A stretch of 33,437 nt of DNA from a virus: the IMG/VR virus record IMGVR_UViG_3300025872_000172, positions 1 to 33,437 of that record. One strand, written 5' to 3'. Below, piece by piece: positions 1 through 33,437 of the stretch. The stretch's first letter is position 1. Every line of letters starts with the position of its first letter. Position numbers and translations under genes: made by a program. The notes under the pieces are model-generated. The model was not told where the DNA came from, did not search any database, and saw only the letters and a list, made by a program, of their open reading frames with translations.

Positions 1-21
1 AGGGCGACACGTGGCCGCCCT
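1..21 (-). terminator. Terminator hairpin (left copy, cut by the window edge)
   Basis: The arms AGGGCG and CGCCCT form a hairpin just past the stop codon of the gene at 28-498. The T-run that should follow lies beyond the window edge, but it is present in the right-hand copy at 33229-33256. It would end the early operon. Confidence 0.6.
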
Positions 22-202
22 ATTTTGCTAGGCGTGGCGGTGGGCGTAAAGTTCGCCCCAAAGCCGGGCGCAGTGATCGGTCACGTTGACGGTATAGTGT
101 TGCAGCCACTCGCGGGTGATAAACACCTGCGCGGCGAGGCCGGTGCGGTTGGTCTTGGATGGCAGCGCCTCGGCCAGCACGTCCCGGATGCGGGGCAGGT
201 AG
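1..202. repeat. Left copy of the 202-bp terminal repeat
   Basis: Positions 1-202 align without gaps to 33236-33437 (constant offset 33235). The first 21 bp, a hairpin, are identical. Positions 22-94 carry 19 mismatches by hand count. Positions 95-202 are identical over 108 bp. This is the pattern of a circular or terminally redundant genome whose two ends come from slightly different variants. A true tandem gene duplication is the alternative. Confidence 0.85.
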
Positions 203-498
203 ATGTAGCCGGCGTCGGGCTCCACGATCGCCAGGCGGCTGAAGTGCGGCAGGCCCTCGGTGAGCAGGTACCGGTTGAGGTGATAGCCGCCGTGGTTGAG
301 GTGCACCGGGGCGTTGGCATCGCGCTCCACCAGGATCGCGTTTTCGTTGTAGCTGACACGCCCGAGCTTGCTGCGGTAGCGGTGGCCGGCGGGTGTGATA
401 AAAACGTCGTAGCCCATGTAAGGCTGGCCGGTGGGTGTGGGCACGGCATCGGTAAAAATGACCGCGCCGTCGGGGTCAGTGGCTCGCGGTATTTTCAT
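28..498 (-). CDS. Hypothetical protein, last gene of the early operon
   Basis: Encodes 156 aa from an ATG at 498, overlapping the end of the upstream gene by 23 bp. I do not recognise the family. The protein is soluble-looking, with no signal peptide or membrane segment, and is rich in aromatic residues and His (HLNHGGYHLNRYLL near residue 68). A terminator hairpin follows the stop. A second copy of its 3' end occurs at 33263-33437, with the same first 38 residues of overlap but a different last 20 (TEHLARLWAEVYAHRKP against TDHCARLWGELYAHRHA). The sharp change from identity to about 74% identity inside this gene suggests recombination or two phage variants. Confidence 0.75.
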   Translation of the reverse strand: MKIPRATDPDGAVIFTDAVPTPTGQPYMGYDVFITPAGHRYRSKLGRVSYNENAILVERDANAPVHLNHGGYHLNRYLLTEGLPHFSRLAIVEPDAGYIYLPRIRDVLAEALPSKTNRTGLAAQVFITREWLQHYTVNVTDHCARLWGELYAHRHA

Positions 499-757
499 GG
501 GGCGGGCTGATTAGGGTGTCGATGGTGCGCAGCTGCTCACTGATTTCGTCCATGTGGCGGGTCAGCAGCTCGATCATTTCACGGCGGCCTCGGGCGGTGT
601 CCTTGGCGTTGGTGCCTGGGTTGAAGCTCAGCAGCTGGCGCTTTTCGGCCTGCCAGGTGTCGAGCCGGAAGCGGGCCTCGAGGTAGTTGTCGTACAGCTC
701 GTCGCGGGTGAGCAGCAGGCGCTGCTTGCCCTCAAGGGTGAGGTTGGTGGTGCTCAT
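476..757 (-). CDS. Hypothetical 93-aa early protein, helical
   Basis: ATG at 757 lies just inside the end of the upstream gene (stop at 754), giving an ATGA-type junction typical of translational coupling. The protein is charged and probably all-helical, with two heptad-like stretches (about residues 10-45 and 58-85). No membrane segment or known motif is visible. It ends 23 bp inside the next gene. Function unknown. The dense overlap with both neighbours supports it as a real member of the early operon. Confidence 0.7.
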   Translation of the reverse strand: MSTTNLTLEGKQRLLLTRDELYDNYLEARFRLDTWQAEKRQLLSFNPGTNAKDTARGRREMIELLTRHMDEISEQLRTIDTLISPPHENTASH

Positions 758-1227
758 GCCTTGGGTGGTAAAATGGTGTAGCCCTTGCTGTTTAGGTAAA
801 CTATGCAGCTGTTGATTAGGGCCTGCTCCGAATTGTTGGCCATTTGATTGTTGGCGATTTGATCCATGAGGCTGAGCTGCACCACGGCGGGGCGGTTGGT
901 TTCGGGCTTGGCCTTGGGCTTGGCCTTGTAGCCGGCGAACTGCTGGGCGCGGTGCTTGAAGTAGCGGTCGAGCAGCGGCTTGGTCTTAAAGCTCCGGCTG
1001 GCACCGCGATCGGTCAGCCGGTACATGGTCTTGCGCCCGTCCTTTTGGGTGGTCACCAGCCCGCCCATGACCAAGATTTCGGTGATGGCGGCGGTAGCTT
1101 TGTGCGCTTTGTGGTTTTTGGCCAGCTCGGTGCCGCTGCGCGGTGCTTTGGCCAGCAGGCGCAGGGCGCTCTCGATGGCGGCGGTGTACTTTTTGCGTGT
1201 TGCGTCGTTTTGTTTTTTGCTTTTCAT
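754..1227 (-). CDS. Winged-helix-like DNA-binding protein
   Basis: Encodes 157 aa. The N-terminus is very basic (MKSKKQNDATRKK). Residues about 15-85 read like a winged-helix domain: helices (ESALRLLAKAP, GTELAKNH, ATAAITEILVMGGLV) followed by a wing (TTQKDGRKTMYRLTDRG). A basic linker (YKAKPKAKPE) leads to a C-terminal tail with a short LSLMDQI segment. This layout suits a transcriptional or replication accessory protein acting on phage or host DNA. The winged-helix call rests on the pattern only; the target is unknown. Its start overlaps the upstream stop by 4 bp. Confidence 0.7.
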   Translation of the reverse strand: MKSKKQNDATRKKYTAAIESALRLLAKAPRSGTELAKNHKAHKATAAITEILVMGGLVTTQKDGRKTMYRLTDRGASRSFKTKPLLDRYFKHRAQQFAGYKAKPKAKPETNRPAVVQLSLMDQIANNQMANNSEQALINSCIVYLNSKGYTILPPKA

Positions 1228-1466
1228 GGTTTTGGGGGTGTGTTAATTGTTTGTGGGTTTTGTAGGAGCTTTTCAATGGTCGGCCAGCTGCGCTCGATGG
1301 CTTGCCGGAGCTCGCCGTAGGCCTTGTCCCAGTCGGCGAGGGTCACCGGGTCCACCGCGCTGCGGCGGGTTTCAATTTGGCGCAAGGTGAGCAGGTCGGC
1401 GGCGGCGCTTATGATCTCAAGGAGGTCGATGACCTGCTCGGGGTATAGGGTTTTGGGCGTGCTCAT
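1224..1466 (-). CDS. Hypothetical 80-aa early protein
   Basis: I chose the ATG at 1466 (MSTPKTLYPEQ) because the extension of the frame upstream is low-complexity Pro/Arg shadow sequence. Residues 10-65 look helical (QVIDLLEIISAAADLL, AYGELRQAIERSWPTIEKLLQ). No membrane segment or recognised motif. The stop overlaps the ATG of the downstream winged-helix gene (ATGA), so the two are probably co-translated. Function unknown. Confidence 0.65.
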   Translation of the reverse strand: MSTPKTLYPEQVIDLLEIISAAADLLTLRQIETRRSAVDPVTLADWDKAYGELRQAIERSWPTIEKLLQNPQTINTPPKP

Positions 1467-1476
1467 GTGCCGGGCG

Positions 1477-1671
1477 TCACTTGTCGCGCAGTGTTTTCGG
1501 GCCTCCTGGCTTGATCCGGGGCCGCTTGGGCGCGGTTTTTGGCTTGGGTGGGTCAGTGTAGCCCTCGCCGGGCTTTTGTGCGTCCTGGGCCTTGCAAATA
1601 GCCCAGGCTTGGCTTTCGGTGTAGCCCTTGTCGATGAGTGCCTGCACGCAGGCGTCAAGCTGTTGTGGCAT
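1477..1671 (-). CDS. Small protein with a CxxAL...AWAIC motif
   Basis: Encodes 64 aa. The N-terminal half (MPQQLDACVQALIDKGYTES, then QAWAICKAQ) matches a short helical motif often seen at the start of small or structural phage proteins, where a Cys near the start is followed about 20 residues later by a second Cys in an A-x-A-I-C context. The C-terminal half is a basic Pro/Lys-rich tail (PPKPKTAPKRPRIKPGG), which could bind nucleic acid. The ATG at 1671 overlaps the upstream gene by 17 bp. Role unknown. Confidence 0.65.
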   Translation of the reverse strand: MPQQLDACVQALIDKGYTESQAWAICKAQDAQKPGEGYTDPPKPKTAPKRPRIKPGGPKTLRDK

Positions 1672-1939
1672 GGTGGTGTGGGTTGGAGGTGATGAGGTCG
1701 GTGATGGTTTGCGGGGTGTAGGTGCTGGCGCCGTTGATGAGGTCGTCGAGCAGGTTGATGTTTACCAGCAACACCTGGGCGAGCTGTTGGCGCGTGTCGC
1801 CTCGCATCCGGCGCGGGTCGGCCAGCATCCGGTTGAGGGTCGGGCGGGTGATGTCAAGCGCCTGCGCCACGGCTAGCTTGGTGAGGCCTCGGGCACGTAT
1901 GAGGCGCTCGAGAGTGTAGGTCATTTGTTGGGGTTTCAT
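1655..1939 (-). CDS. Small helix-turn-helix (XRE-like) regulator
   Basis: Encodes 94 aa from the ATG at 1939. A second ATG at 1924 (MTYTLERLI) is equally possible. Residues 6-65 fit a lambda-repressor/XRE-type fold: LERLIRARGLTKLAVAQALD, then ITRPTLNRMLADPRRMRGDTRQQLAQVLLVNINLL, with the turn at ALDITRPTLNRML. The rest is a short Thr/Asn/His tail. It overlaps the stop of the upstream gene (ATGA). It is one of the few candidates in the genome to bind the palindromes at the two early promoters. That role is inference. Confidence 0.72.
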   Translation of the reverse strand: MKPQQMTYTLERLIRARGLTKLAVAQALDITRPTLNRMLADPRRMRGDTRQQLAQVLLVNINLLDDLINGASTYTPQTITDLITSNPHHHATTA

Positions 1940-2535
1940 GTGGTTGGGGGGGTGTTGAGGTTTTGGTTGATGAGGTCACCGGCAGCCCAGGCGTCGCCCT
2001 CCTGCCGGTTGCGGCGGTGCTTTTCGCCTTGGGTGGCCACCAGGTGCTGGTTTTCGCGATGCTGCACGATGCCCTCGGTGCGCTCCTCGAAGTAGGCGTT
2101 AAGCCACTCCAGCAGCGTGTCGTATCCGAAGCCGCCGTAAAGCTTGCCGAAGGCCTGGCGCTTGAAGGCCAGCTCGAGGAAGGTCTTGAGCTCGCCCAGG
2201 GTCAAGTTGCGCACCTCATGCAGCTCGGCGAAGGCCTTGCCCATGGCGATGCAAGCGCTGGCGGCCACTGATCGGCTGGCGGGCAGCATCGACACATAGG
2301 TGGCGATGGCCTCGGTGACGGTCAAGGTCAGCAGTTCCTTGGCGCTATGTGTGCACTCGGTGCCTGGGTTTTGCCGGTACAGCTCGCCGATGCACGGGTC
2401 GCCGGTGGTGATTGCCACCACGGCAGCGCTGGTGGCGGTGCGGTAGCTAGGCGTTGCCAGCCATGCTTTGTCGAATTGCTGCGGCGAGCTCAGCGGCTGA
2501 GCCGGTGCCGGTTGGGGTATGTTTTGGTTTTCCAT
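1936..2535 (-). CDS. DUF6633-like early protein
   Basis: Encodes 199 aa from the ATG at 2535. A TTG lies 21 bp upstream, but ATG is favoured. The N-terminal 30 residues are a flexible Gln/Pro segment starting MENQN. The block about 90-165 (CIAMGKAFAELHEVRNLTLG, then ELKTFLELAFKR, GKLYGGFGYDTLLEWLNAYF) resembles a family of uncharacterised proteins of Bacteroidota phages and prophages that I know as DUF6633; that identification is from memory. It lies directly after the replication initiator-like gene and overlaps its end by 89 bp, so a replication-linked role is plausible but unproven. Confidence 0.6.
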   Translation of the reverse strand: MENQNIPQPAPAQPLSSPQQFDKAWLATPSYRTATSAAVVAITTGDPCIGELYRQNPGTECTHSAKELLTLTVTEAIATYVSMLPASRSVAASACIAMGKAFAELHEVRNLTLGELKTFLELAFKRQAFGKLYGGFGYDTLLEWLNAYFEERTEGIVQHRENQHLVATQGEKHRRNRQEGDAWAAGDLINQNLNTPPTT

Positions 2536-3322
2536 AGTTGGTTCTAAGGGTTTCAATCATGTTGGGCAGTTGGCTGTTGATTTGCCGGAGCTGCACCTGC
2601 CCGCGCTGCCAGTCGGTGAGCAGGTGCCAGTTGTCAAGCATGAAGCTCCAAAGCTCGAGCGCGGTCTTGTTTCCTGCCTTGACCGTGTCCACCTGCTCGA
2701 AGTAGGCCACGATGGCCTTGAGGGCGGCACCGTCGGCCTCGGTGATGCGGGCGGGCAGGCTGCGATCGGCCAGGAAGGTGGTGTAGGCTTTCATGAAGTC
2801 CTGGTAGGGGCCTGCCGGTTTTTTTTTCGGCGCGGCCTCTTTGTCCTTATCCTTATCCTTATCCTTATCCTTATCCTTATCCTTAGCCCCTAGCTTGGGG
2901 CTAGCTAGGTCCTTGCTAGGTCCTTGGTAGGGGCTAGCTAGGTCCTTGCTAGGGGCTTGGTTGGTCCTTATTTTTTCCGGCTCATTTTCAACAAGTTGGT
3001 ATTTTTCCATGTTTTCCAGCACCGCCCGGTGCACCCGGTTGGCCGGGTTGAGCTCGCCGTACTGAAAAGAAACGAAGTCCGGCAGCCACCACTTGGTCCC
3101 GCCGTCGAAGGGCACCGCGAAGCCCTCAAGCTGGGCCAGCAGCTCGTCCTCGCCAGGCAAGTCCATGCCGATGCGCAGGGCGGCCACGTCAAGCTCCACG
3201 CGCCAGGTGCCGGTGTGGTCGGCCTCACAAATTAAATACACGTAGAACAGCTTGAGGTGCGCCGGCAGCCGCTTCATGCGGGCGGTTTTGAACAGGTTGG
3301 TGTCAATAAAGCGCTTGGCCAT
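2447..3322 (-). CDS. Replication initiator-like protein (lambda O/DnaD-type layout)
   Basis: Encodes 291 aa. Residues 1-115 look like the winged-helix N-terminal domain common in phage replication proteins (MAKRFIDTNLFKTARMKRLP, AHLKLFYVYLICEADHTGTW, RIGMDLPGEDELLAQLEGF). Residues 116-170 are a disordered linker containing a duplicated (P/S)KDLASP unit and a Lys-Asp dipeptide run (about 147-161). Residues 172-285 form a helical C-terminal domain (PYQDFMKAYTTFLADR, WSFMLDNWHLLTDWQRG), possibly the helicase-contact region. In lambda O the origin iterons also lie in the DNA coding for the linker, and repeats are found at that place here. It follows a recombination gene in the operon, consistent with a replication module. 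Confidence 0.7.
   Translation of the reverse strand: MAKRFIDTNLFKTARMKRLPAHLKLFYVYLICEADHTGTWRVELDVAALRIGMDLPGEDELLAQLEGFAVPFDGGTKWWLPDFVSFQYGELNPANRVHRAVLENMEKYQLVENEPEKIRTNQAPSKDLASPYQGPSKDLASPKLGAKDKDKDKDKDKDKDKEAAPKKKPAGPYQDFMKAYTTFLADRSLPARITEADGAALKAIVAYFEQVDTVKAGNKTALELWSFMLDNWHLLTDWQRGQVQLRQINSQLPNMIETLRTNYGKPKHTPTGTGSAAELAAAIRQSMAGNA
2845..2958. repeat. Iteron-like repeat block, candidate replication origin
   Basis: Inside the initiator-like gene there are six perfect tandem CCTTAT hexamers (2845-2880) and a CCTTAG variant (2881-2886). A 7-bp inverted repeat follows (TAGCCCC 2884-2890 with GGGGCTA 2897-2903). Next come two exact 24-bp direct repeats 33 bp apart (2897-2920 and 2930-2953), each containing the palindrome CTAGCTAG. 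Half-repeats (CCTTGGTAGG, GCTAGGGGCT) lie between and after them. Direct repeats within a phage initiator gene are the arrangement of the lambda origin. The origin function is inference. Confidence 0.5.
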
Positions 3323-3325
3323 GGC

Positions 3326-3823
3326 TCAGCCCTTTGGGTAGATTACGGCGTAGGAGCTTGTCGATGTGCGGCGCGGCGGGTGCAGGGTTACGATCTCACC
3401 GGTGGCGTCGTCCACTACGGTGGTGGGCGCTTTGATGGCCTTGAGCAGCTCCTGCCGCTCCTTGATGCGCTCGTTGATCTCGTACTGCTGCACCAGCAGG
3501 GCGTCGAGCTCCGGGTCTTGGCAGGCTGAGTAGTCGTAGCGCACGCCGGTTTCGCGTGGTGCCAGCTCGATGGCGCCCACATGGATGCGCTCACCTTTGG
3601 CATACTTACCCAGCTCGATGAGCACCAGCTCGTCGATGTCGTCGATGGCGGCCTTGAGTACCTTGGCCATGGTGTCAAGCGCCACGGCGGCCTCCTTGGC
3701 GTCGATGTCGCCACGGTGCACCGCCTGGGTCAGCTCGGTGGCAGCGGTTTGAATGTCGGCCTTGCTGGCCAGGGTGGGCACCCACTTGAGCAGGGCGCCG
3801 GTGCTTTGGTTTTGGTTTTCCAT
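3326..3823 (-). CDS. Hypothetical 165-aa early protein
   Basis: The start is the ATG at 3823 (MENQNQSTGALL); the upstream extension is Arg-rich shadow sequence. Residues 20-85 are helical (ADIQTAATELTQAVHRGD, EAAVALDTMAKVLKAAIDDI). The middle has YSACQDPELDALLVQQYEIN and a helix (ERIKERQELLKAI). The C-terminus (TVVDDATGEIVTLHPPRRTS, then TSSYAVIYPKG) is beta-like. It ends 3 bp before the initiator-like gene. Its N-terminus repeats the MENQN start of the gene at 2535. Proteins of this outline accompany annealing and replication genes in Bacteroidota phages, but I cannot assign a function. Confidence 0.7.
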   Translation of the reverse strand: MENQNQSTGALLKWVPTLASKADIQTAATELTQAVHRGDIDAKEAAVALDTMAKVLKAAIDDIDELVLIELGKYAKGERIHVGAIELAPRETGVRYDYSACQDPELDALLVQQYEINERIKERQELLKAIKAPTTVVDDATGEIVTLHPPRRTSTSSYAVIYPKG

Positions 3824-3825
3824 TG

Positions 3826-4104
3826 TTATGCGTGTAGGTTGGTTTCGATGTACTTGATGACCTCGGCGTCGATTTCGGCGCGGTAGGGTGCCAGGTCGGC
3901 GGTGCAAATATAATTTCCTGCAAGGTTTTGGGCGCTCTCAATTACATAGCACCAGCTCAGCACGGTGTCGCACGTCGGCATGCCGGTCGGTGGTGCCCAG
4001 TCAGCTGAGCGGGTCACGTCCCAGGTGAGGTTGGCCTGCACCCACACCGCGCCGGTGGCGGTGTGGATGACCAGGCTGATGGCTTCAGAAGGGCGCTGTT
4101 TCAT
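3826..4104 (-). CDS. Hypothetical 92-aa early protein
   Basis: The ATG at 4104 sits 20 bp inside the end of the ERF-like gene, and the stop is 2 bp before the next start. It carries three Cys (CDTVLSWCYVIE, ICTADL) and several Trp. There is no signal peptide, membrane segment or motif I know. Function unknown; its tight packing in the operon supports it as a gene. Confidence 0.62.
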   Translation of the reverse strand: MKQRPSEAISLVIHTATGAVWVQANLTWDVTRSADWAPPTGMPTCDTVLSWCYVIESAQNLAGNYICTADLAPYRAEIDAEVIKYIETNLHA

Positions 4105-4840
4105 GGTCGGCGGCTTGGCGGTTTTGTTGGTCGATGATGTCCATGTGAGCAGCGTCGGCGCGGTCTTGGCGCTCGTTGAGGGTCACCAGGTCGGTCTTGT
4201 TGACCCGGTACTTGCGCAGGATGTCGGCGACCTTGCCACCGGCGTCGATGTACTCCAGCGCCTTGGCGCCCTCCGGTGTGGTGCCGCCGTTTTTGGCGGT
4301 AAGGTTGAGCCATGGCAGGCCGGCCTTGGTTTCAGCTGCCGGGTTGGGGCGCACCGGTGCCGGTGTGGTGGCGGCTGGTTGGTAGGTCATGTGATCGGCA
4401 CCGCTGGCGTCGCTGTCCTCGTCGCTTGGCAGGGCCAGGATAGCAGCGGCAGCGTAGCGGCGCAGGTAGCTGAGGCCGCCGCCCATTTTCATGAGGTTAT
4501 TGACTTGGCCGCCCTCCCATGCCACGTAGTGCAGCTTGGAGGCGATAAATTGACCGGAGCGGTGCACGATGCGGGTGACCACGCTGTCGCCTGCCAGGTG
4601 CTGCTCCATGAAGCAGCCGCAGGCGGCAAGGGCGGGGCGCACGGCTGTGAGGATGTCGTCAAGCAGCATGTACTTGCGCTTGACCTGGGCGGTGATGCTG
4701 GCGGTGCCGTTTTTGGGCACTGCGATGCCGGAGCCGTGGAACTGCACCAGGGCGGCGTTGATCTCGTTGGTGTCGGCGCTTGTCCAGAAGCTGTCGGTGT
4801 GCCAGGTGATGGCGGGGGTGGGGGTGGGGGTGGTTTCCAT
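4085..4840 (-). CDS. erf: ERF-family single-strand annealing protein
   Basis: Encodes 251 aa. The ERF family binds single-stranded DNA ends and anneals complementary strands, supporting phage recombination and genome circularisation. Diagnostic blocks: TNEINAALVQFHGSG (24-38), a YMLLDDILTAVRPALAACG region (57-75), VVTRIVHRSGQFI (87-99), and the family signature GGGLSYLRRYAAAAILAL (120-137) followed by acidic PSDEDSDASG. The C-terminal 100 residues are a Pro/Ala linker and a helical tail. It stands near the head of the early operon, upstream of the replication genes. The ATG at 4840 follows an A/C-rich leader without a Shine-Dalgarno. Confidence 0.88.
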   Translation of the reverse strand: METTPTPTPAITWHTDSFWTSADTNEINAALVQFHGSGIAVPKNGTASITAQVKRKYMLLDDILTAVRPALAACGCFMEQHLAGDSVVTRIVHRSGQFIASKLHYVAWEGGQVNNLMKMGGGLSYLRRYAAAAILALPSDEDSDASGADHMTYQPAATTPAPVRPNPAAETKAGLPWLNLTAKNGGTTPEGAKALEYIDAGGKVADILRKYRVNKTDLVTLNERQDRADAAHMDIIDQQNRQAADHETAPF

Positions 4841-4867
4841 GTATGTGTTGGGGTTGATAGTGTGCGA

Positions 4868-5059
4868 TTAGTTTTGAACTGCGCCACGGCGGCGCAGCTC
4901 CATGTGGCAGTAGTGTACCTCGTCCATGTAGTAGCCGGCGTTGACGCCGTTGGGCATGGCTTGGATGGCCTCGCGGGCGTCCTTAATAATGTAGCGCAGG
5001 GTTTCGATGTCCATTGAGCGGGTGCGCTTCATGTAGTCGGTGTGGTTCATTGTTTTCAT
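4868..5059 (-). CDS. Small protein, first gene of the main early operon
   Basis: Encodes 63 aa from the ATG at 5059 (MKTMNHTDYMKR); a second ATG at 5050 is possible. The longer open frame upstream is unlikely, because it would run back through the promoter at 5080-5140. Residues 15-55 look helical and acidic/basic mixed (DIETLRYIIKDAREAIQAM, YYMDEVHYCHMELRRRG). The predicted transcription start is about 24 nt upstream. No family recognised. Confidence 0.7.
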   Translation of the reverse strand: MKTMNHTDYMKRTRSMDIETLRYIIKDAREAIQAMPNGVNAGYYMDEVHYCHMELRRRGAVQN

Positions 5060-5079
5060 GGTGCTGGTCTTTTGTGTGG

Positions 5080-5140
5080 TTGACGGGGTCAAAGATATAC
5101 ACAAATGTACACGCGGCAAGTATTTTTTACACCTGCCGCG
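5080..5140 (-). promoter_or_regulatory. Bacteroidota-type early promoter P2 with two inverted repeats
   Basis: On the minus strand TTG (complement of 5117-5119), a 19-bp spacer and TATCTTTG (complement of 5090-5097) match the Bacteroidota sigma consensus (TTG near -33, TAnnTTTG near -7) exactly. One inverted repeat covers the -33 region (5112-5140, perfect 7-bp outer arms CGCGGCA/TGCCGCG). A second (TTGAC-3-GTCAA, 5080-5092) overlaps the -7 end and start point. Both are shared with the promoter at 6724-6781, so the two are probably controlled together. Confidence 0.8.
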
Positions 5141-5170
5141 CTAACTTGCTGATTTTGTAGGCATTTATTT

Positions 5171-5581
5171 TTACTCAGCATGCAGCCACGGGCCGACTGG
5201 TCGCACCTTCAGCGCACCAGGTGACCGCTCCAGCTCGTATAGCCCGTCACCGTCTTGAGCGCAAAGCCACAGCACCGCACCGGCTACATTCAGCGGCTCC
5301 TTGCTGTCGATCTCGACCGCCAAGGTGTCGGCATCGGCAAGGATCGCCTCGATGACCCGCAGGCGTGGCAGCAGCGCCGGAGCCGGTTGCGGGTCGATGC
5401 TCACCTGCACCGCCTCCCTGCGCCAGTCCACCAAAAAGCCCAGCCGCTCTAGCCGGCTCAAGTCCAGCAGCACGTCGGCCACGCTGGCGCTGGTGTCGTG
5501 GGCGATCTCTTGAAGGCGCCGGGGTGTGTCCTTGAGCAGGCGCACGATGCGCCGCAGGCGTTGCAGGTCGGTGATGGCCAT
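5171..5581 (-). CDS. Winged-helix-like regulator between the two early promoters
   Basis: Encodes 136 aa from the ATG at 5581 (MAITDLQRLRRI). An in-frame TTG at 5602 is an alternative start. Residues 1-60 suit a MarR/LexA-like winged helix: LRRIVRLLKDTPRRLQEIAH, SASVADVLLDLSRLERLGFL, then a two-strand wing (VDWRREAVQVSID). The C-terminal half (about 65-136) is a small alpha/beta region (LLPRLRVIEAILADADTLAV, GAVLWLCAQDGDGLYELE). No signal peptide. It sits alone between a terminator and promoter P2, the place where a regulator of the early promoters would be expected. That target is inference. Confidence 0.7.
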   Translation of the reverse strand: MAITDLQRLRRIVRLLKDTPRRLQEIAHDTSASVADVLLDLSRLERLGFLVDWRREAVQVSIDPQPAPALLPRLRVIEAILADADTLAVEIDSKEPLNVAGAVLWLCAQDGDGLYELERSPGALKVRPVGPWLHAE

Positions 5582-5639
5582 GGTGGCACCAAGGTAGGCC
5601 AAAAAGTGCAGCAGCGGCCACCGTTGCAGCTTTGTGCGC

Positions 5640-5678
5640 TTGCAGGTGTGGCGCCCGTTGCCTACCTTTGCCGGTAGG
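5640..5678 (+). promoter_or_regulatory. Possible plus-strand promoter with an operator-like inverted repeat
   Basis: TTG at 5640-5642, a 20-bp spacer and TACCTTTG at 5663-5670 fit the Bacteroidota consensus and point rightward, against all genes here. The -7 box lies inside a perfect inverted repeat (CCTACC 5661-5666, GGTAGG 5673-5678). A terminator follows about 30 bp downstream, so any transcript would be about 60 nt and non-coding. The 5582-5753 gap holds this site, the terminator and no other gene I can support. Confidence 0.4.
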
Positions 5679-5703
5679 TTTTGGATTCCATTGTGTTCAT
5701 TGA

Positions 5704-5740
5704 CGAAAAAGGGCGGCCCATTGGTCGCCCTTTTCGTTTT
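5704..5740. terminator. Bidirectional intrinsic terminator
   Basis: A 9-bp perfect stem (AAAAGGGCG 5707-5715, CGCCCTTTT 5726-5734) with a 10-nt loop. There are T-rich tails in both directions: TTTTCGTTTT on plus, and a T5 run on minus as part of the stem. It ends leftward transcription of the gene at 5754-5966, and would also end any transcript from the plus-strand promoter at 5640-5670. Confidence 0.8.
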
Positions 5741-5753
5741 CAGCCCTGCCGGC

Positions 5754-5966
5754 TCAGCCCTGGCAGGTCATGGCATGCACGTGCATCGCATCGCGTACAC
5801 GATCGCGCACGCAGTACAGCTCGTCCATGGTGAGGCGCGGGCCGATTAGCATGGGGTTGCTGACCTTGATGCAGTCAGCCATGCGCGTGGCGCGGTAGCT
5901 GAGCTCGTACACGTTGCCATAAAGGTGCACGGTGGTCTTTTGGATGGTGCTGGTGTTGGTTTCCAT
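5754..5966 (-). CDS. Hypothetical 70-aa early protein (METNT start)
   Basis: The start is the ATG at 5966. The 22 bp around it (5952-5973) are identical to those around the start of the next gene upstream (6373-6394), which supports this choice over the in-frame codon at 6014. The sequence has a beta-like N-terminal part (TTVHLYGNVYELSYRATRMA) and a helical acidic/basic end (TMDELYCVRDRVRDAMHVHA). A terminator follows. Family unknown. Confidence 0.65.
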   Translation of the reverse strand: METNTSTIQKTTVHLYGNVYELSYRATRMADCIKVSNPMLIGPRLTMDELYCVRDRVRDAMHVHAMTCQG

Positions 5967-6003
5967 GGGTGTGTGGTTGTTGGGTTTTGGGGTTGGTGTT
6001 GGT

Positions 6004-6387
6004 TTATAGTTCAAGGGTGTCGTTGGCTACATGCAGCCGGGTGATGCGCACGCCCTCATAAAAGTGGGCGAAGGCGTCAAGGCTCTCGCCTGGGTTGCGG
6101 GCACGTATGCGCCACTCGACCTGCTCATGCTCGTCAAGCGGGCCGGTGAGCTTGCCGATATAGATGCAAAAGGTGTAGGGCACGCCCTCCTCGTAGTAGC
6201 CGAAGCCGGTGTCGTACCTATCCTCCTCGCGGCGGTTTTCGGTCCACTCGTAGGCAACGTCGGCGCCAGGCTTGAGGTTGATGTAGTTGGGCTGGTCGAA
6301 CCAGTAGGTGAGCTCCCAGAGGCTGGCTTTGATAGTGTGACCAAAAAAGCAGCCGCGATACTCGTAAGGTGTGGTGTTGGTTTCCAT
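6004..6387 (-). CDS. Hypothetical 127-aa early protein (METNT start)
   Basis: The ATG at 6387 follows an ACC-repeat leader without a Shine-Dalgarno. The protein is acidic and aromatic-rich (LWELTYWFDQPNYINLKPG, YDTGFGYYEEGVPYTFCIYI). No membrane segment or known motif is visible. It lies downstream of a strong terminator, and I see no clear promoter in the 51-bp gap. It may depend on read-through. Function unknown. Confidence 0.68.
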   Translation of the reverse strand: METNTTPYEYRGCFFGHTIKASLWELTYWFDQPNYINLKPGADVAYEWTENRREEDRYDTGFGYYEEGVPYTFCIYIGKLTGPLDEHEQVEWRIRARNPGESLDAFAHFYEGVRITRLHVANDTLEL

Positions 6388-6420
6388 GGGTGTGGTGTGG
6401 TGTGGTGGTTTTGGTTGATC

Positions 6421-6458
6421 ATTAAAAACGTCGCGGGCTTACTTGAGCCCGTGACGTT
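6421..6458 (-). terminator. Strong intrinsic terminator overlapping a stop codon
   Basis: On the minus strand a 13-bp stem (arms 6446-6458 and 6427-6439, with one G-U pair) encloses a 6-nt loop and is followed by a T-rich tail (TTTAAT after the last TT of the stem). The TAA stop of the gene at 6439-6696 lies at the loop and inner edge of the stem. Together with the promoter at 6724-6781 this makes that gene a one-gene transcript, unless read-through occurs. Confidence 0.8.
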
Positions 6459-6696
6459 GTGCGAAGGCCTTGGTGCTGGCCCAGCTGTTCCAGTCAGTGT
6501 GCAGCGCCACGCTGATGGCCTGCTCAATGGTGAGGCCTTTGAAGCGCACACCGTAGTTGAACACTGAGCAGCTGCCCGCGTACACGGTCGCCATGTACTC
6601 AGCATAGCGCTCATTCATGTAGTCGGCGGGACCGCTAACTACACCGTTAGAAATTGAGAAGGCCAGATCGGCGGAGGGGTTGAAGGTCGTGCTCAT
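6439..6696 (-). CDS. Hypothetical 85-aa protein, single-gene early transcript
   Basis: The ATG at 6696 lies about 30 nt after the predicted start of promoter P1. The protein has no known motif. It contains a polar N-terminus (MSTTFNPSADLAFSISNGVV), an aromatic middle (YMNERYAEYMATVYAGSCSV) and a helical end (LTIEQAISVALHTDWNSWAS). It is bracketed by a strong promoter and a strong terminator, an arrangement that suggests high, separately controlled expression of a small early protein, for example a host-takeover or regulatory factor. The role is inference. Confidence 0.7.
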   Translation of the reverse strand: MSTTFNPSADLAFSISNGVVSGPADYMNERYAEYMATVYAGSCSVFNYGVRFKGLTIEQAISVALHTDWNSWASTKAFAQRHGLK

Positions 6697-6723
6697 GGCG
6701 CGGGGTTTAGGGGTTTTGTGTGC

Positions 6724-6781
6724 TTGACGAGGTCAAAGATATACACAAAAACGCACCCCGCAAGTATTTTTTACACTTGCA
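6724..6781 (-). promoter_or_regulatory. Bacteroidota-type early promoter P1 with two inverted repeats
   Basis: TTG (complement of 6761-6763), a 19-bp spacer and TATCTTTG (complement of 6734-6741) match the Bacteroidota consensus exactly. The inverted repeat GCAAGT (6760-6765)/ACTTGC (6775-6780) covers the -33 region, and TTGAC-GAG-GTCAA (6724-6736) covers the start point. The same two repeats in the same positions occur at P2. The rest of the 6697-6825 gap, between the single-gene transcript and the late region, holds no gene I can support. Confidence 0.8.
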
Positions 6782-6825
6782 CGCGTAACTGATTGAAAAA
6801 CAGCACTAAAAAATTATTGCATCCC

Positions 6826-7155
6826 CTAGTTTTCGGGCATGTAGGTGTGAAAAGCCAGCAGCTTGGTCATGTGCTGCGCAGCGTCAAGCTCATGCTGGTG
6901 CCGGATCGCGATTTCGTCGCGTAGCCGCTTCTCTTGCAGCAGGTACTCCAGCTCCCAGCCCTGCGCCTGGTCGCTCCAGGCTTTGGGGCCGATGACCCGC
7001 ACCAGGGTGCCGTAGATGTGCGCAGCCTGGTCAAGGTTGCCGGAGCGCTCAGCAGCTTGCGCCATGGCCTCAAGGGCGCCGGTTAAGGCCGCAGCGGTTT
7101 CGCCGGCACGTTGTACGTCGTACCAGCGCCCGCCCTTCAGTAGTTCGTCGTCCAT
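6826..7155 (-). CDS. Hypothetical 109-aa helical protein, end of the late region
   Basis: The ATG at 7155 follows the stop of a 19-residue micro-ORF by one base. The protein is almost entirely helical (ETAAALTGALEAMAQAAERS, then LDQAAHIYGTLVRVIG, with a long charged helix around EYLLQEKRLRDEIAIRHQHE). No membrane segment or catalytic motif. It is the last gene of the leftward late region. Function unknown. Confidence 0.68.
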   Translation of the reverse strand: MDDELLKGGRWYDVQRAGETAAALTGALEAMAQAAERSGNLDQAAHIYGTLVRVIGPKAWSDQAQGWELEYLLQEKRLRDEIAIRHQHELDAAQHMTKLLAFHTYMPEN

Positions 7156-7156
7156 T

Positions 7157-7216
7157 TTAATAGCCGCGGCGGTAGTACCACCACCACCACAAAGGTAGGA
7201 GAATGACTAGCTTCAT
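7157..7216 (-). CDS. 19-residue Trp-rich hydrophobic micro-ORF
   Basis: Encodes MKLVILLPLWWWWYYRRGY. Its ATG overlaps the TGA of the upstream gene (ATGA), and its TAA ends one base before the ATG of the next gene, so it exactly fills the space between them. The pattern is a short hydrophobic segment, four Trp, two Tyr and a basic end, as in membrane-interface micropeptides. The Trp run comes from four TGG codons in a row, so chance low complexity must be considered. I give it moderate weight because of the perfect coupling on both sides. Confidence 0.5.
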   Translation of the reverse strand: MKLVILLPLWWWWYYRRGY

Positions 7217-7464
7217 GAGTTGCTTGGGTTTGATGTGTATAGGGTCGCCACGTACACCTCGGCGGCCTTTTCGCTGCCGTCGTTGGTCTTGGCGTGGCCG
7301 GCTCGGTAGATGCGCTCAAGCTCCCACCGCTCAGCCACCAGCTTGAGCTCGGCCTGCTCGATGGCCATGCGCAGCCCGTGGATCATGTCGGGCGTCAGCA
7401 GGCTCACCAGGTCGGTCATGGCTTGCAGTTCACGTATGAGCTGCGCGATCGGTGTGCGCTTCAT
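7213..7464 (-). CDS. Hypothetical 83-aa helical protein
   Basis: The ATG at 7464 overlaps the upstream TGA by 4 bp, fixing the start (MKRTPIAQLIRELQ). The protein is largely helical: AMTDLVSLLTPDMIHGLRMA, EQAELKLVAERWELERIY, then a polar tail (KTNDGSEKAAEVYVATLYTS). No signal peptide or membrane segment. Its stop overlaps the micro-ORF. Function unknown. Confidence 0.68.
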   Translation of the reverse strand: MKRTPIAQLIRELQAMTDLVSLLTPDMIHGLRMAIEQAELKLVAERWELERIYRAGHAKTNDGSEKAAEVYVATLYTSNPSNS

Positions 7465-7697
7465 GGTGTGATTGCTTGCGCGAGCTCGGCCAGCTTGTCG
7501 GCCAGGCGGTAGATGCCGTCGCGGGTGCTGAAGGTCCACGCCTCGGTGGCTAGCGTGTAGGTGGTGTCGGTGCCGACGGTGTGCGCCGTCAGCTGCATGC
7601 GCTGGTTTTGCTCCCAGGGCATCGGGTCGGGTTGCTCGATGGTGCAGGTGGCGAGCTGCTCGACTACCTGCGGGGTGGTGGTTTCGGTGGTGTCCAT
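7461..7697 (-). CDS. Hypothetical 78-aa protein behind a terminator
   Basis: The start is the ATG at 7697 (MDTTETTTPQVVEQL); the open frame upstream runs through the terminator and is shadow. The 78-aa protein is acidic and Thr-rich, with a beta-like middle (QRMQLTAHTVGTDTTYTLAT) and a helical end (LADKLAELAQAITP). The ATG is only about 12 nt past the T-run of the lysis-operon terminator, so expression probably depends on read-through or an unseen promoter. Function unknown. Confidence 0.65.
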   Translation of the reverse strand: MDTTETTTPQVVEQLATCTIEQPDPMPWEQNQRMQLTAHTVGTDTTYTLATEAWTFSTRDGIYRLADKLAELAQAITP

Positions 7698-7708
7698 GCG
7701 GTAAAAAT

Positions 7709-7738
7709 AAAAAAAAAGGCGAGCACCCGGTGCCCGCC
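7709..7738 (-). terminator. Intrinsic terminator after the lysis cassette
   Basis: On the minus strand a 9-bp stem with one mismatch (arms 7730-7738 and 7718-7726) and a 3-nt loop is followed by nine T (7709-7717), then ATTTTTA. It ends the large structural and lysis operon just after the 32-aa TM peptide. Confidence 0.85.
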
Positions 7739-7771
7739 CCAAAGTAGCCCGCAAAGGCCACGCTGCGCCCT

Positions 7772-7870
7772 TCAGCGCCAAAAGATAGCCAAGGCCACCA
7801 GGCAGGCTATGGCCAGCCCCATGCACACCTCGACCATGTACATGGCCAGCCAGTGCATCCGGCGCCTCAT
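7772..7870 (-). CDS. 32-residue membrane micropeptide of the lysis cassette
   Basis: Reads MRRRMHWLAMYMVEVCMGLA followed by IACLVALAIFWR. The basic start and about 20 hydrophobic residues make one membrane segment. Its ATG overlaps the TGA of the holin-like gene (ATGA), and the cassette terminator follows 34 bp after its stop. Position and topology suggest a small holin, antiholin or lysis modulator. That is inference, and no family is recognised. It is too short for most gene callers. Confidence 0.6.
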   Translation of the reverse strand: MRRRMHWLAMYMVEVCMGLAIACLVALAIFWR

Positions 7871-8070
7871 TCGGCTGTCGTGAAGGCGTTGGTGATCGCC
7901 TTGCCGGCAGCGCCCACAATTATGAAGGCCACCGCCAGCCACTTGTCGTCGGCCACCACCGTGAACACGGCAGCGGAGGCGCTCACGTAGTTGAGGAAGT
8001 CGCCCACCATGCGCAGCACTGGCGCGGTCGGTTGGGTATAGTAGCTTGTTTTCAGTTTCAGCTTTGTCAT
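7867..8070 (-). CDS. Holin-like small membrane protein
   Basis: The 67-aa start (ATG 8070, MTKLKLKTSYYTQP) overlaps the TGA of the endopeptidase gene by 4 bp. Residues 21-45 and 47-62 are hydrophobic (MVGDFLNYVSASAAVFTVVA; WLAVAFIIVGAAGKAITNAF), separated by a polar DDK turn, which fits a two-TM holin hairpin. Holins open the inner membrane to release the lysozyme. The order XhlA-like, M15, holin-like, TM peptide is a typical lysis cassette. The fold is inferred from hydropathy only. Confidence 0.7.
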   Translation of the reverse strand: MTKLKLKTSYYTQPTAPVLRMVGDFLNYVSASAAVFTVVADDKWLAVAFIIVGAAGKAITNAFTTAE

Positions 8071-8549
8071 GGGGTTGGGGTGTAAGGTATGTATTGGGTG
8101 ATGCCCTTGGGGCTTTTGCGGGCGCGTAGCACCTCGCGGCGGTTGCGCCCGGCGTTGTAGCTCACGTGCACCCAGTCGGGCCGCTTGTCGTCGCCGAACT
8201 CCCATATGAGCTGGTCGAACTCAAGGCGCTTGCGCACGAAGTCGAACAGCAGGGCGTTGGTGATGCGCAAGGTGGCCAGCGGGTCGCAGTCGATGTCGAT
8301 GGCCTCGCCCTTGCAGTGCTGGCTGGTCTTGCTGCCGCCGATTTTTACGTTGAGCGTAGGGCTCCGGTAAAAGCTGGTGATGGGTAGCCGGCGCCCAAAG
8401 TAGTCGCACAGCGGGTCGTACACCTTGAAACATAGGATGCGCATGTTGTCAAGCGCCTCCTCGCTGGGCTCGTTGTCGATGCCGTAGCGCAGCGCCGTGG
8501 CGCTCTTGTACGTGTCGGCATAGCTTGCCCAGCGGCTCACCAGTTTCAT
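8067..8549 (-). CDS. Peptidase M15 (D,D-/L,D-carboxypeptidase-type) endolysin
   Basis: Encodes 160 aa. The start is the ATG at 8549, overlapping the TGA of the upstream gene. The zinc-peptidase motif pair of the M15A/M15_3 family is clear: ITSFYRSPTLN (57-67), SQHCKGEAIDID with His78 and Asp85, and DWVHVSY with His128. The family cuts peptide cross-links or stems of peptidoglycan in the periplasm at the end of infection. No signal peptide is seen, so export would need the adjacent holin-like proteins. The length is normal for single-domain M15 phage endolysins. Confidence 0.9.
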   Translation of the reverse strand: MKLVSRWASYADTYKSATALRYGIDNEPSEEALDNMRILCFKVYDPLCDYFGRRLPITSFYRSPTLNVKIGGSKTSQHCKGEAIDIDCDPLATLRITNALLFDFVRKRLEFDQLIWEFGDDKRPDWVHVSYNAGRNRREVLRARKSPKGITQYIPYTPTP

Positions 8550-8809
8550 CGGTTCAAGTTGGTATAAATTGCCACGGCCATGCTCAGCAGGCTCACGGCA
8601 CCCACGGCGATGAGCCACAGCTTGTACATGCCACGGCGCTCGCTGGTTTCGTTTTCAAGCAGCCGCACGCGGTTCTCAATGTCCTCGATGATTTTCTCCT
8701 CGATGCGTGCCACCTTGACCGCCAGCGCTCGGTGCTGGTCGAGGTGGTTTTCTTGCCGCTCAGTGAGCACCAGCAGGAGCTCCTTTTCAGTCATTTGCGC
8801 GTATTGCAT
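8546..8809 (-). CDS. XhlA-like coiled-coil membrane protein of the lysis cassette
   Basis: Encodes 87 aa from the ATG at 8809; a second ATG at 8794 (MTEKELLLVL) is possible. Residues 5-60 form a charged coiled coil (LTERQENHLDQHRALAVKVA, EEKIIEDIENRVRLLENETS). Residues 63-84 are one membrane segment (MYKLWLIAVGAVSLLSMAVA). This is the layout of haemolysin XhlA-type proteins that work with holins. Its stop overlaps the endolysin start. The 54-bp gap upstream holds nothing I can support. Confidence 0.75.
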   Translation of the reverse strand: MQYAQMTEKELLLVLTERQENHLDQHRALAVKVARIEEKIIEDIENRVRLLENETSERRGMYKLWLIAVGAVSLLSMAVAIYTNLNR

Positions 8810-8863
8810 GGGGCGTAAATTTAAGGCTGCGCCGGGCGGCTCGTTTGCACCACGCTGCACGGT

Positions 8864-9166
8864 TCAAAGGTTTGCGACTACATGCGCAAAGATCGGCTCG
8901 TCGTCGCTGCCCCAGTTGGCCACCAGTGCCATGGGTAGCTCCATGGTGCCGGAGCTTGTCACCGGCTTGCTGATGGTGTAGGCCTGGTCGCCGTGTTGGT
9001 CGAGCACCGGCAGGCCGGTCACCTCGTCGGTGGCCATGTACACGATGTACTCGCACACCTGCCAGCTCACGGTGCCAGGTGCGGTGTTGAAGTCGTAGCC
9101 CGCGTATAGCTCAAGGCGCAGCAGGGTGTTGGCGCTCAGCTGGCGCTCGTTGTGTTCAAGTTGCAT
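8864..9166 (-). CDS. Hypothetical 100-aa protein after the glycine-rich fibre
   Basis: The ATG at 9166 begins 3 bp after the stop of the glycine-rich fibre gene. The sequence looks beta-rich (NTLLRLELYAGYDFNTAPGT, SWQVCEYIVYMATDEVTG, AYTISKPVTSSGTMELPM), with no signal or membrane segment. Placement between the fibres and lysis genes suits a fibre-assembly chaperone or small virion protein. No homology is recognised. Confidence 0.65.
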   Translation of the reverse strand: MQLEHNERQLSANTLLRLELYAGYDFNTAPGTVSWQVCEYIVYMATDEVTGLPVLDQHGDQAYTISKPVTSSGTMELPMALVANWGSDDEPIFAHVVANL

Positions 9167-9169
9167 GTG

Positions 9170-10390
9170 CTAGTAGATTTCCATGACCAGGCAAAGGCCG
9201 TCGGCTCCGTTGCCACCTGCGCCGCTTGTTGTGCCGTTCACCGATGCGCGGCCACCGCCGCCGCCTGCGCCGTAGTTGCCGCCGTTACCGGCTGCCGTGC
9301 TTGGTGGAAAGCCACCCGCGCCGCCGGTGCCGATGCCCTTGCTGGTGGTTAAGGTTGAGCTGAAAAGCAGGTACACGCTGCGGTTGTCGGTGCCGTTGGG
9401 TGCCACGCCCGAGGTCGGGCCGGTTTGCAGTACGCCGTTTTGAACCACGCCACCACCAGCGCCTCCGGAGATTGCGTTGGTGTTGCTGGTGTTGATACCA
9501 CCACCACCACCACCGCCGGGGACTGAGCCGGCACCGGCAAAGCCACCACCCGCCGCCGTACCGTTACCGCTACCACCAGCACCACCACCGGCAGCGGTTA
9601 GTGCGTAGGGTCCACTAGAAGGTGTGCAGCTTGCAGCTTGTCCACCCGTGCCCGCCGTACCGGCAGCAGCCGTGCCACCCGTACCGCCGCCGCCACCTTT
9701 GGCGATGACCACCGCGCCGAAGCTCGTGTCGCCGCCTGCCGTGCCTGGGTTTCCGTTGGTGTCGTCACTGCCCGCACCCGTGCCACCCGTGCCACCGGTG
9801 CCCACCGTTACCGTCACCGATGCCATGAGGTCCATCGCTGCCACCTGCGTCCATACGACCGCACCACCACCACCACCACCACCGCCGAAGCGGTTAGTGC
9901 CCGCAGCACCACGGCGACCGCTGCCACCACCACCACCGGCGCCCACCGCTGCGATGAGCACCCGCTTGAGGCCGTTGGGCTTGCTCCATGTCGATGTGCC
10001 GGCAGTGTACTCCTGCACGATTAGCACCGGTGCACCTGCCCCGCTAAGCACCTGCCAGCCGATGTCGCGCGACCACTCAAGGGTTTCGCCCGGTTGCAGT
10101 TCAAAGCTCGCCAGCTTGTATTGGTTGGTCTGGTCGTATAGGTACACCGTCACCGTGTGCTTGCTGGTGTCGCCGTTGTAGATGTTCAAGTGAGCCACCT
10201 GCAAAGCTGCACCACTGACTCCGGTCAGCAGCACCGTGGGCGTGCTGTCAAGGTAGGCCTGGGTCGTGCTTTGCGGCAGGGTCATGCCGGCGCTGTTTAT
10301 TTCGTTGTAGCTGACCACCACCGCCGGTTGGTTGGTGGTGTAGCCTGCGGCAAGGACCGCCTCAAGGGTGTATTGGTCTTGTATGTACAT
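9170..10390 (-). CDS. Glycine-rich tail appendage protein
   Basis: Encodes 406 aa. The N-terminal 130 residues are a beta-type virion-attachment region. From about residue 132 a domain of the glycine-rich appendage type begins (YTAGTSTWSKPNGLKRVLIA, then AVGAGGGGGSG) with polyglycine stretches separated by short beta segments to the C-terminus. Such domains form polyglycine sandwiches at the tips of phage adhesins and bind the host surface; I use the T4-like gp38 and Gly_rich_2 families as reference. The encoding DNA is full of CCA/CCG triplet runs, a likely site of slippage and host-range change. Confidence 0.75.
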   Translation of the reverse strand: MYIQDQYTLEAVLAAGYTTNQPAVVVSYNEINSAGMTLPQSTTQAYLDSTPTVLLTGVSGAALQVAHLNIYNGDTSKHTVTVYLYDQTNQYKLASFELQPGETLEWSRDIGWQVLSGAGAPVLIVQEYTAGTSTWSKPNGLKRVLIAAVGAGGGGGSGRRGAAGTNRFGGGGGGGGAVVWTQVAAMDLMASVTVTVGTGGTGGTGAGSDDTNGNPGTAGGDTSFGAVVIAKGGGGGTGGTAAAGTAGTGGQAASCTPSSGPYALTAAGGGAGGSGNGTAAGGGFAGAGSVPGGGGGGGINTSNTNAISGGAGGGVVQNGVLQTGPTSGVAPNGTDNRSVYLLFSSTLTTSKGIGTGGAGGFPPSTAAGNGGNYGAGGGGGRASVNGTTSGAGGNGADGLCLVMEIY

Positions 10391-10391
10391 G

Positions 10392-11597
10392 TCAGTAGGT
10401 TGCAGTGATGGCGAACACCTGCGCGGTGGTCGGTCCGGTTGGTGCAGGGCTTGCCGGTTCCCACAAGCTGGTGGCGCCGTTGTAGGTTAGCACGTCGCCG
10501 GAGCTCGGTGCCGTTTCAGCCACGTCGTGAAGCTCGGCCAGCTCGTAGCCGTTTTGGATGGCATACAGCACCCGCCCGTTGGTGGTTTGTTTGCGCGTGA
10601 CCGTGCCGATAAACACGGCGTGGTTGGGTGATGCCGGTGGCGTAGTGGTCACCTGCCCGGGGGTGGTGCTCAGCCAAAGCCGGTCGCCCACGTTGTATGC
10701 GTTGGTGTTGAGGTTGTGCACCTGGCCGCTGGTCACCACGTAGCCCGTGTCGCTGTCGGCGATGGTGTCGTACACCGCGCCCAAGGTTTTCGAGCTGCCG
10801 GCCTCGGTGGCTGCGTCAGCCAGCAGGATTTCGGGAAAGTTGGCCGAGCTGCTGCTGGTCTTGAGGTACACGATGGCACCCTTGGCGATCGGTGCGCCGG
10901 TCTTGTTGATGACCATGACCTGCTCGCGCTCGCTTGCCTCCACGATGCCGTCTTGGTCCGGGTCGTACACGCTGGTCAGCATGTCGCCGATGACCGCCGG
11001 CTTGTTGGTTATGTCGGCCCAGTCCACCTCGTAGGCCACGTCGGCGGCCACCACCACGCCGTCTTGGTCGGGGTCGTACACGCTGGTAAACATGTCACCG
11101 GGCACCGGCAGGCTCACCCACACCACACCGGCGGCAGCGTTGGGGTCGGCGGCCAGCACCTGCGCAGGGTCACCGGCCACGATCGGCACGAACTCGCCCA
11201 CCTGGTCGTCCCAGGCCAGCATCTGGCCCTTGGTCGTCGGCTCGCCCCACCAGGTGCGCACCTCCTGCTCGGTTATGATCACCGGCTGGTTGGTCACGTC
11301 AGCCCAGTCCACCTCGTAAGCTACGCGGGCGCTGTTCACGGTGCCATTGTCGAGGCTGTCGTACACGCTTTTGAGCATGTCACCGGTGGCCTCGCCTGGT
11401 GCGAACTTTTGAGCGCTCAGCGCCCAGAGGGTGTTGAAGTCGTCGGCACCGTTGCCGAACACAAAGCCCGCAGGCGATGTGCCGGCACCTCCGGCGTGCA
11501 CCAGCCCCACCTCGCCATGCAGCAGGATCGGGTTGGCGGCTTGCCACTGCGCCAGGGTGCCCCGGCGTACTTTCATGCGTATAGTCGCGGTCAACAT
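10392..11597 (-). CDS. Tail fibre with an Mtd-like N-terminus and EF-hand-like repeats
   Basis: Encodes 401 aa. Residues 8-35 (MKVRRGTLAQWQAANPILLH, then GEVGLVHA) fit the attachment motif found at the start of many fibres, including Mtd and hyaluronidase-like fibres. Three repeats follow (about 72-108, 167-203, 204-223), two of them with a DPDQDG Ca-binding-like loop followed by YEVDWADITNKP. The C-terminal half is a beta domain with EREQVMVINKTGAPIAKGAI. It probably sits at the tail tip and contacts the host. The ATG overlaps the upstream TAA (TAATG). An internal ATG (codon 8) is possible. No reverse transcriptase or template repeat accompanies it. Confidence 0.75.
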   Translation of the reverse strand: MLTATIRMKVRRGTLAQWQAANPILLHGEVGLVHAGGAGTSPAGFVFGNGADDFNTLWALSAQKFAPGEATGDMLKSVYDSLDNGTVNSARVAYEVDWADVTNQPVIITEQEVRTWWGEPTTKGQMLAWDDQVGEFVPIVAGDPAQVLAADPNAAAGVVWVSLPVPGDMFTSVYDPDQDGVVVAADVAYEVDWADITNKPAVIGDMLTSVYDPDQDGIVEASEREQVMVINKTGAPIAKGAIVYLKTSSSSANFPEILLADAATEAGSSKTLGAVYDTIADSDTGYVVTSGQVHNLNTNAYNVGDRLWLSTTPGQVTTTPPASPNHAVFIGTVTRKQTTNGRVLYAIQNGYELAELHDVAETAPSSGDVLTYNGATSLWEPASPAPTGPTTAQVFAITATY

Positions 11598-11905
11598 TAT
11601 GGGCAGCCTCCAGTAATTAGGTTAAAGCCAAGGATGCCGGCGTACACCTCACCGGGTGCACCGCCGTCGATTAGGTCGTACATGGGCGTGGGCACCACCT
11701 CACCGCTCACCACCTCGCCGGTGGCTTGCAGTTGAAGCTCGACCTGCACGGCCACGGCGGTCACCAGCTCCAGCTCAGCGGTTGCCGTGTACTCAAGGTA
11801 GTCGGCGGCGATTAAAAGGCCACCACCGAGCTCAGCCGGTTGGGTGTTGATGGCAGGCTGCACCGTGGCGCCTGCTTGGGTCACCAGTTGCAGCTCGATG
11901 CTCAT
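11597..11905 (-). CDS. Small beta-rich structural protein
   Basis: Encodes 102 aa. It has a repeated hydrophobic/polar beta pattern (MSIELQLVTQAGATVQPAIN, EYTATAELELVTAVAVQVEL) and a Gly-rich end. The ATG at 11905 overlaps the upstream stop by 4 bp, and the stop overlaps the fibre ATG. Likely a fibre-connector or baseplate-type accessory protein from its position. No family recognised. Confidence 0.65.
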   Translation of the reverse strand: MSIELQLVTQAGATVQPAINTQPAELGGGLLIAADYLEYTATAELELVTAVAVQVELQLQATGEVVSGEVVPTPMYDLIDGGAPGEVYAGILGFNLITGGCP

Positions 11906-12285
11906 AGTGCGCTCGTACCTTCAAAGATTGACCGCTCGACCTGCTCTAGCACGATGTCGGTGGCGATGCTGTACTGAGCACCGTCCACGAAGTCGGGGTC
12001 GGGCAGTACCACCACCACCTCGAGCCGCGCGGTCTTTTCCAAAGCCGTCAAGCTCTCGGTGCGGTTGAGCACCACCTCGACCACGCCGCCAGCGGTGTAG
12101 TCAAGGATCGGACCGAAGCCCTCGGCGCTTTTGTCGATTAGCGACCACTTGCCGATGACCCGGCGCCCGTCGCCGTAAAGCCCCACCAGGATGCCCAAGG
12201 CGGGGGTGAGGTCGATGGGTGCGCCGGTGGCCTTGTTGGTCACCGTTACGCTGATGCGGTAGCTGCCGCCTCTGATTAGTGCCAT
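11902..12285 (-). CDS. Baseplate/appendage accessory protein (immunoglobulin-like pattern)
   Basis: Encodes 127 aa. The pattern ISVTVTNKATGAPIDLTPA, GILVGLYGDGRRVIGKWSLI, GVVEVVLNRTESLTALEKTA, RLEVVVVLPDPDFVDGAQYS suits a beta-sandwich like the N-terminal domain of BppU-type baseplate proteins, which connects receptor-binding proteins to the tail. The fold call is from the pattern only. It lies between the beta-helix fibre and the Mtd-like fibre. Confidence 0.65.
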   Translation of the reverse strand: MALIRGGSYRISVTVTNKATGAPIDLTPALGILVGLYGDGRRVIGKWSLIDKSAEGFGPILDYTAGGVVEVVLNRTESLTALEKTARLEVVVVLPDPDFVDGAQYSIATDIVLEQVERSIFEGTSAL

Positions 12286-12289
12286 GTTT

Positions 12290-13867
12290 TTAGTTTACGT
12301 ATGAGGCGATGAGCTGATACACGTCGAAGCCGCCTAGGCTGATGGGTGCCACAATCATGTAGTCGCCCCGGTCGCCGTTAAGGGTAAAGCCACCCAAGCC
12401 ACTCACGATTTCGCCGTTGGTGCCGACGCTATTGCCAGCCACCGTGGTGACGCTCAGCGCCAGCCCCACGTTGGGCATGATTTTTAAGGGCATGAGCCGC
12501 ACGTCGTTCTCGATGCGGTCAAGGGTTTCGCTCGCGTTGCTGCTGGTCACCACCACCGTGCCGTAGATGTCGGGCACGCCGTTGGCGCTTTTGTCCAAGG
12601 TGGTCGCTCCGATCATGTCGATGGCGTCTTGCGCGTTGCTGCCTGCTGGGCTTGCCACCACACCCACCAGGGCGCCGTAGCCGCTGCGCATGTTCAGCGT
12701 GGTGCCCACCGGGAAGTTGATGGTGCACCCGGTGAGGTCGTCGCCTGCTTGCAGTGTAGAAGCCCACACCAAGCTGGCGCCGGTGATGTCGTTGTCGGTG
12801 ATGTCAGCGTCGCCGCCCGCTTGCAGGGTCATGTTGGCGTTGGTTAGCGTGTTGCCTTGGAAGTCGCCACGCAGGCCTTTGGTGAGCTGCACCGTTGAGC
12901 GGCGCAGGCTGTTGTTTCTAATTAGCCCACCGCGCACCCGTCCCAAGTCGCCGATTTCGCTGATGGCGTCGGCGGTGTTACCATAGTATACGCCGTCGTC
13001 AAGCACCCACACCTGCGGCTCACTGGCGCCGGTGATATCGGTACCGCCCAGGTCGGTGTTGATGGTCGGCTGATGTGCAGCGGTCACCGTAAAGGTGCCA
13101 CCCGAATAGTTCACCACCACCTCGAGGGTCGTGTCGATGTACTCGGGGTCGGCCCGGTCAATGGGCTGCCAGTTCACCGCGTCGTTGGGCGGCGTGTTGC
13201 TGCCGTTGGCGCCGGTTTGATTTTCGTAAACTAGCCCGTCCCACGCCACCAGGTCGTTGGCCGCATAGCTTTCGCCCAGCTGCCACACCAGCCCCGGATG
13301 CAGCTGCGCCGGATCGGGCACCCGCATGAGCACCTGCGCCTTGGCCGCCACCTGGCTGGTGCTGATGGTGTGCACCAGCAGGGTGCCAAAGGTCAGCGCG
13401 TCGCTCAGCGCGTAGATGCGATTGGGCTTCAGCGTGCCGGCACCTGCCAAGGCGTCGAAGCTCGCCAAGGTCGTGCCGATGTACTGACCGGTCACCAGCT
13501 CCTTGAGCTGCGCAGCGGTCACCGCGTTGGCCCCTCCGGTGTCAAGGCCCTGATCGGTGCCCTGCACGTGGGTCAGCTCGCCGCTGGTCACCTCTTGCCA
13601 CACTGCCGGGTAGCTGGTTGGTATCTGACCGGTGCTGGTGCCCGCGCCGATGTGGCGGTATATTTTGCCCGAATAGGCCACCCACACCGTGCCGGTGTAG
13701 CCCGTCACGATGCTGTAAAGTGGCACGCCGCCGCCGCTGTTCATGCTCACCAGGTAGGCGTACAGCTCGACAAAGTTGTCGTCCATTTCGGCGTAGGTCA
13801 GGGCGCTGCCCTTGGTGGTCAGTGGTGGGTAGCTGACCGACCGCAGTGTGATGTCGTTGAGTGCCAT
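12290..13867 (-). CDS. Beta-helix tail fibre with two carbohydrate-binding-like modules
   Basis: Encodes 525 aa. The start has the fibre-type attachment motif GSALTYAEMDDNFVELYAYL (20-39). Two segments resemble the CBM5/12 chitin-binding-like module: about 56-93 (GYTGTVWVAYSGKIYRHIG, AVWQEV) and about 194-236 (VWQLGESYAANDLVAWDGLV, NWQPID). From about 300 on, repeated short strands (LIRNNSLRRSTVQLTKGLRG, LTNANMTLQAGGDADITDND) indicate a right-handed beta-helix as in phage depolymerase fibres. No catalytic residues can be assigned. It follows the head-tail adaptor gene by 3 bp. Confidence 0.78.
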   Translation of the reverse strand: MALNDITLRSVSYPPLTTKGSALTYAEMDDNFVELYAYLVSMNSGGGVPLYSIVTGYTGTVWVAYSGKIYRHIGAGTSTGQIPTSYPAVWQEVTSGELTHVQGTDQGLDTGGANAVTAAQLKELVTGQYIGTTLASFDALAGAGTLKPNRIYALSDALTFGTLLVHTISTSQVAAKAQVLMRVPDPAQLHPGLVWQLGESYAANDLVAWDGLVYENQTGANGSNTPPNDAVNWQPIDRADPEYIDTTLEVVVNYSGGTFTVTAAHQPTINTDLGGTDITGASEPQVWVLDDGVYYGNTADAISEIGDLGRVRGGLIRNNSLRRSTVQLTKGLRGDFQGNTLTNANMTLQAGGDADITDNDITGASLVWASTLQAGDDLTGCTINFPVGTTLNMRSGYGALVGVVASPAGSNAQDAIDMIGATTLDKSANGVPDIYGTVVVTSSNASETLDRIENDVRLMPLKIMPNVGLALSVTTVAGNSVGTNGEIVSGLGGFTLNGDRGDYMIVAPISLGGFDVYQLIASYVN

Positions 13868-13870
13868 AGG

Positions 13871-14416
13871 TTAGAAGTGGGAGGCGGGTGTTAAACGGTG
13901 GATAAACTTGGAGCTGTTGGTCTTGCCGCAGCCGGTGGCTTCCCAAAGCGGGAACTGCGCGGCGTTTTGGTCAAGGTATCGGGTGCACTCCCGGATGTAG
14001 GCGCTGCCCTCGTTGCGCTTTTCGCTGGCGATGCTCACCAGCAGCTCCGGCGCCACCTGGGTGCTGTACTCGCTGGTCTTGGCCACCATGCCGAAGGGCG
14101 TGTCCACCGCGTTTTTGGCCAGCATGTAGCGGGCATAGGTAAAGCAGGCCAGCGCGGCCTTGACGCCTTGAAACGTGACTGTGTTGCCGTTTTCGTCGGT
14201 GTAGCTGCCGCCCTCCATGAGCACCGCGTTGAAGGCGCCGTAGGGGTTGGTGAGCAGGTCGTACCAAAGCGCAGCGCCCAGCACCGGCTTGACGTCGATG
14301 TTTTGGGCCGCTAGTATGTAGGGTTGCAGCATCGCGTCCTCGCGTGCGTGGATGGCCACCTGCGCGTAGGGTGTGATGTCAGTGCGGTTGATGAGGAGGG
14401 TGATCGGCTCGGCCAT
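13871..14416 (-). CDS. Head-tail adaptor, DUF6712-like
   Basis: Encodes 181 aa. It has the layout of the DUF6712 family of Bacteroidota phages (from memory): an N-terminal part with TDITPYAQVAIHARED, then YILAAQNIDVKPVLG and the helical core FQGVKAALACFTYARYMLAK, and ALWYDLLTNPYGAF between them. The C-terminus ends in a CGKTNSSKFIHRLTP tail. Such proteins form the ring joining portal to tail. It lies 3 bp after the portal gene, where an adaptor is expected. Confidence 0.72.
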   Translation of the reverse strand: MAEPITLLINRTDITPYAQVAIHAREDAMLQPYILAAQNIDVKPVLGAALWYDLLTNPYGAFNAVLMEGGSYTDENGNTVTFQGVKAALACFTYARYMLAKNAVDTPFGMVAKTSEYSTQVAPELLVSIASEKRNEGSAYIRECTRYLDQNAAQFPLWEATGCGKTNSSKFIHRLTPASHF

Positions 14417-14419
14417 GGG

Positions 14420-15739
14420 TTACGGGTTTTTTATGGGTAGGGGTGTGCCCAGCACTAGGCTGGTCGCCACCTTGAAGTCCACGCCGTACACCGCCACCAG
14501 CATGTTGATCTTTTGCGGTGGGGTCAGCGCGGGGTTGCTCACCGTCGCCTGCATGCCGGCGATGCTGGCAGCGTCGAGCTGGTCGGTGAGCGGCACGATC
14601 GGCTTGACCTCCGGCATGCCAGTCAAGGGCACCACCGTGTAGTTGCCGTCGGGCTGCGGGTTGCCGTTAGCCCACCGGTCCAGCACCGGCTTGAAGGTAT
14701 ACGCCAGCTCGGTGCGGTCGTCGGCGGTGCGCAGGTCGTAGTTGAGCTGCGCCTCCTCCCACTCTTTGCTCAGCCCGAGGCTGCCGGCTTGGTGTATGGC
14801 GTGCAGCATGAGCGGCTGGCCGTAGCTCCGGATCACGTTTTCGCGCACCGTCGTTTCAGTCAGCTCGTACACCTTGTCGTTGTCTTGCTTTTGGATCGGT
14901 ATGATTTCGGGCTTGCTTGCCGGCACCGGGCACTCGACCACCAGCACCTTGTGGCTGTTGTCCACGCCTTGGAAGCTGTTGACCGCATCGACGTAGGCCT
15001 GGCGCTCGGTTTCGGTGGCGAACTCGCCGTTAAAAACCCAAAAGTACGAGGCCATGAAGTCGTTGCTGATGCCCCTAAATTTCCACATTTTTATGCCGGC
15101 GTCGGTCAGCACGTCCTCGAAAACGGGGTCGCACACCGCCGGCGGGTACACCAGGTGGCCCTTGTCCGAATAGTACACCAGGTGGCCGCGCCACTGGTCA
15201 AAGCCACCAGCCCGCTCGATCTGTTCCTGCATGAGCACCGGGTCGTCGGTGTATAGGTCAAGCTCCACAATGTCCTTGCGGTTGAAGCTCTTGCCGCTTT
15301 CGCGTGCCCAGTCGTTGTGCAGCTTGGCCGTGTACACGTGCCCAAGCTCGTCGGGCAGGCTCAGCCGCACGTACTCAAAGGGCACGTGCTTGATGCCGAC
15401 GGGCTCCAACATGGCGTTGTAGCTCACGTGGTAAGCCCAGCCCAGGTACATGGCGCGGTCGTAGCTCAGCAGGCGGTGCACCTCGCCCAAGGTTTGCCCC
15501 TTTTCGTTCACCACCAGGTCCTCGAGGGCTGCCGATTGGTAGCCGCGCCCGCGTAGGTGCTTTTGCAGCAGGTTGGTGCACGCCGTACCGGTGGCGCTGC
15601 TGTTGATAGCGTTGCGCACCCGCTGCGGGTAGATGTTGTCAAGGTCGTACACCTGCACCGCCAGGCTCTTGTCGTCACGGCTGACGATGCGCTTGGTGGC
15701 AAAGGAGGGGACGGCGATGCGGCTGAGCTTGTCGTGCAT
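14420..15739 (-). CDS. Portal protein
   Basis: Encodes 439 aa, a normal portal length. Portals form the 12-subunit ring at one capsid vertex through which DNA is pumped. The C-terminal third has the typical portal pattern: ETTVRENVIRSYGQPLMLHA (290s-310s), then IHQAGSLGLSKEWEEAQLNY and a long helix ending FKPVLDRWANGNPQP. The N-terminal part has YPQRVRNAINSSATGTACTN, LLQKHLRGRGYQ (stem/clip-side helices). It reads directly from the gene at 15743-16345 and into the adaptor, but comes after the capsid gene rather than before it. Confidence 0.82.
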   Translation of the reverse strand: MHDKLSRIAVPSFATKRIVSRDDKSLAVQVYDLDNIYPQRVRNAINSSATGTACTNLLQKHLRGRGYQSAALEDLVVNEKGQTLGEVHRLLSYDRAMYLGWAYHVSYNAMLEPVGIKHVPFEYVRLSLPDELGHVYTAKLHNDWARESGKSFNRKDIVELDLYTDDPVLMQEQIERAGGFDQWRGHLVYYSDKGHLVYPPAVCDPVFEDVLTDAGIKMWKFRGISNDFMASYFWVFNGEFATETERQAYVDAVNSFQGVDNSHKVLVVECPVPASKPEIIPIQKQDNDKVYELTETTVRENVIRSYGQPLMLHAIHQAGSLGLSKEWEEAQLNYDLRTADDRTELAYTFKPVLDRWANGNPQPDGNYTVVPLTGMPEVKPIVPLTDQLDAASIAGMQATVSNPALTPPQKINMLVAVYGVDFKVATSLVLGTPLPIKNP

Positions 15740-15742
15740 GCT

Positions 15743-16345
15743 TTAGGTCGTTTTCGGTTTGGCCTTTTTGGCCTTTTTGGCGGGTTTTTTCACCGCCGCC
15801 GCGGTGTTGGCCTTGGCCGGTGCTGATTTCGCAGCTGGCGCAGCCGTTGGGGCTTGCTTTGCCACCTCAGCCACCGGCACCACCGCCGGCTCGGGCTGCT
15901 TTTCGGGAGCGCTGCCCACCTTGACCACCTTAGTAGGCGTTGCAGTGTAGGCCGTGCCCTCGCCCGCCTCGGTTTTGATGGTAAAAAACGCGGCGTTTTT
16001 GGGGTTTTCGGCGATAATGGCCTCGGCCACCTCGTCGGTGCAGTTCAAGTGGGTCACCATGATGCGCAGCTTGCTGCTGTACACCCTGGCTCCCGGTTTC
16101 ATATTGTAGGTCATGAGTTGATCGGCTTGGGTCACCACGTCGTACTTGCCCACGGTGCGCTTGAGCAGCCAGTTGAGCTTGCCGATGGCCGCCTCGATGT
16201 CGCCAGGGCAGGCCATGCATGCCGGCTGCCACCCGAAGGCGTAGCCGAACAGCTCAAGGAAGCCCTGCCGCACCGGCTCGCGCATGATTACGTTGTACAC
16301 GTTGCACGTGCGCATGAAGTCGAGGGCGTCTTGCAGTGGTTTCAT
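15743..16345 (-). CDS. Hypothetical protein with an Ala/Lys/Pro-rich tail
   Basis: Encodes 200 aa. The start is the ATG at 16345 (MKPLQDALDFMRTC), because the longer frame would start inside the terminator. Residues 1-125 are a compact domain with four Cys (RTCNVYNVIMREPVRQGFLE, CMACPGDIEAAIGKLNWLL). Residues 126-200 are a disordered tail rich in Ala, Lys and Pro (APAAKSAPAKANTAAAVKKP). The tail resembles those of internal or DNA-binding virion proteins. It sits between the tube-like gene and the portal, isolated from the former by a terminator. Function unknown. Confidence 0.65.
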   Translation of the reverse strand: MKPLQDALDFMRTCNVYNVIMREPVRQGFLELFGYAFGWQPACMACPGDIEAAIGKLNWLLKRTVGKYDVVTQADQLMTYNMKPGARVYSSKLRIMVTHLNCTDEVAEAIIAENPKNAAFFTIKTEAGEGTAYTATPTKVVKVGSAPEKQPEPAVVPVAEVAKQAPTAAPAAKSAPAKANTAAAVKKPAKKAKKAKPKTT

Positions 16346-16356
16346 GTGCCGAAGGT

Positions 16357-16393
16357 AAAAAAAAAGGGGAGGGGCAAGGCCCACCCCCTTTTC
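16357..16393 (-). terminator. Intrinsic terminator between tube-like and portal-side genes
   Basis: On the minus strand a GC-rich stem of about 13 bp with one or two mismatches (AAAAGGGGGTGGGC against GCCCCTCCCCTTTT) and a very short loop is followed by T9. It lies after the stop at 16409 and 11 bp before the next ATG. It would lower transcription of the portal-side genes relative to capsid and tube, the proteins needed in most copies. Confidence 0.85.
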
Positions 16394-16408
16394 AAGGTGT
16401 CGGTTGGC

Positions 16409-17158
16409 TTACAGCAGCGCAGCGATGGCCGCGTCGGTGGTTGACATATTGGTGTCAAAGAACGTGACCGGAGGCTTGGCCTCACGTGCGTACTCCTGCG
16501 TTTTGAGGCTTATCTTGTAGGCTCCCAAGGTTTCAGCGTCAAGCGGGTTGCGCTCCATGGTTTCGGCCTTAAGGCCGCCACCGATGCCGTAGATTTCGTA
16601 CTTTGTGTCGCCGTTGGCGCCCGTGTAGTTGTTTTGCACGATGCACACAAAGTTGCCGTCCTTCATGTTCAAAATTTGCTCCTTGGTGGTCGGGTCGAGC
16701 TTAAAGATTAGGAAGCCCACCGTGTGCTCGTACTGGTTGATGTACTTGCCCTTGACCATGGCAAAGGTCGGCTCGGTGCTTTGCAGCTGGCCCTCGAAGG
16801 TGAAAAAGGTCTTTGTCGCCTTCATGGTGATGCCGTCCACCAGCATCGGGTTGCCCGGGTCATAGCTGATGGTGTCGATGTCGTCCTTGTTGGCAATGTA
16901 GAAGGTCGCCACCACGCCGCTCTCGATCGGGTCGTTGCAGTTGAGGGTGATGCCAGCGGTGATAGCTCCGCAGGTGAAGGCCATGCTGCGCTGGTCGCGC
17001 GGCGAATAGCCATAGGTCAGCGCAAGGCTGCCGGCAAAGCTCACGGCGGTGATGACCCAGCTGGTCACCACGTCACCGCCACCGACCAAGGTACCGAACA
17101 GCACCGCGAAGGTGATGCCGGCCAGCAGGCTGTAAACGATTTTTAGGGTGTTTCTCAT
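16409..17158 (-). CDS. Probable tail tube/structural protein with a membrane N-terminus
   Basis: Encodes 249 aa. Residues 5-25 and 30-51 are two hydrophobic segments (LKIVYSLLAGITFAVLFGTL; VVTSWVITAVSFAGSLALTY). A short basic link (SPRDQRS) then leads to a soluble domain starting MAFTCGAITAGITLNC at residue 59. The soluble part is beta-rich and carries features of tube-type proteins (KYEIYGIGGGLKAETMERNP, AYKISLKTQEYA). Internal start at 16984 is possible and would give a 191-aa protein without TM. It follows the capsid gene by 19 bp and ends at a terminator, which suits a highly expressed virion protein. The tail-tube call is inference. Confidence 0.6.
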   Translation of the reverse strand: MRNTLKIVYSLLAGITFAVLFGTLVGGGDVVTSWVITAVSFAGSLALTYGYSPRDQRSMAFTCGAITAGITLNCNDPIESGVVATFYIANKDDIDTISYDPGNPMLVDGITMKATKTFFTFEGQLQSTEPTFAMVKGKYINQYEHTVGFLIFKLDPTTKEQILNMKDGNFVCIVQNNYTGANGDTKYEIYGIGGGLKAETMERNPLDAETLGAYKISLKTQEYAREAKPPVTFFDTNMSTTDAAIAALL

Positions 17159-17177
17159 GTCTTGCTGTTTTAGTCGA

Positions 17178-18269
17178 TTAGTAAGCTGCTTGGATCATGC
17201 TGTCGATGCCGACCTTGGCGTCGATGGCTGCGCCGAACTTGGCCACCATGACCTCGTTGTCGCGTGAGTACCACGCGTCGAGCTCGCTGAGGCTGCCGGT
17301 GGTTTCCACACCGAGGAGCAGGTTGGTCTTGCTGGTGAGCAGCACGCGGTGGGGCAGGATGCTGTAAGCCGGCGTAGCGTCGTCACCGAAGTAGGAGGCG
17401 ATCATGCGGTCCCACAACTGCATGGGCTGCACGGCGATGCCGTTCCAGGTGAGGGTGTTCATGCCGTTCTCTTGACGTGTGTAGGGCAGGTCGATGCCGC
17501 TGATGGCCTTGCGCTCCTTTTCGAGCTGGTCGTACACTGACTGGGTGACGTAGTACGCTAGGTCAGGCTTGGGCATGCTGCGCAGGCGCATGTCGGCGTC
17601 GTACCATACCTCGTCGAGGGCCTTGCTCACGACCTGGTTGCTCACGTCGGTAGCGTTGAACTTTTGCAGGGCATAGGTCACCTGCGCGTTTTTGGTTGTG
17701 AGGCCGGTGGTTGACTGCCGTCCAGGGGTAGCTGATACGATGTCGAACACCTGCGCCCAGATGCCGTCGATGGCGTTGAAGTACACCTGCTGACCTGCGG
17801 CCAGGCTGTTGTTGGTGCCGGCCACGATGGCGGTGTCACCGAACCAGTAGAAGCGCTGCATGACCTCGGCAAGGGCGTCTTGAAGTTGCGACACGATGAA
17901 GGCCGCCAGCTCGGTGCTGGTGAAGTCGCTCTTGTTTACACCGGCTTGCAGCATCCACTGCACGAAGGTGTCCATGAAGGTGCCGTAGCACTGCTCGAAG
18001 CGGTCGCCGATGTACTTGGGTGTCCATGTTTTCTCGACTGTGTCGAAGCCCCATGTGCTGTTGGTTGGCGTGGGGCATGCGCTTTGCAGCTTGCCGCTGA
18101 GGCCGCTGTGGCGGTCCCAAATGATGAGCTGCTTGTCGGCTTTGATGCCTTCCTGCACCGTCACCAGTGAGGTCAATGTGGGGTCGGCAAAGAATCCCTC
18201 GAATAGGGTTTCGGCCATGGTCGTCACCTGCTGAGGCGACAACGCGGGGAGGTTGTTGATTAGTGCCAT
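17178..18269 (-). CDS. Major capsid protein
   Basis: Encodes 363 aa. It has the order expected for a Bacteroidota-phage capsid of HK97 fold: N-arm (QQVTTMAETLFEGFFADPTL), E-loop/P-domain region (WTPKYIGDRFEQCYGTFMDT), long spine helix (ELAAFIVSQLQDALAEVMQR), and a C-terminal A-domain (YSILPHRVLLTSKTNLLLGV, AAIDAKVGIDSMIQAAY). It follows the protease-scaffold gene by 33 bp with an A-rich leader, and is the size of classical capsids. The call rests on position and pattern; no single motif is diagnostic. Confidence 0.8.
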   Translation of the reverse strand: MALINNLPALSPQQVTTMAETLFEGFFADPTLTSLVTVQEGIKADKQLIIWDRHSGLSGKLQSACPTPTNSTWGFDTVEKTWTPKYIGDRFEQCYGTFMDTFVQWMLQAGVNKSDFTSTELAAFIVSQLQDALAEVMQRFYWFGDTAIVAGTNNSLAAGQQVYFNAIDGIWAQVFDIVSATPGRQSTTGLTTKNAQVTYALQKFNATDVSNQVVSKALDEVWYDADMRLRSMPKPDLAYYVTQSVYDQLEKERKAISGIDLPYTRQENGMNTLTWNGIAVQPMQLWDRMIASYFGDDATPAYSILPHRVLLTSKTNLLLGVETTGSLSELDAWYSRDNEVMVAKFGAAIDAKVGIDSMIQAAY

Positions 18270-18302
18270 GTTTGGTTGGTTGTCTTTTTGCTTTTGAGGT
18301 GA

Positions 18303-18851
18303 TTAGATGGCCACGGTGCCGCGCTTCTTGGTCTTAGCTTGAAGCTCTTGCAGGCGTGCTTTGATTTCGTCCTTGGTGGGCTCCACCGGTGCCGGTGCGG
18401 CAGCGCTGGTGCGATTGAAGCTGGCAGCCTTGGCGGGCACCTGGGCGGTGACCTTCAGCTTGCGCAGGTGGTTGGTGATTATTTCGAGGTTGGTGATGGC
18501 CTCGGTGTTTTCCACCTTGAGGCTTGCCACCTCGGCTTGAAGTGCTGCGATTTGCGCCTTAAGGTCCTCGACCTCGCCAGGCTCAGCCGCTGGTGCCTCC
18601 TCGACGGTTGGCACCTTCACCTCGGTGATGATACCGCCGTCCACGATTACGATGTGACCGTCGGCCAGTACAAACTCGCCGGTGGCGGGCTCGCCGTTAA
18701 GGGTCACCGCGTCGCCCACTGCGATCATGTCGCCGGCCATGGTGATTTCAAGCTCCTGACCGTCGGCGGTCATGACCTTCTCGTTGAAAATGACGCCGCT
18801 GGCTCGCAGTGCGGTGAAGGCGTCCTTGATGATTTTGCCTACTTTGCTCAT
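18303..18851 (-). CDS. Nested in-frame start: likely separate scaffold protein
   Basis: Codon 194 of the protease gene is an ATG (MSKVGKIIKDAFTALRASGV) preceded by an A-rich, C-rich leader (AAAAAACACAACC), like the starts of independent genes in this genome. It would give a 182-aa protein equal to the scaffold part, as with Nu3 nested in lambda C. In-frame expression is inferred. Confidence 0.5.
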   Translation of the reverse strand: MSKVGKIIKDAFTALRASGVIFNEKVMTADGQELEITMAGDMIAVGDAVTLNGEPATGEFVLADGHIVIVDGGIITEVKVPTVEEAPAAEPGEVEDLKAQIAALQAEVASLKVENTEAITNLEIITNHLRKLKVTAQVPAKAASFNRTSAAAPAPVEPTKDEIKARLQELQAKTKKRGTVAI

Positions 18852-19430
18852 GGTTGTGTTTTTTGTATGCTGTGTTGATTTGATGGTCGCGTAAGCCTGC
18901 ACCGGGGTGAGTACCTCGGTGGCAAAGCGCAGCTCGAGGGCCTGCTCGGCGCTTATCATTTTGTCGAGCGCCATGAGGCTGCGCAGGGTGTCGTGCTCGG
19001 CACCGGTGTGCAGCGCGTAGAAGCTCACCAGGCCCTGCTCGATTTCGCGCAGCTCGGCGGCCTTGCGCTCAAGCTCCGCCGCGTCGCCCTCGCCGAAGGT
19101 CCACGGGTTGTGGATTAGAAACTGGGTCGAGGGGTACAGCTCGCGCTTGCGCCCGGCCAAAAAGATGACCGTAGCGATGGATGCCACCAGGCCGATGCCG
19201 CGAGTGGTCACCGGCTTGCCAAGGCTCACCAGGTAGTTGTGGATGGCGTAGCCCTCCGTCACCTCGCCGCCGGGGCTGTTGATGTTCACCAGGTACTCCT
19301 TGGCGCGGGGCTGTGCTGCCACCTGCTCCATGACCGATGCGAGGCTGACGCCGCCGAAGCTGCCAACGTCGCCGATTATGTTAATGATACCAGGCTTTGC
19401 CATATAGCGGACAAATGTATAGGTTTTCAC
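18303..19430 (-). CDS. ClpP-like prohead protease fused to a scaffold-type domain
   Basis: Encodes 375 aa. Residues 12-175 are a serine protease of the ClpP/S14 class with the expected triad: Ser84 in GLVASIAT, His107 in FLIHNPW, Asp156 in ALDKMISAEQALE; NSPGGEV (51-57) is the oxyanion-loop Gly pair. Residues 194-375 are scaffold-like: a basic helix, a small beta part, a coiled coil (VEDLKAQIAALQAEVASLKV) and a Lys-rich end. It matures the capsid and provides scaffold. The start is GTG at 19430, overlapping the upstream TGA (GTGA); ATG at 19403 is possible. Order protease-scaffold then capsid is standard. Confidence 0.85.
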   Translation of the reverse strand: MKTYTFVRYMAKPGIINIIGDVGSFGGVSLASVMEQVAAQPRAKEYLVNINSPGGEVTEGYAIHNYLVSLGKPVTTRGIGLVASIATVIFLAGRKRELYPSTQFLIHNPWTFGEGDAAELERKAAELREIEQGLVSFYALHTGAEHDTLRSLMALDKMISAEQALELRFATEVLTPVQAYATIKSTQHTKNTTMSKVGKIIKDAFTALRASGVIFNEKVMTADGQELEITMAGDMIAVGDAVTLNGEPATGEFVLADGHIVIVDGGIITEVKVPTVEEAPAAEPGEVEDLKAQIAALQAEVASLKVENTEAITNLEIITNHLRKLKVTAQVPAKAASFNRTSAAAPAPVEPTKDEIKARLQELQAKTKKRGTVAI

Positions 19431-19720
19431 GGCGCGGCGGTTGCACCGCTTTGCACTTGTAGGGGTAGCTCCATGAGGTTGATGGCGCGGTACACCGTGG
19501 CGGTGCTGACGCGGTACTCCTCGGCCACTTGTATGATAATGACCTTGCGCGGGGTGCGCCTCAGCCGGCGCTGCTTTTCTTGCACCCGCAGGTACATGTC
19601 GAGGTAGGCCACGGCCTTGGGGCCGATGAGGCCACTGCGCACAAAGGCGGTCAGCGTGCCGTCGCGGCGCATAGCGCTGAGGTGGTCAAAGATTAGCGCG
19701 GCTTTCAATGACAGCGACAC
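19427..19720 (-). CDS. Small helix-turn-helix protein between tape measure and protease
   Basis: Encodes 97 aa from a GTG at 19720, inside the end of the tape-measure gene (35-bp overlap); a TTG at 19705 or ATG at 19672 are alternatives. Residues 62-85 form a clear helix-turn-helix (IQVAEEYRVSTATVYRAINL), preceded by a basic segment (RLRRTPRKV) and a helical N-terminus (RDGTLTAFVRSGLIGPKAVA). The motif TFxxSGLI...YxDxYLR is familiar from small HTH proteins near head genes of Bacteroidota phages. It may control late genes; its role is not established. Its stop overlaps the protease GTG. Confidence 0.72.
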   Translation of the reverse strand: MSLSLKAALIFDHLSAMRRDGTLTAFVRSGLIGPKAVAYLDMYLRVQEKQRRLRRTPRKVIIIQVAEEYRVSTATVYRAINLMELPLQVQSGATAAP

Positions 19721-22700
19721 GGTTGGTTACGTCGTTGATCTCGGTGACGGCCACCACGGGAGCGGGCGCCTTCATGTAGCCCCGCGCCACCGCGTCCTCG
19801 ATGGCGTTGGCCGTGTTGAGCAGCGGCTGGGTGATGGCCGCAGCGGTCAGCCCGCCGTCGGCAAAGGGTCGCACGCCGGTGGTGCGCCATGTTTCCAAAG
19901 CTGCGAACAGCCCCGGCGCCTGCCGTAGTTGCCAGGTGGGGGTGACGTACTCCGGCCCCGCCTCACCGGCAAGGTTGAAGCGGCCACGGCCCGGCCAAAG
20001 GGTAGCCCCGTTTACGTAGCCACCGGCGAAGCCTGCGGCCAGTCGCGGTTGGTATTGGCTCACCACCTCGCCCAGGTTGGTCATGCCGCCCTCGGCGAAT
20101 TTTTGCGCGTTGATGGCTTGGATGCCGGCACCGGCGCGAACTATTGCCAGCCCCGTGCGTATGCCCGCCAGGATGGTGGCCGGTATGCCGCCGATGACCG
20201 ACTTGCTGCTGTCCTTACCGGCGCCCTCCCAATAGCCGGCGATCTCGTTGTAAAGGCTGAAGGTGATCTCGGCGATTTGCAAAGCCTTGAGCACCGCCGC
20301 GTACTTTTTGCGGTTTTTTTCATCCTGCGCAAGTATGCCGGCGATTTCTTTGAAGGTGTTGCGCAGGGCGTCCACGTTGTCCTTGGCGCCTTGGCGTTGC
20401 AGGGCCAGCAGGTTGCCGGTTTGCTCGAGCTGCGTTTTTTGGCCGTCCACCAGCGCCTGGTTGAGCGCCGCCTGGGTGCCTTGGATGGCCGTGCTGGTTT
20501 CCTGCTCTGTCTTGACCCGTTGGTCGGCGCGTGCCTTGTCGAGCACGCCCAGCTGCGATTTTATGGCCTCCTCGGCCACACCGGCAGCCCTGAGCTGCTC
20601 CTCGGTGCGCGTGCGGTTGGCTTGGTAGGCCGCCTCCTCGTTGGCCACCCGTGCCGCTTGCGCTGCCACTTGGGCCGCCAGGATGGCTTGAAGCCGCGCC
20701 TGCTCGATGGCCACGCTCTCGGCTGCCGCCTGCCGTTGGAACTCCAGCTCGGCGGCGGTGCGTTGCTCCACCGGCTTGGCGTCGATGGCCGCCAGCTGAA
20801 GCTCGAGCTGCTGCCGCTTGAGGGTTGCCTCCGCGTCAATGTTTCGGGTGGTCTGATCTAGCGCCCGCTGTGCCGCCTCGGCCTGCCGCTGTGCGCTTTG
20901 GGCTTGGTAATTTTGCTCGATTTGCAGCAGGCGGTTGGCGCCCTCTTGCAGGATGGCCTCGCGCAGCTTGATGTCCTCGTCGGTCTTGGTGGTGCGCTTG
21001 TCGAAGTCGGCAAGCTCGCGGCGCAAGGTTTCGGCACTGATCGCCAGCTCCTTTTCCTTGCTGTCACCGAACAGCGCCACCTGCTTGTCGAAGGCCGAGC
21101 GCCGCACCGCCTCTCGGGCGTTTTCGGTTTCCTGGTCGATGGCTAGTATTTTGGCTTGGTACGCCTTCTCGATGGCCTCACGGCTTGCGGTGCCCTCGCT
21201 GAGCGCCGCCAGCGCGGCCTTCTTTTCCTCGTCAGCTATGCGCTTTCGGATGGCTACCGTGTCGTCGCCCTTGGCTTGCAGCAGTGCGAGCTCGGCCTGC
21301 GCCTCGGCCACCAGGAAGGCGGCACGCTGGGCAGCAAAGTCGCGCTGAAGGGTGCGCTCTTTTATGTTCGCGTCGGCGACCTTGCCGGCGGTTTCGGCTT
21401 TGATGCTTGCCACCTCGGCCTCGCCGGCGGCGATGTCGTCGAGCAGCTGCTCGTTTTCGCCGTTGATGCGTGCCTCCTCGCGCTTAAGGGCCAGGGTTTC
21501 CTCGGCAATGGCAAGGCGCCGAGCCTCCACTTTTTGCTCAAGGGCTGCCGCATCGCGCAGGTTTTGGATGCGCTGCTCCTCGCTGAGGCTGCGGTCCTCG
21601 GCCAGCTTGACCAGGTTTTCGGCGGAGCTTTTGTCCTTGACGTCTTGCGCCGCGCTTGCCCGTTTCAGCTCGGCGACCTTTTGGGTGCGCTTTTCAAGGT
21701 CGGCGGCATCCTTGGCCGCTTGCACTGCCGATGCACCCGCCTCCTTAAAGCCGGAGGCTAAAGCCTTGACCGGCGCCACTCCATTCTTGACCGCTCCGGC
21801 CACCTCGTCGGCGCCGTCCTTGATGGCTTGAGGGTCGAGGGTAAACACGCCCTTGATGACCTTGCCGATGCCTAGCCACGCCTTGACGTAGGTGTTTTGT
21901 AGGTAGTCGATAACTTTCTTGCCGTTTTCAATCGGCGATGTGAACACGCCGATCAGCTGCCCGCCGAGCTTGCCCAAAAATTGCAGCAGGTTGTTGACCG
22001 CCCCGCCGATGGCCGCGAAGGCCACCTTGATCTGGCGGCTGCCGTCGAGGGTTTTGGTGAAGTAGGCCACCAAGCTGCCCACCAGCACCACCAGGGCACC
22101 GATGCCGGTGCTGATTATGCCCGTGCGCAGCAGCTTCATAGCGTTGGCACCAAGGCCGCCCGCGCTTTTGAGGCTTTCACCGAAGCCGGTGATGTTTTCC
22201 TTCAGCCCCGCGCCGGCGTTTTTCACGGCCTCAAAGCCCTCACTGACCGCCACCAGGGACTGGCCGGCAGGGCCGAGGCTCTTGCCAAGGCCGCCGAGCT
22301 TGCCGATGGCGCCCTCGATGGCTTGCGAATAGTTGCCGACGTTGAGCCGCCCGTCCTTGATGCCCGCGTTGAACTCCAGCAGGCCGTCTTTAAGCCGCCG
22401 CACCTCGTCACTGGCCGCCTTGTACTCGTCGGTCAGCTCGATGGTGCCGTCAGCGTTGCGCTGCACCGTGTCGGCCAAGGTCTTGAGCCGGATTTCGGCG
22501 TCCACGTATTGCCGGTACAGCTCCTCGTATGAGCCCGCCGCCGCCTTGTTGGCCTTGGTGGCGTTGTCCACCTGCTTTTCGTACTGCTTGAGCTCGGTGT
22601 TGGCATCGCGCAGGGCCGCCTCGTTAGCCGCCAGTGCCACGTTGAGGTCGTCAAGGTTTTCACCAGCTGCCGCCGCCTCCTCGATGCTTTGCTTGAGCGC

Positions 22701-22811
22701 CAAGTTGGCCGCCTTCAGCTCGGTCACCTTGGCCTTGGCGTCCACCACGTTCTTAAGGTAGGCGCCCGTTTCTAGTTTAAGGTCTACGATGACCACCTTG
22801 CGTTCCGCCAT
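19686..22811 (-). CDS. Tail tape measure protein
   Basis: Encodes 1041 aa, the longest gene. Long coiled coils (about 15-140 and 360-850) are very rich in Ala, Glu, Lys and Gln; hydrophobic membrane-like segments occur near 231-250 (GIISTGIGALVVLVGSLVAY) and about 255-300. The C-terminal 150 residues carry a Gly-rich, non-coiled domain (FAEGGMTNLGEVVSQYQPRL, AGEAGPEYVTPTWQL). By the usual scaling of about 1.5 angstrom per residue this would give a tail of about 150 nm, i.e. a long non-contractile tail, since no sheath gene is seen. It follows two large tail genes and precedes the HTH gene. Confidence 0.9.
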   Translation of the reverse strand: MAERKVVIVDLKLETGAYLKNVVDAKAKVTELKAANLALKQSIEEAAAAGENLDDLNVALAANEAALRDANTELKQYEKQVDNATKANKAAAGSYEELYRQYVDAEIRLKTLADTVQRNADGTIELTDEYKAASDEVRRLKDGLLEFNAGIKDGRLNVGNYSQAIEGAIGKLGGLGKSLGPAGQSLVAVSEGFEAVKNAGAGLKENITGFGESLKSAGGLGANAMKLLRTGIISTGIGALVVLVGSLVAYFTKTLDGSRQIKVAFAAIGGAVNNLLQFLGKLGGQLIGVFTSPIENGKKVIDYLQNTYVKAWLGIGKVIKGVFTLDPQAIKDGADEVAGAVKNGVAPVKALASGFKEAGASAVQAAKDAADLEKRTQKVAELKRASAAQDVKDKSSAENLVKLAEDRSLSEEQRIQNLRDAAALEQKVEARRLAIAEETLALKREEARINGENEQLLDDIAAGEAEVASIKAETAGKVADANIKERTLQRDFAAQRAAFLVAEAQAELALLQAKGDDTVAIRKRIADEEKKAALAALSEGTASREAIEKAYQAKILAIDQETENAREAVRRSAFDKQVALFGDSKEKELAISAETLRRELADFDKRTTKTDEDIKLREAILQEGANRLLQIEQNYQAQSAQRQAEAAQRALDQTTRNIDAEATLKRQQLELQLAAIDAKPVEQRTAAELEFQRQAAAESVAIEQARLQAILAAQVAAQAARVANEEAAYQANRTRTEEQLRAAGVAEEAIKSQLGVLDKARADQRVKTEQETSTAIQGTQAALNQALVDGQKTQLEQTGNLLALQRQGAKDNVDALRNTFKEIAGILAQDEKNRKKYAAVLKALQIAEITFSLYNEIAGYWEGAGKDSSKSVIGGIPATILAGIRTGLAIVRAGAGIQAINAQKFAEGGMTNLGEVVSQYQPRLAAGFAGGYVNGATLWPGRGRFNLAGEAGPEYVTPTWQLRQAPGLFAALETWRTTGVRPFADGGLTAAAITQPLLNTANAIEDAVARGYMKAPAPVVAVTEINDVTNRVAVIESRANL

Positions 22812-22814
22812 GGT

Positions 22815-25103
22815 TTACAGTTTTATGAGCTCGACCAGGCAGGGCTTGCCCGGCACCCAGTCGGCTAGTTTTTGAATGTAGAAGTAAGCGCCGAAGGGCT
22901 CAAGGTACACCGGCACCCGGAAGTCGAGCAGGTACACGTCGCTCGCGTCGAGCACCACAGTCGCGTTGAGCTCCCGCAGCGGGTTGGTTATGAATTGCAG
23001 CCAGTAGTGGTGCACCGGCCAAAGGTTCTCGAAGCCCAGCGCCCGGTTGGGGGTGCTGCCTGGCACCACGCCGAAGTACGCCAACGGCACGTTTTGGCTC
23101 CGCTGATTGTACACCGTGCCGTCGCGCTTAAAGTAGCTCATGTCGCCCAGCACGTCGTCCACGCGGTTGAGGTACAGCAGGCGCTGCTTGGCGCTGCCAC
23201 TGCCGGCGAACTCGCCCGCCGTGTTGAGCCGCCGGATGAGCGGCGCGGTATAGATGTCGGGGGTGATGGTCACCTGCTCCCACCGCTGCCAGTCGTCGCT
23301 GCTGGCGATGGCAAGCTGCACCACGTCCTTGGTGGCCGGCAGGGTCGTGTCGTCCACGGTGAAGGTGTGGCTGCCCATGATGGTGCCCTCGGCCTCCTCG
23401 TTCATGAAGCGCAGGGTGCTCGCCTGCCCGTAAAGTTGTGAGCGGGTGCTCCACTTGACCGCCTGCGGGTTGGCCAGCTTGCTGGTCCAGTCCTTGGCCT
23501 GGCCGATGTTTTGGTACAGCTTTTTGAACTGAAAAAACTCAACCTGGCGGCGCGTTTCGTCCACCAGCAGGATGCACCCGAAGGCCTGCGCCAGCATCTT
23601 AAGCCACCCGGCCACGGTCACTGCCGGCAGGCCGGTGGTGCCACTCACCCATGCACGGGTCGCCCGGCGCGGTGGGTAGTTGGGCGGGCTCCATAGGAAC
23701 CAACCGGCGTTGATGCCGGGAATATTGCCAAGCTGCCAGCCCACCACGCACTGGTACACGTTGCCCGTGTAGGTCACCAGGTCGCCCTCCTCGTACTCGG
23801 TGGTGGCTGACCATACCCGCACGTTGTCGGGGTAGGTGAAGCGCACCTCGCGCTCCTCCTCGGTGGTGCCGCGATCGCGTAGCCACTGCACGTTGGTGGT
23901 GAGGTTGGTGGTGGTTATGGCAGCGCCGTTGCTGTTGTAAAGCACCTTCCAGCTCCGGTGGGCGTCGCACTTGAGGGTGAAGGCTAGCCAAAAGGTGTAC
24001 GTGCCCGCTGGCATGCCGCTGCCGCTAAAGTTCAGCGTGCCAGGTGCCGGTTGGTACACCGCGCCGCTGCTTGCCAGGGTGAACTCGCCCAGCAGGTCGG
24101 TGGCGTTGGTGGTGAGGCCGCTGGCCGATGGGGTGAAGGCCGCCGCCGGTGCACTGCCGAAGCTCGCGCTGCCGTAGATGGTCACCCGGATGTCGGAGCG
24201 GTCGGCGGTTTGCGGCTGCTGAAGCAGCCAGTACTCGTTGGGGCCTGGTGTTGCCGTCACCGGCAGCACGCCACCGCCCAGCCGGTAGCCGTTGGGCAGG
24301 CCGCTGGGTAGGGTTTCGGTGAGCTTAAGGTTGGTATTGTTGACCGTCAAGGCCGGCGCCACCGCGTACAGCTCGTAGGTGTTGCGGCCCGCGTAGTTGG
24401 TGTCGCGGGTGAACTTGGAACCGCTGAAGGGCCAGATGAGGTCGGTGAGCAGGTCGGTCGGTACGCCGTCGATGAGGTACTGCGGGTCGGTGATGTCACC
24501 GGTGAACGTGTAGCCCATGCGCTGCTCAAGGCATGCCAGCACGTAGCGGGTGAAGCTGGCAGGAAACAAGCGGTTGAGGTACACGCCGCTGGTGATGGTC
24601 GTGCTGGGGAACCACTGCGCCTCGCCCGTGTAGTCGATGCACGGGTAGATGTACTGCACACCGCTCCCACCCAGGTCGGCGCTCTGAAATATCGCCGCGT
24701 TGGTGTATAGGTGCTCACCCAGCCCCATGGGCACGTCGTGCAGGTTGATGGCGTTGGCAAGCTGAAAAAAAGGCCCGTTGTCTAGGTAGAACGTGAGCCG
24801 GATTTCGGTGGGGCTCAGCCCGTCGTTTTCAATGATTAGCTTGCCCACGCCCAGCTCCATGCCGTCGATGACCAGCCGCGCCGCCGTGCTCCGGTAGGGG
24901 AACTTGGTGGCGTTTTGGAAGGTGAAGCTGCCCTCGAGCAGGCGCTGGTTGGTATCGGTCGCCGGCACCGTGAAGCTCCGGCTGAAGCTGCCGAGCTTGG
25001 CGTCGAGGTCGCCGATGTTTTGCACCTGCCGGGTCAGCGGCAGGGTCGTGTCGCCTGCGATGTCAAGCGGCTCGTCGTTTACATAAAGCCATACGTCAGC
25101 CAT
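22815..25103 (-). CDS. Large tail/baseplate protein with a carbohydrate-binding-like module
   Basis: Encodes 762 aa. The N-terminal 110 residues (WLYVNDEPLDIAGDTTLPLT, AKLGSFSRSFTVPATDTNQ) resemble the start of distal-tail or hub proteins of Bacteroidota phages. About residues 435-472 (ATTEYEEGDLVTYTGNVYQC, NAGWFLW) carry the tryptophan/tyrosine pattern of a CBM5/12-type module. The rest is beta-rich, ending VPVYLEPFGAYFYIQKLADW. No enzymatic motif is seen. Its place before the tape measure gene suits a distal-tail or hub role. The assignment is tentative. Confidence 0.65.
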   Translation of the reverse strand: MADVWLYVNDEPLDIAGDTTLPLTRQVQNIGDLDAKLGSFSRSFTVPATDTNQRLLEGSFTFQNATKFPYRSTAARLVIDGMELGVGKLIIENDGLSPTEIRLTFYLDNGPFFQLANAINLHDVPMGLGEHLYTNAAIFQSADLGGSGVQYIYPCIDYTGEAQWFPSTTITSGVYLNRLFPASFTRYVLACLEQRMGYTFTGDITDPQYLIDGVPTDLLTDLIWPFSGSKFTRDTNYAGRNTYELYAVAPALTVNNTNLKLTETLPSGLPNGYRLGGGVLPVTATPGPNEYWLLQQPQTADRSDIRVTIYGSASFGSAPAAAFTPSASGLTTNATDLLGEFTLASSGAVYQPAPGTLNFSGSGMPAGTYTFWLAFTLKCDAHRSWKVLYNSNGAAITTTNLTTNVQWLRDRGTTEEEREVRFTYPDNVRVWSATTEYEEGDLVTYTGNVYQCVVGWQLGNIPGINAGWFLWSPPNYPPRRATRAWVSGTTGLPAVTVAGWLKMLAQAFGCILLVDETRRQVEFFQFKKLYQNIGQAKDWTSKLANPQAVKWSTRSQLYGQASTLRFMNEEAEGTIMGSHTFTVDDTTLPATKDVVQLAIASSDDWQRWEQVTITPDIYTAPLIRRLNTAGEFAGSGSAKQRLLYLNRVDDVLGDMSYFKRDGTVYNQRSQNVPLAYFGVVPGSTPNRALGFENLWPVHHYWLQFITNPLRELNATVVLDASDVYLLDFRVPVYLEPFGAYFYIQKLADWVPGKPCLVELIKL

Positions 25104-25106
25104 GGG

Positions 25107-26642
25107 TCAGTTGCGCACGCTGTAAAGATCCGGAAGGGCCACGCTCACCTCGACCTCGAAGTTGCCGGCGTTGGTAAAGTACTTGAAGCCCTTGGGCACC
25201 ATGCGCACCGCCAGCCATGCACGCTCGGGAAAAATGCCCGCCAGCTGCGGGGCGTCCCAAAGCATGTACACCTGCGGGCTGCGCTCGATTTCGGCCAGTC
25301 CCGTGAGGGTGATTTCGTCCACCAGGTCGCCCAAGGTGAGCACCTTGACCTGGTTGGCTTGGATGATCCGGCTGCGGGCGTTGGCCGCTTGCAGGTCGGG
25401 CACGTACAGCTCGAAGGCCGCCGCCTGGCTTGCCGTGTAGCTCACCTCGTGGCGCTTGTCGAACAGCCAGTAGTCCCACCCGCCCAGGCTGTTGCGCCAG
25501 CATAGGTACACGGGGTAGGCGTGGCAGTCGAGGTTATTGCGCAAGGTGATGGTTTCGGTTACTTGGAAGGGCGACACGGGCACCGGCGACACGTCAATGG
25601 TGTAGCCCGCCGCCACGTAGCCCGCCACCAGCGCAAAGTTGCCGGAGGTGCCGAAGTTCTCGAGGTACATGGGGCTGGTGGTCGTGGTCGGGGTGTCGCT
25701 TGGGTTGATCGCGTACACGCCCGTCCCGAGGGTGTTGTCGAGGGTGCCGATGGCAGCACCGTCCACCACCACGTTGATGTTTTCGCGGCCCGCGTCTTGG
25801 TTGATGAGCGCCGACACGCTGAAGGGGTAGCCGATGAAGCGGGTAGGCTCGGGGAAGGCCGTAAGCCACCGCGCCGGGTAGGCCGCCGCTTGTGGCACCA
25901 AGTACTCGGCGAAGTTGCTGCCGTAGCGGTCGAGCAGGTACTGCACGCCGTCGATGGCGTAGAACGTGTACGGCTCGTTGGGGCCGGTGCCGATTGTTTC
26001 GTCGGTCACCGTGCTGCGCTCCCGATCGGCGTAGAAGCTGTCGCCGAACTTGGCGGTGAAGCTCAGCCAGCTGGCCGGGTCGAGCTCGTTGAGGCCCGTG
26101 TAGGTGTTGCGGTTTTGCTTGTCGATGCCGTAGGTGAGCAGCTCGCGCACGTCGAGCTTCAGCACGCCGAGGCTGTCGGGCGTGCCCACCGCCGTGCCCA
26201 GGTTGACCGTGCCCAGCCGGGGGCTGGTGCCGGTGAGCTGCACCCTGATCCGGTAGGCTTGGATGGCCGCGAACACCAGGTAGCCACCGCCCACGATGGT
26301 GCCGAACACGTCCCAGGGTATGTCGGTTTGCAGGCGCTTCATGCTGGCGTCCCACTGCGCTAGGGCGGTGATGGTGCCGGTGCGGTGCTCGCCGTTTTGG
26401 TTTACAATGGTCACCTTGGTGCCCTTGAGCGCGGTGCTGTTGAGGTAGTTGACCGGGTTGCCGGTGCTGAAGCCCGGCTCGAGGCTGGTGATCTCTACAA
26501 AGCCGCCCTTGTCGGCCAGCGTGTCCCAGGGGGCGTCGCGCCGGTAGAAGGTGAAAATGTACGGCTGCCGGTTTGAAGCCCACCGGCTGACCTCACCAGT
26601 GTATTGGTGGGTGCGCTCGGGTACTTGGTACTGTATGCTCAT
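25107..26642 (-). CDS. Large tail protein with a WRNSLGGWDYW motif
   Basis: Encodes 511 aa, beta-rich. Residues about 380-395 contain YPVYLCWRNSLGGWDYWLFD, a Leu-Gly-Gly-Trp/Tyr motif that recurs in tail-associated proteins of Bacteroidota phages. The N-terminal part (PYIFTFYRRDAPWDTLADKG, GFVEITSLEPGF) and the middle FTAKFGDSFYADRERSTV are unremarkable. It overlaps the gp10-like gene by 4 bp (start in its stop), indicating coupling in the tail module. Likely a tail or tail-tip component; no closer assignment. Confidence 0.68.
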   Translation of the reverse strand: MSIQYQVPERTHQYTGEVSRWASNRQPYIFTFYRRDAPWDTLADKGGFVEITSLEPGFSTGNPVNYLNSTALKGTKVTIVNQNGEHRTGTITALAQWDASMKRLQTDIPWDVFGTIVGGGYLVFAAIQAYRIRVQLTGTSPRLGTVNLGTAVGTPDSLGVLKLDVRELLTYGIDKQNRNTYTGLNELDPASWLSFTAKFGDSFYADRERSTVTDETIGTGPNEPYTFYAIDGVQYLLDRYGSNFAEYLVPQAAAYPARWLTAFPEPTRFIGYPFSVSALINQDAGRENINVVVDGAAIGTLDNTLGTGVYAINPSDTPTTTTSPMYLENFGTSGNFALVAGYVAAGYTIDVSPVPVSPFQVTETITLRNNLDCHAYPVYLCWRNSLGGWDYWLFDKRHEVSYTASQAAAFELYVPDLQAANARSRIIQANQVKVLTLGDLVDEITLTGLAEIERSPQVYMLWDAPQLAGIFPERAWLAVRMVPKGFKYFTNAGNFEVEVSVALPDLYSVRN

Positions 26643-27112
26643 GGTCTAAAGGCTTGCACGATGTCGCTGGCCGTTTCGCGCTCGGCGATTATGCCGACGC
26701 CCTCGGTGATGAGGGCGATGCGCTTGTCGGTGATTACACTAGTGTAGATGTCCCGCCGTACACCCAGGCGGTGCAGGCGGGTGCCCTTTTCGTGGATGGT
26801 TTTAACGATGCCCGGCACGCGGGTCTGAGGTATGCCACGCGCCGCTGCCCACTCCTCGATGGCGCGGTACACGTCACCCGGCCCGTCGCGCCTGGTGGGG
26901 CCACGGCCCTGCTCGACAAAAGCCCAGCCCGTGCCACCGGTCAGCAGGAACTGCACGGCGTTGGGGCTGAAGGTGATGCTGTACGCCAAGCTGCGGCTGG
27001 TCTTGCCAGTGGCGTTGGCGCCCTTGGCTGCCATGCTCGCTTGCAGGTCGGTGATTAGCGACCGCCCGGCACGCTCAAGCGCTGCCCGTACCTTGTCTTG
27101 GTTTAGGGGCAT
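26639..27112 (-). CDS. HK97 gp10-like head-tail/tail completion protein
   Basis: Encodes 157 aa. It has the usual gp10 layout: N-terminal helix (DKVRAALERAGRSLITDLQA), a TGKTSRSL loop, a beta part (YSITFSPNAVQFLLTGGTG, WAFVEQGRGPTRRDGPGDVY), and a helical end. The GTGWAFVEQGRGP stretch is typical of this family. Such proteins help join or terminate the tail. It overlaps the upstream gene by 10 bp and the downstream one by 4 bp. Confidence 0.72.
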   Translation of the reverse strand: MPLNQDKVRAALERAGRSLITDLQASMAAKGANATGKTSRSLAYSITFSPNAVQFLLTGGTGWAFVEQGRGPTRRDGPGDVYRAIEEWAAARGIPQTRVPGIVKTIHEKGTRLHRLGVRRDIYTSVITDKRIALITEGVGIIAERETASDIVQAFRP

Positions 27113-27555
27113 TGGTAGTTTATGGTTTCGGTGATGCCGATGGTGAAGGTGAACACGTAGCCGGCCACGTTGTCGTCGTATTCATGCAGCACCTCGCGCC
27201 TACTCACCTGGCCGATGGCTCGCTTGTTGAGCGGGTGCCGGTTGAGGTTAGTAATGAAGCGCAGGTATATCGCCTGCACCACCTCCATGGTGTCAAGGTA
27301 GGCCTCGGTGGCCGCCTCATTGTTGGCGATGTCGGCGGTGTAGTCGGCCAAGGCCGTCACCTCGCCGATGACCTCGTACACGCTGGTCACGGCACCGCTT
27401 TGGTGCAGGGTGTCCACCGGGTTAATGAGGTGCACCCAGATGCGCGGGTACTCGCTGCCCTCCAGATTGCTGTACGCTTTGGCACCACGCCCGTAGTGGG
27501 TGACGCCCTCAGTGGCCAGTGCCACGGTTTTGAGTAGTTGCTCGATCGCCCTCAT
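27103..27555 (-). CDS. Tail terminator/completion-like protein
   Basis: Encodes 150 aa. An alpha/beta pattern (EQLLKTVALATEGVTHYGRG, PRIWVHLINPVD, VYEVIGEVTALADYTADIA) with a helical segment and a final beta strand (AGYVFTFTIGITETI) suits the tail-terminator fold of phage lambda gpU or SPP1 gp17 in size and layout. The ATG at 27555 overlaps the stop of the frameshifted chaperone (ATGA). Function is inferred from position and pattern. Confidence 0.6.
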   Translation of the reverse strand: MRAIEQLLKTVALATEGVTHYGRGAKAYSNLEGSEYPRIWVHLINPVDTLHQSGAVTSVYEVIGEVTALADYTADIANNEAATEAYLDTMEVVQAIYLRFITNLNRHPLNKRAIGQVSRREVLHEYDDNVAGYVFTFTIGITETINYQCP

Positions 27556-28336
27556 GTGTCGCCTCGGTTTATGAGCTTGTTGAGCCGCTTTTGGTAGCGT
27601 GCCTCTTCAGCCTTGCGTGCTAAAGTAGTGAACGCCTCCGAATAGCTGAGGTTGAACACCGCCTCGAATTTGGTGGGGTCGCCACCGGCAAGCATGTACA
27701 AGCTGTTGAACTCCGCGAAGCGCTCAAAGTTAGCGGCTCCGGCCTCGATTTCTATTGCATCGCTTTGAACCTTCAGTTGTACGGCTTCGGCTTCCGATAC
27801 ACGGCGTAGCCACTCAAAAAAAAAGCGGCCTCGGGGTAGGCGTCCACCACCGGCATGTCGAGCACCTGCGCCTGCACCAGCTTGACGTGGCGGTCGTCCC
27901 ACTTGCCCTCGGGGTGCAGGGCGGGGGCATAATAGCATGCGATGGTCGGCGCCACCAAGGTCCAGTGGTCGGCCTCGGTAGCCATTGCCGCACCCACCAG
28001 CTGCTGCATGTACAGCCGCTGCCCGAAGCGCTCGCGCCCTGGGTCGTCGATCCGGTCAAGCTCTTGACCTGCCAAGGTCAACTTGGTGGGTCGTGGCAAG
28101 GCGAAAAGGTCGAGCGGCTCGCTTATGAAGGCCAGCTCCGGCACCAGCTCGAGCTTGACCGCATCGCAGGGCAGGTTGGCAAGCAGCTCGATGGGGAGCT
28201 TGGTGAACACGGCTAGCAGGCCGATGTGGTCAAGGCCGCCGGCCTGCTCAGCCATGGCGATCCACTGGCCGAGGGTCACCTCTTGCCAGCTGGTGGGCAC
28301 CGGGTAGGCGTGGTCGTTGATTACTAGGTCAAGCAT
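27552..28336 (-). CDS. Tail assembly chaperone, long form made by -1 frameshift (G-T type)
   Basis: This joins the 173 codons of the first frame to the -1 frame at a T9 run (27816-27824), giving 261 aa (785 bp plus one re-read base makes 262 codons with the stop). The fusion adds a domain rich in Glu/Lys helices (VSEAEAVQLKVQSDAIEIEA, FTTLARKAEEARYQKRLNKL). The -1 frame has no good start of its own just before the slip, and its upstream part is shadow. Chaperones of this kind bind the tape measure and tube during tail assembly and are commonly made by frameshift in long-tailed phages. The stop overlaps the next ATG. Confidence 0.75.
27773..28336 (-). CDS. Tail assembly chaperone, short form (G type)
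   Basis: The unshifted product has 187 aa from the ATG at 28336 (MLDLVINDHAYPVPTSWQEV); the 22-codon extension upstream is Pro/Ser low complexity and less likely. The core (VTLGQWIAMAEQAGGLDHIG, AVFTKLPIELLANLPCDAVK) resembles chaperones of this type. It reads through the T9 as GCT TTT TTT TTG and stops shortly after. In lambda-like systems the short form is made in excess over the shifted form. Confidence 0.72.
   Translation of the reverse strand: MLDLVINDHAYPVPTSWQEVTLGQWIAMAEQAGGLDHIGLLAVFTKLPIELLANLPCDAVKLELVPELAFISEPLDLFALPRPTKLTLAGQELDRIDDPGRERFGQRLYMQQLVGAAMATEADHWTLVAPTIACYYAPALHPEGKWDDRHVKLVQAQVLDMPVVDAYPEAAFFLSGYAVYRKPKPYN
27814..27827 (-). promoter_or_regulatory. -1 frameshift slippery run in the tail chaperone gene
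   Basis: The minus strand reads GCT TTT TTT TTG AG with nine T (27816-27824). Phe-tRNAs can slip back one base (T TTT TTT), leading to TTT GAG TGG CTA in the -1 frame. The run could also cause RNA-polymerase slippage. It lies 14 codons before the end of the short form, a normal place for G/GT frameshifts. Confidence 0.75.
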
Positions 28337-28343
28337 AGGCGGG

Positions 28344-28559
28344 TCACCACTTGCCGATGGGGCAGGTGGCGCTAGGTATTGCGGTTTTGAGGGCCATGAC
28401 ACACCCGCAAAGGTGCACCCGCTGCCCGTCGTGGTCCACGTAGGCGCCCGTTGGGAAGGGGCCGCAGGTGATGCCGGCCACGGCCATGGTTTCGCTGTAC
28501 TGGCAGGCGTGGCATAGCGCCAGCCGGCGGGTGCGTCGGGGGTTTTTTTCCTCTTTCAT
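28344..28559 (-). CDS. Cys-rich miniprotein (zinc-binding-like)
   Basis: Encodes 71 aa with six Cys in a C-x2-C...C...C-x-C...C arrangement (CHACQYSETMAVAGITCG, VHLCGCVMALK, ATCPIGKW). The basic N-terminus is KEEKNPRRTRRLA. Similar short proteins with a Y-SET-x-GI-x-CG block occur in Bacteroidota phages near structural genes; the Cys pattern suggests metal binding. It ends 7 bp before the chaperone start. Role unknown. Confidence 0.65.
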   Translation of the reverse strand: MKEEKNPRRTRRLALCHACQYSETMAVAGITCGPFPTGAYVDHDGQRVHLCGCVMALKTAIPSATCPIGKW

Positions 28560-28641
28560 TGGTTGCGCGGGCCGGTCATGCTCCGGCTCCGTCCCTTGCC
28601 TACCGGCGTGGGCGTGCTTCTGGGTACACCACCGCGCAGGT

Positions 28642-28830
28642 CTAGGCGCTGATGCTTTGTAGCACCGTCGCCCGCATGTATTCGTGCAGGGTCAGCCCTA
28701 GGTCGGTCGCCCGCCGTTGCAGCACCAGCCACTGCACGTCGGTGAAGCCGATGCTGATGCGGTAGCGCTGCCGCTCCTGGTGCGCTTTTCGCGGCCTGCC
28801 GGGGCCTCGCTTGATGGTTTCGCTGTTCAC
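28642..28830 (-). CDS. AT-hook/ribbon-helix-helix-like DNA-binding protein
   Basis: Encodes 62 aa. The start has an AT-hook-type motif (KRGPGRPRK), followed by a ribbon-helix-helix pattern (YRISIGFTDVQWLVLQRRAT, LGLTLHEYMRATVLQSI). The GTG start overlaps the TGA of the upstream gene (GTGA), supporting it. It may regulate late or host genes. An 82-bp gap to the next gene (28560-28641) holds nothing I can support. Confidence 0.7.
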   Translation of the reverse strand: MNSETIKRGPGRPRKAHQERQRYRISIGFTDVQWLVLQRRATDLGLTLHEYMRATVLQSISA

Positions 28831-29195
28831 TTGATGCCTCGCAGGTAGATGATCTCGCGCACGATTGCCGCTTTGTCGGCGTAGGGTATAATGACCAGGA
28901 ACTGCTCGGCCAGCGTGGCGTTGTAGGCCTCGACCTTGCGGGTGACGGCGGTGAATTTGGCGTCGGTGTAGCGCACCTTGGGCACGTCAGCCTGCACCGT
29001 GTCGAAGGGCAGCAGGTTGATGACCTTGGTGACGCGTTGCACCTCGGCAAGGTACAGCTTGGCCAGCTCAACCTTGGGCTTGGCAAGCAGCACGGCGGTG
29101 GTGCTGTCGGGTGTCAGTGTGGTGCTGTCGGGCACCTGGGCGGTGGCCAGCTGTGCGCTCAGCGCAAGGGTGGCCAAAAGTAGGGAGGGGCTCAT
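28827..29195 (-). CDS. Exported 122-aa protein with a signal peptide
   Basis: The start is the ATG at 29195 (MSPSLLLATLALSAQLATAQ), 2 bp after the upstream TGA. An in-frame TTG lies 6 bp further upstream. Residues 1-19 are a typical signal peptide with cleavage after ATA. The mature part begins with a Thr/Ser/Asp linker, followed by helical segments (VELAKLYLAEVQRVTKVINL, VTRKVEAYNATLAEQF). No membrane segment at the C-terminus and no lipobox are seen. It is next to two other membrane-linked genes, so a periplasmic lysis role is likely but unproven. Confidence 0.68.
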   Translation of the reverse strand: MSPSLLLATLALSAQLATAQVPDSTTLTPDSTTAVLLAKPKVELAKLYLAEVQRVTKVINLLPFDTVQADVPKVRYTDAKFTAVTRKVEAYNATLAEQFLVIIPYADKAAIVREIIYLRGIK

Positions 29196-29197
29196 GG

Positions 29198-29620
29198 TCA
29201 AAGGTTGGTGATGAGGAAGCCGGCAGCCAGCGCGGCGATTATGAGGTGCAGGCGGCGGCGCTCCTTGCGGGTTTTCAGCACCAGCGCCCGGTGCTGGGCG
29301 GTTTGGTCAAGGATGACCCGCTCGGCCTCGTCCATGTGGCGGTCGCAGGTGTTCAGCCGTTGGGTGGTGAGGGTCAGCAGGCTGTCTTGGATGTCCATAA
29401 TAGCCTCGTGCAGGATGGCGAGGCTGTCGCACTCTTTGGCTTGCAGCTTTAGCACGTCGTACTGCGCCAGCTCGGCCAGGGCCTGCTCAATTAAGTCACG
29501 CCGGATGCAAAGCACGCCGGGCGGCTTATTGCCCGAGGGTGTCGGTGGTGTAGCGGTCTGACAATAGGCGCTCGATGTCAGCGTCAGTGTAGCGGCGATA
29601 GTCGCGAGCAGCAGCTTCAT
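29198..29620 (-). CDS. Signal-peptide protein with a C-terminal membrane segment (lysis/spanin-like)
   Basis: Encodes 140 aa. The start is the ATG at 29620 (MKLLLATIAATLTLTSSAYC), inside the end of the upstream gene (95-bp overlap, different frame). Residues 1-21 are a signal peptide; residues 60-115 are a charged helix (LIEQALAELAQYDVLKLQAK, ILHEAIMDIQDSLLTLTTQR); residues 121-137 are hydrophobic (LHLIIAALAAGFLITN). This N-signal/coiled-coil/C-TM layout is common in small Bacteroidota phage proteins thought to act in lysis. The overlapping-gene arrangement recalls Rz/Rz1. No lipobox is present (SAYC is not a classic one). Confidence 0.62.
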   Translation of the reverse strand: MKLLLATIAATLTLTSSAYCQTATPPTPSGNKPPGVLCIRRDLIEQALAELAQYDVLKLQAKECDSLAILHEAIMDIQDSLLTLTTQRLNTCDRHMDEAERVILDQTAQHRALVLKTRKERRRLHLIIAALAAGFLITNL

Positions 29621-29927
29621 GGGCTTGGCGTTTAAGGTTTTGGATGCGGTCAAGGGTTTCCTGGGTGGTGGTTTCGATGTTGTCGAGGCTGTCGCTGAGC
29701 AAAAATACGCGCTTGCGAAACAAGTCCATGCTGCGCTTGTAGTCGTCGCGCTCAAGGGTGAGCTGGTCGATTTCCTCTTGCAGCACGTTGGTGATGCCGG
29801 TGCCCTCCGGGTCGGTTTCGGGCGGGTCGGTGTGGCCGATTAACCACACCAGGGCGACGGTGGCGGCGATGGCGATGAGGCCGATGACCACCAAGGTGCG
29901 CCCGTAGGGGGTGAGCTTTGCGTTCAT
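29526..29927 (-). CDS. i-spanin-like membrane coiled-coil protein
   Basis: Encodes 133 aa. Residues 10-31 form one membrane segment (TLVVIGLIAIAATVALVWLI); the rest is a periplasmic coiled coil (LQEEIDQLTLERDDYKRSMD, FLLSDSLDNIETTTQETLDR). This is the outline of an Rz-type i-spanin, which joins inner and outer membranes in lysis with the overlapping downstream partner. It lies directly after the large terminase rather than beside the endolysin. Function inferred from topology and overlap. Confidence 0.62.
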   Translation of the reverse strand: MNAKLTPYGRTLVVIGLIAIAATVALVWLIGHTDPPETDPEGTGITNVLQEEIDQLTLERDDYKRSMDLFRKRVFLLSDSLDNIETTTQETLDRIQNLKRQAHEAAARDYRRYTDADIERLLSDRYTTDTLGQ

Positions 29928-29948
29928 GCGGTCAAAAATAATGTGTTT

Positions 29949-31121
29949 TTAATTACGGCCCACGATCCTGCTTCGGATTTTTGCACCATCCTGCCCCACC
30001 AGGTAGGTCGCGGCGTAGCGCGTGGCGTCTTGGGCATGGTTCCAAAGGTCCACCGGCACGTTGAGGCTCTTGCCGTCGCGGTCGGTACGCCACCGGTAGT
30101 TGCGGGCCTCCTTGATCCAGTTGGTGCTGCGCTTGGTCACCTGCATGCGGCGTTGCAGTAGGGTGTCGATGCCGTTGCGCACGCTGTCGGCGCCCTTCTC
30201 AGCCGGCACGGCTCGCAGGCCTGCCAGGTTGAGCTCGGCGATGGTGCGCGGCTCGGCGCTGTCGCACACCAGGATGGCCTTGGCGGTTTCGGGGTCGGCC
30301 AGCAGGAAACGGGCAAGGTCGGCGGTGGTGACGCCGGTGCGATACAGCAGCTCGTCGATGTGCAGCACGCCGTCGCTCAGCCGCACGTCCACCACGGCGG
30401 TCGGGTCGTTGGTGAAGCCGAAGTCGATGCCGATGCACCGGCGGGGGCTTGCCGGTATGGTGTCGCTGGTCACCCAGTTGGTGTAGATTACGCCCTCGAG
30501 GTTGCCCACCTCGCCCTCGCCGTACACGCGCCACCAGTTGGGGTCACGATCGCGGCGGGCCTCGATGTCGGCCCGGATGGCGGGGTCGAGCTGGCCGTTG
30601 TCGCGGTAGGTGCTTTTGATAAACACGGTGCGCGGGTCGGGCTCGGCCAGCAGGTGCTCATGCACCCAAAAGGAAGCCACGGGGTTGAAGTCTAAAAAGG
30701 TCGCCACCTTGGTGCGCACCGCCAGCTCGTTGAAGGCCTCGAAGGTGATGTTATTGGCCTCGTTGATAAATAGCAGGTCCCGGCGTGCGCCGCGCAGCTT
30801 ATGGGCTTGGTCGGCTGGGAAAAACTGCACCACGCTGCCCAGCACGTGCAGCTCGTTGGTGCTCTTGTTGTGGATCTCCTCGCTGTACATGCCCTCGGCC
30901 CGCATGATCCCGATAAAGTCGCGCATGGCGCCGCGCTTGAGGTGTGGCAGGCTTTCGGCCACCACGCTGATGAGCAGGCCGGGGCGCTTGGCGGCGATGA
31001 GCAGCAGCAGTTGCAGGATGCTGTAAGTTTTCGAGCTCGAGGTGCCGCCCTGGTTTACGATGTAGCGGGCGCCGTCGCGGTAGGCCAGCAGGTTGCGCTT
31101 GAAAACGGCGGTCGGCTTCAC
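29949..31121 (-). CDS. terL: Terminase large subunit (PBSX/Terminase_3-type)
   Basis: Encodes 390 aa. It packages DNA into the prohead by ATP hydrolysis and cuts concatemers. Walker A: GGTSSSKT (25-32). Walker B: LLFINE (116-121), Glu121 being the catalytic acid. The RNase H-like nuclease shows Asp233 in GIDFGFTNDP, Asp287 in LVCDSAEPRTI and Asp365 in LWNHAQDATRYA. The length is near the usual 400-430 and complete. The GTG start overlaps the small-subunit TGA (GTGA). Confidence 0.95.
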   Translation of the reverse strand: MKPTAVFKRNLLAYRDGARYIVNQGGTSSSKTYSILQLLLLIAAKRPGLLISVVAESLPHLKRGAMRDFIGIMRAEGMYSEEIHNKSTNELHVLGSVVQFFPADQAHKLRGARRDLLFINEANNITFEAFNELAVRTKVATFLDFNPVASFWVHEHLLAEPDPRTVFIKSTYRDNGQLDPAIRADIEARRDRDPNWWRVYGEGEVGNLEGVIYTNWVTSDTIPASPRRCIGIDFGFTNDPTAVVDVRLSDGVLHIDELLYRTGVTTADLARFLLADPETAKAILVCDSAEPRTIAELNLAGLRAVPAEKGADSVRNGIDTLLQRRMQVTKRSTNWIKEARNYRWRTDRDGKSLNVPVDLWNHAQDATRYAATYLVGQDGAKIRSRIVGRN

Positions 31122-31573
31122 AGCTGATCGATGGCTCCGGTGATGTCGCTATCGGTGGTCACCACCCGGATGGCGATGGGGTTGCCGGCGCCGCTTATTT
31201 CGGTGCGCTCGATGTAGCCCCGCGCCTTGCCCTTGGTTTTGAGGTAGAAGATGGTGCAGGCGTCGGAGCCCTCGGCGATGCGCTGGTGCAGCTTGCTCTC
31301 GGCGAAGTCGAGCGCCACGCCTTGCAGCTCGTCGTACTTGGCCCTGAAGTCGGGGTCGTTTTTGAGCCAGCTGTACACGGTGCTGCGCTCGATGCCGAGC
31401 TTGCGGCAGGCGGTGGTCACCACGCCCAGGGTGCTCTCGAGGGCCTCCAGCAGGCGCTGCTTGCGGATTTCGGTGGCCAGCGGTTGGGTGCGCTCCTCGG
31501 TGCGCTCGACCGGCAGGGCTTGCACCTCGGCGGGTTTTTTATTGCGTTTTATTTTGTCCACGGTTTTGGTCAT
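31118..31573 (-). CDS. terS: Terminase small subunit (HTH)
   Basis: Encodes 151 aa. After a charged N-terminus (about 1-35), residues 36-75 hold a homeodomain-like helix-turn-helix (RLLEALESTLGVVTTACRKL, GIERSTVYSWLKNDPDFRAK), then a helical oligomerisation region with the family block FAESKLHQRIAEG and ACTIFYLKTKGKARGYIER. It recognises the packaging site and feeds DNA to the large subunit. The ATG at 31573 overlaps the upstream TGA; the stop overlaps the large-subunit GTG. Confidence 0.9.
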   Translation of the reverse strand: MTKTVDKIKRNKKPAEVQALPVERTEERTQPLATEIRKQRLLEALESTLGVVTTACRKLGIERSTVYSWLKNDPDFRAKYDELQGVALDFAESKLHQRIAEGSDACTIFYLKTKGKARGYIERTEISGAGNPIAIRVVTTDSDITGAIDQL

Positions 31574-32865
31574 GGCTTGGGCTCCTGCTCATGGGTGTAG
31601 GGCTTCCCGTTTTTTGTGATGGTAAGGGTGGGGTCGAGCTTCAGCATGCGGTCGAGAATGACCTGGCAGTACTGTGGGTCAAGCTCGATGCCGTAGCACT
31701 GGCGATTTAATTGGTGGCAAGCTACCATGGTACTGCCGGATCCGAGAAAAGGGTCAAGGACTAAGCTGCCCATTTTGCTGCTGTTTTTTATAAGTGGAGC
31801 TAGGAGCAAAATTGGCTTCATGGTTGGGTGCTCCTTGTTTGCGCTCGGTTTGTTCGCACGAAGTACGGTTGTAGGTATTTTTTGTGCAAAGATTTTTTCT
31901 AGCAAAGTTTTCATTTCGTCCTTGGTCATTTTTTTTATGTCGATGACGTCCTCGATGACCGTGCTTTTTGTTCGCTCCTCAGTAAAGTAGTGTGCTGCAC
32001 CTTCTTTCCACCCGTATAGGCATGATTCGTGCTGCCACTGATAATCCTGGCGTCCCATAACAAAGCTATTTTTTACCCATACCAAGCACTGCTTCAAAAG
32101 CAAGCCGGATTTATTAAATTGATTTCTGAATTGCGTTTCAGGGGAGCCCGGCGGGCTCCACACGTATAAAGCACCGCCTGGTTTTAGGTTTTGTTTAGCG
32201 TTGTTAAAAAAGTCCAAAAGAAAAGTATCAAAGTTTTCGTCGCTTTGTTTGTCATTCATAATTTTAAGTCCGGTGCCACCCTCATAGTTGACGTTATAGG
32301 GCGGGTCGGTCATAACTAGGTCGGCGTTTTTACTGTCCATTATTTTTTCCCAGTCCTGCGCTTTTGTGCTATCGCCACAAAGCAGGCGATGTGTGCCGAT
32401 GACAAAAAGGTCGCCGGCTTTGATGTCGGTTTTTATTTCCTCGGGTATCTCATAGCCGTCCTCTTGTGTTTCGGGTTCCTTTTCAATTATTTCCGGCAGG
32501 TCAAGGCCCCACTCCACCAGCTCGGTGGTGTCCCACTCGTTGGCCAGCAGCTCCCAATCCCACTCGCCGAAGCCCACGTTGTCCTTGATGATAAACTCGC
32601 GCTCCTGGTCGGCGCTGAGCCCTTCAGCCCGCACCACGGGCACCTGCTTGAGGCCTGCGGCCTTGCAGGCTTGCAGGCGCATGTTTCCACCCAGCACGGT
32701 GCCGGCGGCGTTGACCACGATGGGGCGCAGCTCCAGCATCCATGGCGCGTCCTTGATGCTTTGGGTGAGCTGCTTAAACTTGGGCTCGCGTATGAGGCGC
32801 GGGTTGGTGGGGTTGGGGTGGATGGTGTCGATGTCCACCCAGGTCGGTGTTGGTGCTGGTTTCAT
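31570..32865 (-). CDS. ParB-like domain fused to a beta-class DNA methyltransferase
   Basis: Encodes 431 aa from the ATG at 32865, overlapping the TGA of the DUF1064 gene. Residues 1-120 are ParB/sulfiredoxin-like (IHPNPTNPRLIREPKFKQL, GGNMRLQACKAAG at 59-71). Residues 150-400 are the methyltransferase: DPPY at 187-190 (motif IV) comes before DPFLGSGS at 371-378 (motif I) and GIELDP; this order is that of beta-class N6-adenine/N4-cytosine enzymes. It probably protects or marks phage DNA before packaging. The segment 31801-32400 is about 44% GC by hand count against about 60% elsewhere, so the catalytic part seems recently acquired. No partner nuclease of a restriction system is seen. Confidence 0.9.
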   Translation of the reverse strand: MKPAPTPTWVDIDTIHPNPTNPRLIREPKFKQLTQSIKDAPWMLELRPIVVNAAGTVLGGNMRLQACKAAGLKQVPVVRAEGLSADQEREFIIKDNVGFGEWDWELLANEWDTTELVEWGLDLPEIIEKEPETQEDGYEIPEEIKTDIKAGDLFVIGTHRLLCGDSTKAQDWEKIMDSKNADLVMTDPPYNVNYEGGTGLKIMNDKQSDENFDTFLLDFFNNAKQNLKPGGALYVWSPPGSPETQFRNQFNKSGLLLKQCLVWVKNSFVMGRQDYQWQHESCLYGWKEGAAHYFTEERTKSTVIEDVIDIKKMTKDEMKTLLEKIFAQKIPTTVLRANKPSANKEHPTMKPILLLAPLIKNSSKMGSLVLDPFLGSGSTMVACHQLNRQCYGIELDPQYCQVILDRMLKLDPTLTITKNGKPYTHEQEPKP

Positions 32866-33215
32866 GCGGTTTTGATTTCGATGCCATGGCAGGCGGCCAT
32901 GAGCTTGCGCTTGATTGTAAACAGCTGACCGGCGGGGGTGCTCTTGCCCTTGGCCAGCAGGTACGGGTTTTTGAAGTCCACCACCTCGCGGCGCCCGTCG
33001 GCATAGGTCACCACGAAGTCGGCGCGGTAGGTGGTGATGAGCTGGCCGGCGACCTCCAGCCGGTAGCTCACCTGCCGGTCGATGTCCACCACCCGGTGCT
33101 CCGGGTCGGTGGCTTGGCGCAGCAGGTTGAGCTTGACCCAATGGCGGTACTCGCCCAGGCTGTCGAAGCTGCCCTCGGCGGTGCGCACCTTATTGCTGTT
33201 GTACTTGGTCGGCAT
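32862..33215 (-). CDS. DUF1064-like phage nuclease-type protein
   Basis: Encodes 117 aa from the ATG at 33215 (MPTKYNSNKV). The 10-codon extension upstream runs into the terminator and is unlikely. The layout (GSFDSLGEYRHWVKLNLLRQ with Glu22, YRADFVVTYADGRREVVDFK with Asp66, Asp80 and Lys82) is the PD-(D/E)xK-like pattern of DUF1064 proteins, small phage proteins related to nucleases or Holliday-junction resolvases. It lies upstream of the methylase and terminase genes, next to the packaging functions. Catalysis is inferred from the motif. Confidence 0.8.
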   Translation of the reverse strand: MPTKYNSNKVRTAEGSFDSLGEYRHWVKLNLLRQATDPEHRVVDIDRQVSYRLEVAGQLITTYRADFVVTYADGRREVVDFKNPYLLAKGKSTPAGQLFTIKRKLMAACHGIEIKTA

Positions 33216-33228
33216 GTGGCAAAAATAA

Positions 33229-33256
33229 AGCAAAAAGGGCGACACGTGGCCGCCCT
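33229..33256 (-). terminator. Intrinsic terminator at the early/late junction
   Basis: Arms AGGGCG and CGCCCT (33236-33241, 33251-33256) with a 9-nt loop are followed on the minus strand by T5 (complement of 33231-33235, after the arm) and GCTTTATTTTT. It ends the early operon as it comes around the circle, just before the DUF1064 gene. Confidence 0.8.
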
Positions 33257-33437
33257 GCTTTGCTACGGCTTGCGGTGGGCGTACACCTCAGCCCAAAGGC
33301 GGGCCAGGTGCTCGGTGACGTTTACGGTGTAGTGTTGCAGCCACTCGCGGGTGATAAACACCTGCGCGGCGAGGCCGGTGCGGTTGGTCTTGGATGGCAG
33401 CGCCTCGGCCAGCACGTCCCGGATGCGGGGCAGGTAG
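33236..33437. repeat. Right copy of the 202-bp terminal repeat
   Basis: Matches 1-202 without gaps, with 19 mismatches confined to 33257-33329 (positions 22-94 of the left copy). The last 108 bp are identical. It includes the terminator and the 3' end of the gene also found at 28-498. Confidence 0.85.
33263..33437 (-). CDS. Partial 3' end of the gene also seen at 28-498 (variant copy)
   Basis: 58 codons in frame from the window edge to a TAG at 33263. The first 38 residues (YLPRIRDVLAEALPSKTNRT, GLAAQVFITREWLQHYTV) equal the other copy, and the last 20 differ at several positions (TEHLARLWAEVYAHRKP). It is cut by the edge. In a circular genome this would be the same gene as 28-498 in another variant; otherwise it is a second paralogue. 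No other function can be assigned. Confidence 0.6.
   Translation of the reverse strand, partial: YLPRIRDVLAEALPSKTNRTGLAAQVFITREWLQHYTVNVTEHLARLWAEVYAHRKP

Follow-up and report, generated by a model that had tools for sequence, protein, structure and literature searches.

Twin sigma-ABfr-type promoters of a Bacteroidota-type phage: a probable hairpin-plus-promoter cassette in two copies

The described arrangements closest to the locus analysed here are the sigma-ABfr promoters of Bacteroidota, intrinsic terminators that adjoin or overlap the next promoter, and the Cro/C1 operators of temperate phages. The sigma-ABfr promoter is composed of a -7 box, TAnnTTTG (TAHHTTTG), and a -33 TTTG about 19 nt away, and in Flavobacterium transcription starts 4–5 nt after the -7 box (PMC6847099). 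An intrinsic terminator is marked by a stable stem-loop after a stop codon, with a U tract. Cro/C1 operators form a series of related sites beside a divergent repressor gene, and such sites are expected to be conserved along with their regulator.

The window comprised an entire IMG/VR virus record (33,437 bases), and its predicted genes were all located on the minus strand. It encodes a portal protein, terminase subunits, a head protease and a tape-measure protein, and also an ERF recombinase, a replication-O-like protein and a Cro/C1-type HTH protein. The single close relative was IMGVR_UViG_3300020044_009089 (G001; 33,085 bases), with 77–87% identity over the shared DNA. This sister record was permuted relative to the window, the two ends of which adjoin in G001, and its own ends repeat. 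Searches for further relatives with the ERF protein and the putative winged-helix protein returned G001 alone, a single-sequence search with the HTH protein matched no relatives, and the tail protein matched G001, a fragment of 8 kb and, weakly and in part, four other sequences. No DNA similar to positions 4000–8000 was found among public phages. The promoter type, as the only pointer to a host, suggests a Bacteroidota-type phage. A protein at 31570-33141 (minus strand) matched ParB-like proteins as well as DNA methyltransferases (PHROG 498, 67 and 8071).

The initial annotation had described P1 and P2 as twin promoters with a common TTG-N19 core, and both were confirmed on the minus strand (Table 1). 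The -7 box of each fitted TAnnTTTG, and the -33 box was CTTG with N19, which matched TTTG in three of four letters. The pattern TTG-N19-TAnnTTTG had two exact matches in the whole window, P1 and P2, against 0.13 expected, and GTGTAAAAAATACTTG was present in two exact copies against 0.10 expected. The ATG was located 30–37 nt past the -7 box, and the expected transcription start was 4–5 nt after this box by the Flavobacterium spacing (PMC6847099). The -7 box, the TTG at 19 nt, the ATG distance and the expected start were shared with the sigma-ABfr promoters, whereas the CTTG in place of TTTG, the hairpin over the -33 box, the location on a phage and the duplication were not. The consensus and the position support twin Bacteroidota-type promoters in front of the small-ORF/ERF/replication block, and both are probably active with the host primary sigma factor. 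A bidirectional promoter from a mirrored -7 box was rejected, as the opposite strand had no TAnnTTTG promoter at P1 or P2. Nothing specific on such phage promoters was found in the literature.

Table 1. Positions of the promoter elements, predicted hairpins, dyads and nearby or candidate regulatory genes in the window.
Feature	Position	Strand	Basis or remark
P2 promoter sequence	5119-5080	-	TTGCCGCGTGTACATTTGTGTATATCTTTGACCCCGTCAA
P2 promoter and leader, sigma-ABfr type	5060-5119	-	consensus match
P2 elements	-33 TTG 5119-5117; N19; -7 TATCTTTG 5097-5090	-	
P2 expected start and ATG	5085-5084; ATG at 5059	-	spacing from PMC6847099
Start-point dyad of P2	5080-5092	-	TTGACCCCGTCAA; left arm overlaps -7 TTTG
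Predicted RNA hairpin, P2 -33	5111-5141	-	GCGCGGCAGGUGU-AAAAA-AUACUUGCCGCGU; 13 pairs; z -5.25
63-aa ORF directly after P2	4868-5059	-	
Putative winged-helix protein, 136 aa, just upstream of P2	5171-5581	-	
P1 promoter sequence	6763-6724	-	TTGCGGGGTGCGTTTTTGTGTATATCTTTGACCTCGTCAA
P1 promoter, same as P2	6697-6763	-	consensus match
P1 elements	-33 TTG 6763-6761; -7 TATCTTTG 6741-6734	-	
P1 expected start and ATG	6729-6728; ATG at 6696	-	
Start-point dyad of P1	6724-6736	-	TTGACCTCGTCAA
Predicted RNA hairpin, P1 -33	6751-6786	-	z -2.4
85-aa ORF directly after P1	6439-6696	-	missing behind sister promoter in G001
109-aa ORF just upstream of P1	6826-7155	-	
Cro/C1-type HTH protein, candidate regulator	1655-1939	-	Pfam HTH_26 E 8.9e-06; HTH_3 E 1.2e-05

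When P1 and P2 were compared without gaps from the TTG, they were 80–82% identical from -20 to +52 and 28–32% identical well outside. The two promoters are copies of a single cassette, about 80 bp long, that has been duplicated. The earlier statement that they differ in flanking sequence therefore held outside this block but not inside it, where the core was alike to the extent given above. Because one cassette was duplicated, the palindromes of P1 and P2 are not independent, and their shared features are a single observation.

A hairpin-plus-promoter cassette, present in two copies between transcription units, is the explanation that we favour with moderate confidence. The hairpin with its AAAAA loop would end the transcript of the upstream gene as a terminator-like or 3'-end structure. 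The sigma-ABfr promoter, TTG-N19-TATCTTTG, would adjoin this hairpin with its -33 TTG inside the 3' arm, and the start/leader segment would be the third part, the start-point palindrome being largely the -7 TTTG facing the leader. Such a cassette would separate successive transcription units and restart transcription of the next small variable genes, and the hairpins probably act at the RNA level, through termination or 3'-end stability. The apparent two-operator circuit would then become something simpler and testable, a compact hairpin-plus-promoter cassette duplicated by the phage.

The repeat over the -33 box, earlier given as GCAAGT...ACTTGC, was a perfect 6+6 palindrome at P1, whereas P2 carried GCAGGT...ACTTGC with one departure. 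The P2 repeat extended outward to CGCGG...CCGCG. The P1 hairpin was composed of nine contiguous pairs (6781-6759) around an A5 loop and five more outer pairs, followed by UUUUGUG. Each hairpin was located shortly past a stop codon, about 29 nt after the putative winged-helix gene at P2 and about 40 nt after the 109-aa ORF at P1, and the 3' arm supplied the -33 TTG. A stable predicted stem-loop after a stop codon, with its 3' arm reaching into the -33 box, resembles an intrinsic terminator that overlaps the next promoter. However, the U tract was limited to UUUU past the extended P1 stem and was absent at P2, a terminator scan listed neither hairpin, and termination here is a prediction. In an unrelated 108-kb contig (G021), an identical 21-mer lay just past an ORF stop and preceded a T8 run, thus the same stem with a T tract, and its TTG again served as a promoter -33 box; this match may be partly coincidental. 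In G001, the sister P1 hairpin folded at z -2.67 with an AAAAA loop, and at the sister P2 both the hairpin and the -33 box were lost. The hairpin was not general over the -33 box across the promoter class (mean z -0.4) and was rejected as a trait of that class.

Departures from Watson–Crick symmetry were compared in the four intact copies, three of them related and one the unrelated G021 match. On the transcribed strand, all six were G.U pairs; read on the opposite strand, the same asymmetries would be A.C. The outermost pair was U.G, G-C, G-C and A-U in the four copies. Hairpin cells were paired in 84.4% of cases compared with 33–49% for slid versions, and letter shuffles of the pairs, with few counts, were not significant. 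On these few sequences, an RNA hairpin that ends the upstream gene is a better reading of the -33 palindrome than an operator. An operator formed by the -33 palindrome alone, bound by the conserved HTH protein and accompanied by an incidental start-point dyad, would agree with the core CAAGTGTAAAAAA..CTTG, which was intact at P1 of the two phages and almost intact at P2, and with the conservation of the HTH region. The wobble-only asymmetries on one strand, the loss of the palindrome at the sister P2 and the identical 21-mer in G021, where no relative of the HTH protein was found, make this operator unlikely.

By eye, another hairpin was seen at about 5712-5745 (minus strand), in the gap that separates the putative winged-helix gene from the ORF at 5754. 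This GC-rich structure with a T run, AAAAGGGCGACC...GGGCCGCCCTTTTT, looks like an ordinary intrinsic terminator.

The TTGAC-N3-GTCAA repeat previously noticed over the start point was present at both promoters, and these were its only exact copies in the window. In each, the left arm overlapped the TTTG of the -7 box. The right arm of the P2 dyad coincided with the expected 5' end of the transcript. When the -7 TTTG was fixed and the 24 downstream bases were shuffled, dyad arms of at least 5 appeared in 4.0–4.6% of trials. As about 4% of shuffles yield a dyad once the -7 box is given, the palindrome by itself exceeds chance only weakly. The plainest reading is that the -7 TTTG faces a conserved transcript start/leader, any dyad being weak at most. 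The dyad was missing at both G001 promoters, where the P1 region carried TACATTTG-CACCC-ATGG and the P2 region TATATTTTAGCACCC-ATGG. When up to two mismatches were allowed across the full G001 record, one two-mismatch site was found, away from the promoters.

The initial annotation had proposed one regulator on two sites per promoter, with the HTH protein and the putative winged-helix protein as candidates. The HTH label was borne out by its Pfam matches, and the protein was 84% identical in G001, with the HTH region almost unchanged. The winged-helix label was weakly favoured by a predicted H-H-H-E-E topology of modest mean pLDDT (68) but gained no Pfam or PDB support. A single-sequence Pfam scan of this protein gave no match at E<=0.01, and the Foldseek matches in the PDB, which included many winged-helix regulators, were all above E 0.1. 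The protein was 79% identical in G001. Binding of one of these proteins to both palindromes as a phage repressor or activator, perhaps cooperatively, would suit dyad centres about 41 bp apart, near four helical turns, and sites over the -33 box and the start would suit repression. The HTH domain is real, and both palindromes persist at P1 and P2 despite varied spacer letters. However, this retention counts once in duplicates, and the palindromes have no half-site in common, which makes recognition of both by one protein unlikely. G001 kept both candidate regulators without the start-point dyad, although an essential site would be expected to persist there, so that its necessity to either protein is doubtful. 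The all-G.U asymmetries of the -33 repeat also stand against an operator. Furthermore, the palindromes can be explained with no shared regulator, because the dyad mostly resembles the -7 box beside the start motif and the -33 repeat resembles an RNA hairpin. The single regulator is thus improbable and the two-operator circuit is not supported, and a dedicated repressor that reads the start-point dyad is probably absent.

When the locus was compared with the Cro/C1 operators of temperate phages, the repeats over the promoter and the Cro/C1-type HTH gene were alike. In contrast, the genes of the window all run one way with no divergent repressor beside the sites, the two repeats are unrelated rather than a related operator series, and the dyad was not conserved along with the HTH protein.

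The right arm of the dyad matched a transcript-start/leader motif (...TCAAAC...) at more than 200 other viral loci with varying spacing. The full dyad promoter pattern was found at 59 loci of viral contigs, many of them chance matches in coding sequence. About twenty of the 59 were promoter-like and ahead of an ATG in other phages, mostly in one group (TATCTTTGACTCAGTCAAACAAACAAAAACA) with about five others. The promoters of one of the phages (G013) carried TTTGAC-TT-GTCAAA, TTTGAC-CCA-GTCAAA and TTTGATG-A-CATCAAA; therefore, the dyad spacing is not fixed. A second search of viral contigs, in which no dyad was required, gave at least 120 matches to TAT[C/A]TTTG-N4..8-CAAACAAACA in each of two scans (loci L183-L410), with chance matches roughly estimated at below ten per scan. 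As a promoter/leader motif it is extremely frequent among viral contigs, and no description of it was found. Among the matches listed, the spacing ranged from 5 to 8, and an A was located exactly 4 nt past the -7 box in 33 of 47 cluster representatives, which is the start position known for Flavobacterium (PMC6847099). The form TAT[C/A]TTTG-N5..8-CAAACAAACA could help locate promoters of Bacteroidota-type phages.

A site near +1 for a factor common to many Bacteroidota phages or hosts would account for TTTGAC-N3-GTCAA, or the compensated TTTGATG-A-CATCAAA and TTTGTT-G-AACAAA, at the promoters of several phage groups. It would also account for the complementarity of the first and last inner bases, found in 65 of 103 promoters with a TTG and an ORF among the matches listed (45.2 expected by permutation). 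When stratified by -7 type with one promoter per upstream cluster, however, the count was 28 of 47 against 22.8, with p only ~0.03 after this control for relatedness and -7 type, and the spacing varied even inside one phage (G013). Across 396 Bacteroidota genomes, 3 matches to the dyad promoter pattern were obtained against 2 for the reversed control, and the -33 palindrome, with 3 mismatches allowed, occurred about as often as its control. In genome contigs, matches to the dyad promoter pattern were located mostly within ORFs. As neither element was enriched, a host regulon was rejected, and both are phage-side features. The site near +1 is accordingly very unlikely. The claim that a dyad near the start, made up of the -7 box and a mirror image of this box at the beginning of the transcript, is a deliberate regulatory site for a common factor in many unrelated Bacteroidota phages is given slightly less credence again. 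The extra GAC/GTC pairing of the dyad, which recurs at promoters of some six other groups of phages, counts against the cassette, as this recurrence exceeds what a bare TTTG/CAAA juxtaposition requires, and the -7 box and leader do not fully account for the exact GAC/GTC form.

A nearly invariant promoter of about 55 bases, GTTTGCGTAACGAAATAAGTTGCGTATCTTTGACTCAGTCAAACAAACAAAAACA, preceded different ORFs in many phage contigs (L021, L023, L040, L044, L047, L064, L066, L072 and others), as if the promoter cassette itself were mobile.

At 29923-29940 (minus strand), the ORF that ends at 29927 has a -7 box 5 nt ahead of its ATG (TATTTTTG-ACCGC-ATG), and a promoter here would give a leaderless mRNA. 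This 18-base string was identical in G001 (C1:23276-23293), and TAHHTTTG-N5-ATG occurred once in the window against 0.06 expected. In G001, the -7 boxes of the two promoters preceded an ATG by 5 and about 7 nt (C1 ~205-225, L004; L003 ~1220-1236), and these may be leaderless starts where the window has leaders of 30–37 nt. Two exact copies of ACCCATGGAAACC, a repeated start region, were located at gene starts in the window (5958-5970 and 6379-6391, minus strand), with a third copy at 4832-4844 (minus strand) that had two changes. The similar CACCCATGGAAAC was present at both promoters of G001.
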